From Tautonia plasticadhaerens (GTDB taxonomy: Bacteria; Planctomycetota; Planctomycetia; Isosphaerales; Isosphaeraceae): a stretch of 64,000 nt of DNA. The stretch spans positions 1,178,001 to 1,242,000 of the forward strand of contig NZ_CP036426.1 of NCBI RefSeq assembly GCF_007752535.1, written 5' to 3'. Made by a program: the position numbers and the translations under genes. Positions 1 through 64,000 of the stretch are shown here, one piece after another. Position 1 is the first letter of the stretch. Each line of letters starts with the position of its first letter. Below the pieces are notes generated by a model. It made no database searches, was not told where the DNA came from, and saw only the letters and a list, made by a program, of their open reading frames with translations.

Positions 1-55
1 GGACGCGGTCGCCCTCCCACTCATAAAGATCGTGAGCCGGGGCGATTTCAGTCAT
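1..55 (-). CDS. N-terminal fragment of an unidentified protein (runs off left edge)
   Basis: Reading leftward from an ATG whose complement ends at 55, the frame is open to the window edge and begins [18 protein letters not shown]. Only 18 residues are visible. No clear Shine-Dalgarno lies upstream; the nearest purine run, GGCGGA, is weak. It would be divergent from the peroxiredoxin gene, which has its own promoter-like sequence at 118-146. The family cannot be recognised from so short a fragment, and it may be a chance frame. Confidence 0.3.
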
Positions 56-117
56 CGAATCCGCCGATCGGCATCCGAGGAGGCCGGGGGTGCCGGGCCG
101 CCCGGGGGACCGTTCGG

Positions 118-146
118 TTGAATCCGGGGGGGGCGGTTGCTATGAC
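118..146 (+). promoter_or_regulatory. sigma70-like promoter of the peroxiredoxin gene
   Basis: A TTGAAT hexamer at 118-123 is followed after 17 bp by TATGAC at 141-146, preceded by a TGC extended -10. It sits about 125 bp before the ATG. The TGCTATGA core recurs upstream of two other genes in the window (3522 and 49011). Assigned by eye only. Confidence 0.45.
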
Positions 147-272
147 GAGAGGGGTCGGCCGCGCCCCCGAGACGCGTCGGGGGGCGGCCGGTCGACCGGC
201 CGGGACCGGGAGGGACCGCCGGATCGGGTCGCCCCGCATGCCTTGATTCGCACCCCAAGGGAGTCGACTTCC

Positions 273-812
273 ATGACGCGATCCATCGGACGGGCGCTCG
301 TCGCCGCCGGCCTGGCCCTGGCGTTTGCCCTGCCGGCCTCGGCCCAGGACGAGATGCCGAAGGTCGGCGATCAGGCGCCCGAGTTCACCATGACGGGCTC
401 CGACGGCAAGGACTACTCGCTCTCCGACTTCAAGGGGGAGAAGGCCGTGGTCCTCGCCTGGTTCCCCAAGGCGTTCACCGGCGGCTGCACAAAGCAATGC
501 ACGGCCTACGCCCAGCAGGGGGACCTGCTGAAGGACCTGAACGTCGCCTACTTCACCGCCAGCACCGACACGGTGGAGGACAACACGAAGTTCGCCGAGT
601 CGGTGGGGGCCGACTACCCGATCCTCAGCGACCCGGGCGGCGAGGTCGCCAAGAAGTACGGCGTGATGATGCCCGACCGTCCGCTGGCCAAGCGGGTGAC
701 CTTCTACATCGACAAGGAGGGGATCGTCCGGGGCATCGACACGATGATCGTCACCGAGGACGCCGGCGCCGAGACGGCCGAGATGCTCAAGGAGCTGGGC
801 CTGACCGAGTGA
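273..812 (+). CDS. Exported peroxiredoxin (AhpC/TSA, Bcp-like)
   Basis: A 179-residue thiol peroxidase that should reduce hydrogen peroxide or organic peroxides outside the cytoplasm. The ATG at 273 is chosen because it opens directly into a signal peptide (about residues 1-25: basic MTRSIGR, hydrophobic core, ending ASAQ); the upstream extension is low-complexity. The thioredoxin-fold domain contains the peroxidatic motif PKAFTGGC (PxxxTxxC) with a second Cys four residues later (CTKQC), the spacing region where Bcp/PrxQ proteins place a resolving Cys. [12 protein letters not shown] strand and a final helix complete the fold. It is monocistronic, with a promoter-like site at 118-146 and a pair of palindromic repeats immediately after the stop. 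The family is secure; the electron donor is unknown. Confidence 0.9.
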
Positions 813-852
813 CGGGTCCGTCCGTCGTGTTGGTGGGCGGATCGACTCCGTC

Positions 853-990
853 CCCCTCTCCCCGCGAGCGGGGAGAGGGCCGGGGTGAGGGGTCCCGGCG
901 TTCGATCCCGAGCGTTGCGTGTCAGCCGACCCCCCTCACCCGGCCTCCGGCCACCCTCTCCCCCGAGGACGGGGGCGAGGGCCGGAGAGG
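853..990. repeat. Pair of dispersed GC-rich palindromic repeats
   Basis: Two repeat units lie just after the peroxiredoxin stop. The first (853-892) is a hairpin with arms CCTCTCCCC and GGGGAGAGG followed by GCCGGGGTGAGGGG. The second (932-990) starts CCCCTCACCCGGCC, contains CTCCGGCCACCCTCTCCCCC and returns as GGGGGCGAGGGCCGGAG. Close relatives occur at 14777-14974, at 60420-60690 and, split by an insertion sequence, at 5041/6347. The position after a stop suggests an RNA hairpin or terminator role. The rest of the 836-1208 gap holds no gene I can support. Confidence 0.75.
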
Positions 991-1208
991 GTCGCCCGCG
1001 TCAGGCATCTTCCTGGGTGAGCCCGGGCCGGAATGGGTGGCGTCGGGATACGGGGGCGATCCGGCCGCCGAGGGTTCGCCGCCGATCCGTCCCCGGGTTG
1101 CGATCCAGGCGGTTTCGGGATAGGTTTGAACGGATGTTGGAGATTCGCCCCGGTGGGGTTCGGCCGGGGAATTCGAGGCCCGGGTGACGCCTTCGGCGGG
1201 GCGGTGGC

Positions 1209-2657
1209 ATGGCGCGCGAGGCGATCGGCTGCGAGGCGATGCGGACGGGGCTGGCCCGGTCTCGCCGGGAATTCCTCCGGGCGGGGGGGCTCGGCCTGCT
1301 GGGCCTGAACCTGCCGACCTTGCTCGACGCGAGGGCGAGGACGAGGGCGTCGGCATTGCCCGTCGGGCCCGAGAGCTTCGGCAAGGCGAAGGCGGTCATC
1401 CTGCTCTTCATGTGGGGAGGACCCGCGCAGCAGGAAACCTGGGACCTGAAACCCGAGGCCCCGGAGCAGGTCCGGGGGGAGTTCCGGCCGATCGAGACGA
1501 ACGTGCCGGGGCTGATGATCTCCGAGCACTTCCCGAACCTGGCGAAGCGGGCCGACAAGCTCGCGGTGATCCGGTCGGTCCACCACAAGGACGTGAACCA
1601 CACGACCGCGACGCATGAACTGCTGACCGGGCACCCGATCCCCCGGGCCGGGGGCGGGCTGTTCTCCGAGGACTGGCCGCATTACGGGGCGGTGCTGGAG
1701 CAGATCGACCACTTCGGCAGGCGGTCGCCCCTGCCGCCCTATGTCCAGTTCATGCCGGTGAGCACCGACGGCGCCCCCCGGTTCGTGGAGCAGAGCCACG
1801 GCCAGGGGGCCGGCTGGCTCGGACCGGCGCTCAACCCGTTCTCGATCGACCACGACCCGAGCCTGCCGACCTACGACGTCGGCGACTTCCGCCTGCCGGC
1901 CGAGGTCGGCCCCACCCGACGGGACGTGCGCGAGGGGCTCTTGCAGGTCGTCGAGCGGCAGGCCCGGCACCTGGAGCAATCTCCCCAGGTCGACGCGATG
2001 GCCTCGCACTACGAGCGGGCCCACGCGCTCCTGACCGACCCGAAGGCGATGAAGGCGTTCGACCTGTCGGGGGAGGACCCCCGCCTCCGGGAGCGCTACG
2101 GGATGCACGCCCACGGCCAGGCGGTCCTCCAGGCGAGGCGGCTGGTCGAGGCCGGCGTGCCCCTGACGACGGTCTTCTGGCAGAACGACGGGATCACCAA
2201 CGTCAGCGTCTACTGGGACACGCACAACCGCAACTTCATCGACCTGAAGGACCGGCTCATGCCGCCGGCCGACCAGGCGTTCTCCGCCCTGCTGGATGAC
2301 CTGGAAGCACGCGGCCTGCTCGACGAAACACTCGTCGTCTGGACCGGGGAGTTCGGCCGGACGCCGAAGGTGGGGCAATCGGTCGTCGGCGGCGCCGGCG
2401 CCGGCCGCGACGGCCGGGACCACTGGGCGCACTGCTTCAGCACGGTCCTCGCCGGGGCCGGCATTCGGGGAGGCACCGTCTACGGCGCCTCGGACCGTTG
2501 GGCCGCCTACCCGGCCCGCGACCCCGTGACCCCGGCGGACATCGCGGCGACGATCTACCATTGCCTCGGCGTCGATCCCGACCTGGAGCTGGTGGACACG
2601 CTGGGCAGGCCACTCCGGCTGTGCAACGGGACGCCGATCGGGGGCGTGCTGGGGTGA
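1209..2657 (+). CDS. DUF1501 family Tat-exported protein
   Basis: A 482-residue member of the DUF1501 family (sulfatase/alkaline-phosphatase-like fold), greatly expanded in planctomycetes and usually exported by Tat. The N terminus has a twin-arginine motif, SRREFLRAGGLGLLGL, at about residues 18-33. Family landmarks follow: FMWGGPAQQETWDLKP, then SVHHKDVNHTTATHELLTGH, and near the C terminus VWTGEFGRTPKVG and DHWAHCFS, where the acidic and His residues that would bind metal lie. Many family members sit next to a DUF1549/DUF1553 cytochrome protein; none is present here. The ATG at 1209 is used; an ATG at 1239 would shorten the pre-Tat segment without affecting the domain. The substrate is unknown. 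Confidence 0.9.
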   Translation: MAREAIGCEAMRTGLARSRREFLRAGGLGLLGLNLPTLLDARARTRASALPVGPESFGKAKAVILLFMWGGPAQQETWDLKPEAPEQVRGEFRPIETNVPGLMISEHFPNLAKRADKLAVIRSVHHKDVNHTTATHELLTGHPIPRAGGGLFSEDWPHYGAVLEQIDHFGRRSPLPPYVQFMPVSTDGAPRFVEQSHGQGAGWLGPALNPFSIDHDPSLPTYDVGDFRLPAEVGPTRRDVREGLLQVVERQARHLEQSPQVDAMASHYERAHALLTDPKAMKAFDLSGEDPRLRERYGMHAHGQAVLQARRLVEAGVPLTTVFWQNDGITNVSVYWDTHNRNFIDLKDRLMPPADQAFSALLDDLEARGLLDETLVVWTGEFGRTPKVGQSVVGGAGAGRDGRDHWAHCFSTVLAGAGIRGGTVYGASDRWAAYPARDPVTPADIAATIYHCLGVDPDLELVDTLGRPLRLCNGTPIGGVLG

Positions 2658-2743
2658 TCGGGGGCCGTCGGGCGGGTATCCGGGATCGAGGCCGCATCGG
2701 CGGGTCGCCCGATCGGTGAATCCGGCGTCGCTGGGGCCTGGCC

Positions 2744-3190
2744 ATGCTGATCCGTATCTCCTGCCCGTCCTGCGGCGACGACGGCGACGACGCCGTCACG
2801 GCGGAGGGAAACGGATTGGCGTGCCCGAGGTGCGGGGCGAGGCTGGTCCTGTCGCCCCTCGACCCCGAGGAGGCCGCGCTCTCCTGGGTCGGTTCGACGG
2901 GCGAGGCCGGCGGGCCGACGCCCGAGGGGCCCATCGACGCGTGCGTCTCGTGCAACTATGAGGGGACGATGCTCGACGACGGCTCGCTCGGGTATCCGGT
3001 CTGCCCGGAGTGCGGGGCGTCGCAGCGGGATCGGAAGATCGGCAAACAACGCCGCGTCCCCTGCCCCGAGTGCGGTCGGCCGATCGAAGCCGAGCGGGGC
3101 AAGTCGGTCGTCTGCCCGCACTGCCAGACCTTCCTCGGGTGCCTCATCCCCGAGCGTCCAGGGAAGCGGTGGTGGCGTCGATCGCGGTGA
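2744..3190 (+). CDS. Zinc-ribbon protein with six CxxC knuckles
   Basis: A 148-residue soluble protein built from repeated zinc-ribbon halves. Six CxxC motifs are visible in order: CPSC (about residue 7), CPRC (about 28), CVSC, CPEC, CPEC and CPHC. They could form three two-knuckle Zn sites. The spacer DPEEAALSWVGSTGEAGG and the Arg/Trp-rich tail (KRWWRRSR) look flexible and basic, compatible with nucleic-acid or membrane-surface binding. It starts 86 bp after the DUF1501 gene and could be co-transcribed with it. No precise family is recognised and the function is unknown. Confidence 0.75.
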   Translation: MLIRISCPSCGDDGDDAVTAEGNGLACPRCGARLVLSPLDPEEAALSWVGSTGEAGGPTPEGPIDACVSCNYEGTMLDDGSLGYPVCPECGASQRDRKIGKQRRVPCPECGRPIEAERGKSVVCPHCQTFLGCLIPERPGKRWWRRSR

Positions 3191-3335
3191 GGGCGCATGG
3201 ACCGGCGCGGTGGGCAGGGGCACGTGACGATGCGGCCCTCGTTGGCAGGGTGCTTGGGGTCGTACCGACCCCAGTTCGTACGCCGAAGCTTCGTGACCGA
3301 GGTCGGCACAACCCCATCTACCCGTCTTCATAGCG

Positions 3336-3356
3336 AACCCTGACAAATAGGGTTTT
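3336..3356 (+). terminator. Possible intrinsic terminator after the zinc-ribbon gene
   Basis: AACCCT pairs with AGGGTT across a 7-nt loop (GACAAAT), and the 3' arm runs into a short T tract (GGTTTTAG). The stem is only 6 bp and the T run only four, so it is weak; its AT-rich context makes it stand out. Confidence 0.4.
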
Positions 3357-3501
3357 AGTCGACCATGGTCACGGCTGGCCATGAGACGGAGGGAATCGAC
3401 ACCAGCGAGTCTGCATGACGATTGCAGTAGACCTATAGCGTCAGGGTCGCCGACCACGCCACCGCCGCCCGGCCATGCTGAGCAGGACGGCCCAGCGGTC
3501 C

Positions 3502-3530
3502 GTGACTTGCCCGGTCCGGCTTGCTATGAT
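3502..3530 (+). promoter_or_regulatory. Promoter-like site of the membrane protein at 3577
   Basis: GTGACT at 3502-3507, a 17-bp spacer, then TATGAT at 3525-3530 preceded by TTGC, an extended -10. It lies about 46 bp before the chosen ATG. Confidence 0.45.
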
Positions 3531-3576
3531 CGACGCGATCGGGATGTGGCGGTTGATATGCCGGAGGGCTGGGCCG

Positions 3577-4137
3577 ATGCACGATGGGACGAGCGGGCGG
3601 CGCTTCACGATCCTGGACGCCCTCGTCCTCGTCGCCGCCACGGCGTTCGGCCTTGCCCTCATGAGGGAGACGAAGGGCCTGCCCCCTGGTCGCGTCTCGG
3701 CCACCCAGGGGGCCATCGATCTGGCCGTCGTCTATGCGATTTATTACAGCAGTTCCATGCTGATCGTCTGGTCGCTGGCCGCTGTCGCACAGGCCGAGCG
3801 GCGTCCTCGGCCCCCGCTCGGCGACCTGCTCCGGTCCCCCGGCTTTATCGCCGTCGCCTCCGCCCTGCTGGGGGTCGCCGTCGTGGCCCTTCCCTCGGCC
3901 GGGCTATCGGTCCTCCGGCCGAGCACGCCGGGCGGCACCTTCCCGCTCGCACTGAGCCGGAGACTCTCCACCGATGTCGGGCACTTCGTGATCGGGGCGG
4001 CCCTGCCCATGGCGTTCTACGGCCGGTGGCTCCCGCGACGCACCTGGGTCGATCGACTCGGCTGGGCCGTCGGCCTGCTCTGGGTCGCCTTGCTGCTTCT
4101 CTATTGGGCCCGATCCTACGTGTCGCTCCTCTTCTGA
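3577..4137 (+). CDS. Small multi-pass membrane protein, lineage-specific family
   Basis: A 186-residue protein with about four hydrophobic segments. The ATG at 3577 is chosen because GGAGGG lies about 10 bp upstream and because the family start pattern follows: a basic stretch, then RRFTILDALVLVAATAFGLA. The C-terminal part contains RRTWVDRLGWAVGLLW and ends in a hydrophobic helix. The protein at 25723-26337 on the other strand shares both landmarks (RLVDLLILLAASAF and RSWVDRTGRAVGLAW), so the two are paralogues. No enzymatic motif is visible. The gene converges with the one ending at 4470, with a REP-like element between them. Function unknown. Confidence 0.75.
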   Translation: MHDGTSGRRFTILDALVLVAATAFGLALMRETKGLPPGRVSATQGAIDLAVVYAIYYSSSMLIVWSLAAVAQAERRPRPPLGDLLRSPGFIAVASALLGVAVVALPSAGLSVLRPSTPGGTFPLALSRRLSTDVGHFVIGAALPMAFYGRWLPRRTWVDRLGWAVGLLWVALLLLYWARSYVSLLF

Positions 4138-4147
4138 CGGCCGCTGG

Positions 4148-4285
4148 GTGGCCCGGACAACGTGTTGTCCGAGCGGCGAAGCCGCAAGAGGCTATCGAAA
4201 GAGTCTTGCTTGAGCCGGGCCGGCCGGGGCGGTCACCGGCCCCTCTTGTCGCTGCGCGACCCGGACAACACGTTGTTCGGGCCAC
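4148..4285. repeat. MITE/REP-like inverted repeat, 138 bp with 44-bp arms
   Basis: The left arm (4148-4191) begins GTGGCCCGGACAACGTG and ends GCAAGAGG. The complement of the right arm (4242-4285) begins GTGGCCCGAACAACGTG and ends ACAAGAGG. The arms align end to end over 44 bp with under ten differences. Each arm also holds its own hairpins: a GGACAAC/GTTGTCC stem, and a second stem that is GCGGC-GAA-GCCGC on the left but GTCGC-GCA-GCGAC on the right. The element lies between convergent genes and has no coding capacity. Confidence 0.7.
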
Positions 4286-4469
4286 CCACCCGCGGCATCG
4301 GGACGTCCTCGATAGATCTGTCGGTCCTGTTCTCCTCCCCGATGACCGATGACGAACCGGCATCGCCGCCAAGATCGCGGCACTCGGGGAGGTACTGTGA
4401 CCGGGATCGGCACGATCCCAGCCACCCAACGCCGTCCGAGGACGTGTATTTCATCGTGCGGGAGCACGG

Positions 4470-4925
4470 TCATTTCGACCGAGATTCCTCCAGCTCGATG
4501 AGGATGGAACTCAAGGGATCATCAAGGTCGAGGATTGCGTCTACGCTTCGGGTTGGGCCCCGAATGACGTCCATCTCCTCCGCGTCGATCGAGCGACAGG
4601 GGAGTGGCGGCTCGGATCCCAGGGTAGACCACGGCTTCCTTGTCGCGACGGCGTACCTCGCCCTCATGAGGGCGTAGTGTTCGGCACAGGCCCGATCCCA
4701 GGAGGGATCATCCCCTTCGCCCCTGGCGAGTTTCCAGAGGAATTCCCGCTCAAGATTGGCGTAGGAGCAGGCCCGGTTGTGATATTCAGCGAAACGCCAG
4801 ATCGACAAGATGACGGCGAATGCCGCCACGCCGACGAGCGCCCGAGGCTCCCTGACCGCGAACGCGAAACCCGCAACGGCGGCCATCAGGTGCCACAGGC
4901 GGAAGTTCAGGCTCAAGGGCCGCAT
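4470..4925 (-). CDS. Small protein with one N-terminal membrane segment
   Basis: A 151-residue protein starting MRPLSLNFRLWHLM. The ATG (complement of 4923-4925) has GGAGGG a few bases upstream. Residues about 8-45 form one or two hydrophobic helices (MAAVAGFAFAV, then LVGVAAFAVILSIWRFA); the rest is soluble and acidic, ending SSILIELEESRSK. The RLWHLM...AVAGFAFAV start is a pattern often seen in small planctomycete inner-membrane proteins of unknown role (recollection, not searched). The cytoplasmic part contains LEREFLWKLARGEGDDP, probably helical. No function can be assigned. Confidence 0.7.
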   Translation of the reverse strand: MRPLSLNFRLWHLMAAVAGFAFAVREPRALVGVAAFAVILSIWRFAEYHNRACSYANLEREFLWKLARGEGDDPSWDRACAEHYALMRARYAVATRKPWSTLGSEPPLPCRSIDAEEMDVIRGPTRSVDAILDLDDPLSSILIELEESRSK

Positions 4926-5063
4926 CTCGGTCCCTCCGAAGTGTTGCCGGTGTGATTGATGGCCGGGACTCGGGGGCGTTCGAGGATTGATGAAGTGGAG
5001 GGGAGGCTGATGTGAGAGCAGCGCCTGGGGGCGTGCAGACCCCCTCACCCCGGCCCTCTCCCC

Positions 5064-6346
5064 TGTATAGACCGGGGACATGGGTGGCGCGCGTTCGGGG
5101 ACATGGGTAACGGGTCAATCCGGTGGATTCTGCACTCGGAGGTCGGCCTGGGCAACCCGATGCACCCCGAGATACACCCCGTAGACCCCGTCCTCGGCCG
5201 TCGGGCGGACCGCCACCCGCTCGCCGCCGAAGGCCTTGCCCAGGTCGACCGGCCGGCCGCGGAAGCTGATGGCCCCGTCGCGGGCCACCTTGCGGACCGC
5301 GTCGCCGGGGCCGTACTCCCACTCGGGCAACGCCTCGGGGAACGGCCGCGGGCTGGGCCGGTCGCGGCTGGCCGGCACCACCAGGCCCAACGCCTCGTGC
5401 GGCCGCTCGTGGTTGTACACCGCGCGCCACGGGTCGAACCGCCGCTGGCAGTCGGCCAGGTCGGCGAAGGCCCGGCGGCCGATCACCTCGGCCTTGAGCG
5501 TGCGGTGGAACCGCTCGTCCTTGCCCTGGGTCTGCGGGTGTGCCGGCCGGCCGTGGCCCACCCCGACACCCAGCCGCAGCAGCCAGACGGCCAGGGCCGT
5601 GTACCGCTGCCCCAGGCCGGCGGTGCCCCAGGGCGGGCCGTTGTCGCAGAGCACCCGCTCGGGCAGGCCGTAGCGGCGGAACAGGTCCGTCAGGTGGCCG
5701 CGCACCGTCGTCGCCCGCTCGTCGCCGCAGGCCTCCAAGGCCAGGGCGAAGCGGGAGTGGTCGTCCAGGACCGTCAGCGGGTGGCAGCGGCCACAGGCGG
5801 TGGCGAAGTGCCCCTTGAAGTCCATCTGCCGGAGCCGGTTGGGGGCATCGTGCTCGAAGCGGACCGAGGGCCGGTGGGCGGCGGCGGCGGCCGGGTCGAG
5901 CCGGCCGTGGCGGCGGAGGATGGCGGTGATGGTGCTGGCCGCCGGCACGTCGGTGACGCCCAGGGCGACCAGCCGGGCGCGGAGCTTGCGGCCGCCCCAG
6001 GCCGGGTGGGCGTCGCGCAGGCGGAGCACCTCGGCCTCGAGCGGCTCGGGGCAGCGGCCCGGCGAGCGGGCCGGGCGCCGGGGTCGGTCGGCCAGGGCGT
6101 CGGCCCCGCCGGCCCGATGGCGTGCGATCCACTTGTAGGCGGTCTTGGGGCTGATGCCGTAGCGGCGGCACAGCTCGCGGACGTTGGCCCCCTCGGCGGC
6201 GGCCAGGGCGACGAACTCCGTGCGCAGGGACATGAGCGACGCCTCGTTCCATGGCATGGCGAGCCTCCGTGAGAGAGGCCGCCATGATGCCTCGAAGCGT
6301 TACCCATGTCTCCGAACACCTGTTACCCATGTCCCCGGTCCATACA
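5064..6346 (-). mobile_element. Complete IS481-family insertion sequence (1283 bp)
   Basis: The element is bounded by 49-bp imperfect terminal inverted repeats, 5064-5112 and 6298-6346, starting TGTAT and ending ATACA. They match at all but about seven positions. Each repeat carries two tandem copies of a GGGACATGGGT-type motif about 29 bp apart (the internal copy of the right end reads GAGACATGGGT), probably paired transposase-binding sites. A TCCCC direct repeat (5059-5063 and 6347-6351) is a plausible 5-bp target duplication, though the C-rich context makes it weak. One intact transposase gene fills the interior and its stop lies 2 bp inside the left repeat. There are no internal stops, so the element looks recent and possibly active. 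Confidence 0.88.
5115..6257 (-). CDS. IS481-family transposase
   Basis: A 380-residue DDE transposase. The N-terminal helix-turn-helix region (about residues 20-70) includes VRELCRRYGISPKTAYKWIA. The integrase core follows: first Asp in RQMDFKGHF, second Asp in VLCDNGPPWG, and Glu in QGKDERFHRTLKAEV, the usual D-D-35-E arrangement. The C terminus has the IS481-typical YNHERPHEALG block and a short beta-rich tail. The length matches complete family members and no frameshift is seen. ATG at 6257 is used; MSLRTEF eight codons later is an alternative. The complementary strand is also open over the full length because of GC bias; that frame is not a gene. Confidence 0.95.
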   Translation of the reverse strand: MPWNEASLMSLRTEFVALAAAEGANVRELCRRYGISPKTAYKWIARHRAGGADALADRPRRPARSPGRCPEPLEAEVLRLRDAHPAWGGRKLRARLVALGVTDVPAASTITAILRRHGRLDPAAAAAHRPSVRFEHDAPNRLRQMDFKGHFATACGRCHPLTVLDDHSRFALALEACGDERATTVRGHLTDLFRRYGLPERVLCDNGPPWGTAGLGQRYTALAVWLLRLGVGVGHGRPAHPQTQGKDERFHRTLKAEVIGRRAFADLADCQRRFDPWRAVYNHERPHEALGLVVPASRDRPSPRPFPEALPEWEYGPGDAVRKVARDGAISFRGRPVDLGKAFGGERVAVRPTAEDGVYGVYLGVHRVAQADLRVQNPPD

Positions 6347-6385
6347 TCCCCCCGGGGACGGGGGGAGAGGGAGGCGGAGGGGCGA

Positions 6386-8473
6386 TCATTCGGCGGCGGG
6401 GGGGGCGAGGGTGACGGTGGCTCCGGCGCCTTCGGCGAAGGCGAGGGGGACGGTCCAGGAGTATTGCTTGAGGGTGCAGAAGCCGCCCTCCTCGGCGCAG
6501 GCGAAGATGGAGGCGGAGACCTTCAGGGTCAGCGTGTCTCCGGCGCCGAAGGGCTTCGAGAGGGGGACGGGGAGGGTGAGGGCGTCCCCGGTGGGGAGGG
6601 TGGTGGAGCCGGTGGGGGAGACCTCCGGGCCGAGGGCGTCGGGGGAGTCGGGGGCCTCGATCAGGGTGAGGACGGGGGAGTCGGGCTGGAGCTTGAAGCC
6701 GGGGATCTCCAGGGAGAGATCCACGGTCAGGGCGTCTCCGGGGGCGACCTCCGTCATGGGGAGTTCGATCGGGGTGGCGTTGGCGAAGGTCGGCTTCTTC
6801 TTCGGGGGCTTCGGGGGGCTGACGCCGTCGAGGGAGAGGGTGCGGACCTGCTTCGCGTCGAGGTCGAAGGCCCGGACGAGGTGGTTGTTGGAGTCGGCGA
6901 TGTAGAGGGTGTCCCCGGCCAGGGAGATGCCGCCGGGCTGGTAGAAGCTGGGGGAGGCGTCCGAGGAACCGGCCTCCCCGGTGCCGACCAAGGTCTCGAC
7001 CCGGCGGGCCTCGGGGTCGCAGACCTTGATCTTGTTGTTGTAGGTGTCGGCGATGTAGAGCCGGTCGTCGCCATAGGCCAGGCCGAGGCAGTGCTGGAGG
7101 CGGACGGCGTCGCCGACGCCGTCGAGGTCGCCGAACTCGAAGAGGCCTTGGCCGACGACCGTGCCGACCTGCGGGGCCTGCTCGCCGGAGAGGGAGACGC
7201 GGCGGATGCCGGAGACTTCCGAGTCGGCCACGTAGACGTAGGTGCCGTCGGTCGCCAGGCCGGAGGGCTGGGCGAAGGCGGCATCGCCATACGAGCCGTC
7301 GATGATGTCCTCGCGACCGGAGCCGGCCCAGACGGAGACGAGGTTCGACTCCAGGTCGATCTTCCAGAGCTGGTGCGGCCCGGCCATGGCGATGATCAGC
7401 TCGGAGGTCCCGGGGACGGGGAGGAGGTCCCAGGGGCTGTTCAGGCCCTCGGCCTGGTTGCTGCCCTGGAACGAGCCGTTGCGGCGGTAGGACTGGGTGC
7501 CGTTGCCGGCGATCGTCTCCACGGTCCTCGCCGAGAGGTCGACGCGGCGGATGGCGTGGTTCTCGGTGTCGGTGACGTACAGGGCGTCGCCGACCAGGCA
7601 GAAGCCCTGGGGGCGGTCGAACTGGGCCTGGTCGAAGGGGCCGTCCTTGAAGCCCCGGATGCCGGTGCCGATGGTGGCCTGGCCGGCGCCGTCGAGGTCG
7701 GTGACGACGACCCGGTGGTGGCCGGTGTCGGCGATGAAGAGGCGGTTGTTGGGGGCGTCGGCCAGGACCTTGCCGGGGAAGAGCAGGGGGCCGTCGGAGG
7801 GGCGGTCGCTCTCGGCGTAGACGACGAAGGGGGTCTCGTCGAGTTCCCCGTTGGCTTTGTGCTCCTCGACGAGCTTGCCGATGAAGGCGTCGAGGGTGTC
7901 GTAGTTCCCCTCGCCGCTGACGGAGCCCCGGAAGTTGCCCTTGGCGTCGATGACGGCGAGCGTGGGCCAGGAGCGGACGCCGAACCGGCGCCAGATGGTC
8001 ATCTCGGCATCATTCACGACCGGGTGCTTGACGCCGTACTCGCGGACCTTCTTGCGGATGTTCTCGGTGTCGCGCTCGGCCGGGAACTTGGGGGAGTGGA
8101 CGCCGATGACGACCAGCTCGTCGGCATATTTCCGCTCCAGCTTCTCCAGGTCGGGGATGATGTGGTGGCAGTTGATGCAGCAATACGTCCAGAAGTCGAG
8201 CAGGACGACCTTGCCGATGAGGTCCTGGGAGCGGATCGGCTGGGCGGAGTTGAGCCAGGCGATCCCCCCCTCGAAGAGGTCCTGCGTGGCGCCGACGCCC
8301 TCCTGGCCCTTGAAGGAGGCGGGTACGACCATGTTCATCCTCGCGAAGGGGTCGGCGGGGGCGGGCTCGGCCCCGGTCCGGGCCAGCCAGGCCATGCCGG
8401 CGGCGACGGCGAGCAGGGCGATCGACGCGGCGAGGATCGGGGCCGCCCTTCGTGGGGAACTCGGGGTGGTCAT
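6386..8473 (-). CDS. Membrane-anchored thioredoxin-like/NHL-repeat protein (NHLRC2-like)
   Basis: A 695-residue protein with a signal anchor at about residues 12-32, then a TlpA/thioredoxin-like domain (about 65-210) whose active-site region is YCCINCHHIIPDLEKL. It thus has the CxxC of the NHLRC2 family (CCINC), preceded by a third Cys. A six-bladed NHL propeller follows (repeats such as LFIADTGHHRVVVTDLDG, LYVTDTENHAIRRVDL, LYIADTYNNKIKVCDP and LYIADSNNHLVRAFDL). The C-terminal 150 residues are beta-rich and include ASIFACAEEGGFCTLKQYSW, resembling DsbD N-terminal-type domains. ATG at 8473 has GAGAGG upstream. It is divergent from prs. It is probably an extracytoplasmic redox or scaffold protein; the substrate is unknown. 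Confidence 0.88.
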   Translation of the reverse strand: MTTPSSPRRAAPILAASIALLAVAAGMAWLARTGAEPAPADPFARMNMVVPASFKGQEGVGATQDLFEGGIAWLNSAQPIRSQDLIGKVVLLDFWTYCCINCHHIIPDLEKLERKYADELVVIGVHSPKFPAERDTENIRKKVREYGVKHPVVNDAEMTIWRRFGVRSWPTLAVIDAKGNFRGSVSGEGNYDTLDAFIGKLVEEHKANGELDETPFVVYAESDRPSDGPLLFPGKVLADAPNNRLFIADTGHHRVVVTDLDGAGQATIGTGIRGFKDGPFDQAQFDRPQGFCLVGDALYVTDTENHAIRRVDLSARTVETIAGNGTQSYRRNGSFQGSNQAEGLNSPWDLLPVPGTSELIIAMAGPHQLWKIDLESNLVSVWAGSGREDIIDGSYGDAAFAQPSGLATDGTYVYVADSEVSGIRRVSLSGEQAPQVGTVVGQGLFEFGDLDGVGDAVRLQHCLGLAYGDDRLYIADTYNNKIKVCDPEARRVETLVGTGEAGSSDASPSFYQPGGISLAGDTLYIADSNNHLVRAFDLDAKQVRTLSLDGVSPPKPPKKKPTFANATPIELPMTEVAPGDALTVDLSLEIPGFKLQPDSPVLTLIEAPDSPDALGPEVSPTGSTTLPTGDALTLPVPLSKPFGAGDTLTLKVSASIFACAEEGGFCTLKQYSWTVPLAFAEGAGATVTLAPPAAE

Positions 8474-8621
8474 CGGCGTGCGGCCTCTCGGGTTCGGGGT
8501 GGGGATCGGGTGGTGGGGGACGCCGTCGGGCCCGGGTCGGTCGGGCGGGGCGTCGGCGGCGCACATCGGGGTCATTGTAGCCGGAGTCGGGGGGATCGGG
8601 CATCGCCGGGCCGGGCCGACG

Positions 8622-8651
8622 CTGGCCCGACGGCGGGGGCGTCGATATACT
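8622..8651 (+). promoter_or_regulatory. Promoter-like site of prs
   Basis: CTGGCC at 8622-8627, an 18-bp spacer and TATACT at 8646-8651, about 84 bp before the prs ATG. The -10 lies in a 15-mer (GATATACTCGATCTC) that recurs exactly at 42309-42323. The -35 is weak. Confidence 0.4.
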
Positions 8652-8734
8652 CGATCTCTTCCCGGATCCGGACCCGTCCCGGCCGAAACGCGGGGTCCCG
8701 CCTCGATCGCCCATCTCCCCGAGGTTCCCCAGAC

Positions 8735-9787
8735 ATGGATCGTTCGCTCGTCTGCACGCCGGCCAAGGATCGGGACCCCTTCGGGGAGATGAAGATCTTC
8801 GGCGGGTCGGCCAGCGGGGGGCTGGCGAGGGCGATCTGCCGGCACCTGGGGGTCTCGCTCGCCAAGTCGGAGACGAAGATCTTCAGCGAGGGGAACATCT
8901 TCGTCCGGGTCCTGGAGAACGTCCGGGGCCGCGACGTCTTCATCGTCCAGGGGACCGAGCAGCCGGTCAACGACAACCTGATGGAGCTGCTCTTCTGGAT
9001 CGACGCCTTCAAGCGGGCCAGCGCCACGCAGGTGACGGCGGTCATCCCCTTCTTCTCCTACGCCAAGGGGGACAAGAAGGACGAGCCGAGGGTGTCGATC
9101 CGGGCCCGGGTGATCGCCGACGCCCTGGAGGCCGTGGGGGCCGACCGGGTCCTGACGATGGACCTGCACAGCCCCCAGATCCAGGGCTTCTTCAAGATCC
9201 CGGTCGACCACCTCTACGCCGGGCCGGTGCTGACGGCCTACTTCCGCAAGCAGCACATCCCGAACCTGGTGGTCGCGGCCCCCGACGTGGGGTTCGCCAA
9301 GACGGCCCAGCGCTACGCCGACCTGATGAAGGCGCCGCTGATCATCGGCAACAAGACCCGCCCCGACCACGAGGAGCGGGCCGAGATCCTCGACGTGATC
9401 GGCGACGTGAGGGGCAAGAACGTCCTGATCGTCGACGACTTCACCATCTCCGGCGGCACCCTGATCGAGATGGCCCACGCCTGCAAGAGCCGGGGGGCGA
9501 AGGACATCTACGCCTGCGTCTCGCACGGGGTCTTCTCCAAGGGCTCGGCGACCAAGGTGAGCGCCAGCCCGATCAAGGAGCTGGTGCTGACGGACACCAT
9601 CGGCAAGTGGCCCGAGCCGCTGGCGGAGAACTGCCGGAGGATCAGCGTCAGCCGGCTGTTCGCCGAGGCGATCATCTCCATCCACCAGCGCGAGAGCGTC
9701 AGCCGCCTGTTCGACACCGAGGTCGAGCCGGAGTTGATCGAGGAGTGCGCCGACGACGAGCCGGAGCCCCCCGTCTGGGCTCGTTGA
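8735..9787 (+). CDS. prs: Ribose-phosphate pyrophosphokinase
   Basis: A 350-residue PRPP synthetase: ribose 5-phosphate + ATP gives PRPP + AMP, feeding nucleotide, His and Trp synthesis. The start MDRSLVCTPAKDRDPFGE is chosen for the GAGG upstream and because the family N terminus (MKIFGGSASGGLARAI) follows closely. Landmarks: FSEGNIFVRVLENVRGRDVF; FFSYAKGDKKDEPRVS, where most bacterial enzymes have a YARQDRK-type ATP flexible loop; TMDLHSPQIQGFF; and the PRPP loop LIVDDFTISGGTLIEM. The loop replacement resembles the more divergent Prs class common in planctomycetes, so its nucleotide preference may differ. The length is slightly above the usual 310-320 because of N- and C-terminal extensions (acidic tail EPELIEECADDEPEPP). 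Confidence 0.93.
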   Translation: MDRSLVCTPAKDRDPFGEMKIFGGSASGGLARAICRHLGVSLAKSETKIFSEGNIFVRVLENVRGRDVFIVQGTEQPVNDNLMELLFWIDAFKRASATQVTAVIPFFSYAKGDKKDEPRVSIRARVIADALEAVGADRVLTMDLHSPQIQGFFKIPVDHLYAGPVLTAYFRKQHIPNLVVAAPDVGFAKTAQRYADLMKAPLIIGNKTRPDHEERAEILDVIGDVRGKNVLIVDDFTISGGTLIEMAHACKSRGAKDIYACVSHGVFSKGSATKVSASPIKELVLTDTIGKWPEPLAENCRRISVSRLFAEAIISIHQRESVSRLFDTEVEPELIEECADDEPEPPVWAR

Positions 9788-9905
9788 CTCTCCCTGGACG
9801 CCTGCCTAGCATGACCGAGGGACCTTCTCGCCCGGACCCCTCCCCGGACGACCCGCCCCCCGAGCGCCCCCGCACCGCCGATCCGGCCCCGAGGACGACC
9901 CACCG

Positions 9906-11333
9906 ATGGCATCCGATCGACCCCAGACCCTGGGAGAGCTGAAGCAGGCCGGCCACCGCCTCGAATCGGTCAAGGACGAGATGCGCCGCAACCTGATCGC
10001 CCTGATCCGACGCGGCGAGCCGCTGTTCCCGGAGATCCTCGGCTACGAGGAGACGGTGGTCCCCCAGGTCCAGAACGCCATCCTCTCGAAGCACGACATG
10101 CTCTTCCTCGGCACCCGGGGCCAGGCCAAGACCCGGATGCTCCGCCAGCTCGTCCGGCTGCTCGATGACGCCATCCCGGTCGTCGACGGCTCCGAGGTGC
10201 TCGACCACCCGTACCACCCCGTCAGCCGGGAGGCCCGGGACAAGCTGGAGGCGATGGGGGACGACACCCCGATCGCCTGGGTCGGCCGCGACCAGCGCTA
10301 CCAGGAGAAGCTCGCCACCCCCGACGTGACCATCGCCGACCTGATCGGCGAGATCGACATGATCAAGCACGCCGAGGGGCGGTACCTCTCCAGCGAGCTG
10401 ACGATGCACTTCGGCCTGATCCCGCGGACCAACCGCGGGATCTTCTGCATGAACGAGCTGCCGGACCTCTCCCCCAAGATCCAGGTCGGCCTGTTCAACG
10501 TGCTGGAGGAGCGGGACGTCCAGATCCGGGGCTACCCCGTCCGCCTGGAGCTGGACCTCTGCATGGTCTTCTCCGCCAACCCGGAGGACTACACGAACCG
10601 GGGCCGGATCGTCACCCCGCTGAAGGACCGGATCGGCTCGGTGGTCCGCACCCACTACCCGACGACCCGGGAGGTCGGCGTCTCGATCAACGACCAGAAC
10701 GCCTGGGTCGATCGGGAGGGGGAGCGGGTCGCGGTGCCCTTCTTCGTGAAGGAGGTGGTCGAGGAGGCGGCGCGGCTGGCCCGGACGTCGTCGCACGTGA
10801 ACCAGGCGTCGGGCGTGTCGGTGCGGATGTCGATCGCCAACCTGGAGAACGTCGTCTCGAATGCCGAGCGGCGGGCGCTGGTGAATGACGAGCCCTGGGT
10901 GGTGCCCCGGGTCGGGGACCTGGCGCACGTCGTCCCCAGCACCCGGGGGAAGATCGAGCTGACGATGGCCGAGGACGACGGCTCGGAGGACGTGCTCATC
11001 CACCGGATCGTCGGCGAGGCGGTCAAGAACGTCTTCTCCGAGCGCTTCAACCCGAAGGAGTTCCGCCAGGCCGTCGAGTACTTCGACAACGGCGGCGGCG
11101 TCGAGCTGGGGGACACGGTCCCCACCCGGGAATTGCTCAAGCGGATCGAGAAGATCCCGGGCCTGCTGAAGAAGGCCGAGGACCTGGCCAGGGACTCGCT
11201 CCCCTCGCTCTCCGACCCCGACCTGCACCACGCCGCGATGGCCTCGGCCGCCGAGTTCATCCTGGAAGGGCTCCACGTGCACAACCGCTTGAACAAGAAC
11301 GTGAAGGCGGGGGTGTCGTCGTACGAGCGCTGA
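9906..11333 (+). CDS. MoxR-type AAA+ ATPase
   Basis: A 475-residue AAA+ ATPase of the MoxR/magnesium-chelatase-like class. Walker A is GTRGQAKT (about residues 70-77). The Walker B region, IFCMNELPDLSPKIQ, has Asn where most P-loop ATPases have Asp, followed by the catalytic Glu. FSANPEDYTNRGRIVTPLKD is the sensor/arginine-finger region. The C-terminal 200 residues are helical. It is followed after 27 bp by a VWA-domain protein, the classic MoxR-VWA pairing in which the ATPase acts as a chaperone/remodeller with its metal-binding partner; the cofactor or target here is unknown. GAGGA lies upstream of the ATG. Confidence 0.88.
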   Translation: MASDRPQTLGELKQAGHRLESVKDEMRRNLIALIRRGEPLFPEILGYEETVVPQVQNAILSKHDMLFLGTRGQAKTRMLRQLVRLLDDAIPVVDGSEVLDHPYHPVSREARDKLEAMGDDTPIAWVGRDQRYQEKLATPDVTIADLIGEIDMIKHAEGRYLSSELTMHFGLIPRTNRGIFCMNELPDLSPKIQVGLFNVLEERDVQIRGYPVRLELDLCMVFSANPEDYTNRGRIVTPLKDRIGSVVRTHYPTTREVGVSINDQNAWVDREGERVAVPFFVKEVVEEAARLARTSSHVNQASGVSVRMSIANLENVVSNAERRALVNDEPWVVPRVGDLAHVVPSTRGKIELTMAEDDGSEDVLIHRIVGEAVKNVFSERFNPKEFRQAVEYFDNGGGVELGDTVPTRELLKRIEKIPGLLKKAEDLARDSLPSLSDPDLHHAAMASAAEFILEGLHVHNRLNKNVKAGVSSYER

Positions 11334-11360
11334 GCCGGATCGCCCTCAACCGAGAGACCC

Positions 11361-12503
11361 ATGCCGAAGTACGAATACTCCAAGTGGGACGGGTCGCAGA
11401 AATTCTCGCCGCAGTCGGCCGAGAAGGCGTTCGACCAGTTGAGCGAATACCTGTTGCATTACGGGGACCAGGTGCTCCGGCAGCTCGACCGGTTCGACGA
11501 CGACGACGACCCGGAGGTCGTCGAGCTGCTCCAGCAGGAGGGGCTGATCGAGCGGGACGGGGAGGGGAAGTTCGTCGTCTCCCCCAAGGGGGTGAGGCGG
11601 ATCCAGCAGAACGCGCTGACGGACCTGTTCCAGACGTTCAACCGGGACGCGATCGGCAAGCACGACTCGCCGCACAAGGGCTCGGGCGCGGTCCGGCACG
11701 AGGACTCCCGGCCGTACGTCTACGGGGACTCGCTGGCGAACCTGAACCTGCACGAGACGATCAAGAACGCCTACGTCCGGCAGGGGGGCGGGGTGCCGAT
11801 CGGCGTCGAGCGGGATGACTGGGTCGTCTACGAGACGGAGCACCAGACCCGGGCCGCCACGGTCGTGCTGATCGACATGAGCGGGTCGATGGGCCGGTAC
11901 GGCAAGTACGGGATGACCAAGAAGGTGGCGCTGGCCCTGCAAGGGATGGTCCGGGCGCAGTACCCGACCGACTCGATCGAGATGGTCGGCTTCTACACCC
12001 TGGCCAGCAAGTTGACCGAGCGGCAACTGATCAATTCGGCCCCCAAGCCGGTCGGCCTGTTCGACCCGAGGGTCAACCTGAGGATCAGCCTGGACAAGCC
12101 CTTGCCCAGGCAGGTGCAGCACTTCACCAACATCGACGCCGGCCTGAAGCTGGCCCGGAACCTGCTGAAGAAGCAGGGGGCCGAAAACAAGCAGATCATC
12201 GTCATCACCGACGGCGAGCCGACCGCGCACATCGAGGGCCGGGAGGCGGTGCTGATCTACCCGCCGGCGGAGAAGACGGCGATGGCCACGCTGGCCGAGG
12301 CGAAGCGGTGCGCGACGGCCGGGATCCGGGTTTCCTCGTTCGCCCTGATCGAGGATTATTTCTATCTCGGCCTGGTCAACTTCGTCGAGGAGATGGCGCG
12401 GGTGACCCAGGGCGTGGCGGCCTACTGCTCGGCCGACGACCTGGGCAAATATGTGTTCGATAGTTTCGTCGGCGGCCGCCGGCAGCGGAAGATGAGCCGC
12501 TGA
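11361..12503 (+). CDS. VWA-domain protein, partner of the MoxR ATPase
   Basis: A 380-residue cytosolic protein with a C-terminal von Willebrand A domain (about 170-370). The MIDAS motif DMSGSMG (DxSxS) is intact, a Thr is present around FTNIDAGLKLA, and IIVITDGEPTAH supplies the third MIDAS segment. The first half is unlike known domains: it is acidic near residue 50 (FDDDDDPEVVELLQQEG) and looks helical. No signal peptide is present, so it works in the cytoplasm with the ATPase encoded 27 bp upstream. A small HTH gene follows after 21 bp. A role as adaptor that presents a substrate to the AAA+ ring is inferred from other MoxR-VWA pairs. Confidence 0.88.
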   Translation: MPKYEYSKWDGSQKFSPQSAEKAFDQLSEYLLHYGDQVLRQLDRFDDDDDPEVVELLQQEGLIERDGEGKFVVSPKGVRRIQQNALTDLFQTFNRDAIGKHDSPHKGSGAVRHEDSRPYVYGDSLANLNLHETIKNAYVRQGGGVPIGVERDDWVVYETEHQTRAATVVLIDMSGSMGRYGKYGMTKKVALALQGMVRAQYPTDSIEMVGFYTLASKLTERQLINSAPKPVGLFDPRVNLRISLDKPLPRQVQHFTNIDAGLKLARNLLKKQGAENKQIIVITDGEPTAHIEGREAVLIYPPAEKTAMATLAEAKRCATAGIRVSSFALIEDYFYLGLVNFVEEMARVTQGVAAYCSADDLGKYVFDSFVGGRRQRKMSR

Positions 12504-12524
12504 CGCCTCCTGAGGAGTCGTTCG

Positions 12525-12812
12525 ATGGCCCGGATGCGGACGAGGACGAGGACCAGGGAGCGGATCGCCTCCGGCCTGGAGGCCCGTCGTACGTTGGCGG
12601 GGCGGCTCCGGGAGTTCCGGAAGGCCAAATTCGGGGACCAGGGCGGGCCGGAGATGGCCCGTTTACTCGGGCTCCCGGCCCGGACGTATTACAACTACGA
12701 GACCGGGGTGACGATCCCGGCCGAGGTGCTGCTCGCGCTCGTCGATCGGACCGACGTCTCGCCGATCTGGCTGCTCGCCGGGGAAGGGCCGATGACCCGG
12801 TCGGGCTCCTGA
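12525..12812 (+). CDS. Small XRE-like helix-turn-helix protein
   Basis: A 95-residue DNA-binding protein. After a very basic start (MARMRTRTRTRERIASG), residues 28-85 match a Cro/C1-type HTH: LREFRKAKFGDQGGPEMARL, then GLPARTYYNYETGVTIPAE, ending SPIWLLAGEGPM, the characteristic end of many XRE-type domains. TGAGGAG precedes the ATG. It is the third gene of the MoxR-VWA cluster (21 bp after the VWA stop), so it could be its regulator. No effector domain is present. Confidence 0.8.
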   Translation: MARMRTRTRTRERIASGLEARRTLAGRLREFRKAKFGDQGGPEMARLLGLPARTYYNYETGVTIPAEVLLALVDRTDVSPIWLLAGEGPMTRSGS

Positions 12813-12937
12813 GCCGGGCCCGGGTTTGGCACGGGATGTGATGGGATCGGGGCGAAGGTTTCGATTCCCGGGGGGATCGTCCCGGCCGGAGTCGGCCGGG
12901 CCGCCCCGGGTCGTCCCTGAGACCCGAGGACCGATCG

Positions 12938-13168
12938 ATGATGAGCACGAACAAGTGGTGGCTCGGCCTGGGCACGGCCTTGGTGCTCGGCCTGGCCCCG
13001 ATGATCGGCTGCGAGAGCGAGACCGAGGTCGTCACCCCCGACGGGGGGACCATGGAGGTCGAGGAGGACGGCGACCGGGAGTATGAGAGCCCGACCGGCA
13101 CCGAGACCGAGATCGAGCGCCAGGGCGATACGATCGAGGTCGAGCAGGAGCCGGCCGGCGGCCTGTGA
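12938..13168 (+). CDS. Small acidic lipoprotein
   Basis: A 76-residue protein with a signal peptide and a possible lipobox ending in GC (LAPMIGC, Cys about residue 25), followed by a very acidic, Thr/Glu-rich mature part (ESETEVVTPDGGTMEVEEDG). It is probably anchored to a membrane and otherwise disordered. A CGAGGA ribosome-binding site is present. A strong hairpin terminator follows at 13186. No function can be assigned. Confidence 0.65.
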   Translation: MMSTNKWWLGLGTALVLGLAPMIGCESETEVVTPDGGTMEVEEDGDREYESPTGTETEIERQGDTIEVEQEPAGGL

Positions 13169-13185
13169 CGATCCAGGACGAGGTC

Positions 13186-13212
13186 CGAGGCCGGGGCAAG
13201 CCCCCGGCCTCG
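13186..13212. terminator. Bidirectional hairpin between convergent genes
   Basis: An 11-bp perfect stem, CGAGGCCGGGG and CCCCGGCCTCG, closes on the loop CAAGC. It lies between the lipoprotein gene (+) and the dehydrogenase-like gene (-), whose stop is only 26 bp away. There is no T tract, as usual for such GC-rich genomes. Confidence 0.6.
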
Positions 13213-13237
13213 GCCCCGGCCCCGGACGATCCGGAGA

Positions 13238-14635
13238 TCAGGTGAACAGATTGGGCCGGGGGTTGGCCACCGGGGCCCGGATGTAGCCGGAATCCTCGGG
13301 TGCCCGGTAGTCGATCCCGGCGAGGTCGGGCGTCTCGATGCGGGACCCGCCCCGGATCCGGCTCTCCAAGGCCGCATCCAGCACTCCTCCGGTGAGCTGC
13401 GTCCGTTCGACGGGGTAGGGGGGCCGGCCGGTGAGGAAGAAGTCCTCGATGCGGAGGACCAGCGGCGTGAAGAAGTCGGCCCCCGGGGGGGCGGGCAAGT
13501 AGACCAGCGTGGAGACGTCGACGGGATTGCCGTCGTCGCCGACCACCCTGGCGGCGATGCTGGTGTCGTCGACGTGGCCGTTCAGGATGAGGACGGTGCC
13601 GGTGAAGCCGTCGGCGTACTCGACGAGGAAGGCGACCGGCTGGAGGAAGGTCGGCCGGCCGGCCGGGTGGACGAAGTCGAGGGTGTTCTGCCTCACGTCG
13701 CCGGGGTTCTGGGTGTGGTTCCGGCTGAGGGCCTCGTCGAGCCGCTCCCAGGACCATCGGCCCGAGTCTCCCGCCTCCCAGACGGCGTCCCCTTCGAGGT
13801 AGGTGACGGCGACGACCCCCTGCGGATTGCCGCCGAGATCCCGGCGCTCGACCATGCACTGGAGCGTCTCCAGGGCGTGGAAGCCGAAGATCTCGATCTC
13901 GCCCCGGGAGGCGACGAGGGCATCTTCCCATTTCCGGCCGAGCGGCACCTCCAGGTGGGGCAGCCGCCAGGTGACCGGCAGGCTGGAGCCGGCCATCAGC
14001 GGGGCGCCGACCTCCCGGGCCGCGGCGACCATCGCGGCCGCCTCGGCGCGGTCGTAGGAGAGGTGCTTGTCGATGAAGACGGGCACGCCCCTGCCGGAGC
14101 GCCGGAAGACCTCCATGACCTGGCGGAAGTACTCGCCCCGGGGGTAGAGCTTCTGGAGCTTCTCGTTGAGGGGGTAGTCGCCGTGCTCGGCGATGAGCAG
14201 GACGGCGTCGACGGCGAGTTCCCCGGTGCCGAGGGTGAGGGCGTCCTCGACGGTCGGGCTGACCCGGACCTTGTATTGCTCGGCCTTCTCCCGGCCGAGG
14301 TCCTCGATCGAGGCCGGGGCGGCACCCTCGGGGAATTGCTCGGTGTAGAGGCTGACGACGTCTACCCCGGGCCGGTAGAACCCCCGATCGTCGTGCAGGA
14401 CGAAGCCGTCGAGGAACCGGCCGACGATGTGGTAGGCGTGGGAGAGGTAGTAATACGTCGACGCCAGGGCCGCCACCCTCGGCCGGCCCGGGCGAGGCTC
14501 GGGATCCGGGCCCCCGAGGGCGTGGGGGATGGCCGAGGGGCTCGGGCGGTCGGCCTGGGCGTTCGCGGCGCCCGGGAGGACCATCGAGAGTCCGGCGGCG
14601 TTGAGGAAGTTGCGGCGGGTCAGGTCGTCGGGCAT
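13238..14635 (-). CDS. Tat-exported Gfo/Idh-like protein
   Basis: A 465-residue protein. The ATG at 14635 opens into a twin-arginine signal, LTRRNFLNAAGLSMVLPGAA. The mature part begins RPRVAALASTYYYLSHAYHI, a Rossmann-like beta-alpha unit but without a clear GxGxxG, and continues with VDAVLLIAEHGDYPLNEK and VPVFIDKHLSYDRAEA, which parallel the pocket and 'EKP' region of Gfo/Idh/MocA oxidoreductases. The second half is beta-rich and probably mediates oligomerisation. Such Tat-exported dehydrogenase-like proteins are frequent in planctomycetes. The missing dinucleotide signature makes catalysis uncertain. Palindromic repeats lie upstream. Confidence 0.7.
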   Translation of the reverse strand: MPDDLTRRNFLNAAGLSMVLPGAANAQADRPSPSAIPHALGGPDPEPRPGRPRVAALASTYYYLSHAYHIVGRFLDGFVLHDDRGFYRPGVDVVSLYTEQFPEGAAPASIEDLGREKAEQYKVRVSPTVEDALTLGTGELAVDAVLLIAEHGDYPLNEKLQKLYPRGEYFRQVMEVFRRSGRGVPVFIDKHLSYDRAEAAAMVAAAREVGAPLMAGSSLPVTWRLPHLEVPLGRKWEDALVASRGEIEIFGFHALETLQCMVERRDLGGNPQGVVAVTYLEGDAVWEAGDSGRWSWERLDEALSRNHTQNPGDVRQNTLDFVHPAGRPTFLQPVAFLVEYADGFTGTVLILNGHVDDTSIAARVVGDDGNPVDVSTLVYLPAPPGADFFTPLVLRIEDFFLTGRPPYPVERTQLTGGVLDAALESRIRGGSRIETPDLAGIDYRAPEDSGYIRAPVANPRPNLFT

Positions 14636-14776
14636 CGCGGGCGCGCTCCGGGGGGTCGGATCGGGGTCGCCGGGGGAATGCCCTCGACGATCGGCGTTCG
14701 TCGGGCCTCCGTCAAGCGTTCGGCGTTCTCCGGAGAGCGGGTCGGGGGGACGCGGAGCCCGGAGCATCGTCCGATC

Positions 14777-14974
14777 CCCCCTCACCCGGCCTCCGGCCAC
14801 CCTCTCCCCCGAGGACGGGGGCGAGGGTCGGAGTCATTCCCCCTCTCCCCGCGAGCGGGGAGAGGGCCGGGGTGAGGGGGCCGTGCGTCCGGATCAAGCC
14901 CGGTGAATCGTCCGATCCCCCCTCACCCGGGCTTCGCCCACCCTCTCCCTCGCGGACGGGGGCGAGGGCCGGAG
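14777..14974. repeat. Cluster of three dispersed palindromic repeats
   Basis: Three units in tandem: 14777-14833 (CCCCTCACCCGGCC type), 14839-14880 (CCTCTCCCCGCGAGCGGGGA type, nearly identical to 853-892) and 14917-14974 (a variant with GGGCTTCGCCC in its stem). They occupy most of the 346-bp gap between selD (its 3' end is at 14982) and the dehydrogenase gene start. No gene is seen in this gap. Confidence 0.75.
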
Positions 14975-14981
14975 ATGCGGA

Positions 14982-16046
14982 TCAGTGCAGTCGGAGGGCG
15001 ACGCCGTCATCGTTGGGGAGGACCCGGCCGACGACCGCGGCGGCCAGCGTATCGCGGGCCTTGAGTTCGAGGAGCAGGGCGTCGAGGCGGTCGGGGTCGA
15101 CGGCGATGAGCAGGCCGCCGGAGGTCTGGGCGTCGAGGGCGAATTCGAGGCGGAGGGGGTCTGCGGAGGGGGAGAGGTCCCAGTGGGGGCTGACGAAGGA
15201 GCGATTGGTCGCGCTGGCCCGGGTGAAGTTGCGGGGGACGGCCAGGGCCTCGGCCCCCGCGATTAGGGGGAGCGCGGCGAGGTCCAGCTCGATCGTCGCT
15301 CCGGAGCCCCGGGCCATCTCCAGGGCGTGGCCGGCGAGGCCGAAGCCGGTGACGTCGGTCAGGGCGTGGCAGCCCCCGGAGGCGAGCAGGGCGTCCCGGG
15401 CGTCGGCGTTGAGGCGGACCATACCCTCGACGGCGCGATCGAGCACCGCGGCGGGGCAGCGTCGCTTCTTGGCGGCGGTGGTGACGAAGCCGGTCCCGAG
15501 GGGCTTGGTGAGCACGAGCCGGTCGCCGGGGCGGGCGCCGGCGTTGGTCAGCAATTCGTCGGGGTGGACGAGGCCGGTCACGCTCAGGCCGAACTTGATC
15601 TCGGCGTCCCGGACGGTGTGGCCGCCCAGGACCGAGGCCCCGGCCGACGCCACCCGCTCGGCGGCGCCGGCGATGATCCGGCCGAGGATCTCCAGGGGGA
15701 GGCGGTCGTCGGGGAAGGCGGCGATGTTCAGGGCCGTCAGGGGGCGGCCGTTCATGGCGTAGACGTCGGAGAGGGCGTTGGCGGCGGCGATCCGGCCGAA
15801 GGTGTAGGGGTCGTCGACGACGGGCGGGAAGAAGTCGACCGTCTGGACCAGGGCGAGGTCGGGCGCGATGCGATAGACCCCCGCGTCGTCGCTGGTCTCG
15901 GTGGCGACGAGCAGGTCGGCGGGGCGCCCGGGCCCGGTGGTGGTGGTCAAGCCGCGCAGGACCTGCGCGATCCCCTCGGGGGGGAGCTTGCCCGCTCACC
16001 CGGCGCAGTTGGCGTAGTCGGTCAGTCGCTTGCGTCGTCCGAACAT
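14982..16046 (-). CDS. selD: Selenide, water dikinase containing a predicted selenocysteine
   Basis: A 354-residue SelD, which makes selenophosphate from selenide and ATP for Sec-tRNA and 2-selenouridine synthesis. The frame starts at ATG 16046 (MFGRRKRLTDYANC) and meets TGA at 15996-15998, codon 17, within CAG-U-AGKL. This is the position of catalytic Cys17 of E. coli SelD, with the essential Lys three residues on. Beyond the TGA the family is complete: TVDFFPPVVDDPYTFGRIAA, LGGHTVRDAEIKFGLSVTG, LTKPLGTGFVTTA, LTDVTGFGLAGHALEM and LDAQTSGGLL. A SECIS-like hairpin lies at 15953-15969. Reading the TGA as a stop would give a truncated gene from TTG 15950 lacking the active site. It lies 90 bp after the SelW-like gene, probably in one operon. 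A genuine pseudogene is unlikely because the rest is intact. Confidence 0.9.
15953..15969 (-). promoter_or_regulatory. Predicted SECIS hairpin of selD
   Basis: In the mRNA, CGCGCAG-GUC-CUGCGCG forms a perfect 7-bp stem with a GUC tri-loop. The loop G lies 33 nt after the UGA, within the range known for bacterial SECIS elements (roughly 16-37 nt). A G in the first loop positions is the known SelB recognition feature. The GCAGGUC core resembles the apex of the E. coli fdhF element (recollection). Confidence 0.65.
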
Positions 16047-16136
16047 CGGTCGGGGGGCCTCCGGGGCCGGGCGTCCTCGCCGGCCCGAGCGTCGGGGGCG
16101 GGACGCGGCTCGACCGGCGTCGGAGCCCCGCCGGCC

Positions 16137-16376
16137 TCAGCCGTCGAGCAGGGTGCCGACCTCGTCGAGGAGCGTCCCCTCGTCGGGGAATTCGCCGGTC
16201 TGGAGCTTGGAATAGAGGAGTCGCTTGCCGGCGGTCAGCTCGAAGCAGCCTCCCTTGGAGGGGACGAGCGTCAGCCGGCCGATCTTCCGCTTGAAGCGGT
16301 CCAGGAGCTTCGCCGTCAGACTGACGGCCTGGGGCTCGTAGCCTCAGAGGGCGCAGTATTCGAGGGTCAATTCCAT
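16137..16376 (-). CDS. SelW-like (Rdx family) selenoprotein
   Basis: A 79-residue thioredoxin-like protein of the SelW/Rdx family, missed if TGA is read as stop. ATG at 16376 has a strong AGGAGG upstream. The product starts MELTLEYCAL-U-GYEPQA: the TGA at codon 11 (16344-16346) forms the CxxU redox motif exactly where the family has CxxU or CxxC. The remainder matches the family: a helix, VSLTAKLLDRFKRKIGRLTL, then VPSKGGCFELTAGKRLLYSK and TGEFPDEGTLLDEV. The stop is a normal TGA at 16137. A SECIS-like hairpin follows the Sec codon. It lies between an AI-2E-type permease gene (44 bp upstream) and selD, all on the same strand. It probably acts as a small cytosolic thiol/selenol oxidoreductase; the partner is unknown. 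Confidence 0.88.
16305..16337 (-). promoter_or_regulatory. Predicted SECIS hairpin of the SelW-like gene
   Basis: The RNA has an inner 7-bp stem GCCGUCA/UGACGGC closed on a GUC tri-loop (16312-16328), with outer GAGC/GCUC pairing. The loop G is 22 nt after the UGA. Stem length and tri-loop are the same as in the selD hairpin although the stem sequences differ, which argues for selection on structure. Confidence 0.68.
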
Positions 16377-16419
16377 CTCGATCCTCCTGGGGTTCGGGGT
16401 CGGGGGGGATGCGGCGCGA

Positions 16420-17568
16420 TCACGGACGGCCGGGGCGTCGGGCCAGGAGCCGGCGACGGGCCGGGGGGGGATCGGGGGAGGGATCCGGGGCGGTCGCGGA
16501 GTCGTCGAGCGGGTAGGCGAGGCTCATCAGCTCGGCCCAGTGCCTCAGGGGGTGGAGGTGCTGGAAGACGAGCTTGACGCTGACGGTGATGGGGATGGCC
16601 AGGATCAGGCCCATCAGGCCCCAGAGGAACCCCCAGAACATGCAGGCGATCAGGACGGTCGTGCCGTTGAGGTCGAGCGACCGGCCCATGACGTAGGGCA
16701 TGACGAGGTAGCCCTCGACGGTCACGATGGCCAGGAAGATGGCGGTGACGATCAGGCAGTCGGCGATCGACCCCCGCTGGGCGAGCGTCACGAGCACGGC
16801 CATCGCCCCGGCGGCGACGTTGCCGATGTAGGGGATGTAGTTCGTCAGGCCGGCGAAGAGGCCCAGCGGCACGGCGAAGTCGATCCCCAGCAGCAGCATG
16901 GCGACGGCCGTCGCCGCCCCGAGCCCGATGTTCAGCACCGTCCGCGCGAGCAGGTAGGCCCGGATCTTCCGGGTCACGTTCTTGAGCGTCCGCTCCATCG
17001 CCTTCGACTCGCCGGACTCGACCGTGATCAGGTGGACCAGCCTCGGGACGATCAGGTCCCCTTCGACCAGCAGGAAGAGGACGAGGAAGAGGACCACGAC
17101 CCCGTGGCCGACCCAGGCGGTCAGGTCGGTCAGGCGATAATTCAGGGAGTTGAGCAGGCGCTCGCTGTTGGTGTCGCCGAGGATGCTGATCGTGCCCGGC
17201 TCGGGGAGGATGTTGGCGAGGTAGGGGTGGTCTCGGATGGCGTCGTTGGTCAGGTGGCTGAGCTTCGAGGCGAGCCGCTCCACGTCGGTCGGGAACGTCT
17301 TGGCCGCCTGCACGAGGCTCTCGGCCGTCAGGCTCGCGGTGTAGAGCCCGGCCACCGCCATCAGGACGAACAGGATGACCGCCGCCCCGAACGGGCCGAC
17401 CGGCAGCAGCCTCCGGAGCAGGTGGGTGGCGGGGGAGAGCAGGCTGGCCAGCAGGATCGACAGGGCGATCGGGATCAGGATCGGCTTGAGCAGGTAGAGC
17501 GCCGCGACGATGCCGAGCGTGGCGAGGACCGTCAGCTGCGGGCTGTTCGATCGCGCTGTCTCGTCCAT
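16420..17568 (-). CDS. AI-2E family transporter (TqsA/PerM-like)
   Basis: A 382-residue integral membrane protein with about seven to eight hydrophobic segments. ATG at 17568 is preferred (GAGGG upstream). The family layout is clear: paired N-terminal helices (LTVLATLGIVAALYLLKPIL, then ALSILLASLLSPATHLLRRL), a central soluble stretch, and a C-terminal half with GLFAGLTNYIPYIGNVAAGA and VMGRSLDLNGTTVLIACMFW, the conserved AI-2E block. Family members export small molecules or act in Na+/H+ exchange; the substrate cannot be read from sequence. It lies directly upstream of the SelW-like gene and may be co-transcribed, but nothing links it to selenium. Confidence 0.88.
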   Translation of the reverse strand: MDETARSNSPQLTVLATLGIVAALYLLKPILIPIALSILLASLLSPATHLLRRLLPVGPFGAAVILFVLMAVAGLYTASLTAESLVQAAKTFPTDVERLASKLSHLTNDAIRDHPYLANILPEPGTISILGDTNSERLLNSLNYRLTDLTAWVGHGVVVLFLVLFLLVEGDLIVPRLVHLITVESGESKAMERTLKNVTRKIRAYLLARTVLNIGLGAATAVAMLLLGIDFAVPLGLFAGLTNYIPYIGNVAAGAMAVLVTLAQRGSIADCLIVTAIFLAIVTVEGYLVMPYVMGRSLDLNGTTVLIACMFWGFLWGLMGLILAIPITVSVKLVFQHLHPLRHWAELMSLAYPLDDSATAPDPSPDPPPARRRLLARRPGRP

Positions 17569-17790
17569 CCGGCCCTCGCCCCGCGATCCGCCCCGATCGA
17601 TCGACCTCACGCCCGCCCTGCCGTCCAATCTTCGGGGACCCGGGCCGGGATGACAAGGGGAGGGGCCGGTCGGGGGCCCCGGCGAGGGATCGGGGCGGGG
17701 CGCTCAAGGATCGGCCCCGGCGTGTCGATCCTATCCGGGCACGCCGGGGAGCGGCGTTTCGCCCGCCATCGGACGACCAGGAGGGTCGGC

Positions 17791-18720
17791 ATGGGGACAG
17801 GCCTGAACCGCGTCCGGCCCCCGGGACGGGCCGCACCGATCGCCCTGGGGATCGCGCTGGCGATGCTCGTCGGCTGCCGGGGGGCGGGGGAGTACACCGA
17901 CTCGATCGCCCCGCTCTGGTGGCGTCAGAACCCCTGGGGGCCGGAGGCCGAGGCCGCCCGACACTCCGGCACGCTCCCCCGGGTGCCCTATCACCCGGAC
18001 ATGGCCGCCTGGGAGGCGTTCGCCCGGGACCACCTCCGCACCGGGGACATCCTCTTCCGGGAGGCCGACGCCCGGGTCCTGGGCGGGCTCTTCCCCTTCT
18101 CCCGGGTGGCGGGGGCCATCGCCGATTGCCGGTACACGCACACGGGCATCCTCGCGTGGGAGCGCGGCGAGCCGGTCGTCTACGACACGAGCATGGGGGG
18201 GGCCCGTCGCCAGCCTCTGGGGGTCTGGGTCCTCGACAACGTCGGCCACCTGGGCATCAAGCGGCCGCGCCCCGAGCACCAGCACGTCGTCCCCGGGGTG
18301 ATCGCTTTCTGCCGATCGGTCTACGAGCGGCAGGTCCCCTTCGACGCGAAGCTGGAGCTGGGGGACTCGCACTTCTACTGCGCCGAGATGACCAGCCGGG
18401 CCTTCGAGCACGCCGGCCTCCCCCTGGCCCGGCCGATCCGGATGGGGGACCTGCCCGCGATCGGCGAGCACCGGGCGGTCTTCCTGCTGGCCCGGCTGCT
18501 CGCCTCCTTCCACCCGGATCAGCGGATGTACGCGCCGGGGAACGACCGGTTCGGGCTCTGGTCGAGCCCGGAGCTGGTCCCGGTCTACGTCGCCGAGGAC
18601 GGGACCCGGCCGGATCCGGGGGGCCTGGTCGCCTGGCCCTCGGCGCAGGGGTTCCCGGTCGGGGGGGCGGGATGGCAATCCGGGGCGGATTTCGGGGCGG
18701 CGCCGGTCCCGGCCCGATAG
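17791..18720 (+). CDS. C92 (YiiX/YebB-like) NlpC/P60-type lipoprotein
   Basis: A 309-residue protein with a lipoprotein signal peptide (LAMLVGC, Cys about 30). The domain shows the permuted papain-like layout of YiiX/YebB: LRTGDILFREADARV, then the His in CRYTHTGILAWERGEPVVYD and the Cys in FYCAEMTSRAFEHAG. This order (His before Cys) is typical of the C92/permuted NlpC-P60 group, which act as amidases or thioesterases on cell-envelope substrates. A paralogue with the same motifs lies at 58336-59124. The end overlaps a possible TAGAAT -10 element for the PP2C gene 74 bp downstream. Confidence 0.8.
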   Translation: MGTGLNRVRPPGRAAPIALGIALAMLVGCRGAGEYTDSIAPLWWRQNPWGPEAEAARHSGTLPRVPYHPDMAAWEAFARDHLRTGDILFREADARVLGGLFPFSRVAGAIADCRYTHTGILAWERGEPVVYDTSMGGARRQPLGVWVLDNVGHLGIKRPRPEHQHVVPGVIAFCRSVYERQVPFDAKLELGDSHFYCAEMTSRAFEHAGLPLARPIRMGDLPAIGEHRAVFLLARLLASFHPDQRMYAPGNDRFGLWSSPELVPVYVAEDGTRPDPGGLVAWPSAQGFPVGGAGWQSGADFGAAPVPAR

Positions 18721-18793
18721 AATCGAGATCCGGCAGGCGCCCCGGGCGGGCCCCGGGGGCGAGGGGGCGATCCCCGATCCGGAGGCGAGCACC

Positions 18794-19732
18794 GTGTCGA
18801 CCCGAGCGTCCCGAGCGTTGACGGATACCGACGAATTCCTCCCCTTCGGTCGGCTGGTCGACCTGCACTACGAGGCCGAGCCCCGGCAACTCGTCCGGGC
18901 CGAGTTCGCGGCCCGGACCGACGTGGGGAAGGTCCGGGAGGTGAACGAGGACCAGTACCTCGTGGTCCGGAGGAGGCGGGAGCGGGACCTGGTCTGTTCG
19001 AGCGTGCCGGTGGAGTTGCTGATCGACCAGCGTCAGCACGCGTATACGGCGGCCGTGGCCGACGGCATCGGCGGCCACCGCTTCGGCGACCTGGCCAGCC
19101 TTCTGGCGGTGCGGGTCGGCTGGGAGCTGGGCGCCAACGAGATCAAGTGGACCATCAAGACCAACCCGAAGGAGGTGGATGACCTGAAGCAGAAGGCCAC
19201 CATCTTCATGCAGCTGATCCACCGCGCCCTGAAGGACGAGGCCCGGGACAACCCCCGGCTCCACGGCATGGGGACGACGCTGACGCTGTGCCAGTCCGTC
19301 GGCCCGTCGCTGTTCGTGGTCCACGTCGGCGATTCGAGGGCCTACCTCCACCGCGACGGCACGATCCGCCGCCTGACCCGGGACCACACCCTCGCCCAGC
19401 TGATGATCGACCTGGGGGAGATCGACCCCGACTCCCCGGAAGTCCGCCGCGTCCAGCACGTGCTGAGCAATGCGCTCGGCGTGGGGGACGGGGACGTCTT
19501 CGTCGAGTTCTCCCACCACGAAGTGGCCGACGGCGATCGGCTGCTGCTCTGCACCGACGGCCTCTCCGACCTCGTCCCCGACGCCGAGCTGGGCCGGATC
19601 CTCGACGCCCACCCCCGGCCCGAGGACGCCTGCAAGGTCCTCGTCGACCTGGCGCTCGCCCGGGGAGGGCGGGACAACATCACCGTGGTCGTCGGGCGAT
19701 ACGAGTTCGAGCCGGACGCGGTCGAGCCCTGA
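18794..19732 (+). CDS. PP2C-family Ser/Thr protein phosphatase
   Basis: A 312-residue metal-dependent phosphatase, starting at GTG 18794 with GGAGG nearby. Motifs in order: DVGKVREVNEDQYLVV (about residues 40-55), VADGIGGHRFGDLAS (DGxGG metal site), MGTTLTLC, VHVGDSRAYLHRDG, LLLCTDGLSDLV and GGRDNITVVVGRYE. All metal-binding Asp residues are present. There is no membrane segment, so it is cytosolic. It probably opposes Ser/Thr kinases, of which planctomycetes have many; none is in this window. A longer insertion after the second motif (KTNPKEVDDLKQKATIFMQ) resembles other bacterial Stp-like proteins. Confidence 0.92.
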   Translation: MSTRASRALTDTDEFLPFGRLVDLHYEAEPRQLVRAEFAARTDVGKVREVNEDQYLVVRRRRERDLVCSSVPVELLIDQRQHAYTAAVADGIGGHRFGDLASLLAVRVGWELGANEIKWTIKTNPKEVDDLKQKATIFMQLIHRALKDEARDNPRLHGMGTTLTLCQSVGPSLFVVHVGDSRAYLHRDGTIRRLTRDHTLAQLMIDLGEIDPDSPEVRRVQHVLSNALGVGDGDVFVEFSHHEVADGDRLLLCTDGLSDLVPDAELGRILDAHPRPEDACKVLVDLALARGGRDNITVVVGRYEFEPDAVEP

Positions 19733-19771
19733 CCCGGTTGGGATGGCCCGGGCGAACGATCCCAGGCGAAG

Positions 19772-19804
19772 CGGGGCGGGTGCCCGGCCCCGGACCCCGC
19801 CCCG
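19772..19804. terminator. Hairpin between convergent PP2C and nitroreductase genes
   Basis: CGGGGCGGG at 19772-19780 pairs with CCCGCCCCG at 19796-19804 (9 bp). It lies between two stops facing each other; no T tract. Confidence 0.45.
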
Positions 19805-19840
19805 GGGCCCCCGGCCTTCGACCGGCGGTTCGACCCGGGG

Positions 19841-20437
<597 letters not shown>

Positions 20438-20505
20438 GGGCGGGTGGTCCCTGCGGGTCGTTCGGTCGGGTTCGAGGGCGGGCGACGGCGCCCCGCCCCT
20501 CCGGA

Positions 20506-22668
20506 TCATTCCCCGGCGTCGTCGAGCGGCCAGGGCCCTCGGGAGGCCCGGGCGAGGGCGGCGACCTCCTCGGGGGAGATCGCCCGATCATACACGACCA
20601 CCTCGTCGAGCTTCCCTTCCAGCCCGGCGAACCCGTCGGTCCGCCCGCCGAAGTTGAGCGAGTTGCCCACGGGCGGCCGGGTCACGGGGAGCTCGGCGTC
20701 GATTTCCGGCTCCGTCTCCCCGTCCAGGTAGACGAGGACCCGGGTCCCTTCGCGGACCAGGACGACGTGGCACCATCGCCTGACCGGCAACTCGGTGCGG
20801 CCGGCCCGGATCGCTCCCGCCTCGTCCCCGTTGAAGACGAAGAGTCGACCCGGCGGGACGTCGGGGTGGGTGCCGCCGATGCCGAGGTGGTCTCCGAGGG
20901 CTTCGGGATCCCCCTCGGGCCCGACCGAGGCGAGGTAGCCGGTCACGGCCCGGGCGTCGTGCGGCAGTCCGTTCCAGAACCCGAACGCGACGCTGTACGA
21001 GTCGCCAGGCCCGATCGGGCCGGCGACCAGCCGACCCCCGGCGCAGTGGATTGCCCGGTTGGGGCCGTCGCCGTCGCCGGAGAAGGCGGGGCCCTCGGGC
21101 CCCGGCAGGGCCAGGGCGATCCCCGGCTCATAACGGGCGGGGGGGCCGCCGAGGAGGTCGGCAGCCTCTCCCCCCTGCATCTCGTCGAGGCGGAAATGAG
21201 TCCGGGGCCGGGTCGCGACCACCGCCTCGGCGAAGCTGCCGGATTGGGGCCGGATCGGCCTCCGGGGCTTGCCCGAGACCTGTTCCAGGAGGCCGAGCAC
21301 CGCCTCGACGATCCTCGGCTCGGCCTGCACCTCCAGCCCCGCCGTCCGGGCGGGCCAGGTGGTGTAGCCCCCCAGGGCGTGCTGCTCGGGGGGCGGGATG
21401 TACCCCTCGGCGCCGTTGGCCAGCTCGAAGTTGACCGTCGTCGGCAGGGGACTGCTCGCCTTGAGCTTCAGGCCGGTGAGGCCGTAGACCTCGTTCGGCA
21501 TGGCCGTGATGCCGAGGTCGCCGATCCGGACGGCCTGGAGGATCAGCTCGCGCTCGGGGGCGTCGAGCAGGTGGAATTGCTCCAGCGCGTAGACCTCGGG
21601 GATCGACCGGGGAGCCTCCCCTTCGATCCGGTCCCGGGTCGCTCGGGCCCACTCCCGGCGACGATCGTCGGGCAAGCGCCGGCCTAGTATAAGCCTGGCC
21701 TCGGCCATCGCGAGGGAGGGATCGTCTCGGTACTCGATCGACTCGAAGGCCTCGGAGGCGACCCGGGCGACGGCCTCGGCGTACGAGTCGACGTCCCGGT
21801 CGGGGGCCGGGGCGCCGTAGTCCATCCACATGAGATCGCCGCTCGTCCCCTGGGACATGGAGACGACCACGTCCTCTCCCCCGCCGATGCGGTCGGCCAG
21901 GGCCCGGGAGAAGCGGCCGAAGTAGTCGGCCGAGACGGCGTCGGTGCCGTAGTAGTGCATCGAGTAGTTGGCGAGCACGCCGAGGGGGCGGCCGTCGATC
22001 GACCGCAGGGCGATGACCGACAGCCCGGTGTCGGCCGGGCCGGAGGGGGCGATGGCGTCGGGGTTCTCGTGGCCGGGGTGCATGTTGGCCCGGACGGTCC
22101 GGCCGCCGAAGGGGTCGGTGAGCATCCGGTCGGATCGATAGATCCAGCGCCGGCAATGGGTGTGATCGGGGTCGTCGACCACCGTCCAGCCGACCTCGGC
22201 CGGTTCGAGGCGACCGGCGGCGGCGACGATCGCCGAGGCGATCTTGTCGGGGAGGGACTCGGCGTAACCCGGGTCGACCGGGCAGCCGAGGCATCCCATC
22301 GCCGCGGGGGCCGAGTGGGTGTGCGTCGCCGAGACGAGCATCCGGTCGGTGGGGATGCCGGCCCGGCCCGAGGCGAGCTGCTTGGCCCGGTCGATCAGGT
22401 CCCGGGGCATCATGCAGGTGTCGACGACGCAGAGGGCGAGGCGCGTCTGGCCGTCGTCGAGCACGAACGCGCGGGCGAACAGCGGGTCGAGGACCGAGTC
22501 CGCGTCCCGACGGAGGAAGCCGCCGTTGACGACGGCCGGGAGGTCGGGCGGGGAGACGTCGACGGCGGCGGCCCCGGCCCGGAACTCGCCCGCCCGGGCC
22601 TGGGCGGGGATGGCGAGCGCGAGCGGGCCGGCGAGGACGAGCGACAGGAGTCGGGATGGCGTCGACAT
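20506..22668 (-). CDS. Secreted neutral-ceramidase-like protein with C-terminal LamG domain
   Basis: A 720-residue exported protein with a signal peptide at residues 1-26 (ending AQARAG). Residues about 28-470 match the neutral/alkaline non-lysosomal ceramidase N-terminal domain: RAGAAAVDVSPPDLPAVVNG, LALCVVDTCMMPRDLIDRAK, and the Zn-binding SATHTHSAPAAMG, then LANYSMHYYGTDAVSADYFG and MSQGTSGDLMWMD. Residues about 490-710 form a LamG/concanavalin-like domain ending GKLDEVVVYDRAISPEEVAA. The fusion suggests hydrolysis of a lipid or amide substrate bound through the lectin-like domain. True ceramidase activity is not established; many planctomycete paralogues have unknown substrates. Confidence 0.87.
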   Translation of the reverse strand: MSTPSRLLSLVLAGPLALAIPAQARAGEFRAGAAAVDVSPPDLPAVVNGGFLRRDADSVLDPLFARAFVLDDGQTRLALCVVDTCMMPRDLIDRAKQLASGRAGIPTDRMLVSATHTHSAPAAMGCLGCPVDPGYAESLPDKIASAIVAAAGRLEPAEVGWTVVDDPDHTHCRRWIYRSDRMLTDPFGGRTVRANMHPGHENPDAIAPSGPADTGLSVIALRSIDGRPLGVLANYSMHYYGTDAVSADYFGRFSRALADRIGGGEDVVVSMSQGTSGDLMWMDYGAPAPDRDVDSYAEAVARVASEAFESIEYRDDPSLAMAEARLILGRRLPDDRRREWARATRDRIEGEAPRSIPEVYALEQFHLLDAPERELILQAVRIGDLGITAMPNEVYGLTGLKLKASSPLPTTVNFELANGAEGYIPPPEQHALGGYTTWPARTAGLEVQAEPRIVEAVLGLLEQVSGKPRRPIRPQSGSFAEAVVATRPRTHFRLDEMQGGEAADLLGGPPARYEPGIALALPGPEGPAFSGDGDGPNRAIHCAGGRLVAGPIGPGDSYSVAFGFWNGLPHDARAVTGYLASVGPEGDPEALGDHLGIGGTHPDVPPGRLFVFNGDEAGAIRAGRTELPVRRWCHVVLVREGTRVLVYLDGETEPEIDAELPVTRPPVGNSLNFGGRTDGFAGLEGKLDEVVVYDRAISPEEVAALARASRGPWPLDDAGE

Positions 22669-22691
22669 CAGTTCCCTCGGTTCGATCGGGG

Positions 22692-23744
22692 TCAGCCGGC
22701 GATGCCAGGTCGGGCGGCTGGGATTTCGCCGGGGACCTCGGCGAAGCGGTCGAGGCAGCGGCGGAGTTCGGGGGCGAGGGCCTCGAACCGCTCGGTTTCG
22801 AGGGTGAACTTCACCTCATACTCGAAACGGTCCCCCTTGAACCGGCGTTCGAGCACGGTCATCGAGAACGGCCCCCGATCGGTGCGGGCGACCGTCTCGA
22901 CCGCCCGGCCGGCGCCGGGCTGGTCGATCACCTCGCAGGAGAGGACCTCGCAGCCCGGCTCCTCCTGTCTGAGCAGGTCGGGCAGGTCCTCGGCGAGGCG
23001 GTCGGGGTCGAACCGGCCGGAGGGCCGGGCGATGACGAGGAAGTTGTCAGACCAGATGCCATGCGCCGGGCCGTTGGCGAAGAGCAGGGCAAGCTGGCTC
23101 GGCGCCAGGGCGGGGGCCCAGCCCTCGGGCAGGTCGACGGCGAACTTGAACTCGTCCTGGACCCAGCGGTTGGCCTCGGGGTCCTCGACCGGGGTGGCCC
23201 CGGTGTCGGGCCCGGAGAAGTCGGCGCCGTCGACCATGGCGTCGAAGGCGTCCATCAGGGCGTCGTAGCCGGGGTCCTCGGCGTCGGCATTGACCTTGAA
23301 GACGTACATCTGCCGATGGGAGAGCCGCCGGATCGTCGTCTCCCGCCAGGTGCCGCCGAAGGGGGGGCGGAACTCGGTGACGGTGACCAGCCTCGGCTCG
23401 CCGTCCTCCCGCTCGACGAGCTCGTTGCGGACCAGTTCGCCGGGGATCCGGCCGCGCTCGGCGTTGCCGTCGATCCGGGTGCGGTACTCGTCGAGCGACT
23501 CCGGGGCCAGGCCTAGCTCGCAACCGACGGCGGCGGGGCGCCCGGGGTCCTGCTGGGGGACCCTGGCGACGAAGATCAGGTCGTCTCGCTCGGAGAGGAC
23601 GACCTCCCATCGTCCCGAGATCGGGCAGGACAGCCCGTACTTCTCCGACGCGAAGGAGGCCCCGGCCGGCGGCTCGGCCTCCTGCGCCGTCGCCGACCAG
23701 GCCAATGCCAGTGCGGTCGCCAGGATCGCGTCCCGTCTCCCCAT
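22692..23744 (-). CDS. Exported protein with two PsbP-like halves
   Basis: A 350-residue protein with a signal peptide (MGRRDAILATALALAWSATA). It looks like an internal duplication of a PsbP/DUF1795-like beta-sheet unit. The first half begins FASEKYGLSCPISGRWEVVL and the second FKFAVDLPEGWAPALAP; both continue with short strands and an extended GRFDPDRLAEDLPD helix. No catalytic residues are recognisable. The gene is 23 bp upstream of the ceramidase-like gene, so the two are probably one transcript. Function unknown. Confidence 0.7.
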   Translation of the reverse strand: MGRRDAILATALALAWSATAQEAEPPAGASFASEKYGLSCPISGRWEVVLSERDDLIFVARVPQQDPGRPAAVGCELGLAPESLDEYRTRIDGNAERGRIPGELVRNELVEREDGEPRLVTVTEFRPPFGGTWRETTIRRLSHRQMYVFKVNADAEDPGYDALMDAFDAMVDGADFSGPDTGATPVEDPEANRWVQDEFKFAVDLPEGWAPALAPSQLALLFANGPAHGIWSDNFLVIARPSGRFDPDRLAEDLPDLLRQEEPGCEVLSCEVIDQPGAGRAVETVARTDRGPFSMTVLERRFKGDRFEYEVKFTLETERFEALAPELRRCLDRFAEVPGEIPAARPGIAG

Positions 23745-23798
23745 CTCGTCCCCCCCCTCCGGGCGTCCGAGGGCCTGCGTGAGGGATTCCCCTCGCCC

Positions 23799-25679
23799 TC
23801 ACATCTCCCTGATGAAATCGGCCGCATACGAGCGCACGTGCTTGCCGTTGAGGACGTGGAACGTCCGGAGTCGTTCGAGCAGTTGGCCGCTGAACTTCCT
23901 CAGCGGCAGGTGGACGAGCTTCCGGCCGTGACGGCGGGCCAGGCGTCGCCACGAGGCGGGCGGCGGCTTGGGGCAGACCAGGGCGACGTGCCGCTCCTTC
24001 GAGTGCAGCAGGGCGCCGCCGATCAGTCGTTCCTCCAACGTGTCGAGCCTCCGGAGCCGGGGGTCCTCCCAGATGTCGGGGATGAGCCGGGGCGGGTAGA
24101 GGAACAGGGCGCCGCCGTACTCGGCCTGGGCGATGCCGGGGCCGACGAGGTTCTGCATCGGGTCGGTGGCGAAGAAGGCGAGGGTGGACTCTTCCGCATG
24201 CTCGGCGAACCACGTCGCGCGATGGACATACACCTTCGGGTCGGCCGGCACGTCGAAGAGGAAGACGACGGCGTCGATCGAGCCCCGGCTGGGGGGGATG
24301 ACCTTGACGTAGAGGTCCCCCTTGTGCCAGTTCCGGAGGGTCTCCCGGATGTCGATGCCGTCCCGGACGCTGGTGGTGAACTTCTCGGACCGGGCGAGGT
24401 CGGCCCCGAGGATGGCCCGGGCCTGGTCGGCGACGTGGCGCTGGAAGCTCTCGATCCGCTGGTCCTCGGGGGGATAGGAGCACATCCCGTAGGGGTCCCA
24501 GCGCTGCTTCCACTTCTTCTGGTCAGGCTCGGGGGGGCGGGGGCGCAGCTCGCAGGACCGCCAGGCGATCGCCTGGCCGGGCAGCCGGCTGGTCATGGCA
24601 GCGGTGCCCCAGGAGGGGACCTCGGCGCGGCCGTCCCCCATGCGGAGCGGGGGCTCGTCCCACCACCAGGGCCGTTCGCCGCGGTCGAAGGCCTCGTGGT
24701 AGGGGTACTCGCGGGCCGTCTCGCCGAGTGCCAGCGCGAGGTCGTCCCCGGCCGTCTGCTTGGCGGCCATGACGAGCGAGTAGAGGTCGGGCGTCAGCCT
24801 CCGCTCGACGAGCGACAGGTTGCGGACGTACCGGAAGTAGACCGAGAGCAGTTGCGGCGTGATCCGCCTGGCGACCTTGGGCCGGTCCTTGCGGAGGCGC
24901 TCCCGGGAGGCGAGGAGCATCTCCTTGACGCCGTCGACGGAGAGGTTGTCGTCCGGGGTCAGCTCGCGTCGGCCTCGCTCGTAGAGGCCGGTGATGTAGG
25001 GCAGCTCGCCGAGCAGGAAGATCAGGGTCTTCGGGTCGACACGGCAGGTCCGCATCTGGGGGAGGAACCATTCCGGCTCGGGCGCCTCGGCCCGGCGTTG
25101 GTAGGCGTCCCGGACCCAGGGCCAATCCGTGATCGAGCAGACGAACAGGATCGACTCATGCCGATCTTCGAGTTCCCGCAGCCGGTTCGCCATCCAGGCG
25201 TGCCGACGGGCCTGGGAGCCCTCCGGGTCGGGCGGTGGGAGCCCCGGGAGGATGGCGGAGGCGAAGCCCTCGACCCGCACGCGCTTCAACGCGTAGGGAT
25301 CGGGGTAATACCCCGTGCGGCCCTCGAAGCGGGGGGATTCGAGGTCGACGAAGGCCCGGGCGATGCGCTCCCCCATCGCGGTCCGGATGGCGGCGACGAC
25401 CGGCTGGCAGGGGTCGACGGGGACGTAGGTGAAGCCGTCGGTCTCGCCCTCGGCGTCGCGCTGGAGGACGACCGAGATCGACGGCAGGGCGTCGACGGCC
25501 TCCTCGACGTCCCCCCGGAACGAGGGGGGCAGCGGCACGGCCAGGCAGTCGTAGGGGTGGGCCAGCAACTCCTCCCGGGCCCGGATGGCGCAGTCGCCCG
25601 AGCCGTGGATGATCGGCAGGGCCCGGATCTTCGGGCCGATGGCGAGGACTTCGGTGCGATCCGACGGTTCGGGGGGCAT
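23799..25679 (-). CDS. Large cytosolic protein, possibly TraB/PrgY/Tiki-related
   Basis: A 626-residue soluble protein with no signal peptide. The ATG at 25679 starts MPPEPSDRTEVLAIGPKIRA. The N terminus, PIIHGSGDCAIRAREELLA followed by YDCLAVPLPPSFRGDVEEAV, resembles the His-containing first strand and 'large pocket' of the TraB/PrgY/Tiki-ChaN superfamily; HESILFVCSITDWPWVRDA could be the later conserved strand. This is a fold guess, not a family assignment. The middle (TPQLLSVYFRYVRNLSLVER) is helical and the last 100 residues are basic. It is the last gene of a run with a MoxR-type ATPase (27052-28041), a Uma2 nuclease and a membrane protein, with gaps of 43 bp, 23 bp and 97 bp. Confidence 0.65.
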   Translation of the reverse strand: MPPEPSDRTEVLAIGPKIRALPIIHGSGDCAIRAREELLAHPYDCLAVPLPPSFRGDVEEAVDALPSISVVLQRDAEGETDGFTYVPVDPCQPVVAAIRTAMGERIARAFVDLESPRFEGRTGYYPDPYALKRVRVEGFASAILPGLPPPDPEGSQARRHAWMANRLRELEDRHESILFVCSITDWPWVRDAYQRRAEAPEPEWFLPQMRTCRVDPKTLIFLLGELPYITGLYERGRRELTPDDNLSVDGVKEMLLASRERLRKDRPKVARRITPQLLSVYFRYVRNLSLVERRLTPDLYSLVMAAKQTAGDDLALALGETAREYPYHEAFDRGERPWWWDEPPLRMGDGRAEVPSWGTAAMTSRLPGQAIAWRSCELRPRPPEPDQKKWKQRWDPYGMCSYPPEDQRIESFQRHVADQARAILGADLARSEKFTTSVRDGIDIRETLRNWHKGDLYVKVIPPSRGSIDAVVFLFDVPADPKVYVHRATWFAEHAEESTLAFFATDPMQNLVGPGIAQAEYGGALFLYPPRLIPDIWEDPRLRRLDTLEERLIGGALLHSKERHVALVCPKPPPASWRRLARRHGRKLVHLPLRKFSGQLLERLRTFHVLNGKHVRSYAADFIREM

Positions 25680-25722
25680 GTGCGGGATGCCTTGTCTCGG
25701 GAGCGGGTCGAGGTCTCGGGGA

Positions 25723-26337
25723 TTACTCCCGGAACGGCCAGACGATCGACGGGGCCATCGCCAGCCAGGCGAGGCCCACGGCACGCCCGGTACGATCGAC
25801 CCAGGAACGTTCCGGCCTCCACCCCCGGCCGATCGCCAGGGCAAGCCAGGCGAGGGTCACCATCGCGGGGACGACCCAGGCCGGCGCGAACCTCCCGGCG
25901 TAGGCCCAACCCGCCGGGATGAGGAGCATGCCGAGGCCTGCGGCGACCGTCGCGATGAATCCGGGCTGGCAGAGCAACTCGCGTCGATCCGGGCGGGGAG
26001 GTCGCAAGCGGATGAGGACCATCGCGAAGGTTGACGGGATCAGGATCGTCCCGAGGACCAGGGCCATCTCCGCTGCCATCGACTCGATCAATCGCCCGGG
26101 TCCAAACGAGCGGTGACGAAGATCCACCCACCAGAGCCGCGACGTCGGCTCGAACCCCCCGGCGCATTCCAGCAGGTAGGAGGCATCCGCGATGAGACCA
26201 CGCGAGTCGTTCGTGAGCCCAAGCAGGATCGGAAAGGCGGACGCGGCGAGCAGGATGAGCAGGTCGACCAGCCGGAGCCCTCGTCGGGCCGGAGGTTCGG
26301 GCGGAGCAGGCGACTTCTCGTGGGCGTCCCGGGTCAT
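25723..26337 (-). CDS. Multi-pass membrane protein, paralogue of the 3577 gene
   Basis: A 204-residue protein with about four membrane helices. The ATG at 26337 (MTRDAHEKSPAPPE) is preferred because GAGG lies about 8 bp upstream; an ATG nine codons earlier lacks one. Landmarks shared with 3577-4137 are RLVDLLILLAASAFPILLGL, the QPGFIATVAAGLGMLLIPAG block (LRSPGFIAVASALLGVAVVA in the paralogue) and RSWVDRTGRAVGLAWLA near the end. Function unknown. It lies between the Uma2 and the large 626-residue protein. Confidence 0.75.
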   Translation of the reverse strand: MTRDAHEKSPAPPEPPARRGLRLVDLLILLAASAFPILLGLTNDSRGLIADASYLLECAGGFEPTSRLWWVDLRHRSFGPGRLIESMAAEMALVLGTILIPSTFAMVLIRLRPPRPDRRELLCQPGFIATVAAGLGMLLIPAGWAYAGRFAPAWVVPAMVTLAWLALAIGRGWRPERSWVDRTGRAVGLAWLAMAPSIVWPFRE

Positions 26338-26360
26338 CGCGTCACCTCGATCCGAAGCGG

Positions 26361-26954
26361 TCACTCGGACAGGATTCCTCTCGGTTCGAGGACGAAGCCC
26401 GGCAGCACGTCGCCGCCATCGACTCGCTCGGGCTTCGTCAGCGTCTCCGGCTCCCGGCCGGGGCGGTAGATCTCGACGGTGCCGTCGAGCGGGTCGATCA
26501 ACCAGCCGAGGCGGGCGCCATTGGCGAGGTACTCGGCCATCTTCTCGCGGAGCTTCCGCTTCGAGTCCGAGGGCGAGCGCAGCTCGGCCACGAAGTCGGG
26601 GCAGATCGGCGCGAACCGCTGTCGCTGTTCCGGCGTCAGGGCGAGCCAGCGGTCCCGGGCGATCCAGGATGCGTCCGGGCCCTTCGTCGCCCCGCTGGGG
26701 AGCTTGAACCCGGCCGAGGAGTCGAAGACGAAGCCGAGCCCCCGGCCGATCGTCTTGGACCAGTGGATGAGCTGATACGTCAGCTCGGCGTTGCGGTAGC
26801 CCGAATCGCTCCCGGCCGGGTACATGATCTCCAGGTCTCCCTCGGCGGTCCGCTCCAGCCGAAGTTCCGGGTTGGCGGCGCAGATCTTCCAGAACAGCTC
26901 GTCGGTCAGCTCGACCTCGGGGGCGAAGCAGAGCGTCAGGGGAGAGGGATTCAT
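26361..26954 (-). CDS. Uma2 family (PD-(D/E)XK) endonuclease-like protein
   Basis: A 197-residue protein starting MNPSPLTLCFAPEVELTDEL. The family pattern is clear: TDELFWKICAANPELRLER, then SDSGYRNAELTYQLIHWSKT, SSAGFKLPSGATKGPDASWI, PDFVAELRSPSDSKRKLREK and YLANGARLGWLIDPLDGTVE. The conserved Asp (PDASW) and Glu (VAELRS) with Lys match the PD-(D/E)XK core of Uma2 (DUF820). Uma2 proteins are very abundant in cyanobacteria and planctomycetes; their biological role is unsettled. The GATC-poor upstream is short (97 bp to the ATPase stop). Confidence 0.88.
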   Translation of the reverse strand: MNPSPLTLCFAPEVELTDELFWKICAANPELRLERTAEGDLEIMYPAGSDSGYRNAELTYQLIHWSKTIGRGLGFVFDSSAGFKLPSGATKGPDASWIARDRWLALTPEQRQRFAPICPDFVAELRSPSDSKRKLREKMAEYLANGARLGWLIDPLDGTVEIYRPGREPETLTKPERVDGGDVLPGFVLEPRGILSE

Positions 26955-27051
26955 CAGCGGCAGGTCGCCGTCGAGCCTCGGATACCTTCGGGGGTCGGGG
27001 GCATCGACGGGATCAGGCGGATGATAGTGTCGGATCGAGTGCGATCGGGCC

Positions 27052-28041
27052 TCAGTAGGCATCGTCGTCGTCCTCCTCGTCGTCGTCGAGCTCGTCGGCG
27101 TCGGGGTGGAGGGGGTCGTCGGGGGAGAAGAAGAGGTCGCCGAGGCCCATGGGGGTGTGCTGGCCGCCGAGGGCCCGGCGGCGGCGCTGGGCCATCGATT
27201 CGAGGTCGGCGGCCTCCTCGCCGAGGACGCAGAGGATCGATTCGGCCCAGGCGCGGTCCCGGCCGAGGGGGTGGTCGGGGTCCTGGGCCATCCGCTTGAT
27301 GGCGAAGCGGAGGATGTTGATGCCGTCGCGGGGGGAGAAGTCGAGCCGCAGCTCGTGGGCCTTCTGGAGGAAGTCGACGGTCAGCTCCAGGAGTTCCGAC
27401 GGGGCGAAGGGGAGGTGGTACTTGAGGATGGCCAGCTCGTCGTCCCGCTCGGGGAAGCCGAGGGCGAGCTGGGGCTGGAGCCGGCTGAGGATGTAGTCGG
27501 GGACCTCGTAGGTGGACTCGTCCTCGTTCATGGTGACGCAGCAGCGGAATTCGGGGTGCGCCTTGATGGTGATCCCGGCGATGATGGACTCGACGTAGCG
27601 ACGGTGGTCGAGCAGGGGGGCGAGGCTCGCCCACGACTTCTCGTTCATCCGGTTCCCCTCGTCGAGCACGCAGACGCCGCCGACGATCATCGCCGTGACC
27701 AGGGGAGAGGCGTGGTAGGCGATCTTCCCCTGCTCGGAGAGCACCGGGGTGACGAGCAAATCCTCGGGGCGGGTGTCGGCCGTGCACTGGTTGATGTAGA
27801 GCGCCTGCTTGCGGAGCTGGGCCGCGGCCATGGCCAGGGTGGTCTTGCCGATCCCGGGCGGGCCGACGAGGCGGGGGGCGAGGGGCAGGTCCCTCGGGTC
27901 GACCACCAGCCAGCAGGCCGAGAGCTGGCGGAGGATCTCGTCCTGGCCGATCCACCCCTGCTCGGTCGAGTCGGGGGTGCTCAGGTGCAGGGTCACGCCG
28001 CCGATCTCGACCGTCTTGGCCTGCTGGGCTGATGCCGCCAT
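27052..28041 (-). CDS. Second MoxR-type AAA+ ATPase
   Basis: A 329-residue AAA+ ATPase. Walker A is GPPGIGKT (about 59-66) and Walker B is [20 protein letters not shown], with the full DE, unlike the first ATPase (9906-11333). [19 protein letters not shown] and [20 protein letters not shown] contain the sensor 1 and arginine-finger region. The helical C-terminal lid ends in a strongly acidic tail ([16 protein letters not shown]), which may be a protein-binding tether. No VWA gene adjoins it here, so its usual partner is missing; the neighbours are a Uma2 protein, a membrane protein and the 626-residue protein. Confidence 0.87.
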
Positions 28042-28231
28042 GCGCCGGTGGTCCTCACGCGGTCGGTGGTTGCGGTTCGGTTCGATCTGGTGTCGTGCAG
28101 TCTAACGGAGCGGACCCCGACGGGGCGAGCGCCGGGAGGGGAACGCTCGAACGAGGATGCATGCCCGAAGCGGGGAAGTCCGGCGCGCCGCCCTCCGGAT
28201 CCCCAGACCGACCCGCCCCCCGGAGGGGCGA

Positions 28232-28600
28232 TCAGATCCCGATCTGGGCGAGGAGGTCGAGGAACCGGCGGACGACCTGGGTGGCGAAGGGGGCCTCGGC
28301 CTCGGCGTGGGCGGCGGCCTCGTCGAGCCTCGCCCGGGTGGAGGAGAGCAGCCCCTCGTCCCGACGCTCGTGCAGGGCCCGGGCCAGGGCCGAGGCGCTG
28401 GACGCCAGGTGGGCCGCCGTCTCGGGGGGGGCGGCCGGGTCGAGCGCCTGGCCGAGCTCGTCGATCAGCTCGGCCAGTCGGGCACGCTCCTCGGGGTCGA
28501 GGTGGTGGGCGTCTCGGAGCAATCGGGCCGACTCGACGAGGTCGGTGCGGAGCCGGGCCAGGTGCTCGGGGTCGGCGGGCGGGGGCGTGGCCTGGGACAT
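28232..28600 (-). CDS. Small helical protein, DUF4404-like
   Basis: A 122-residue all-helical protein, MSQATPPPADPEHLARLRTD, with amphipathic helices around RLLRDAHHLDPEERARLAEL and LASSASALARALHERRDEG. The pattern of a helical hairpin with LDPEERARLAELIDELGQAL resembles DUF4404. No catalytic motif. Its neighbours run in the same direction, but it lies 190 bp downstream of nothing obvious; the FG-GAP gene ends 121 bp upstream. Function unknown. Confidence 0.55.
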   Translation of the reverse strand: MSQATPPPADPEHLARLRTDLVESARLLRDAHHLDPEERARLAELIDELGQALDPAAPPETAAHLASSASALARALHERRDEGLLSSTRARLDEAAAHAEAEAPFATQVVRRFLDLLAQIGI

Positions 28601-28721
28601 CGGGGGTGGATCCTCGGGGGTCGGGCGAGTGGGCGGCGACGCGGCCCCGGTCGGGGGGGCGACGCGCCAGGTCTCCCCATTATCGCCCGTCCCGGGCGAT
28701 TCTGTACCCCCGGCCGATCGA

Positions 28722-29921
28722 TCATCGGCCCGGGTTCTCGTACCAGACGACTCCGAGGTCGTCGCGCTCCTCGCAGGTCAGCGCGTCGAGGTCGCCGTCG
28801 CCGTCGAGGTCGATCAGCCGGACGAGGTCGAACTTCGTCCCCTCCCGGGTCCCGCTGATCGGGCGCAGCGACCAGGGGGCCTCGGGACCTGGCCCGGCCC
28901 GGGCCAGGGAGAAGACTCCGTGCTTGCCGGAGGCGTCCTCGGTGGAGACGACCAGCTCGGGCCGGCCGTCGCCGTCGAGGTCCCCGGCGGCGACGGACTT
29001 CCCGGTGCCGGCCTCGGGGCCGAGGGGGAGCACCGTCTCGTCCCAGCCGTCGGGGGAACGACGGTAGATCAGGATGCCCCGGTCGGGCGCGGCGACGAGG
29101 ATCTCGGCGGTGCCGTCGCCGTCGAGGTCGGCGAGGTCGAGGAACATCACCTCGGCGTCGGACCCGCCGACCGGCCGCTCGGCCCACGAGGGCCCGGCGT
29201 CCCCGTCCCGCCGCTCCAGCCAAAAGACGCCCCGACGGGGGCCCTTGCGGTCGGAGCAGAGGAGGTCGAGGTCGCCGTCCTCGTCGAGGTCGACCGGGAG
29301 GATCGACATGACCCAGCCGGCGGATCGGATCGGGTGCCATCGCCAGTCGTCGAGGTCCCTCGGGTCGGCGGGGGCTTCGAGCCAGCCGATCGAGGCACCG
29401 GCCCCCTTGCCGCCGAGCGCGAGGTCGACCCCGTGCCGGCCGTCGACCTGCATCGGGGCGCACCACATCCACATCTGGAGGCCGACGGTCGCCGGGATCG
29501 GCGCCGAGGCCCAGGCGTCGGGGTCGAGCACGCGACCCGCGCCGCCGGGGTTCCAGTGGACGGAGACGGTCCGGGCCTCCCCCTCGGCGCAGCTGACGAG
29601 GTCGGGGGCGTCGTCGCCGTCGAGGTCGACGATCACGGCGTCCTCGGGGCTCGGCACCCGGCCGACGGCCACCGAGGGCCAGGGCGACTTCGAGCGATCG
29701 GGGCCGGGGTTGAAGCAGGCCCGGATCTCGCCCCCTTCCTCCCAAGCGGTGGCGAGGTCGGGGAGGCCGTCGCCGTCGAGGTCGGCGAGGCGGACGCCGT
29801 CGGCGCCCCGGGAGGAGGCGTCGATCGCGTGCCTCTCCCAGGGGGCGGGGTCGCCCTCCCGGGGAGGCCCCGTGGGGGGAACGGCCCACAGGACCAGCGA
29901 GGCGAGGATCGGAGACATCAT
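28722..29921 (-). CDS. Exported FG-GAP/VCBS beta-propeller protein
   Basis: A 399-residue protein starting MMSPILASLVLWAVPPTGP, a short signal peptide. At least six Ca-binding FG-GAP-type repeats are visible: VRLADLDGDGLPDLATAW, VIVDLDGDDAPDLVSCAEG, LPVDLDEDGDLDLLCSDR, LADLDGDGTAEILVAAP, AGDLDGDGRPELVVSTED and IDLDGDGDLDALTCEE. This predicts an integrin-alpha-like propeller, extracytoplasmic. Such proteins are abundant in planctomycetes; the ligand is unknown. ATG at 29921 or the adjacent one at 29918 could start it. Confidence 0.82.
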   Translation of the reverse strand: MMSPILASLVLWAVPPTGPPREGDPAPWERHAIDASSRGADGVRLADLDGDGLPDLATAWEEGGEIRACFNPGPDRSKSPWPSVAVGRVPSPEDAVIVDLDGDDAPDLVSCAEGEARTVSVHWNPGGAGRVLDPDAWASAPIPATVGLQMWMWCAPMQVDGRHGVDLALGGKGAGASIGWLEAPADPRDLDDWRWHPIRSAGWVMSILPVDLDEDGDLDLLCSDRKGPRRGVFWLERRDGDAGPSWAERPVGGSDAEVMFLDLADLDGDGTAEILVAAPDRGILIYRRSPDGWDETVLPLGPEAGTGKSVAAGDLDGDGRPELVVSTEDASGKHGVFSLARAGPGPEAPWSLRPISGTREGTKFDLVRLIDLDGDGDLDALTCEERDDLGVVWYENPGR

Positions 29922-30072
29922 CGCGGTTCGGGCCCCGCCCGGGGGTCGATCGTCCCGTCGCCCCGATCGGGAGCGGGCCGGGGTCGATCGCCCGGCCCGA
30001 TGCGACGATCCTACCCCGGGAGGCGGACCGGCTCGACGGGGAACCCCGGGTCGACCCGGCTCGGCCCCACGA

Positions 30073-30279
30073 TCAGGCCGGTTGCAGGATCGGGGCCGAG
30101 ACGGTCGAGCACCCTGCGCCACGCTCCACGTCCGTCAGCAGTTCCTCCCGGAGGATCGCCCGGCCGTCGGGGGCCTCGATGCCGACCCGGACGGTGTTGC
30201 GGTCGATCCGGATGATGGTGACCCGGACGTCGTCGCCGATCTGGAGCCGCTGCCCCGATTTCCTGCTCAGGACCAGCAT
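30073..30279 (-). CDS. csrA: Carbon storage regulator CsrA
   Basis: A 68-residue RNA-binding protein that controls translation of target mRNAs by covering their GGA-containing leaders. The ATG at 30279 has a strong AGGAGG, 5 bp away. MLVLSRKSGQRLQIGDDVRV is the CsrA N terminus (Arg6 conserved in LSRKSG), TVRVGIEAPDGRAILREELL contains the conserved GIEAP and RxE region. The last residues (TDVERGAGCSTVSAPILQPA) are longer and unlike the classical C terminus. It could be autoregulated through its own GGA-containing Shine-Dalgarno (AAGGAGG). Confidence 0.93.
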   Translation of the reverse strand: MLVLSRKSGQRLQIGDDVRVTIIRIDRNTVRVGIEAPDGRAILREELLTDVERGAGCSTVSAPILQPA

Positions 30280-30584
30280 GGCGGCCTCCTTCCCTGGGAG
30301 TGCGGGGGTGATCGTGCCGGTTTCCAACCGAGGGCGTCCTGCCCGACCCGGGGAAATGCAGCCCCCGTGCCGAATCCCCGCGCGACGCCGAGGTTTCAAC
30401 CCGTCGGCGGGACGCAACTCCCCAGTTCGCAGCGACTAGGGCGATTCCGCCGGGCGAGCGGACGCGGTGCCGACCCGGCTGTCGTTCCGGGAGGGGTGGG
30501 AAGTTCCGATCACGCGGTGCGGGGCGGCCGGCCGATCGTGTAAGGTTTACCGCCTGGGATGTCGGGCCGGGGGAGGGTGGGGGA
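30280..30584. other. Divergent intergenic region, csrA / YfhO-like gene
   Basis: About 305 bp between divergent starts. No open frame looks coding and no clear consensus promoter is seen. The only marked elements are GGGGGAGGG just before the TTG start at 30585 and AGGAGG before csrA. Confidence 0.5.
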
Positions 30585-33116
30585 TTGGACGTGTCGAGCG
30601 ACTCTCGGTGGGCATGGTCGGGGGGGGCTGCGGCGGTCTGCGTCCTGCTGGTCGGCTGGCTCTGGCCGATCGGGGTCGGCGGGGCGATGCCGGTCGGGGG
30701 GGACGTGACCTCGTTCCAGATCGGGCTGATGGCGGTGCTCGACGAGGCGCTGGCCGAGGGACGCCTGCCGCTCTGGAACGACCGCTGGGGGTTCGGCTTC
30801 CCGGGCGTGGCCGAGAGCCAGATGGGGGTCTACTACCCTCCCCACGCGACGCTCTACGGGCTCCTCGGAGTGGAGGCCGCGTACACGGCGAGCATGGTCT
30901 TGCACGTCCTCTGGGGGGGCCTCGGGGCCCGATGGGCGGCCCGGAGGTTCGGGGCGTCGGAGGCCGGCGCGGTGCTCTCCGGGGTGTCCTGGGGGGCCTC
31001 GGGCTTCTTCCTGATCCACCTGCCGCACCAGTGGGCCTACACCGTGGGGAGCTGGACCCCCTGGGCCTGGGGCCTGGGCTGGTCGATCCTCTCGGGATCG
31101 TCCGGCAGGAAGGCCCCCTGGCTGCTGTCCGCGGTCCTGGCGGTGCAGATCCTGCCGGGGCATTTCCAGCTGGCGTTCTGCACCCAGGTCGGCCTGCTGG
31201 CGATGGCGGCGGGCTCGGTGCTGTCGGGGGTGGGCGGGCGTCGGGCCGCGATGAGGCGGTCGGCCCTGGTGGCCCTCCCGATGGCGGGGGCGTTCCTGCT
31301 GGCCTCGGCCCAGGTGGTTCCGACCTTCCAGCTCGCCCGCCTGGCCGAGACCCAGCGCGATTACGAGTACCTCTCCGGCTTCGCCTCCACGCCGCTGCAC
31401 CTGGTCAGCCTGGTGGCTCCGGAACTCTTCCATCGGTCTCCCCTCTGGAGGCCGATCGCCTGGGACCCCTTCCACACCTCCCCCGAGGAGAACCTGGTCT
31501 ACGTCGGCCTCGTGCCGCTGTTCCTCGCCCTCGGGGCGATCGCCCGGCCTGGCCCGTCGGCCGGGGCGGTGCGGGTGCTGGTCGTGGTGCTGGCGGCGGG
31601 GCTGGTGCTGGGCCTGGGTCCGTACGTGCCGGGCTTCGTCGCCTACTCCCGATGGCCGGGCTTCTCGTTCTTCCGGGGGCCGGCGCGGTGGGGGATCGTG
31701 GCGACGCTGGCGCTCTCGATCCTGGCCGGGCTCGGCTTCGACGCGGTCCGGAGGGGGGATTGGAGACGCCCCGGGATCAGCTTGGTGATGTTCGTCTTCG
31801 GGGCCGGGGCCTGGATCGGGCTGGTGCTCGGGCTCTTCGAGCTGGCGATCCGGGCGGGCGATCGCCCCGTCGATTCGGGGATAATCACGGCCTATCAGCT
31901 CGCCCTCGACGCCAGGCCCTGGGACGACGGGGTCACCGTGGTCGATCTGCTGGGTGAGGCCAGGCGTCCCCGCAACGACCTCCACATGGTCGCGGACCAG
32001 GAGAACGCCGGCCTCCCCTTGCCCTCGGCGACCCCCCTGCGATTCGACCGGGATCGGGTGGGAATCTACCGGGCCGAGCTCTCGACGACCGCCGGGCTGA
32101 TGCTGGCGGCGGTCGGCCTGGCCCTCCTGTCGGGCCGCCGGGGTGCCTTCTCGGCCGGGCTGCTCGCCCTGGCGGTGGTCGACCTCGGCCTCCTGGCCCG
32201 TCGCCGGCCGATCGACGAGGCGCCGATCCGCCCCCTGGCCGAACAGAGCGCCGTGCTCGGGGCGCTCTCGAGGATGCCCGTGGGGACCCGGACGATCGAC
32301 CCGATGCAGAACCTGGCGATGGTCGCCGGCGTTTCGCCGGTCCTGAGCTACCGGACGCTCGATCTCCCCGTCCAGCCCGGCCTGTCGGCGATCGCGCAGG
32401 TTCTCCCCCGGGACGCCCCCGAGGCGGGGACGGTGCTCGACGCCCAGCGGGCGCTCGGGGCCCGGGGCCGGGTGATCGGCCCGATCAGCCCCGGGATGGT
32501 CCCGGGCGGGATCGACGCCCTCGCGGATCGGTTCGACGAGACCGGCAGGCTGGAGTCGGTGGAGGTCGTCGACGACCCGGCCCTGACGGGGTGGATGCTG
32601 GGGACTCGATTCTCGAAGCTCCCGGCCGGCCGGGCCGTGCGCTTCCTGCTCCTCGACGCCGGACCGACCCCGAGGGCCTGGTTCCTCCCCTCCGATCTCG
32701 CCGACGCCGGGCGGCTCCGGGCGTCCCGAGGCGAGCCGGGGGAGCTGCTCGACTTGCTGGCCGACGCCCGGCCGCTCGTCCTCCGCTCCCGATCTCCCGA
32801 GCACCTGGAACTCGACATGGACGCCGAGGGCCCGGGGACCGTGGCCGTGGCCCAGCTCGATTACCCGGAGTGGCATGCCTCGTGGGTCGACCCGGCCGGT
32901 GACGCGAACCCGATGGCGATCGACCGGGTCCTCGGGGGGTGGCAGGGGGTGCGAGTGCAGGGGCCGGGACGCCGGACGCTCCGGCTCGACTACGAGGGCC
33001 GGGCCGAGCGATGGGGGCTGGTCATCTCGGCGGTCTCCTGGTCAGCATGGGGTCTGGGGCTCGCACTCTCTGCCCGTCGGGGCCGCCGGTCGCCGCGGGC
33101 CGGAGCACCGGCCTGA
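30585..33116 (+). CDS. YfhO-like multi-pass membrane protein
   Basis: An 843-residue membrane protein. The likely start is TTG 30585 (GGGGGAGGG about 8 bp upstream); GTG 30591 is an alternative. The first 600 residues carry about 12 hydrophobic segments, among them [35 protein letters not shown] and [39 protein letters not shown] and [19 protein letters not shown] match the periplasmic first loop of YfhO/GT-C-like proteins (P-L-W-x-x...G.P...). The C-terminal soluble domain ends [18 protein letters not shown] with an immunoglobulin-like tail. YfhO in Firmicutes attaches sugars to lipoteichoic acid; here the polymer is unknown. Confidence 0.8.
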
Positions 33117-33274
33117 AACATGCCGGGTGCCGGGCCCACCTGGCCGGGGCGGGGCGATCCGCGGATCTCAATCGCGAGAGCGGGATCACTCCGGAGCCTG
33201 ATTTCCCCGGCCGTGGAATCCGCGATTCGCCATCCAGACTCCTCCCGCCGAACCCCCGCGAGGGACCTTCTCCG

Positions 33275-34300
33275 ATGACCGACGTCGCGATCGTAGGCGC
33301 CTCGGGCTACACGGCCCGGGAACTGGTCCAGCTCCTCCTGCGGCATCCGGGGGCCCGGATCCGGGTGGCGACCTCCCGGCAGGACGACGCGCCGAGGCTC
33401 GACGCGATGCACCCGTCCCTGGCCGGCCGGATCGACCTGGCCTGCCGGCCGTTCGACGCCGACCTGGTGGCCGAGTCGGCCCGGGTCGCCTTCCTCGCCC
33501 TGCCGCACGGGGCGAGCATGGCGGTGACGCCGGAGCTGCGGTCCCGGGGGGTCCGGGTGATCGACCTGAGCGCCGACTACCGCCTGAGCGACCCGAAGGT
33601 CTACGCCGACTGGTATGATCACCCGCACACCGACCCTTCCGGGCTCGACGAGGCGGTCTACGGGCTGCCGGAGCTGTTCCGCGAGGCGATCCCGCCGTCG
33701 GGGCTGATCGCCAACCCCGGCTGCTACACCTCGACCTCGATCCTCGCCCTGGCCCCCCTGGTGTCGAGGGACCTGATCGGGCGGTCGGGGATCATCATCG
33801 ACGCCAAGAGCGGCGTCTCGGGGGCGGGGCGGTCGCCGAAGCTGACGACGCACTACCCGGAGTGCAACGAGAGCCTCTCCGCCTACGGCGTGGGACGCCA
33901 TCGGCACACCCCGGAGATCGAGCAGGTGCTCGGCGAGGTCGGCCGGGAGACCGGAGGGGGGGCGCCGGTCGAGGTGATCTTCACGCCGCATCTCGTGCCG
34001 ATGGACCGGGGGATCCTGGCCACCGTCTACGCCGAGCCGAAGGGCCCCGTCACCGAGCACGACCTGATGGAGCTGTATCGGGAGTTCTACAAGGCCTGTC
34101 CCTTCGTCCGGGTGGTCGGCCGACTCCCCTCCACGAAGGACTCGGCCTACTCGAACTTCTGCGACCTGACCGTCCGGGTCGTCCGGGGCCGGATCCTCGT
34201 CATCGCCTGCCTCGACAACCTGCTGAAGGGGGCCGCCGGGGTGGCCGTGCAGAACTTCAACCTGATGACCGGCCACGAGGAGACGACCGCGCTGTTCTGA
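33275..34300 (+). CDS. argC: N-acetyl-gamma-glutamyl-phosphate reductase
   Basis: A 341-residue NADPH-dependent enzyme of arginine biosynthesis that reduces N-acetylglutamyl phosphate to the semialdehyde. The start [20 protein letters not shown] (ATG 33275) contains the GASGYT nucleotide-binding motif. The catalytic Cys is in [20 protein letters not shown], and the Lys/Ser-rich [20 protein letters not shown] plus [11 protein letters not shown] supply the active-site base region. [10 protein letters not shown] and [17 protein letters not shown] are the C-terminal family blocks. Length and motifs are typical. No other arg gene is in the window. Confidence 0.95.
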
Positions 34301-34333
34301 TCCCTCGGGACGGCCGAGGCCGGCGGTCGGCGG

Positions 34334-34363
34334 TCGACCTCGCCAAGTTGTTCTTGATATGCT
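34334..34363 (+). promoter_or_regulatory. Promoter-like site of the CxxCH protein
   Basis: TCGACC at 34334-34339, an 18-bp spacer and TATGCT at 34358-34363, about 75 bp before the ATG at 34439. Moderate agreement with a sigma70 consensus only. Confidence 0.35.
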
Positions 34364-34438
34364 GGGGATGCGGACCATTCCCCGGCGCCGGGATGTCCTC
34401 GGGGTCGGGGAATGGTCGATCCGGGGGAGGCGCAACCG

Positions 34439-34894
34439 ATGAGGTGGACACGAATCCGCGCCGGACTGCTCGGGGCGTGCTGCCTGGCCGTCGTCGGGAT
34501 CGGGTCGAGCGGGGACGCCGTGGAGGCGAGGCACCAGGACGAACCCCCCGGCGACCGGGCACTCGGCCTGTTCATGCAGGCCAAGCTCGACCACGCCAAG
34601 GACGTGCTCGAAGGGCTGACCACGGGGGACTTCACCCGGGTCGTCCGGGGGGCCCAGGCCCTCCGAGAGCTGACCGAGGACGAACTCTGGCGCGTGAATC
34701 CGAACATCAATTACGTGCGGTACACCGAGGAGTTCGCCCGCCTGGCCGACGCCCTGGAGGCCGAGGGCCAGTCCCAGGACATCGACGGGGCGACCCTGAA
34801 CTTCGTGAACCTGACAATCAACTGCGTCAACTGCCACACGTTCGTCCGGGACGAGCGGGTTACCCTGGTGGATCCGGACGCCCTGATCCGCTGA
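34439..34894 (+). CDS. Small exported single-CxxCH protein (putative c-type haem)
   Basis: A 151-residue exported protein. ATG 34439 is preferred over 34412 because GGGGGAGG lies about 8 bp upstream and the signal peptide (MRWTRIRAGLLGACCLAVVG) starts there. The mature part is helical: FMQAKLDHAKDVLEGLTTG and VRGAQALRELTEDELWRVNP. It ends in TINCVNCHTFVRDERV, one CVNCH haem-binding motif near the C terminus. The arrangement (helical bundle with C-terminal CxxCH) recalls cytochrome c'-type proteins, but the protein is short and the usual axial-ligand context was not verified. It may be a haem-binding sensor or electron carrier. It faces the exchanger gene 15 bp away. Confidence 0.75.
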   Translation: MRWTRIRAGLLGACCLAVVGIGSSGDAVEARHQDEPPGDRALGLFMQAKLDHAKDVLEGLTTGDFTRVVRGAQALRELTEDELWRVNPNINYVRYTEEFARLADALEAEGQSQDIDGATLNFVNLTINCVNCHTFVRDERVTLVDPDALIR

Positions 34895-34909
34895 CCCCGG
34901 GCCCCCGGA

Positions 34910-35965
34910 TCAGGACCCGAGCGGCCCCTCGGCGATGAACGGGAGCGTGGCGAGGCCGGCGACGTAGATCAGGAGCATCAGCACGCTCTCGAAGCCGATG
35001 TTCGCCGGCCCGTGACGCTCCCGGGAGACCAGCCCGAGCACGAGGATGACGTTCAGGAGGATCGTGATCCCGAGCAGGAAGACCTCGCGCCGGCCGATCC
35101 CCGGGGCGTGGAAGATCGAGCCGCCGAGGAAGGCGAGGTCGGCGGCGACGACGAAGACGACGTCGAAGACGTTGCCGCCGACGATGTCCGCGACCGCCAG
35201 CGTCAGGGCGCCGATCCGGACGGCCGAGACGGTGGTGATCAGCTCCGGGATCGAGGTGGCGACGGCCGTGAAGAGGCCCCCCATCAAGACCTCCGGGATG
35301 CCCGCCCGCTCGCCGAAGTGGCCGGCGGCCCTGGCGATCGCGAAGCCGCAGAGGCCGATGACGGCCGCGCAGGCGAGGAAGTCGAGGATCATCGGGCCCA
35401 GGGGCTCGTCCCCGGCCCCCGGCTCGGGGAGGTCGACCACCGTCTCCTCGGTGCGCTCGGGCCGCCACATCGGCTCCCGTCCGCCCCGGAAGGCGAGCCG
35501 GAAGCCGAGCAACGTCGCCGCCAGCAGCACGGGGGTGATCGGGCTGACGTGGAGGACCGAGACGGGGGGGGACGCGACGCCGATCAGCACCAGGGTCAGC
35601 AGCATCAGCAGGACGATCACCTGCAAGACGTTGGCGATCGAGGCGGCGGCGTGCTCCAGGTTCGCCTTGCGGTGGAAGACGTCGGCGACGGCGAGGAAGG
35701 CCGTCTGCGCGGCGATCCCGCCGACGGCGTTGCTCAGGGCCAGGGCCGCCCGGCCGTCGATCGCGGCGGTGATCGAGGCGACCAGGCCCGGCAGCGAGGT
35801 GAACATGCCGAGCAGCAGCGTGCCCGCCATCGCCTCGCCGATGCCGGTGCGGTCGGCGAGCCGGTCCCCCAGCCTCGCCAGCCGGGAGCCCGCCAGGGCG
35901 ATCACCGCCGCCGCCGCGAGGAAGACCGCCACGTCGGCCCAGGGGGGCCAGGTTGATCCGGACAC
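34910..35965 (-). CDS. Sodium/calcium exchanger family membrane protein
   Basis: A 351-residue multi-pass membrane protein of the CaCA superfamily. It probably starts at GTG 35965 ([15 protein letters not shown]), with AGGGGAG just upstream. Two homologous halves are visible: [20 protein letters not shown] in the first and [20 protein letters not shown] in the second, each an alpha-repeat with the GTxxTSxPE-like signature (TSLPGLVAS and TSIPELITT). The acidic Glu of the repeat is retained in the second half but replaced by Gly in the first, which may weaken cation binding. An acidic loop ([15 protein letters not shown]) separates the halves. Confidence 0.85.
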
Positions 35966-36054
35966 GCGACTCCCCTTCCGAGCGGCCCCCGAGCGGCCCG
36001 CCTCGACGCCCGAGGCGGGCCTGGGGATCCCGAGGGGTGTGCAGATCGGATGCC

Positions 36055-37476
36055 TCAGCCGCCGAAGAGCTTGGCGTCGCCGTCCCCCAGTCCCCCCTTG
36101 AGCGGGACCTTGCGTTCCTTCTTCGGCTTCGGCGGCTCGTCCCCCTCGGGCTCGTCTTCGTCGGCGACGACCGGCTCGTCCTTGGCGGTGGGCTTGATGG
36201 AGAGGCTCATCCGCTTGGCCTCGGCGTCGATGTCGAGGATCCGGGCGTCGACCTCCTGGCCCTCCTGGACGACGTCCTTGACGCGACGGACCCGGCCGGC
36301 CCCCAGCTCGGAGATGTGGATCAGGCCCTCGACGCCGGGCTCGACCTCGACGAAGGCGCCGAACTCCATCAGCTTGACGACCTTGCCCTTGATCACCTGG
36401 CCCCGGCCGTAGCGGTGTTCGACGGTGTCCCAGGGGCTCGGCGCCAGCTGCTTCAGGCCCAGGCCGACCCGGTCCTTCTCGCGCTCGAGCTTGAGGACCT
36501 TGACCTCGACCTCGTCGCCGACCTTGACCACGTCCTCGACCTTCACGCCCCGGCTCCAGGCGAGGTCCGAGACGTGGACCAGGCCGTCGACGCCGCCGAG
36601 GTCGACGAAGGCGCCGAACTCCTTGATCGAGCGGACGGTGCCGGTGCGGATCTGGCCCTCCTCCAGCTCGGCCCAGGTCTTCTCGCGCAGCTCGGCCCGC
36701 TGCTGCTCCAGCAGGGCCTTGCGGGAGACCACCAGGTTCTTCTCCCGGGCGTTGGCCTCGGTGACGACGGCCTGGAAGCGCTGGTTGACGTAGGCCTCGG
36801 GGTCGGCGACGTAGCCCAGCTCGATCTGGCCGACGGGCAGGAAGCCGCGCATGCCGTCGACCTCGACCTCCAGGCCGCCCTTGATGGCCTTGGTGACCCG
36901 GGCCTCGACGACCATGCCGCGCTGGACGCTCTCCCAGTCGGCCTCGACGGCGGAGCCCTTGAGGTTCAGCCGGGTGAGGCCGGCGGTGGGGTCGTAGCGG
37001 TCGACCATCACCTCGATGGTGTCGCCGACGTTGGGGATGGGCGACTTGGCCCCGAACTGGGAGATGGGGAGGAAGCCCTCGCTCTTGGTGCCGAGGTCGA
37101 CGATCAGCTCGTTCTCCCGGACCCGGACGACGGTCCCGGTCTTCGTGCCCTTCTGGGGCGGTCCCCCGCCCCGGGCCCCGGGGCCCCCGACGCCGGCCGG
37201 GGCCTGCTCGGGGCGGCCCCGGCGTTGGGAGGATCCGGGGACGGAGTCGGGGTCGAAGCCCTCGAGGGCCTGCTCCAGCTCGGCCTCGAGTTCGTCGTCC
37301 CAGTGTCGCTTGAGGTCGACCTCGGGCGACACCTCCCGGCCGGTGGCCGAGTCGAGGGCCCGGTTGATCTCCTCGTCGAGCGGGTGGCGGTCCGGCTCGG
37401 GAGAGTGGCCCTGGCCCGGTCGGGGGCGGGAAGAGCCGGTGGGCGGTTCGTGCAGGTTCCTGGTTTCGTCGGACAT
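36055..37476 (-). CDS. rpsA: 30S ribosomal protein S1-like protein, four S1 domains
   Basis: A 473-residue RNA-binding protein. After an acidic, low-complexity N terminus (about 1-108; [15 protein letters not shown]...), four S1 domains follow: about 110-178 ([18 protein letters not shown]), 188-255 ([19 protein letters not shown]), 277-345 ([19 protein letters not shown]) and 363-430 ([20 protein letters not shown]). A basic/acidic tail ends [13 protein letters not shown]. Bacterial S1 has up to six domains; four-domain forms occur in several phyla. It probably delivers mRNA to the ribosome. The leader contains repeated TCAGCTCGG units (37521-37553). Confidence 0.87.
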
Positions 37477-37520
37477 GGCCTGACCCCGTGCGAGAGGGTC
37501 CTCGGGTCGGGTGCGATGGA

Positions 37521-37553
37521 TCAGCTCGGCTCAGCTCGGTGCGGCTCAGCTCG
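37521..37553. repeat. Short direct repeats in the rpsA leader
   Basis: TCAGCTCGG at 37521 and 37531 and TCAGCTCG at 37546. On the transcribed (minus) strand they read CCGAGCTGA, 45-75 nt upstream of the start codon. An ATTCTA at 37564-37569 (TAGAAT on the minus strand) could be the -10. They may be an autoregulatory leader or chance. Confidence 0.35.
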
Positions 37554-37680
37554 ACGGGAGTCGATTCTACGGGATCCGCCCCGGGTCGGTCTGCGGATCG
37601 AGGGCGGATGTTCGGGGACGGATGGTGGATGGGGAGTCGAAGGGGGCGGGACCGGGGCCGGATCGGCCCTCCGTCGGCGT

Positions 37681-38364
37681 TCAGCCGTCGTCCGACAGCT
37701 CCAGGGTCGCCCAGAGGCTGGGATCCTCGCCGACGGGGAACTCCCGGCCGACGGTAAGGTGCTGGTCGCCCCGGTCGGGGTCGGTCACCCGATAGCAGAA
37801 TCCGAGCCGGCGGTTGGTCTCGGGGTCGAAGCCGTGCAGGACCGAGGCCGGCAGGAACAGCTCCAGCCGATAGCCGGTCCGGGTCCGCTCGGCCGTCGAC
37901 CGGATCGGCCCCGGGTCGGCGGTCGGTGCGTCGGCGGTGGCCCGGGCGATCTTCGCCTGGCGGACGGCCGCGTCGAGCGCCTTCCCCTTCCCCGGGACGA
38001 CCGAGGCGATGAACCGGTGGCAGTGCCGGCTGGCCCGGTGGATGTCCCGGGTGTCCCGGGTGTCGACCCAGAGCTGGACCCCGTCGGAGTCCTCGGGGCG
38101 GTCGGGGGCGTGCAGGAGCGTGCCCGGCTTGCCCGTCACCTCGACGGACACCGCCAGCCCCTCCGGGTTCCAGGCGGCCCGGACCTCGGCCCAGGGGGCC
38201 CGGCCGTCGATCAGGCCGAAGCAGGGCAGGGCGCAGGACTCGGGCAGCCCGAGCAGCCTGCCCTTGCCCCCCCGGGGGATCCCGTCGACCCGGGGGCATC
38301 GCATGGAGGGCCGGAAGTAGAAGCTCGGCGGGATCAGCGGCGGCGAGGGGGCGGGCGAGGACAT
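37681..38364 (-). CDS. CBM9-like (carbohydrate-binding/DOMON-type) protein
   Basis: A 227-residue protein without a clear signal peptide ([20 protein letters not shown]). Central strands [19 protein letters not shown] and [20 protein letters not shown], then [18 protein letters not shown] and [20 protein letters not shown], match the CBM9/DOMON-like beta-sandwich ('W...D.F.V..D.R' pattern). The same kind of domain is in the exported protein at 45402-46160. Function unknown; it may be a cytosolic variant. Confidence 0.7.
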
Positions 38365-38439
38365 GGGCTCGACCTCCGTTGTCGGCTCCCCGGGATCGGC
38401 GATCGGATCGGGGCCGGGGCGCGATGCTGGCCTGGCACC

Positions 38440-38937
38440 TTAGCGGGACGGGTCGTCCCCGGCAACGGGCCCGGGGCGGATCCGGGCCAGCAGGTTGACC
38501 ATCTCGATCGCCGCCATCGCCGCCTCGGCCCCCTTGTTTCCGGCCTTGAGGCCGGACCGGTTGAGGGCCTGCTCGACGGTGTCGGTCGTCAGGATGCCGA
38601 AGATCACCGGCACCCCGGTCGACAGGCCCGCCGACATGACGCCGCTCGCGGCCTGCCCGGCGACGTGGTCGTAGTGCCCCGTCTCCCCCCGGATGACGCA
38701 GCCGAGGGTGATCACGGAGGCATACCGGCCGGTCTCGGCCATCGCCCGGGCGACGACGGGGACCTCGAACGAGCCGGGCACCCAGGCCACGTCGACCCGG
38801 TCCTCGGGCACCCCGAGCCTCGTGAAGGCGTCCCGGCAGCCGGAGAGCAGCGCCTCGGTGACCATCGAATTGAACCGGGAGCAGACGACCGCGAAGCGGC
38901 CGGTCGGGGGGGAGAAGTCGCCTTCGAGGGTGGGCAT
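38440..38937 (-). CDS. ribH: 6,7-dimethyl-8-ribityllumazine synthase
   Basis: A 165-residue enzyme of riboflavin synthesis that condenses 5-amino-6-ribitylaminouracil with dihydroxybutanone phosphate. Landmarks: [60 protein letters not shown] (active-site GETxHxxHV variant GETGHYDHV) and [34 protein letters not shown]. Length typical. It starts at ATG 38937 and lies 86 bp after rho's stop on the same strand. Confidence 0.95.
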
Positions 38938-39023
38938 CGGGGTGGGCCGAGGGCTGAGGACCGGAGGCCGGGCGGGCAGGGCGGGGCCCGCCCGGCCATC
39001 GGTCGGGGGGAGGGCGGGTCAGG

Positions 39024-40862
39024 TCAGGTGAGGTTCATGGTGTTGAGGAAGTCGACGTTGGTCTTCGACTTCTTCATGCGGCCGACGAGCAGCTCCATGG
39101 CCTCGACCGGGTTCATGTCGTTGAGCACCCGGCGGAGCAGCCAGACGCGGTGCAGCTCGTCGCCCGGCATGAGGTTCTCCTCGCGTCGGGTGCCGGAGCG
39201 GTTCACGTCGATGGCCGGCCAGATGCGGCGGTCGACCAGGCGGCGGTCGAGGTGCAGCTCCATGTTGCCGGTGCCCTTGAACTCCTCGAAGATCACCTCG
39301 TCCATCCGGCTGCCGGTGTCGACCAGGGCGGTGGCCAGGATCGTCAGGCTGCCCCCCTCCTCGATCTTCCGGGCGGCGCCGAAGAACCGCTTGGGCTTCT
39401 GGAGGGCCCCGGCGTCGATGCCGCCGGTGAGGATCTTGCCCGAGTGCGGGGCCTCGGTGTTGTAGGCCCGGGCCAGGCGGGTGATCGAGTCGAGCAGGAT
39501 GACCACGTCCTTGCCGTACTCGACCATCCGCTTGGCCTTCTCGATGACCATCTCGGCCACCTGGATGTGCCGGGAGGCCGGCTCGTCGAAGGTGGAGCTG
39601 ATGACCTCGGCCGTCACGCCGTGGACGGATCGCTCCATCTCCGTGACCTCCTCGGGCCGCTCGTCGATGAGCAGGACCATCAGGTAGGCCTCGGGGTGGT
39701 TCACCAGGACGCTGTTGGCGACCTTCTGGAGCAGGATCGTCTTGCCCGTCCGGGGGGGGGCGACGATCAGCCCTCGCTGGCCGAAGCCGATCGGGCTGAC
39801 GAGGTCGACCACCCTCATGTTCACCTCGTCGGCGGTCGTCTCCAGCTTGATCCGGGAGAGCGGGTGCAGCGGGGTCAGGTCGTCGAAGGAGACCTTCTCG
39901 GAGAGGATGTCGGGATCCTCGTAGTTGATCGCCTCGACGCGGAGCAGGGCGAAGTAGCGCTCGTTCTCCTTCGGCGGCCGGATCTGGCCGGCGACGATGG
40001 CGCCGGTCTTCAGGCCGAAGCGGCGGATCTGGCTCGGGCTGACGTAGATGTCGTCGGGGCAGGGGAGGTAGTTGTAGTCGGGGCTCCGGAGGAAGCCGAA
40101 GCCGTCGGGGAGGACCTCCAGGGTGCCCTCGCCGTACATCAGGCCGTTCTGCTTGACCCGCTCCTTGAGGATCTTGAAGATCAGGTCCTGCTTCTTCAGG
40201 CCGGTGTACTCGGCGACGCCCTCGCGCTTGGCGGTGCTGATGAGCTGCGGCATGGTCATCTTCTGCAGCTCGGTCAGGTGGATCTCGCCGCGCTTGATGT
40301 CCTCGTAGCGCTCATTGACTTCGACGTCGCCGGGGAAGGCGTCGGGCTCCTCGTCGGGGAAGTCGTCGTCGGCGTCGTCCCGTTCCCCGGCGTGGGCGAA
40401 GGCGGCGAGGTCGGCGTCATCCTGGTCCTGGGCCCCGTCCCCGTCCTGTCCCCGGTCCCGGGAGTTGGTGCGGGGGACGAGCTCGTCGAGGTCGTGCGAA
40501 TCCTCCACGTCGAGCCCCTGGCCGAAGGTCCGGCCGGCGTCGTCGCCGTCGACCTCGGCCTCGGTGCGGGGGCGATCGGAGGCCCGGGCGTCCTGGCCGC
40601 GTCGGAGGCGCTCCCGGAGCGACGGGGGGGGGGCCGAGTTGCCGTCGCGGTCCCGCTCCCGGTAGGTCTCGCGATAGCGGACCGGGTCGCGGGCCGGCTC
40701 GCGTCGGGCGGGGGCCGGCGACGAGGCGTTGGGCTCGGCGGCCTCGGGGCCGAGCGGCTCGGCGTCGATCGGGGAGGGGGCGGCCGGCTCGGCCTGCGAC
40801 GACTTGCGGGAGCGGGGGGAGGGGGACGTGCTTTGCTCCCGGCGACGTGTGTCGTTGGCCAT
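39024..40862 (-). CDS. rho: Transcription termination factor Rho with long N-terminal extension
   Basis: A 612-residue RNA-dependent ATPase, versus about 420 in E. coli. Residues 1-185 are a disordered, charged extension ([20 protein letters not shown] onward, then acidic DAQDQDD-like runs). The normal Rho starts at about 187 ([20 protein letters not shown]), with the RNA-binding fold ([20 protein letters not shown]), Walker [10 protein letters not shown]-loop and ATPase region ([37 protein letters not shown]), and R-loop [20 protein letters not shown]. Extended N termini are known in high-GC bacterial Rho and can bind RNA or promote phase separation. ATG at 40862. Confidence 0.94.
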
Positions 40863-41080
40863 GTGGTCGATCTCCTGGACTTGGTCGGCCGGGCGGCGAG
40901 GGGCCGTCGGCCGAGACAATTGGGGTGTGATCAGGTGGGGGGTGTCGCTGGGGGCCGGAGACGCGATGCGGGGCTCTCGGCTGAGGTCTCGGGGACGATC
41001 GGTCAGTCGGTCGGTCGGGTTCGGCCCCGAGGCGGAGCGATCGCGGAGCCCCTCTCCCGGCCGGTCGCCGGGTCCTCGGG

Positions 41081-41908
41081 TCATCGCGACCGACGGCCCC
41101 GGGGCCGGGCCCGGGGGGCCTCGGGGCGGGGGGATCGTTGCCGGGGGCCGGGCCGATCGGCGTCGCCCGCCGCCGGGGCGCCTCGGGGCGGCGGGCCCTC
41201 CCGGTCGTCCGACGAGGGCTGCCAGGCGGGCCGGCGGGTCAGGCGTCCCCAGAGGGATTCGATACGTTTCTCCAGGGCGTCGGGGGTCGAGTCGTTGGGG
41301 AGCACGTGGTCGGCCCGCTCCCGCTTGCGGGCCGGCGGCAACTGGGCCTGCTCCCGCTTCGAGAGTTGCTCGGCCGACCAGCCCCGAGAGGCGGCCAGCC
41401 GGGCCAGCCGGGCGGCGGGCGGCGCCTCGACGAAGACCACGGCATCGCAGAGGTCGTCCCAGCCGGCCTCCAGCAGGATCGCGGCGTCGAGCACCACCAT
41501 CGGCGCCTCCTGCCGCCGGGCGACCCGGTTGATGGCCTTCTCGAAGGTCTTCCGCATCCGGGGGTGGAGGATCCGCTCCAGCGCCTTCAGCGAGGTCGGC
41601 TCGTCGAAGACGATCCGGCCGAGGGCCTCGCGGTCGACCCGTCGGGGGCCCCCCTCGGGGGGCTCGGGGGCGAGGACGTCGTCCCCGAACCGGGCGACGA
41701 CCTCGTCCCGGGCCGGCCGCTGGTCGAGCAGGGCGTGCCCGATGGCGTCGGCGTCCAGGACGGTCGCCCCCTTGGCCGCCAGGGCGGAGGCCGCCAGGCT
41801 CTTGCCCGAACCGATCCCGCCGATCAGTCCGACGACCGGCACCGGGCCGTTCTTCCACGGGCCGGGGGGGCGGCGCTGTCCGGAGGGGCGTCGGGCGTAA
41901 CGGGCCAT
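41081..41908 (-). CDS. coaE: Dephospho-CoA kinase with low-complexity C-terminal tail
   Basis: A 275-residue kinase of the last step of CoA synthesis (phosphorylates the 3' OH of dephospho-CoA). The P-loop is GGIGSGKS (about residues 30-37), followed by [58 protein letters not shown] and [20 protein letters not shown]. The last 45 residues ([20 protein letters not shown] onward, ending in Arg/Pro) are disordered and not part of the usual ~200-residue enzyme. ATG at 41908. The 218-bp gap to rho and the 494-bp gap to polA suggest a separate transcript. Confidence 0.92.
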
Positions 41909-42402
41909 GGGTGTCGGACTCGTCTTCGGAGCGAGGGGTTTGGCGGTGCCGGCCGATCGGCCAGCGGCGGGGGCGCGGCGAGCACTACGTCGGCTCGGCC
42001 TGGTCGGATCGACTCGGGAGCGGGAGCGGCCCGGGGGTGCGTCTCGGGGTGGGTCCGTGTGAGGGCCCGCGCCAGGGCGGTGGGCCGTCCGCACGACGGG
42101 ACGGCCAGGGAAGAAGATGAGCGAGACGACCGATCGGGATGGCTCCGATCCCGTTCGGTCGGGTTCGGCGAGCGATGTTCGGGGTCGAACGTCGGCCCCC
42201 TCGGGCCGATCCCCGCGATCGAGCGAATCCATCGCGGGAGGGAGATTCGGAGGCGGGAGGGGGGCCGGGGTGGCGCGAACGCGTGGAGACCTGCGAACAC
42301 TCGATTCAGATATACTCGATCTCCCGGCTCCGATCAACGGGATTCCCCCGGGCCTGGGCGTTTCGCCGATGCGGCGGGCCGGGACCCCGGGGACTGCGAC
42401 GT
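41909..42402. other. Intergenic region between polA and coaE
   Basis: 494 bp between two genes on the same strand. It contains the 15-mer GATATACTCGATCTC (42309-42323), identical to a segment in the prs promoter region. Read on the minus strand it gives TATATC/AGTATA-type AT-rich sequence suited to a coaE promoter about 400 bp upstream. No gene is supported. GC-rich frames on both strands lack family signatures. Confidence 0.5.
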
Positions 42403-45099
42403 TCAGGTCATCGGGGAGACGTCCAGCCAGTTCGGGCCGGCCGCCAGGTCGACCCGGAGCGGCACGTCGAGCGTCAGCGCGGTGGTCATCGCCTCCCGGA
42501 CCATCGAGGCCAGCTCGGGCAGCTCGTCCGGCGGGGCTTCGAAGACGAGTTCGTCGTGGATCTGCAGCAGCATCCGGGCCCGGGAGCCTCCGCCCCGGAG
42601 GCGGCGGTCGACCTGGAGCATCGCCCGCTTGATCAGGTCGGCGGCCGAGCCCTGGATCGCCGTGTTCACCGCCGTCCGCTCGGCCAGGTTCCGCACCCGG
42701 CCGGTGGTGTTCTTGATGCCGTCGATCGCCCGGCGACGGCCGAGGATCGTCCCCACCCGGCCGGCGGCCTTGGCCCGCTCCAGCGTCTCGGTGATGAACC
42801 GGTCCACCCCCTCGTATTGCCGGAAGTAGGCGTCGATGAATTCCGAGGCGTCGGCCTGGGAGATCCCCAGCCTCCCGGACAGGCCGAAGGCGCTGAGGCC
42901 GTAGATGACGCCGAAGTTCACCGTCTTGGCCATCCGGCGCTGGTCCCTCGTCACCTCGGCCTCGGGGACGCCGAAGATCCGGGAGGCGACCACGGCGTGG
43001 ATGTCCCGGTCCTCGGCGAAGGCCCGGACCAGCTCCGGATCCTTCGAATAATGGGCGAGGATCCGCAGCTCGATCTGCGAGTAGTCGGCCGTCAGCAGGG
43101 ACCAGCCCGGCTCCCCGGCGACGAACGCCTGGCGGATCTGGCGGCCGTCCTCGGTGCGGACCGGGATGTTCTGGAGGTTGGGGTCCGACGAGCTGAGCCG
43201 GCCGGTGGCGGCGACCACCTGGTTGAACGAGGCGTGGATCCGGCCGTCGGGGTGGACCAGCCCCGGCAGGGCGTCGAGGTAGGTCCCCTTGAGCTTGTCG
43301 AGCTGGCGGTGCTGGACGATCAGCCGGGGCAGCGGGTGCGCGTTGGAGAGGGCCTCGAGCACCTCGGCGTCGGTGCTCGGCTCGCCGCCGGGGGTCTTCT
43401 TGGTCGGCTTGAGCTTCAACTCGTCGAAGAGGACCTGGCGGAGCTGGGGCGCCGAGCCGATGTTGAACTCCCGGCCCGCGTGCTCGTAGATCTCCCCCTT
43501 GATCGCCTCCAGTCGCCCGGCGAACTCGGCCGAGAGCTGGCGGAGCCGGGGCACGTCCACGGCGACCCCGGTCGCCTCCATCCGGGCGAGCACGGGGATC
43601 AGGGGCCGTTCCAGCTCCGCGTAGAGATCCCAGAGCCCCTCCTCCCGGACCCTCGGGCCCAGGATGGCGTCGAGCCGCCAGGCGGCGTCGGCGTCCTCTC
43701 CCGCGTAGGCGGTCACCCGATCGACGGCGACGGTGTCGATGGTCGTCTGGTTCTTCCCCTTCCCGATCAGGCTGGAGATCGGGATCATCGTGTGGTCGAG
43801 CAGGCGACGGGACAGCTCGTCGAGGTTGTGGTTCCGCTCGCCGCTCTCCAGCAGGTAGCTCAGGACCATCGTGTCGGTGATCGAGGGCGACAGCTCCACG
43901 CCCAGCCGGCCGAGCACGAGCATGTCGTACTTGAGGTTCTGGCCGACGATCTCCCGGCCCGGGTCGGCCAGGATGGGCCTGAGCGCCTCGATCGTCGCCC
44001 GCTCGTCCAGGGTCGTGCTCCCCTCGGGGCCCCGGACGGGGAGGTAGTACGCCTCGCCGGCCTCCCAGGAGAAGGACATCCCGACGAGCTCGGCCCGGAG
44101 CGGGTCCAGCGCCGTCGTCTCGGTGTCGAAGCTGAACCGGGCCCGTGCCCGGAGGCGGTCGAGGAAGGCGTCGAACTTCTCGGGGGTGTCGACGGCCTGG
44201 TACCGGTCCACCGGCCAGACGTCCTCCGGCGGCTTGGCGTCGTCGGCCCCCAGCTCGTCGAGGAAGCGGTGGAACCCGCACTCCACGCACAGGGACTTCA
44301 GCGCCGCGTGGTCGATGCCGCCCCGGCGGAGGTCGTCCCAGTCGAAGGCGATGGGCAGGTCGGTCCGCAGGGCGATCAGTTCCCGGGCGCGTCGGGCGGT
44401 GTCGGCGTGGGTGTAGAGGTTCTCCTTGCGCTTGGCGCCGGAGACCTTGGCGACGTTGTCGAGCAGGGCGTTGAGCGAGCCGAACTGGTTGAGCAGCTGG
44501 GCCGCCGTCTTCGTCCCGATGCCGGGGACGCCGGGGACGTTGTCGACGGCGTCCCCGGTCAGGGAGAGCAGGTCGACGACCTGTTCGGGGGTGATGTCCC
44601 AGTCGGACTTCAGGCCGGCGGCGTCGAGCACGGCCTGCTTGCGGAGGTTGTAGATGAAGACGTGGTCGCCCAGCAGCTGGCGGGCGTCCTTGTCGGAGGT
44701 GCAGATGTAGACGTCCATGCCCCGTTCGACCCCGAGCCGGGAGACGGTGGCGATCACGTCGTCGGCCTCGGCCCCCTTGAATTCCAGGACCGGGATGCGG
44801 AAGCCCTCGAAGACGCGCCTGATCACGGGGATCTGGGGCTGGAGGTCGTCGGGCATGGCGGCCCGGTTGGCCTTGTAGTCCTCGAAGAGGTCGGAGCGGA
44901 AGACCCGGCCCGCGCCGTCGAAGGCGGCGGCGACGGAGTGGGGCTGGCGGTCCCTCAGCAGGTTGAGCACGTCCCGGAAGATGCCGAACGCGGCGTTGGT
45001 CGGCTGCCCCGCCGGCCCGGTCATCTGGGGGATGGCGTGGAAGACCTGATAGATGATCGAATACGCATCGAGCAGGTAGAGCGACGGGCGGTCGTTCAT
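42403..45099 (-). CDS. polA: DNA polymerase I
   Basis: An 898-residue polymerase with three intact domains. The 5'-nuclease (about 1-290) has AAAFDGAGRVFRSDLFEDYK, GAEADDVIATVSRLG and DKDARQL and the helix-hairpin-helix GVPGIGTKTAAQLLN. The 3'-5' exonuclease (about 315-500) keeps DEDDy residues (FSFDTETTALDP, NLKYDMLVLGR, YAGEDADAAWRL). The polymerase has motif A LLTADYSQIELRILAHYS, motif B RRMAKTVNFGVIYGLSAFGL and motif C LLQIHDELVFEAP. Proofreading therefore looks functional. ATG at 45099. Single gene, in Okazaki fragment processing and repair. Confidence 0.96.
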   Translation of the reverse strand: MNDRPSLYLLDAYSIIYQVFHAIPQMTGPAGQPTNAAFGIFRDVLNLLRDRQPHSVAAAFDGAGRVFRSDLFEDYKANRAAMPDDLQPQIPVIRRVFEGFRIPVLEFKGAEADDVIATVSRLGVERGMDVYICTSDKDARQLLGDHVFIYNLRKQAVLDAAGLKSDWDITPEQVVDLLSLTGDAVDNVPGVPGIGTKTAAQLLNQFGSLNALLDNVAKVSGAKRKENLYTHADTARRARELIALRTDLPIAFDWDDLRRGGIDHAALKSLCVECGFHRFLDELGADDAKPPEDVWPVDRYQAVDTPEKFDAFLDRLRARARFSFDTETTALDPLRAELVGMSFSWEAGEAYYLPVRGPEGSTTLDERATIEALRPILADPGREIVGQNLKYDMLVLGRLGVELSPSITDTMVLSYLLESGERNHNLDELSRRLLDHTMIPISSLIGKGKNQTTIDTVAVDRVTAYAGEDADAAWRLDAILGPRVREEGLWDLYAELERPLIPVLARMEATGVAVDVPRLRQLSAEFAGRLEAIKGEIYEHAGREFNIGSAPQLRQVLFDELKLKPTKKTPGGEPSTDAEVLEALSNAHPLPRLIVQHRQLDKLKGTYLDALPGLVHPDGRIHASFNQVVAATGRLSSSDPNLQNIPVRTEDGRQIRQAFVAGEPGWSLLTADYSQIELRILAHYSKDPELVRAFAEDRDIHAVVASRIFGVPEAEVTRDQRRMAKTVNFGVIYGLSAFGLSGRLGISQADASEFIDAYFRQYEGVDRFITETLERAKAAGRVGTILGRRRAIDGIKNTTGRVRNLAERTAVNTAIQGSAADLIKRAMLQVDRRLRGGGSRARMLLQIHDELVFEAPPDELPELASMVREAMTTALTLDVPLRVDLAAGPNWLDVSPMT

Positions 45100-45401
45100 C
45101 GCGTCGGGGCGGGGTGGGGTGAGGAGGGAAGCGACGGGATCGCCGAGGGGGATTGGTCGGCCGGTCGACTATCGCCCGGCGTCGGGGCCGTGTCAAGCGG
45201 GAGGGCGACTCGGGGCGAGGCGAGGCGAGCGAGGCGGGGGGATGGGGGGCGGGCGCCGGCCCCTATCCCGCGCCGTATTCCCTCGTCATCCCCCGGGACT
45301 CCGAGGAGGTCCTCCCGGGGCATGTCCTCGCGTCCCTCGCGCTGCCCTCGTACAATCCTGCTCGACCCGCCTCGAACCGCCCCGAAGGAGGAGTCCCCGT
45401 C
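45100..45401. other. Divergent region between polA and the CBM9 gene
   Basis: 302 bp. A TACAAT at 45351-45356 lies 46 bp before the CBM9 start and could be a -10, without a convincing -35. AAGGAGGAG precedes the ATG at 45402. Nothing else stands out; the polA start has no obvious promoter consensus. Confidence 0.4.
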
Positions 45402-46160
45402 ATGCGCCCGACGAGCCCGATCCCGGCGTCGATGCTCCTGCTCGCCCTGACCTCGATGGGCGCCGACGCGGCCCAGGAGGGGCCGCCGATCACCCGGGAG
45501 GCGACCTGCCGTCGGGTCGAGACGGCCCCGGTGATCGACGGGGAGTTGGACGACCCCGCCTGGGAGGCCGCCGCCGACGACGCCGTCACCGACTTCGCCG
45601 CCTTCTGGGCCGGGGAGCCGCGCGAGGGGACCCGGGCGGTGCTCGTCTGGGACGACGACGCCCTCTATTTCTCCGCCACCATGACCGACGCCGAGCTGCG
45701 CGCCTTCGGCACCGAGCGGAACGACCGGCTCTGGCTGGGAGACGTCTTCGAGCTGTTCTTCAAGCCCTCGGAGGATGACCCGCGCTACTACGAGTTCCAG
45801 GCCAACCCCCGCTCGGTCATCCTGGAGCTGGCGTTCCCCCGCCGGGGATTCGACTTCGAAGAGCTGGCCGCCCGGCCGACGATGGGGTTCGAGGCGGTGG
45901 CGGTCGTCGACGGGACGCTCGACCAGCCCGGGGACGCCGACCGCTCCTGGCGGGTCGAGGGCCGCATCCCCTGGACCCTCGTCGAGCCGACCGGCGGCCG
46001 GCCCGAGGAGGGGGACGTGTGGCGATTCGCCCTCTGCCGGTACGATTACGGCCCGGAGGGGACCGAGCCCCTGCTGTTCAGCTCCGCCCCGCTGACCCGG
46101 CCGAGCTTCCACCAGTACGAGGACTACGGCCGGCTCCGGTTCGCCGGCCCGGCCGAGTGA
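45402..46160 (+). CDS. Exported CBM9-like carbohydrate-binding protein
   Basis: A 252-residue protein with signal peptide MRPTSPIPASMLLLALTSMG ending ADAAQ. The start is fixed by AAGGAGGAG. A single CBM9/DOMON-like domain fills it: TAPVIDGELDDPAWEAAADD, TRAVLVWDDDALYFSATMTD, LWLGDVFELFFKPSEDDPRY, RVEGRIPWTLVEPTGGRP and WRFALCRYDYGPEGTEPLLF, with the typical S..PLTRPSFHQYEDYGRLRF ending. It is probably extracytoplasmic and binds a glycan; no catalytic residues. Confidence 0.82.
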   Translation: MRPTSPIPASMLLLALTSMGADAAQEGPPITREATCRRVETAPVIDGELDDPAWEAAADDAVTDFAAFWAGEPREGTRAVLVWDDDALYFSATMTDAELRAFGTERNDRLWLGDVFELFFKPSEDDPRYYEFQANPRSVILELAFPRRGFDFEELAARPTMGFEAVAVVDGTLDQPGDADRSWRVEGRIPWTLVEPTGGRPEEGDVWRFALCRYDYGPEGTEPLLFSSAPLTRPSFHQYEDYGRLRFAGPAE

Positions 46161-46170
46161 GCGGCGGGTC

Positions 46171-46208
46171 GGGGCGGGGCCTCGGGGGGCACGCCGTCGG
46201 CCCGCCCC
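46171..46208. terminator. Hairpin between convergent genes
   Basis: GGGGCGGG (46171-46178) pairs with CCCGCCCC (46201-46208). It lies 11 bp after the CBM9 stop and 20 bp before the end of the convergent gene. No T tract. Confidence 0.4.
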
Positions 46209-46228
46209 CCGGCCCGGTCCGGGGGGGA

Positions 46229-47020
46229 TCAGGTGAAGGGGATCGAGTCGACGAAGGTGTCACCGAGCTTCTCGAAGTAGCTCTTGTTCTGATCCTCGAT
46301 GAAATCCCGGACCTGGGAGACGTAGCGAATGTCCTCGGCCGAGGCCTCCCCCCGGGCGAAGCGGTCGGTGGCGTCGTGGTAGCGCTGGCGACGCTCGACG
46401 AAGCGGAGCCGGGCGGGCTGGGGCCGGGCGGCGTGGTCCGCCTGCGAGGCGGCCGGCTGGAACCCGGCCGAGACGAGGGCCGCCCGGGACGCGGAGGGCT
46501 GCGAGACGGCCATCCGCTGCTCGACGCCGACGAGCCACCCGCCGGTCCGGGCGTCGGAGACGTCCACCCGGACCCAGGTCATGCCGGAGGTCCCGGGTCC
46601 GTAGGCGTGCGCCCCGCGGACGTAGAAGCCGCCCCAGGGGCTCGGCTGGATGACGCCGGGTGAGGCCTGGCCGTCCCCCCAGTCGATCGTCGCCGAGAGC
46701 TGGTCGGCCGGGATCCGCGTATTGGCGATGAATGAGGCCACCGCCCCCTCGAACGGCTGGCCCGACCAGGCCCGGAGCGTCGGCAGCGGGGTGTGCCGGA
46801 AGACGACCGGCGCGGACGAGGCCGATGGCCCCGGGACGGGGCTCGACACCGCGGCGCTGGCCATGGGGGGGGCGTTGGAGAGCAGTTGCCTGGCCTCCAA
46901 CCCCTCCAGGCTCGGCCGTCGTCGTCGATCGGGCGTGTGGCGTCGGCGGTCGGATGCGGGGACGGACGCGGGAGCCGGGGGGACGACGGCGGGGTGGTCG
47001 TCCCGGTTCCTCCGAAACAT
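46229..47020 (-). CDS. Surface-associated protein with LEGLEARQLLS (LEPR-XLL-like) motif
   Basis: A 263-residue protein. Residues 1-50 are basic and Pro-rich and end in RRPSLEGLEARQLLSNAPPM, the N-terminal LEPR-XLL-like motif found in planctomycete surface proteins. A beta-rich domain follows with TRIPADQLSATIDWGDGQAS and GGFYVRGAHAYGPGTSGMTW, a PKD/Ig-like pattern ('DWGDG' and 'HAY'). The C-terminal 80 residues are helical and charged (RFVERRQRYHDATDRFARGE). No classical signal peptide is seen; export presumably depends on the motif. Function unknown. Confidence 0.75.
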   Translation of the reverse strand: MFRRNRDDHPAVVPPAPASVPASDRRRHTPDRRRRPSLEGLEARQLLSNAPPMASAAVSSPVPGPSASSAPVVFRHTPLPTLRAWSGQPFEGAVASFIANTRIPADQLSATIDWGDGQASPGVIQPSPWGGFYVRGAHAYGPGTSGMTWVRVDVSDARTGGWLVGVEQRMAVSQPSASRAALVSAGFQPAASQADHAARPQPARLRFVERRQRYHDATDRFARGEASAEDIRYVSQVRDFIEDQNKSYFEKLGDTFVDSIPFT

Positions 47021-47235
47021 GGAAGCTCCCTTCCTGCCTCCCCCAGGGGCGATCGTCCACCCCGGGGCGAACCGGCGGCCCGGCCGGCCCCCCCGACCGG
47101 GGGGCTCGCGGCGCGACCTGCCTCGCTTCCTTGGTTCGGCACGACCGGCCGGATCACTTCAATCGATCCGTCGGGGAGGACGGGGGCAAGTCGTCGTCCG
47201 TCCCCGGCGTCGTCGGACGCCGCCCCGGGCCGAGG

Positions 47236-48831
47236 TTAGAAGGAGTTGATGAGCATCGGCTCGCGATCGGCCGTGGCTCCCTCGGTCCCCTTCGTCGCTC
47301 CTCGGAGCGACCTTGCCAGCGTGTAGGCGTGGTAGTGCATGGTGATGTGCAGCAAGTAGGTCACGGCCATGCCGGGGTTCTGCCGCTTCTTCAGATAGCG
47401 CCACATCCGGCGGCGATACTCGCGTCGCAGGGCGGGGTCGGGCACCGAGGTCATCAGGCGGATGAACAGGCCGATCGACTGGAGCAGCCACATCAACTCG
47501 GTCTTGGCCCGCAGGTGGGGGCGCGTGCGCCACCATCGGAGTCGACCCCGGCCGATGTTGAGATTCCCCTTGAGGAACAGGTCCTCCATCCGCTCGAAGT
47601 AGGCCTCGGGCTCGTACAGCTCATTCATCACCCGGACATAGCCGTCTCGCAGCTCCTGCCGGGAGAGCTTGAGCGGGATGACGTTGGTGCCGTAGGCCGG
47701 CCGGTCGTCGAGGTCGAGTCGGCCCTCGGCGAGTAGCCGATCGTAGAGCGGTGTCTTGGGGATCGCGTGCAGCATGCCGGTCATCGAGGTGGTGATCCGG
47801 GCCTCGTGCAGGAACTGCCGCTGGGCGTCGAAGATGGTCTCGTCGTCGCTGTCGAAGCCCATGATCATCCCGCACCAGACGCCCATCCCGGCGTCCTGGA
47901 TGCGGTGAATCTTCTCGATCATGGTCCCCCCCTTGCGGAGGTTCTGGAGCTTCTTCGTCTCCCTGAGCGCCTCCTCGTTGGGGGTCTCGATGCCGACGAA
48001 GACGAACGTGATGTTGGCCTCGACCATCAGGTCCATCAGCTCGGCGTCATCCGCCAGGTCGAGCGAGGCCTCGGTGAAGAAGGTGAGCGGGTAGGCGTTG
48101 GCCTGTTGCCAGTCGACGACCGCCTGGAGGATCGGCTTGATCCCCTTCTTGTTGCCGATGAGGTTGTCGTCGACGACGAAGACGACCTTCAGGCCCGAAC
48201 GACGGACGGCCTCCAGCTCGGCGATGACCTGCTCGGCGGTCTTGATCCGGGGGCGACGGCCGAACGTGACGATGATGTCGCAGAACTCGCACTGGAACGG
48301 GCAGCCGCGCGAGAACTGGACCGAGCCGAAGGCGTAGCGGTCCGACTTCATCAGGTCGAACCGGGGCGTCGGCACCGTCGACATGTCCGTCTTCTCGGAC
48401 TGCTCGTAGCGGTACTGGTGCAGCCCCTGGGGCCAGGCCTCCAGGAATTGCGGCCAGGTCTGCTCGGCCTCGCCGACGAAGATCACGTCGGCCAGCCCCT
48501 CGAAGTAGTCCTCCTGGACGGTGACGTATGGCCCGCCGACGGCCGTGAAGCAGCCCCGCTTCTTCAGCTCGGTGAGGATCTGGGTCATGCGGAACCGCTG
48601 GACGCTCATCCCGGTCAGGCCGACGAGATCGGCCCGGGCACAGCGGTCGAAGTCGATCGGCTCGACATTCTCGTCGACCACCGTGACCGAGTGCCCTTCC
48701 GGCGTCAGGGCCGCCAGCAGCGGCAGGGCGGCGACCGGGAGGTTGGCCTTCTTGCCCATCAGGGGCAACGCGTGCTCCAGGCCCCAGTAGGAGATCTCGA
48801 ACTTCGGATTGATCAGGACGATATCGGCCAT
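47236..48831 (-). CDS. B12-binding radical SAM protein (DUF4070, HpnP-like)
   Basis: A 531-residue radical SAM enzyme. ATG at 48831 has GGAGG upstream. The N-terminal cobalamin-binding domain (about 1-165) starts [40 protein letters not shown] and [16 protein letters not shown] are typical. The radical SAM core has [20 protein letters not shown] (CxxxCxxC binding the 4Fe-4S cluster), [20 protein letters not shown] and [20 protein letters not shown]. The C-terminal 150 residues match DUF4070. The closest recalled relatives are hopanoid C-2 methylase-like proteins, but no hpn genes adjoin, so the substrate is open. Methyl transfer to an unactivated carbon is inferred. Confidence 0.85.
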
Positions 48832-48989
48832 GGACCCTCCAGGAGCGCGACTGCCGAGGCGACGGCCGTCTTGACCGGCGGCAAGTCGCCACATCATAGG
48901 CGGATCCGCCGAATCATGCTGCGCCCTTACGGCGGAAATGCCCGATCCGCGATCGATCGGGCCGGCCACACTTACGCAAGTCCCGGGCC

Positions 48990-49018
48990 GTGGCCGGGCT
49001 TCACGCCCCTGCTATGAT
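48990..49018 (+). promoter_or_regulatory. Promoter-like site of the MFS transporter gene
   Basis: GTGGCC at 48990-48995, a 17-bp spacer and TATGAT at 49013-49018 preceded by CTGC (extended -10), 63 bp before the TTG start. Very similar to the site at 3522-3530. Confidence 0.42.
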
Positions 49019-49081
49019 TGCGGGGCGAGACCGGGCCGGGGCCGGGGCCGGGCCCGGTCGACCGAGGGCGAGGGGGAGCAA

Positions 49082-50332
49082 TTGGGGCGACGACTGGCGA
49101 TCATGATGGCCCTGCTGTACGCCGTGCAGGGCACCTGGTATCCGATGCTGGCGGTCCACCTGAAGGACCTCGGCATCTCCGGCGAGGCCCGGGGCTGGAT
49201 CTTCGCCACGTTCGCCCTCGGCAGCGTCCTGGCCCCGATCGGCGCCGGCCAGCTGGCCGACCGCCGCCTCGCCGCCGACCGCCTGATGTGCGTCATCTAC
49301 GCCGTCGCCGCCGGGCTGCTGGGCGTGATGGCCTCGGGGCGGGTCGAGGGGGCCTGGCCGATCTTCGTCCTGTTCCTGGTCTACTGGCTGGTCGTGGCGC
49401 CCGCCTCGGGCCTGGGCAACGCCATTGCGTTGCGCAACCTCCCCCGGCCCCGGGAGCAGTTCGGCGGGGTGAGGCTCTGGGGGACGGTCGGCTGGATGGT
49501 CGCCGGCTGGATGGTGGCGCAGGCGATGGCGATCACCGGCTCCGACGGCCCCCGACGGGGCGCCTCGGAGGCGTTCGCCGTCGGCGCGGTGCTGGCGGCC
49601 CTGCTCGCCGGGTTCTGCCTCCGACTGCCGCGGACGCCCCCGCTGGCCGCCGTCGGCCCGGGCCCGGGCTGGGCCGAGGCGGTCGCCGACGCCTCCTCGC
49701 TGCTCCGCCGGCCGATCGTGGCGCTGTACCTCGTCACCGCCTTCGGGGTGACGCTGACGCTCCCCTACATGTTCCAGGTCCAGCCGCCCTACCTGGAGCA
49801 GATCGGCCTGCCCAGGCGCTGGATCGCCCCGGCGATGACGCTGGGCCAGGTGCCGGAGATCTTCGCCCTCTGGGCCCTGCCCTGGATGTTCCGGAGGCTG
49901 GGTGACCGGGGGACCCTGGCCCTCGGGATCGCCTCCTGGGTCGTCCGCTACGGCAGCCTGGCGGCGGATCCCCCGCTCTGGCTGGCGATCGCGGGGATCC
50001 CGCTGCACGGCATCGGCATCGCCTGCTTCACCGTCGCCGGCCAGATGTTCCTCGACTCGCAGGCGCCCTCGCATCGCCGGGCGGGGGCCCAGGGCCTGCA
50101 CACGGTGATCACCGCCGGGGCCGGCGCCCTGCTCGGCAACCTCCTGGCCGGGGCGGTGGTCGGCCGGCTGGGTGACACCGCCGGGGTCTTCGTGGTGCCC
50201 TTCGCCGTCAACGCGATCCTGCTGGTCGGCTGGGTCGGCCTGGCCCGCCGGTCGTCCCTCGGCGGCCGGGCGGTCGACGACCATGCGGGCCGGGCCGGCG
50301 CGGGGGTCGCGACCGGGTCGGTCCCGGAATGA
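49082..50332 (+). CDS. MFS transporter, nucleoside:H+ symporter-like
   Basis: A 416-residue membrane protein with 12 hydrophobic segments. TTG 49082 is preferred as start: GAGGGGGAG lies about 6 bp upstream and MGRRLAIMMALLYAVQGTWY would begin the first helix. Landmarks of the NHS family: GTWYPMLAVHLKDLGISGEA, the cytoplasmic loop RGWIFATFALGSVLAPIGAG and QLADRRLAADRLMCVIYAVA, and LYLVTAFGVTLTLPYMFQVQ. GAGALLGNLLAGAVVGRLGD is in the last repeat. It probably imports nucleosides with protons; a more distant MFS substrate is possible. Confidence 0.82.
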   Translation: MGRRLAIMMALLYAVQGTWYPMLAVHLKDLGISGEARGWIFATFALGSVLAPIGAGQLADRRLAADRLMCVIYAVAAGLLGVMASGRVEGAWPIFVLFLVYWLVVAPASGLGNAIALRNLPRPREQFGGVRLWGTVGWMVAGWMVAQAMAITGSDGPRRGASEAFAVGAVLAALLAGFCLRLPRTPPLAAVGPGPGWAEAVADASSLLRRPIVALYLVTAFGVTLTLPYMFQVQPPYLEQIGLPRRWIAPAMTLGQVPEIFALWALPWMFRRLGDRGTLALGIASWVVRYGSLAADPPLWLAIAGIPLHGIGIACFTVAGQMFLDSQAPSHRRAGAQGLHTVITAGAGALLGNLLAGAVVGRLGDTAGVFVVPFAVNAILLVGWVGLARRSSLGGRAVDDHAGRAGAGVATGSVPE

Positions 50333-50360
50333 GTCGCCGGACGGACCCCACCCGACGGGA

Positions 50361-50384
50361 TGCGTCGTGAGGTGAGGCGACGCA
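50361..50384. terminator. Hairpin between the MFS gene and the convergent small gene
   Basis: TGCGTCG (50361-50367) and CGACGCA (50378-50384) form a 7-bp stem around TGAGGTGAGG. It lies 28 bp after the MFS stop. Confidence 0.45.
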
Positions 50385-50430
50385 ATCGACGGGGGGATCG
50401 GATCGCATCGCATCGACCTTCGCCCCGGGA

Positions 50431-50799
50431 TCAGGCGTCGTTGGTCGCCTCCTCCGAGGCGGGCGGGGCGTCCTCGCCCGCCGGGGAGGCGGAGGCGGAG
50501 GGTGCGGGCTTCGACTCGTCCCGCCTCCTCGCACGCTTCTCCCGGGGGCGATCCCGGGCGACGGCATCGAGGGACCGGGCGTCGCTGAGCATCTCGAACT
50601 GGCTGATGAGCAGGCAGAGGAAATGGAGCCGGGAGCCGTGCACCTCCAGGAATTCGTTCACCTGGAAGCCGCCCTCGGAGAATTCCTCATCCATCGAGAG
50701 CACGGTGTCGGCCATCTGGTCGAGGATCGACTCGCGGGCCCGGTTCAGGACCTCGATGGCCGCGCGAAGCCTGTCGGGAGATCTGGCCGGTCGGGGCAT
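50431..50799 (-). CDS. Small helical protein of unknown function
   Basis: A 122-residue protein starting MPRPARSPDRLRAAIEVLNR at ATG 50799. Residues 10-75 form amphipathic helices (ESILDQMADTVLSMDEEFSE, then LHFLCLLISQFEMLSDARSL). The tail is low complexity, Lys/Ala/Ser-rich and acidic at the end (ASEEATNDA). It lies 46 bp after the hydrolase gene's stop on the same strand and may be co-transcribed with it. No family recognised. Confidence 0.6.
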   Translation of the reverse strand: MPRPARSPDRLRAAIEVLNRARESILDQMADTVLSMDEEFSEGGFQVNEFLEVHGSRLHFLCLLISQFEMLSDARSLDAVARDRPREKRARRRDESKPAPSASASPAGEDAPPASEEATNDA

Positions 50800-50845
50800 G
50801 ATACCGCCTGGCGTTCGATCCGAAGGGGGAGTCAGGTCCTCGGCG

Positions 50846-51910
50846 TCACCCCCCGACGGCCGGGGCCGTCGCGTCCGGGGTCGTGGTCGGGGCCGAGGGC
50901 CGGCCCCACCGGCAGGCCAGCCAGTGGGCGAACCGGGCGTCGAGCCAGCGACGGTCGATCCCCCACCTCTGGCGGCTGATGAAGCCGAGGTGTCCTCCCC
51001 GAGGAGCAACTTCCAGGCGGATTTGGGACGGGAAATCCACGGAAAAAAACGGATCGGCCGGGATGAAGGGGTCGTCCAGGGCGTGGACGACCAGCCCCGG
51101 CACCCGGATCGCCGGGATGATCGGCCTGGCGCTGGCACGCCGGTAGTAGTCCTGGGCGCCGTCGAAGCCGTTGCGGGGGGCGGTGTAGCATTGGTCGAAG
51201 TCGACCATCGACCGCACCCGGGCCAGGTCGACCGGCCCGAGGTCGGGCACCACGTCGTGGAGCCGCTTGATGTCGGCCACCAGCTGCCGGACGAAGTAGC
51301 GGTCGTAGAGCGACAGCGGGAAGCGTTTCATGCGCTCGCAGCAGAGCGCCAGGTCGATCGGCGGGTTGGCCGCGAGCACGCAATCGAGGTTCGGCACCGG
51401 GCGGTCGGACGCCTCGCCGGCCAGCTTCAGGACGATGTTCCCCCCCAGCGAGAGCCCGACCAGGCCGATCGGCGCCTCGGGGTATCGGCGGGCCAGCCGC
51501 TCGGCGACGGCCCGGATGTCGTCGCTCCTGCCGCCGTGGTAGATGCCCTTCGACAGCCCGAGCCCCGAGCCGGCGCTGCGGAGGTTCACCCGGACCACCC
51601 GGAGCCCGGCTCGGAGCAGCCGGTCGGTGAACCGGACCTGGTAGTCGCTCTCGGCGTGCCCGGCCAGCCCGTGCACCAGGACCACGATCGGGCGATCGCT
51701 CGGGCAGTCGGCCGGGGCGCTCTCCAGCAGGACGAGCCGGTCGCCGTCCTCCAGCTCCAGCTCGGAACGGCCGATCGGTAGCAGGACGGGCTTCCCCCGG
51801 GCCAGGAACCCGACGAGCGTCTGCGCGTGCCCGCTGCGGAAGAGCGGGTGCGGCTCGAAAGCAGGGAAGTCGTCGGCGAGGTCGAGGGCGGGCGCGTCGG
51901 CTTCGGTCAT
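50846..51910 (-). CDS. YheT-like alpha/beta hydrolase
   Basis: A 354-residue hydrolase of the YheT/ABHD1-3 subfamily. Landmarks: FRSGHAQTLVGFLARGKPVL at the start, IVVLVHGLAGHAESDYQVRF (oxyanion region), nucleophile elbow GLVGLSLGGNIVLKLAG (Ser), VPGLVVHALDDPFIPADPFF (Asp) and VAPRGGHLGFISRQRWG (His). The full catalytic triad is thus visible. Substrates of the family are mostly esters; none is specified. It is probably cytosolic and lies in a minus-strand pair with the 122-residue gene. Confidence 0.88.
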   Translation of the reverse strand: MTEADAPALDLADDFPAFEPHPLFRSGHAQTLVGFLARGKPVLLPIGRSELELEDGDRLVLLESAPADCPSDRPIVVLVHGLAGHAESDYQVRFTDRLLRAGLRVVRVNLRSAGSGLGLSKGIYHGGRSDDIRAVAERLARRYPEAPIGLVGLSLGGNIVLKLAGEASDRPVPNLDCVLAANPPIDLALCCERMKRFPLSLYDRYFVRQLVADIKRLHDVVPDLGPVDLARVRSMVDFDQCYTAPRNGFDGAQDYYRRASARPIIPAIRVPGLVVHALDDPFIPADPFFSVDFPSQIRLEVAPRGGHLGFISRQRWGIDRRWLDARFAHWLACRWGRPSAPTTTPDATAPAVGG

Positions 51911-52042
51911 GGTGGGGCGGGTCGGGGCCTGTGGGAGGGGGGAAGGTGGAGTCGACGTTCGAAACGCGAGCCCGGCGCCGGTGGCGTCCCGGGAGGCCCC
52001 TCGGCCGGGCGACCGGGGGGCGGCACTGCCCGTCGATCGCCC

Positions 52043-53122
52043 TCAATCCGGGGGCGAGACGCTCCGGATGCGGTGGTTGTTCGTGTCGCCGATGACGATC
52101 TCCCCGGCGGGGCCGACGGCCACGCCGTGGGGCCGGTCGAGCTGCGCCTCGGTGGCGGGGCCGCCGTCGCCCCCCCCGCCGGCGACGCCGCTGCCCGCGA
52201 CGGTGGTGACCCGCCCGGAGTCGAGGTCGAGGCGGCGGATGACGTGGTTCTCGGTGTCGACGATGAAAAGCTCGCCGTCGCCGAGGGCCATCTCCTTGGG
52301 GCCGTCGAAGGTGGCGGAGGCGGCCGGGCCGCCGTCCCCGGAATATCCCTTGCGGCCCGTCCCGGCCAGGGTCCGGATGAGCCCGGAAGTCGGGTCGACG
52401 GCCCGGAGCGTGTTGCCGTTGCGTTCGAGGATGTAGAGCGTCCCATCCGGCCCGACCTCGACGGCCCTCGGCCCGTGCAGGCCGGCGGAGGGGGCGGGTC
52501 CCCCGTCCCCGTCGTGCCTCGCCTCACCGGTCCCGGAGGCGGTGCGGATGGCCCCCGTCTCCAGGTCGACGGCCCGGACGCGGTGGCCGGAGACGTCGGC
52601 GATGTAGAGCGTCTGCCGCTCCGGGTCCAGCGCCACCCCGTTCGGCTCGACCAGCCCGGCGATCGCCGCCGGGCCCCCGTCCCCGGAGGATGACTCCGAG
52701 CCGTTGCCCGCGACGGTCGAGATGACCCCCGAGGCGTCCACCTTGCGGACCCTCCGATTCAGCCGGTCGGCGAAATAGAGGTTCCCTTGCCGGTCGAGGC
52801 AGACACCGTAGGGCTCGTCCATGGTCGCCTCGGTCGCCGGGCCGCCGTCCCCCGAGAACCCCTTCCGACCGCTGCCGGCGAGGGTGGTGATGACGCCGGT
52901 CTCCGCGTCCACCTTCCGGATCCGGTGGTTGAAGGTGTCGGAGAGGTAGAGGTTGCCGTCCCGGTCGAAGGCCACGTCGAAGGGCTGGTCGAGCCGGGCC
53001 TCGCTGGCGGGGCCGCCGTCCCCGGAGAACCCCTGCCGGCCCGAGCCGACGGGGCTGGAAATGGTCGGCGTCTGGGGGGGATCGGCCGGGAACAGGACGA
53101 GGGCGAGCAGCGTCGACACCAT
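52043..53122 (-). CDS. Exported NHL-repeat beta-propeller protein
   Basis: A 359-residue protein, ATG at 53122 (MVSTLLALVLFPADPPQTPT, a short signal peptide). Six repeats of about 55 residues carry a GDGGPA signature, each with an NHL strand pair: LYLSDTFNHRIRKVDAETG, LYFADRLNRRVRKVDASG, LYIADVSGHRVRAVDLETG, LYILERNGNTLRAVDPTSG, LFIVDTENHVIRRLDLDSG and IVIGDTNNHRIRSVSPPD. The regular GFSGDGGPA turns suggest recent internal duplication. Probably extracytoplasmic; ligand unknown. Confidence 0.85.
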   Translation of the reverse strand: MVSTLLALVLFPADPPQTPTISSPVGSGRQGFSGDGGPASEARLDQPFDVAFDRDGNLYLSDTFNHRIRKVDAETGVITTLAGSGRKGFSGDGGPATEATMDEPYGVCLDRQGNLYFADRLNRRVRKVDASGVISTVAGNGSESSSGDGGPAAIAGLVEPNGVALDPERQTLYIADVSGHRVRAVDLETGAIRTASGTGEARHDGDGGPAPSAGLHGPRAVEVGPDGTLYILERNGNTLRAVDPTSGLIRTLAGTGRKGYSGDGGPAASATFDGPKEMALGDGELFIVDTENHVIRRLDLDSGRVTTVAGSGVAGGGGDGGPATEAQLDRPHGVAVGPAGEIVIGDTNNHRIRSVSPPD

Positions 53123-53379
53123 GGCGGGGCACCCTCGTCGGGATCGGGGTCGGGAGAGGCAGGCGGGCCAATCGGGGTTGGAGGAACATTCTGGCCGATC
53201 CGGCCGCCCCGGGGAAGGCGAGGCCTCCCGGATTCGACCGAGGGCCGGGCGGTCGGGTCGATTGGGGGGCCGTGCTCGTCCCACGACGGCCCCGGGCTTC
53301 GGTCGACGAGTCGGGTGCGGGGATGGTCGAGCACCGACCCGGGAGGGAGGCGGCGCCCGGCGACGGTCGGGTCCGACGC

Positions 53380-54273
53380 TCAAATCGTCTCACCGAAGGA
53401 GTCGAGCCAGAACGGCTCCGGCGGATCCGGCCAATCGCCGAGCCCCTCGATCGGCAGGAGGTCGGCCACCTCGGCACCCGCCACATCCAGGGGGAACGAG
53501 CGCTCGATCGCCAGGTCGTCGGCCGAGAGGCGGTGGATGGTGCAGCGACCATCCGCCGAGGAGGCGGCGAACACCGAGCCGTCGAGCACGCAGAGGCCCC
53601 GGGCGAGGCCGTCGACGCCGGCCGATCGGGTCGGGATGAAGTCCTCCCCGAGCAGGTGGACGGCGCCGAACCGGCCGGCGGCGTAGCAGAGCGAGCCGCC
53701 GACCTCGGCCAGCGATTGCGGGTCCTGGAGGGCCCGGGCGGCGACGAAGTCCCGGGTGACGTTGAAGAGGAAGGCGTCGAAGCTGGCCCGGTCGGTGGCC
53801 GAGGCGAACAACTCCCCGCCGCGCAAGGCGAGGGCGTGCAGGATCGGATCGGCCAGTCCCTCGACCGCGATCCGGGGGCGCCAGGTGAAGCGGTCGAACG
53901 GGTCGACTCGGTCCCCGAGGGTCCGGAAGGCGACGACCTCCCCGGTGCCGGAGGAGACGACGTAGAGCGAGCCGTCGAGGACGTAGAGCCCCGTTAGGTC
54001 GGCCAGGCCGTCCAGGCGGTACCGGGCCTCGACCGCCAGGTCGGAGGCCCGGAGGCAGAGCAGCGAGGGCTCCGACTCGCCGAGGTGGCGGAACGGCGCG
54101 GTCGTCGCGTAGAGCGTCCGGCCGGCCTGGGCCAGCCCGCCGAGGCCGTCGCAGCGCCCGCCGCCGGCGGGCAACTCCAGGGCGACCCGGGCCCGCCCGG
54201 ATCGGACGTCGAGCAGGCCGAGGGCGGCCCGAGAGGGGTGGCGGACGCTCCGGAAGCTGACGAGCAGGTGCAT
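53380..54273 (-). CDS. Putative beta-propeller protein of unknown function
   Basis: A 297-residue protein without a signal peptide, starting MHLLVSFRSVRHPSRAALGL. Repeating strand patterns (SLLCLRASDLAVEARYRLDG, LTGLYVLDGSLYVVSSGTGE, GLARGLCVLDGSVFAASSAD and CTIHRLSADDLAIERSFPLD) suggest a propeller, perhaps related to DUF4915/TIGR03032-like proteins. No catalytic residues are recognised. It is divided from the NHL gene (downstream) by 257 bp in which no gene is seen, and the rfb genes lie upstream. Confidence 0.6.
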   Translation of the reverse strand: MHLLVSFRSVRHPSRAALGLLDVRSGRARVALELPAGGGRCDGLGGLAQAGRTLYATTAPFRHLGESEPSLLCLRASDLAVEARYRLDGLADLTGLYVLDGSLYVVSSGTGEVVAFRTLGDRVDPFDRFTWRPRIAVEGLADPILHALALRGGELFASATDRASFDAFLFNVTRDFVAARALQDPQSLAEVGGSLCYAAGRFGAVHLLGEDFIPTRSAGVDGLARGLCVLDGSVFAASSADGRCTIHRLSADDLAIERSFPLDVAGAEVADLLPIEGLGDWPDPPEPFWLDSFGETI

Positions 54274-54323
54274 CGGCGATTCAAGCCGCGATCGAGGCGG
54301 CCCGCCCTGGGGATCGGGTCAGC

Positions 54324-54887
54324 TCACCCGGCCGTCTCGTACCGGGGGAGGCGATCGGGGGGGACGTCATTCAGGGGCATACCGGCCGCGTCCTTGCCCG
54401 AGAGGGTCGGCGACTCGACCGGCCAGGAGATTCCCAGCGCCGGGTCGTCCCAGCGGATTGTCCCCTCCTGCGTCGGCGCATAGTACGAGGTGCACTTGTA
54501 GCAGAACAGGGCGTCGTCCCCGGTGACGGCGAAGCCGTGGGCGAATCCGGGGGGGATCCAGAACTGCCGCTTGTTTGCGGCCGAGAGGGTGACGCCGGCC
54601 CACTTGCCGAAGGTCGGCGAGCCGGCCCGGATGTCGACCGCCACGTCGAAGACCTCCCCCTTCAGCACGCTGACCAGCTTCCCCTGGGCGTCGGGGTGCT
54701 GGTAGTGCAGGCCCCGGAGCACCCCTCGGGCGGAATAGGACAGGTTGTCCTGCACCCAGGGGCCGGGAATGCCCAGCTCGTCGTACCGGGCCTGGTTCCA
54801 GGTCTCGAAGAAGAAACCGCGGTCGTCGCCGAAGACCTTCGGCTCCAGGATCAGGACGCCGGGCAGGTCGGCCTCGATCACGTTCAT
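54324..54887 (-). CDS. rfbC: dTDP-4-dehydrorhamnose 3,5-epimerase
   Basis: A 187-residue RmlC: epimerises C3 and C5 of dTDP-4-keto-6-deoxyglucose, step three of dTDP-L-rhamnose synthesis. Landmarks: [39 protein letters not shown] (catalytic His), [20 protein letters not shown] and [19 protein letters not shown], then [18 protein letters not shown] with the active-site Tyr. Its ATG overlaps the stop of rfbA by 4 bp (ATGA), so translation is coupled. Last gene of rfbB-rfbA-rfbC. Confidence 0.95.
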
Positions 54888-55801
54888 GGCAGGGGCTCGC
54901 GCTCGACGAGGTCCAGCAGGTACTGGCCATACTCGTTCCTCAGGCCGGAGGCCAGCTCCCGGACGCGGTCGGCGTCGATGTAGCCCATCCGGTAGGCGAC
55001 CTCCTCGACGCAGGCGACCTTCCACCCCTGCCGCTGCTCGATGACCCGGATGAAGTCCGACGCCTGGGCGAGCGACTCATGCGTGCCGGTGTCGAGCCAG
55101 GCGATGCCCCGGCCCATGACCTCGACCCGGAGTCCGCCGCGCCGGAGGTATTCGAGGTTGGCGTCGGTGATCTCCAGCTCCCCCCGGGGGGAGGGCTCCA
55201 GGTTGGCGGCGATGTCGAGGATCTGGTTGTCGTAGAAGTACAGGCCGACGACCGCGTAGTTGGACTTCGGCTGCTTCGGCTTCTCCTCGATGCTGATCGC
55301 CCGGCGGTCGCCGTCGAACTCGACGACGCCGTAGCGCTCGGGGTCGTTGACGTGGTAGCCGAAGACGGTCGCCCCCTCGGGCTGGTTCGAGGCCCGCTGG
55401 AGCATCTCCGGGAAGCCGTGGCCGTAGAAGAGGTTGTCCCCCAGCACCAGGGCCGAGGGGCGGTCGCCGATGAACGTCCGGCCGATGATGAAGGCCTGGG
55501 CCAGCCCCTCGGGCCGGGGCTGCTCGGCGTATTCGAGGCGGAGTCCCCACTGGGAGCCGTCGCCGAGCAGGTCGCGGTATCGGGGCAGGTCGGTCGGCGT
55601 GGAGATCAGCAGGATCTCCCGGATCCCGGAGAGCATCAGGGTGCTCAGGGGATAGTAGATCATCGGCTTGTCGTAGACCGGCAGCAGCTGCTTGCTGGTC
55701 ACCCGGGTCAGCGGGTAGAGCCGGGTCCCCATCCCCCCGGCGAGGATGATGCCGCGTCGGTCGTTGCCGCCGGTGCTGGTGCTGCTGCTGCTCGTGCTCA
55801 T
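54884..55801 (-). CDS. rfbA: Glucose-1-phosphate thymidylyltransferase
   Basis: A 305-residue RmlA: makes dTDP-glucose from Glc-1-P and dTTP, step one of the pathway. [20 protein letters not shown] contains the nucleotide-binding GGxGTRL motif. [40 protein letters not shown] and [20 protein letters not shown] are characteristic. A Ser/Thr-rich start ([16 protein letters not shown]) precedes the core. Its ATG overlaps the rfbB stop by 4 bp and its stop overlaps the rfbC start by 4 bp. Confidence 0.95.
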
Positions 55802-56865
55802 GCCGGCTGGTGCTCCCGCTTCAGGCCGAGCCGGTCGCGGTAGGCGCCCGAGGAGACGCGCTCGCACCACCCGGTGTTGGCCAGGTACCACTCGACCGTC
55901 CGCCGGAGGCCCGTCTCGAACGTCTCGGTCGGCGTCCAGCCCAGCTCCCGGCCGATCTTGGAGGCGTCGATGGCGTACCGCCGGTCGTGGCCGGGGCGGT
56001 CGGTGACGGAGGTGATCAGCGATTCGTGCGGCCGGTGCGGGGAGTCCGTCGCCAGCTCGTCCAGCAGGGCGCAGATCGCGTGGACGACCTCCAGGTTGGT
56101 CTTCTCGTTGTGGCCGCCGACGTTGTACGTCTCGCCGGGCTCGCCCTTCTCCAGGACGAGGCGGAGGGCCCGCGCGTGGTCGTCGACGTAGAGCCAGTCC
56201 CGGACGTTGTCCCCCTTGCCGTAGATCGGCAGCGGCTTGCCGGCCAGGGCGTTGAGGATCATCACCGGGATCAGCTTCTCGGGGAACTGGTACGGCCCGT
56301 AGTTGTTCGAGCAGTTGGTGATGAGCGTCGGCAGGCCGTAGGTGTGGTGCCAGGCCCGGACCAGGTGGTCGCTGCTCGCCTTGCTGGCCGAGTAGGGGGA
56401 GTTGGGCGAATAGGGGGTCGTCTCGGTGAAGAACCCCTCGGCGCCGAGCGAGCCGAAGACCTCGTCCGTGGAGATGTGCAGGAACCGGAAGCGGCCCTTC
56501 GCGTCGTCGTCGAGCGACCGCCAGTAGGCCAGGGTCGCCTCCAGCAGGCAGAAGGTGCCGGTGATGTTCGTCCGGATGAAGTCGGCCGGGCCGTCGATGG
56601 AGCGGTCGACGTGGGACTCGGCGGCCAGGTGCATGACGGCGTCGGGCCGGTACTGCTCGAAGAGTCGCTTGACCCCGCCCGAGTCGCAAACGTCGACCCG
56701 CTCGAAGTGGTGTCGGGGGTCGTCCAGGGCCTTGCCGAGGGAGTCCAGGTTGCCGGCGTAGGTCAGCGCGTCGACGTTGACGACCTCGGCGTCCGTCTCG
56801 GCCACGAGCTGGCGCACCAGGGCCGAGCCGATGAATCCGGCTCCGCCGGTCACAAGGATCCTCAT
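55798..56865 (-). CDS. rfbB: dTDP-glucose 4,6-dehydratase
   Basis: A 355-residue RmlB, an extended SDR that dehydrates dTDP-glucose, step two of the pathway. ATG at 56865 has GGAGGG upstream and opens into [20 protein letters not shown] with the GxxGxxG NAD site. [40 protein letters not shown] (TDEVFG) and the catalytic YSASKAS follow, and later [20 protein letters not shown] and [11 protein letters not shown]. First gene of the rfbBAC operon. rfbD (rmlD) is not adjacent; it must be elsewhere, or the product is another 6-deoxysugar. Confidence 0.96.
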
Positions 56866-57039
56866 CCGGGCGGGCCCTCCGAGGGGGTCATGCGGTTCGA
56901 TCGGCCGGGGGATCCCCCCGGGTCGAGGGCATTCTGACAGATCGACCCCCGTGAAGACAACCCTACGACGGACCCCCACCGAGGTGACCCGGCCGGCCCC
57001 GTGCCGGGAGGCGGGCCGCCCTCGCGGAGGCGCAGGGCG

Positions 57040-58137
57040 TCACCCCGCCCCCGACGACGGCGGGCGGGCGGGGAGCAGGCAGCAATTGATCGGGCAGACG
57101 TCGTGGCTCGGGCCGAACCGGCCGACCGCCCGGCGCTCGGGCGAGGCCGTCACCCGCTCCCGGATCAGCTCGGCCAGCATCGAGACGAACCTCGGGTGCG
57201 TCCCCACCGAGGCCGAGCGGACCATGTTCAGGCCGATCCGGGAGCAGGCGTCCTTCGCCTCCTCGTCGAGGTCGAAGATCACCTCCATGTGGTCGCTGAT
57301 GAAGCCGATCGGGTGGACGACCGCGTCCGTCGCCCCCTCGGCTCGGATCACCTCCAGGTGGTCGACGACGTCGGGCCCAAGCCAGGGGTCCTGGGGGCGG
57401 CCGCTCCGGCTCTGGTAGACCAGCGACCAGCGACCCTCGGGGATCCCCAACTCCTCGGCGACCAGCCGGCAGGTCTCCGTGAGCTGGGTGACGTAGTTGC
57501 AGTTCCTCGACATCGACTCCGGGATGCTGTGCGCCGTGAAGGCGACCCGGGCCGAGTCGCGGCGGTCGGCGGGGATTCGGCCGAGGGCGTCCCCGACCCG
57601 CTCGGCGTTGACGGCGATCCAGTCCGGGTGGTTGTACCAGACCCGCATCTTGTTGATCAGCGGGGCCCGGTCGTCTCCGAGTCCCCCCAGTGCGGACTGC
57701 AGGTTCTCCCGATACTGTCGGCATCCCGAATAGGAGCTGTACGACGAGGTGACGACGGCCAGGGCCCGCCGGATGCCGTCGTCGGCCATCTGCCTGATCG
57801 TGTCGGGGAGCATCGGGTGCCAGTTCCGGTTGCCCCAGTAGATCGGCAGGTCGACGCCGACCTCCTTCAGGGCGGGGCGGAGGGCGTCGATCAGCTCCCG
57901 GCACTGCCGGTTGATCGGGCTGACGCCGCCGAAGTGCCGGTAGTGCTCGGCGACCTCCAGCAGCCGCTCCCGGGGGACGGGCTTGCCCCTCAGGACGTTC
58001 TCCAGGAACGGGATCACGTCGTCCGGGCCCTCCGGGCCGCCGAAGCTGACGAGGAGCACGGCGTCGAACGGCAGGTCCTCGACCGGGGGGCCGGCGACGG
58101 CGGGGGTGGGGTCGGTGGCGGTCGGTGCGTGGCTCAT
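57040..58137 (-). CDS. hemH: Ferrochelatase family enzyme
   Basis: A 365-residue chelatase that inserts Fe2+ into a porphyrin. ATG at 58137. Landmarks: FDAVLLVSFGGPEGPDDVIP, YRHFGGVSPINRQCRELIDA, VVTSSYSSYSGCRQYRENL and the catalytic His in VAFTAHSIPESMSRN. WSLVYQSRSGRPQDPWLGPD and HPIGFISDHMEVIFDLDEEA (conserved Glu) complete the site. The C terminus ends HDVCPINCCLLPARPP, three Cys near the end that could hold an Fe-S cluster as in some ferrochelatases. Whether it uses protoporphyrin or coproporphyrin cannot be decided here. Confidence 0.9.
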   Translation of the reverse strand: MSHAPTATDPTPAVAGPPVEDLPFDAVLLVSFGGPEGPDDVIPFLENVLRGKPVPRERLLEVAEHYRHFGGVSPINRQCRELIDALRPALKEVGVDLPIYWGNRNWHPMLPDTIRQMADDGIRRALAVVTSSYSSYSGCRQYRENLQSALGGLGDDRAPLINKMRVWYNHPDWIAVNAERVGDALGRIPADRRDSARVAFTAHSIPESMSRNCNYVTQLTETCRLVAEELGIPEGRWSLVYQSRSGRPQDPWLGPDVVDHLEVIRAEGATDAVVHPIGFISDHMEVIFDLDEEAKDACSRIGLNMVRSASVGTHPRFVSMLAELIRERVTASPERRAVGRFGPSHDVCPINCCLLPARPPSSGAG

Positions 58138-58335
58138 GGTGGGACCGGTTGCTCGGGCTCGGCTCGCGAGGCGGGGGGAATCTAGCCGATGTTCTAGGAC
58201 CGGGCCGGGCGAGATCAAGATGCCCGGCCCGCTCGGGTCGGCCGGGTCGAGTCGATGGGCCCGGCATGCGGGCTCCGGCGGCCCCGGGAGGATCCCGGCC
58301 ACGGACGGACGGGGCCCGAGGGCAGGGAGGTCTCG

Positions 58336-59124
58336 ATGCGACGACGGCCCCGACACCGACCCCCGGCGATCGCGATCGCCGCGATCGCCACCGCCCTCTC
58401 GGTCGCGGCCGGACCCGGCTGCCGGGCTCCCGAGCGGCCCCCCCACCGGCCGACGGCCCCGGGGCCCTGGTTGCCGGGGCAGGTCGACCGGACGGCCTGG
58501 TCGGCTGGCCCCTGGGGACGCTGGGCCGCGACGACCCTGGCCGACGGCGACCTGGTGTTCCGGCACGGCCGGGACTCCTGGGGCCCCCAGTGCATCTCCG
58601 AGCTGGCCGCGGCGGTGGCCGACAGCCCGTTCTCCCACGTCGGCCTGTATGCCTCGGAGGGGGGCGAGCCGGTCGTCTACGACGCCCGGATGGGGGGCGT
58701 CCGCCGGGTCCCCTTCGACGCCTGGATGGCCGAGGTCCGGGGCGCCTTCGGCGTCCGTCGGGTCCGGCCGGAGGACCGGGGCCGGATCCCGGCCGCCCTG
58801 GCCTTCTGCCGGTCGGCCTTCGAATCCGGCGCCCGGTATGACTTCGTCATGAGGATCGGCGGCGACCGCTTCTACTGCGGCGAGTTCGTGGAGCGGGCCT
58901 ACCGGTCGGCCGGCCTGGCGCTGTCGGAGCCGATCCGGCTGGCCGACCTCCCCCGGCTCGACGAGTTCCCGGCGGCGGCCTTCGTCGTCCGGTGCCTGGC
59001 CGGGATCGAGCCGGATCGGCCGATCGTCGCCGTCGGCAGCCCCTCGTTCGGCCTCTGGGCGAGCCCGGCGACGGTCCCGGTCTTCGCCACCCCCGACGGC
59101 ACCGTCCCTCCCCTCGGCGCCTGA
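58336..59124 (+). CDS. C92 (YiiX/YebB-like) NlpC/P60-type protein, paralogue of 17791
   Basis: A 262-residue exported protein starting MRRRPRHRPPAIAIAAIATA, with a signal peptide and a weak lipobox (AAGPGC). The domain repeats the pattern of 17791-18720: LADGDLVFRHGRDSWGPQ, FSHVGLYASEGGEPVVYDAR (His), and IGGDRFYCGEFVERAYRSAG (Cys, YCGEF in place of YCAEM). Both end in an SPSFGLWASPATVPVF-like segment (NDRFGLWSSPELVPVY in the paralogue). Thus the two genes are diverged paralogues, probably envelope amidases/thioesterases. It is divergent from hemH with no clear promoter consensus between. Confidence 0.78.
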   Translation: MRRRPRHRPPAIAIAAIATALSVAAGPGCRAPERPPHRPTAPGPWLPGQVDRTAWSAGPWGRWAATTLADGDLVFRHGRDSWGPQCISELAAAVADSPFSHVGLYASEGGEPVVYDARMGGVRRVPFDAWMAEVRGAFGVRRVRPEDRGRIPAALAFCRSAFESGARYDFVMRIGGDRFYCGEFVERAYRSAGLALSEPIRLADLPRLDEFPAAAFVVRCLAGIEPDRPIVAVGSPSFGLWASPATVPVFATPDGTVPPLGA

Positions 59125-59247
59125 TCGGTCGGGGAGGGCCGCGCCCTTGCGAGAGCGACCGCTCCATTCTATCTTGCAGCCGAGCGCATCCGGCCCCGCC
59201 GTCGAGGCATCGGCGAGGGCCGCCCGATCAACCAGAGGCGACCGACC

Positions 59248-60399
59248 ATGGCAACCACCAAGACGATCACCGACCGCCCCATCCGGGTGGCGATCATCGG
59301 CCTCGGCTTCGGCGCCGAGTTCATCCCGATCTACCAGAAGCACCCCGGCGCCGACATGCACGCCATCTGCCGCCGCAACCCGGCGGGGCTGGACGAGTGC
59401 GGCGACCGCTTCAAGATCACCAAGCGCTACACCAGCTACGAGGAACTGCTGGCCGACCCCGAGGTCGACGCCGTCCACATCAACAGCCCGATCCCCGACC
59501 ACGCCCCGCAGTCGATCGCCGCCCTGAAGGCCGGCAAGCACGTCGCCTGCACGGTGCCGATGGGGACCTCGGTCGACGAGTGCCGCCGGATCGTCGAGGC
59601 CCAGCGCGAGAGCGGCACCGTCTACATGATGATGGAGACGGTCGTCTACAGCCGCGAATACCTTTTTGTGAAAGAGCTTTACGACAAGGGGGAGCTTGGC
59701 CGGTTGCAGTTCCTCCGAGGTTCCCACCAGCAGGACATGGACGGCTGGCCCGACTACTGGCCGGGCCTGCCGCCGATGTGGTACGCCACCCACTGCGTGA
59801 GCCCCTGCCTGGCGATCCTCGGCAAGCACGCCGAGGCGGTCTCCTGCTACGGCTCGGGCCGGATCCGCGAGGAGCTGATCCCCCAGTACGGCTCCCCCTT
59901 CGCCGTCGAGACGGCCACCTTCTCGATCCGGGACTCCGACGTCAGCGCCGAGGTGACCCGCAGCCTCTTCGACACCGCCCGCCAGTACCGGGAGAGCTTC
60001 GACGCCTACGGCTCGAAGAAGTCGTTCGAGTGGCAGCAGGTCGAGGATGAAGAACCGGTCATCCACACCAAGAGCACCGAGGCGAACCCCGTCCCCGAGC
60101 CCGAGATCCCGAAGCGGGTCAAGGTGCCCGACTTCGCCCACCTGCTGCCCGAACCGATCCAGGCCTTCACCACCCGGGGGGTTTACGGCGGCGAGGGGGA
60201 CGAGCACCTCTCCTTCACCCAGGGGGCCGGCCACGGCGGCAGCCACCCCCACCTGGCCCACGCCTTCCTGATGGCGATCAAGGGGGAACGCCCCGCCTTG
60301 CCCGACGCCGAGACCTCGGCCAACTGGACGATGGTCGGCCTCTGCGCCCACGAGTCGGCCCAGAAGGGGGGCCAGCAGGTGAAGATCCCGACCTTCTGA
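59248..60399 (+). CDS. Gfo/Idh/MocA family oxidoreductase
   Basis: A 383-residue cytosolic NAD(P)-dependent dehydrogenase. The Rossmann fold begins PIRVAIIGLGFGAEFIPIYQ (GLGFGAEF, GxGxxA-like). EVDAVHINSPIPDHAPQSIA and GKHVACTVPMGTSVDECRRI follow; the usual 'EKP' is replaced by TVPMGT, so the catalytic Lys is absent or displaced. METVVYSREYLFVKELYDKG and GAGHGGSHPHLAHAFLMAIK (HxxH) resemble the sugar-dehydrogenase C-terminal region. The substrate is probably a sugar or inositol. Unlike 13238-14635 it has no signal peptide. Confidence 0.85.
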   Translation: MATTKTITDRPIRVAIIGLGFGAEFIPIYQKHPGADMHAICRRNPAGLDECGDRFKITKRYTSYEELLADPEVDAVHINSPIPDHAPQSIAALKAGKHVACTVPMGTSVDECRRIVEAQRESGTVYMMMETVVYSREYLFVKELYDKGELGRLQFLRGSHQQDMDGWPDYWPGLPPMWYATHCVSPCLAILGKHAEAVSCYGSGRIREELIPQYGSPFAVETATFSIRDSDVSAEVTRSLFDTARQYRESFDAYGSKKSFEWQQVEDEEPVIHTKSTEANPVPEPEIPKRVKVPDFAHLLPEPIQAFTTRGVYGGEGDEHLSFTQGAGHGGSHPHLAHAFLMAIKGERPALPDAETSANWTMVGLCAHESAQKGGQQVKIPTF

Positions 60400-60419
60400 C
60401 GCCAGGTCCGGCGTCCGAC

Positions 60420-60690
60420 ACTCGCCCCCGCCTGCGTGGGAGCGGATGGCCGGAGGCCGGGTGAGGGGGGATCGGATGACGAGCAAGCGCCCGTGTCCCA
60501 CGCACCGACCCCTCACCCCAACCCTCTCACCGCAAGCGGGGAGAGGGGGCAAGACTCCGACCCTCGCCCCCGTCTTTGGGGGGGAGGATGGCCGGAGGCT
60601 GGGTGAGGGGGGCCCGGACGACGCGCCAGTCGCCGCGGCCTCCCGAAGGCCCCTCTCCCCGGCCCGCTCCCCGCAAGCGGGGAGCCAGGG
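60420..60690. repeat. Cluster of four dispersed palindromic repeats
   Basis: Units at 60420-60470 (GATGGCCGGAGGCCGGGTGA type, reversed), 60509-60549 (CCCTCTCACCGCAAGCGGGG type), 60558-60610 and 60650-60690. They alternate in orientation and belong to the family at 853, 14777 and 5041/6347. They begin about 20 bp after the dehydrogenase stop. Confidence 0.7.
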
Positions 60691-60769
60691 AGGGATGCGT
60701 TCGCCTCGCCCCGGGATGCCCGGGGGCGGGCCGTCTTCGGCCCGGCGGAGCCAGTCGGGATTCGGGCCG

Positions 60770-61240
60770 GTGCGCGCGGCGATGAACCGAGATTCCTCGT
60801 CCCGGAAATGACTTGCGGCGACCAAATGGCTTCGCTCGGCCGAATTGCGCACCCGGCATTGGCTTCGTCTCGCGCCGAAGTGGGGGCGTCCGGGGAGGGG
60901 ACCGGATCCGGAAATCCGAGGACCGGGGAGAGGCCCCGGACGGGACCCGGGCGCCGGTCGGTGCGCCCGGGTTTGATCCAGGAGTTCGAGACGCAGCAAC
61001 GACTTGCGGCGACCAAATGGCTTCGCTCCGCTTCGGCGCACCGGCTCGGACCGTGCGAAGGTCATCCGGGAGGGATGCGACCCTCGGACGCGACCCGGGG
61101 GGGCGGGGGCGGCGACCCTCCCTCGGGGACAGGACCGGGCCGGGCCCGGGTCGGTGCGCCGACGACCCGTCGATGATTCCTCGACCAGACAAGGACTTGC
61201 GTCGAGCAATTGGCTTCGCTCCGCATCGGCGCACCGCCCG
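60770..61240. repeat. Three direct repeats with 191-193 bp spacing
   Basis: A core ACTTGCGGCGACCAAATGGC...TTCGCTC starts at 60811, 61002 and (with substitutions GCGTCGAGCAATTGG) 61195. Each copy is preceded about 40 bp upstream by a GTGCGC motif (60770, 60961, 61154) and copies 2 and 3 are followed by TCGGCGCACCG. The first two cores are identical for 27 bp; the sequence between cores has diverged. Confidence 0.7.
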
Positions 61241-61723
61241 GGATCGGCCGAGACCCGCGTTGCTCCGAACCTTGAAGTGCGAGCGCCCCGGGACGTTGAG
61301 GGAGTGACTGCCGAAATGGCAGGTGGGTTCGTTCGGCGCCGGGCGTCTCGCGCCGTCTCCAGTCGCCGGGATCTCGGCGGGCCTCCCGGGGCGCATGGCC
61401 CGGCGGCCGACCGAGGCACAGGGAATCGCCCGGCCGGGCGGGGGCGTCGGGGGATCGCGATCGGGTCCGGTGACATCATGGGAGCAGTTAGGGGAGGTCG
61501 GGCAGCAGGACATTCGGGACGGTCGAGGGCCACGGTTGGAGCCGTTCCCCCAACGTAATGATCGTGAGCAAGGGGATCGGCAGTCACAAAAAGAGGACCC
61601 CGGCCGGCCCGGTCGGGGGAGACCGGGTCGGCCGGGGTTGCTGGAGGCGGGAGCCTGGGGTCGAGAGCCCCAGTCCTGCCCCCCGGCTGCCCCCCTGGGA
61701 GGCCCGGGTCGGGGGCGGCCGGA

Positions 61724-64000
61724 TCAGGGCTCCTCGTCGGCGAGGGACTCGACCAGGCGGGTGAGGCGGTCGAGCCTCGCCTCGAACTCGTCGAGGAGCG
61801 GGTCGGATCCCTCGGCGATCGGCGGCGTCGGGTCTGCCAGTCGTCCGGCCCTGCGTTCGATCCGATCGAGTTCGGCTTCGAGGGCCCGGACGTCGCCGCG
61901 TTCCTCCTCCATTTGGGCTCCTGCCTTGAGATAAGACTCCCGGAGTTGATCGACCTCGAAGGCCAGCCGATCGAGGTCGTCCCGAGAGGATGCCTGGTCG
62001 TCCCGGGCGGATCGCCGGAGCGCCTGGTACTCGGTCAGTCGTTCCCGGTACAGTTCGCCGAGGACCTCGGCCTCGATCGCGGACGCCTCGGCCTTCGGCC
62101 GTTGCTGGGAGAGGTCGCGGACGAGAACAATCCGCTCGCGTTCGAGCTCCTCTCGCTCGGCGAGGATCTGATCCGGACTCGGCGGGGAGGCCGGGGTGGA
62201 TCCCGAGCCCGGGTCGGCCCCCGACGGGGTTCCGGCCGATCGACCGGTGTCGGGGGCAACCCCGGTCACGACGCCGTTGGGAGGGGGAGCGAATCCATAG
62301 GAATCGGTAGGTTCGGGGGCGGCGGCGGTCGGGGCCGGGAGCGGCCCGGGTGAGCGTTCGTAGACCTCGAGATTCATGCCCGGGATCAGCAGTTCGTCGA
62401 ATCGGGAGGGGCGGCCGAACCTGGACGAGAACATCTGGAGGGTGTCCCCGTTGACCAGGTAGATTCCCTGGGCTGCGACGACCTTCCGGCGATCGGCAAG
62501 GAGTTCGTCGAGGGACAGGTAATCGAAGTGGCCCGAGTTGCCGTCCCCCAGGAACATCGCGAGGGTCCGACCCCTCACGACAGAGCCGTCGGGGCCGGGG
62601 GTGACGACGCTCTTGCAGAGGATCGGCACGCCGAGGGGCTCGACCTCCGAGAGTAGCCCCGGGTCCGCGAGGCTCAGTTCCAGCGTGGCGGACGCCCCTT
62701 CCGGGGTGGGGATGTGGTTGGCCGAGGTCCGCCGCCAGGTCCCGAGCACAGAGGCGACGGGGTGGTCGGGGGCCGGGCTCGCAGCGGCCTCAGGCGGCGG
62801 GGAGGCCGGGGTCGTATTCGCCCCCAGGTGAGGGGTTGAGGGCGTCTCGGGGTCCCGACCGGGGTCGGGGTCGTCCCCGGCCACACCCCCGTCGATGCGT
62901 TCGTAGACGTAGAGCCTCGTATGATCCCGCCGCTCGAAGTCCGAGGGGCGATCGAGGCCCAGGTGCAGCATCAGGCGGTCCCCTTCGAGGCGATAGATGC
63001 CGCGTTCGATGTCGCGGAGTGCACCGTCGCCGGAGGCCAGGGCACGGATCGGCAGGGAATCCCAGTGGGCGGGCTCGAGCGACGGATCCCAGCGGGCGGG
63101 ATCGAGCGTCGGATCGACCAGGGCGATCTTCTCGATCAGCCGATCCGTGCCGTCGGCCTCGTGGAGCAGGGTGCTGACGACGACGGGGGTTCCGTCGGTG
63201 TCGACGAGCCCGGCCAGCCTAGGGTCGGCGGCGCGGATCCCGATGATCGGGTCGAACTTGGCCATATCGGGGTCGCCCTCGGCGGAGACCAGTCGCCAGC
63301 CCCCGATCAGCGGTGCGATCGAGTCCTCCGGGGGTAAGGGCGATGCGTCGATGGCGTCGAGATTGGACGCCGCCGACGGTGTGGGCGACGGCGTCTCGGG
63401 CTCCCGACCGGAGTCGGGGACGATTCCGACCACCCCGTCGTCGGGGGGTTCGTCAGGGATCCGTTCGTAGACGATCCGCATCGCGTTCCCATCCTGGTCG
63501 AATCCGGCCGGGCGGGTGCCGTCGGTGCTGGAGAGGATGGTCAGCTCGTCCTCTTCGATCCGGTAGATGGCGGGCACGGGATTCAGGCGAGCGTCCGGGG
63601 AGGAGTAGAGATAGTCCCAGGTCGACGGGTCGTCGGTCGGGTCGACGAGGGCGTTGAAGCGGTTGATGTGCATCTCGTCGAGGTCGTTCCGGCGTCGAAC
63701 GGGTTCGGCCATCTCCCGGAAATCGGTCGTGTCCGTGCAGAGGAGGAAGCCCTTCGAGTCGCCTTCGAGCAGGTCCATCACCTGGATCTTGAGTCGCGCT
63801 GGGCCGACCTCGCGTGACCCGTTCACGGCGACGAGCAGCCAGGAGCCGGCGAGCGACGAGAGGGCATCAAGATCCCTGGGCTGGGTTTGTTCTGCCCCCG
63901 GCGGAGAGGGCAAGGGTGTCTCAAGTGTGCCCCTGGGGGCGTCGGCCTCCGGAGCCTCCCGGTCACTGGCCCGGGGTTGGCCGGTGTATGCGGTGACGGC
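61724..64000 (-). CDS. Large protein with three TIGR03067-like repeats and a coiled coil (N terminus missing)
   Basis: The frame is open from the stop at 61724 to the right edge (at least 758 residues). No ATG-with-RBS start is visible, so the true start lies outside; a TTG at 63913 is an unlikely one. Three related lipocalin-like units begin SSLAGSWLLVAVNGSREVG, APLIGGWRLVSAEGDPDMAK and SVLGTWRRTSANHIPTPEG, each followed by IYRIEEDELTI/IYRLEGDRLMLHL/IYLVNGDTLQMF, as in the planctomycete TIGR03067 domain. Linkers are Pro/Thr-rich. The last 190 residues are a long coiled coil (DQILAEREELERERIVLVRD through DRLTRLVESLADEEP). In related organisms such repeats sit behind membrane or sigma-factor-linked modules. 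The function is unknown. Confidence 0.75.
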   Translation of the reverse strand, partial: AVTAYTGQPRASDREAPEADAPRGTLETPLPSPPGAEQTQPRDLDALSSLAGSWLLVAVNGSREVGPARLKIQVMDLLEGDSKGFLLCTDTTDFREMAEPVRRRNDLDEMHINRFNALVDPTDDPSTWDYLYSSPDARLNPVPAIYRIEEDELTILSSTDGTRPAGFDQDGNAMRIVYERIPDEPPDDGVVGIVPDSGREPETPSPTPSAASNLDAIDASPLPPEDSIAPLIGGWRLVSAEGDPDMAKFDPIIGIRAADPRLAGLVDTDGTPVVVSTLLHEADGTDRLIEKIALVDPTLDPARWDPSLEPAHWDSLPIRALASGDGALRDIERGIYRLEGDRLMLHLGLDRPSDFERRDHTRLYVYERIDGGVAGDDPDPGRDPETPSTPHLGANTTPASPPPEAAASPAPDHPVASVLGTWRRTSANHIPTPEGASATLELSLADPGLLSEVEPLGVPILCKSVVTPGPDGSVVRGRTLAMFLGDGNSGHFDYLSLDELLADRRKVVAAQGIYLVNGDTLQMFSSRFGRPSRFDELLIPGMNLEVYERSPGPLPAPTAAAPEPTDSYGFAPPPNGVVTGVAPDTGRSAGTPSGADPGSGSTPASPPSPDQILAEREELERERIVLVRDLSQQRPKAEASAIEAEVLGELYRERLTEYQALRRSARDDQASSRDDLDRLAFEVDQLRESYLKAGAQMEEERGDVRALEAELDRIERRAGRLADPTPPIAEGSDPLLDEFEARLDRLTRLVESLADEEP

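Follow-up and report, generated by a model that had tools for sequence, protein, structure and literature searches.

Bacterial proteins related to selenoprotein W are a named family of prokaryotic selenoproteins, SELENOW-like, in the relevant passages of four papers (PMC1794560, PMC2398784, PMC9312934, PMC13188914). Metagenomic sequences have also yielded Prx-SELENOW operons, in which, as described in part of PMC13188914, a SELENOW-like gene is likewise paired with a selenoprotein gene; there the partner is a peroxiredoxin, whereas in the locus described here it is the selenophosphate synthetase SelD. Selenocysteine (Sec) is used by planctomycetes, as reported for the Porphyra-associated planctomycetes P1 and P2 and for Isosphaera pallida, which has a full set of Sec-insertion genes; unlike the present locus, the proteins named in the main-text passages of that report are FdhA and FmdB, not SelW (PMC4807772). 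Genes of this kind may be overlooked: a passage on epsilonproteobacterial annotation states that SelW genes had been wholly missed (PMC4607533). The passages on operons in PMC5322559 do not name SelW, and we found no mention of an rdx-selD pair in the main-text passages searched in the open-access literature. SELENOW-like proteins and Sec-containing SelD are both already known, and the pairing of rdx with selD is the part of this locus worth following.

The locus lies in a 64,000-nucleotide stretch of the Tautonia plasticadhaerens genome, which we call the window. A sequence-only reading had proposed that a SelW-like selenoprotein gene is hidden there by an in-frame TGA. The frame, which we call rdx, opens on the minus strand with an ATG at 16376-16374 and closes with a TGA stop at 16139-16137 (Table 1). 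Its features were as proposed: an AGGAGG precedes the ATG, the frame spans 79 codons, and the TGA at codon 11 is its sole interruption. Our translation agreed with the earlier one, giving a product that begins MELTLEYCALUGYEPQ, continues with ...GGCFELTAGKRLLYSK... and ends in GTLLDG, with the motif C8-A-L-U11. The plus strand across 16137-16376 is likewise open. The frame is nevertheless not a chance one, because the Pfam Rdx profile spans the TGA with a score above its cut-off and TIGR02174 is also passed. These results confirmed both the rdx frame and the Rdx/SelW identity of 16376-16137. The earlier reading therefore held for the frame, the SelW family and the assignment of Sec, but it was incomplete: it gave no strand, missed the neighboring Sec-type selD and included no search for a Sec insertion sequence (SECIS).

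Table 1. Features of the rdx-selD locus, in window coordinates
Feature	Position	Strand	Basis or remark
rdx, predicted SelW-like selenoprotein gene	16137..16376	minus	79 codons + stop; profile matches, fold
rdx codon 11, in-frame TGA, predicted selenocysteine	16344..16346	minus	CxxU with Cys8; TGA in 73/76 Rdx loci
AGGAGG, ribosome-binding site by its place	16383..16388	minus	6 nt upstream of rdx ATG
rdx predicted bacterial SECIS apical hairpin	16312..16328	minus	GCCGTCA-GTC-TGACGGC; loop 22 nt after TGA
selD, selenide water dikinase	14982..16046	minus	TIGR00476 E=4.8e-107; split by TGA
selD in-frame TGA, predicted selenocysteine	15996..15998	minus	NCAGUAGKL; N-terminal loop
selD predicted SECIS apical hairpin	15952..15970	minus	TCGCGCAG-GTC-CTGCGCGG; loop 33 nt after TGA

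Profile searches were run on the rdx product with Cys substituted at the TGA. Pfam Rdx (PF10262) matched residues 3-73, across the TGA, with an E value of 3.3e-17 (62.9 bits against a cut-off of 22.6), and TIGR02174 scored 51.9 bits against a cut-off of 34.2, so the proposed Rdx/SelW membership was borne out by homology on both sides of the TGA. NF041051, a narrower equivalog model for Campylobacter, gave 66.3 bits and its cut-off of 88 was not reached. Among named Rdx relatives, those nearest to the window gene are Planctomycetota records. Sequence matches in the PDB comprised seven distinct entries, mostly bacterial SelW-related or hypothetical proteins, with the C17orf37 protein (2ljk) among them. 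A structural model predicted from 38 aligned sequences had a mean pLDDT of 93.8, with a strand at residues 2-8 and a helix from residue 14, and placed the CxxU motif after the first strand. In a Foldseek comparison with the PDB, the model matched 2obk (E=1.3e-7, TM 0.90) and 2fa8 (TM about 0.9), and mouse SelW (2npb) appeared further down the list (E=5.7e-4). The best fold matches are thus bacterial SelW-related proteins, and the predicted model has the thioredoxin-like fold of SelW.

The rdx product has in common with bacterial SELENOW-like proteins its domain, its length, the CxxU motif, a TGA at the position of U, the hairpin and the predicted fold. The planctomycete form differs in carrying the sequence U[NG]YEPxAVSL, which is partly common to homologs from Poribacteria and Chloroflexota, and in often standing before selD. 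TGA-containing Rdx genes with a similar hairpin also occur outside Planctomycetota, in Chloroflexota (L221 and L223-L225, from Bellilinea and relatives, including a copy in Bellilinea caldifistulae GOMI-1, L224) and in Poribacteria (L206, L208, L209, L211 and L214).

To follow the TGA across relatives, we searched 397 class genomes for Rdx. A match was obtained in 170, and 150 places in 136 genomes were listed; genomes of the family absent from this listing were added later, and about 25 of the 170 matched genomes lie outside all counts given here. One TGA is carried at 131 of the 150 listed places, in 122 genomes, and TGA-containing Rdx is accordingly present, among the matches listed, in at least 122 of the 397 class genomes, plus ten more genomes of the family. 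From the family we took 20 stretches, and from the listed places of other families we selected 60. These 80 stretches and the window make 81 loci, 76 of which contain Rdx; the other five (L062 and L064-L067) had been fetched for their SelD. At the Sec codon, 73 have TGA, two have TGC and one has GGT. Within the family, a TGA copy is present in each of the 19 genomes in which Rdx was matched.

If the TGA were a true stop, the frame would be a pseudogene, a product of chance or a sequencing error. Some relatives do look degraded or lack the Sec codon. In a genome of the same genus (L058), Rdx has the TGA and an open frame, but Cys8 is replaced by Arg and the SECIS loop has changed from GTC to GGC; this copy, which adjoins a TGA-containing selD, looks like a decaying one. 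At a more distant locus (L106), whose genome contains selB, the Sec codon is replaced by GGT (Gly). A true stop is nonetheless very improbable, given the retention of TGA in 73 of 76 loci and the pattern of substitutions beyond it. Downstream of the TGA, pN/pS between the window gene and 14 genes of the same family ranged from 0.25 to 0.57, with a median of 0.35 and a maximum of 0.68 when all 105 pairs within the family were compared; the codons 3' of the TGA are under purifying selection. The sequence-only reading had named a frame broken past the TGA in related strains as what would count against it, and the 75 other Rdx genes included no such case; most of them came from profile matches, a source that favors intact copies. 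The synonymous constraint on the hairpin and the Sec machinery in the genome, both described below, also argue against a true stop. In one further Rdx copy (L177:3001-3240), a second TGA replaces Cys8 to give UAMU; this gene is either broken or encodes a UxxU protein.

The predicted SECIS hairpin of rdx begins 15 nt after the TGA and has a GUC loop, a stem of 7 bp and a free energy of -9.9 kcal/mol for the hairpin alone. A bacterial SECIS model described in part of PMC13188914 specifies a 3-9 nt loop with G in its first two positions, a stem of 4-16 bp, a distance of 16-37 nt from the UGA and a minimum free energy of at most -7.5. The rdx hairpin falls within this model. The same is true, however, of 235 of the 1,084 TGAs in the window, so a single hairpin proves little alone. 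A tighter form (GTY loop, stem of at least 7 bp, 19-33 nt), drawn up after the rdx and selD hairpins were both known, is matched by four of the 1,084 TGAs, two of which are those of rdx and selD. The other two overlap at 8012-8016 on the minus strand, share one 7-bp hairpin with a GTT loop and lie outside the reading frame of the AhpC-TSA match there; the SECIS-type hairpin near 8016 is probably due to chance. A search of 14900-16500 against Rfam gave five weak, unrelated matches and no SECIS.

Comparison of the 73 TGA genes provided a further line of evidence. Ser19 is encoded by AGT in 67 of 68 Ser codons, compared with 23% of Ser codons gene-wide, Val18 is GTC in 57 of 59, Thr21 is ACG in 39 of 41, and Leu20 is TTG or CTG in 70 of 73. 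No comparable codon bias was found in these genes at codons 14-16 and 24-25. Across the 73 genes, 91.0% of the hairpin cells are paired, versus a mean of 68.2% and a maximum of 72.8% in 500 synonymous randomizations, and all seven pairs can form in 37 genes, versus at most nine under randomization. When codons were instead re-dealt between sequences, 89.0% of cells were paired, with a maximum of 89.8% in 500 trials and up to 37 genes with seven pairs. Because pairing barely drops in this test, the signal is mostly one of conservation, to which covariation adds little; RNAalifold, applied to 28 sequences, returned five pairs, one of them with a two-sided change. The codons under the rdx hairpin are constrained beyond the needs of the protein. 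A folding scan of the 73 genes was a less sharp instrument than the synonymous codon test: mean z was weak, about -0.9 to -1.2 for stretches starting at codons 9-17 and down to -1.8 within the family, versus mostly 0 to -0.6 elsewhere.

The hairpin also separates TGA from Cys homologs. In a set of 80 named loci, which shares some contigs with the set of 81 and from which L177, with its second TGA, was set aside, at least six of the seven pairs are present in 53 of 64 TGA genes versus 1 of 15 Cys genes, with means of 6.1 and 3.3 pairs, respectively. The sole Cys gene with at least six pairs (L188) is from a planctomycete and looks like a recent change from TGA to TGC.

The sequence-only reading had suggested searching the genome for selA, selB and tRNA-Sec, and all three are present. 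The 9.4-Mb genome holds a tRNA-Sec with anticodon tca (found with ARAGORN), selB (348.5 bits against a cut-off of 242) and selA (513 bits). The last two lie side by side on one strand, with their matches ending 52 nt apart. With selD, the genome has the full selA, selB, selC and selD set of the Sec-decoding trait. These genes bear on a further alternative, in which UGA 11 is read through by a near-cognate tRNA as Trp or Cys. The existence of Cys homologs lends this some plausibility. However, a dedicated decoding system is at hand, most TGA homologs retain the hairpin, which falls short of six pairs in 14 of the 15 Cys homologs, and a CxxU motif with Sec in this position is listed for SELENOW-like proteins in the relevant parts of PMC9312934 and PMC13188914. 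We regard Trp or Cys read-through as the least probable of the readings considered, below even a true stop. That TGA 11 is read as Sec, as originally proposed, is supported by tRNA-Sec, selA and selB, by the conserved TGA and by the hairpin. Taken as a whole, the evidence makes it very likely that the locus is a two-gene selW(rdx)-selD cluster in which UGA 11 is decoded as Sec under the direction of the hairpin, giving a CxxU redox protein.

Sec-decoding genes accompany TGA-containing Rdx across the class. At an E value of 1e-65 or lower, selB was found in 107 of the 122 listed class genomes with TGA-Rdx. The remaining 15 might have been taken as an anomaly, TGA-Rdx without SelB, but a second look recovered SelB, in full or in part, from six of them, bringing the total to 113 of 122. 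In four (G034, G050, G062 and G296), SelB exceeded the cut-off once its pieces were summed; G207 has two collinear pieces, and in G298 a piece of 161 residues lies where a contig ends. The nine genomes in which selB was not found are all drafts of at least 100 contigs. One of them, G351, is rated 99% complete, and its Rdx lies 2.9 kb from the start of a contig. A contig break can explain the missing selB, because another genome of this genus, G355, has selB 2.9 kb past Rdx on the corresponding side. Outside the 122, G044 has a SelB piece of only 71 residues. In G034, G050, G062, G207 and G296, SelB is in two pieces with a gap after the first ~165 residues, as if an insert sits there, and in at least four of these five genomes both pieces lie within one frame.

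Rdx is followed, on its own strand, by selD, which probably starts with the ATG at 16046-16044 (MFGRRKRL), 90 nt from the rdx stop. A genome-wide search with the SelD profile found one TGA inside selD. Because the gene is broken by this in-frame TGA, predicted to encode Sec, a standard reading would start selD internally. In its TIGR00476 match and its N-terminal-loop TGA, the neighbor is like known Sec-containing SelD proteins; the only unusual point is that it adjoins rdx. Of the 32 selD genes in our set of loci, 28 had a Sec-site motif that a pattern search could read, with TGA in 24 and Cys codons in four; of the other four genes, three have RAGC, the Cys form, and one is masked. A sigma-70 promoter scan gave 0 sites, and a terminator scan gave none. 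The shared strand, the 90-nt gap and the gene order kept in relatives are those of an operon, and we infer that rdx and selD are co-transcribed.

Of the 19 family genomes with Rdx, 15 have rdx immediately preceding selD in the same orientation; the exceptions are G084, G107 and G175, from one genus, and G167. Outside the family, the arrangement occurs in 12 of the 58 TGA loci fetched, and in 12 of 64 named TGA loci, a set that overlaps the 58. Among listed class genomes with TGA-Rdx and a free-standing SelD, a count that left out rows with fused-type SelD (frames of about 750 aa) and unlisted SelD matches, the genes are adjacent in 39 of 77 and apart in 38. The adjacent pairs fall in four families (f1, f3, f6 and f8). 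Adjacency goes with the Sec form of SelD: it was seen with 35 of 53 TGA-containing SelD genes versus 4 of 24 without TGA (p=7e-5, kinship ignored), and, with ten unlisted family genomes added, with 40 of 58 versus 5 of 28 (Fisher p=9e-6, kinship ignored), one of the adjacent non-TGA genes in either count (of the four and of the five) being unreadable at the Sec site. One of the ten added genomes, G107, has no SelD match. Rdx is also found less than 7 kb from selB on the same strand in five genomes (G006 [L069], G389, G355, G282 and G154) of the 91 of 122 for which the distance was computed, and in G006 the gene order is rdx-selD-selB.

This arrangement raises the possibility that the SelW-like protein acts beyond general redox chemistry, with a role inside selenium metabolism, for example as a selenium carrier to SelD or as a reductant of the Sec of SelD. 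The recurrence of the pair in the family and in four families of the class, its association with Sec-SelD and the proximity of Rdx to selB in some genomes would all fit such a role, and the selenium donor to SelD is described as not settled in part of PMC13188914. On the other hand, Rdx is apart from selD in 38 of the listed genomes and in the four family exceptions, G024 and G048 have a Sec-SelD and no Rdx, and adjacency may reflect only shared selenium regulation or common descent. We consider a role inside selenium metabolism unlikely, though deserving of attention. In a more specific version, the SelW-like protein would serve through its Sec as a carrier or reductant in the selenium pathway, delivering reduced selenium to the Sec of the neighboring SelD, so that the two selenoproteins would contribute to making the selenophosphate that each of them requires; this version is slightly more doubtful still.

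The Sec system of this genome does not appear to be devoted to rdx and selD. Two tandem AhpC-TSA genes (L139, contig C1 498367-499225, minus strand) have TGA in a UxxC motif, DWUPFC and SWUAGC, with the TGAs at C1 499105 and 498537, and an AhpD-like (CMD) gene with CPYU (L140, C1 7273276-7273413, minus strand) has a TGA at C1 7273290. In-frame TGA occurs in 2 of 38 AhpC-TSA matches and 1 of 5 AhpD-type matches. For each of these three genes, a 7-bp hairpin with a GUC or AGUU loop can be drawn 21-25 nt past the TGA, picked among several possible. The best fold of the SWUAGC gene is a different hairpin, and in the TlpA-like TGA gene, folding the 57 nt past the TGA gives a best structure from which the GUC hairpin is absent. 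The two AhpC-TSA genes are probable tandem selenoproteins, and all three genes look like selenoprotein genes. With these three, some five or more genes seem to be served by the Sec system, and the AhpC-TSA and AhpD-type TGA genes led us to reject a minimal selenoproteome limited to SelW and SelD. The FdhA model gave eight matches in the genome, none over the cut-off and none with a TGA. A separate CMD-family match (L141, C1 3317721-3317906, plus strand) contains an in-frame TAG and is either a pseudogene or an assembly error.

For the two-gene selW(rdx)-selD cluster, we propose the following mechanism. The tRNA-Sec and SelB would decode UGA 11 of rdx as selenocysteine, with the GU-loop stem-loop 22 nt downstream directing the insertion. 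The product would be a 79-residue thioredoxin-like CxxU protein, most likely engaged in thiol/selenol redox chemistry through the opening and closing of a Cys8-Sec11 selenylsulfide. SelD, itself predicted to bear Sec, would supply the selenophosphate for Sec synthesis.

With its predicted recoded UGA, rdx is a clear example of a gene hidden in this way, and it is widespread in its lineage. Its recurrent place before Sec-type selD offers a testable clue to what bacterial SelW does and to the route by which selenium reaches SelD. If the SelW-like protein did prove to be a carrier or reductant for SelD, bacterial SelW would gain a function.
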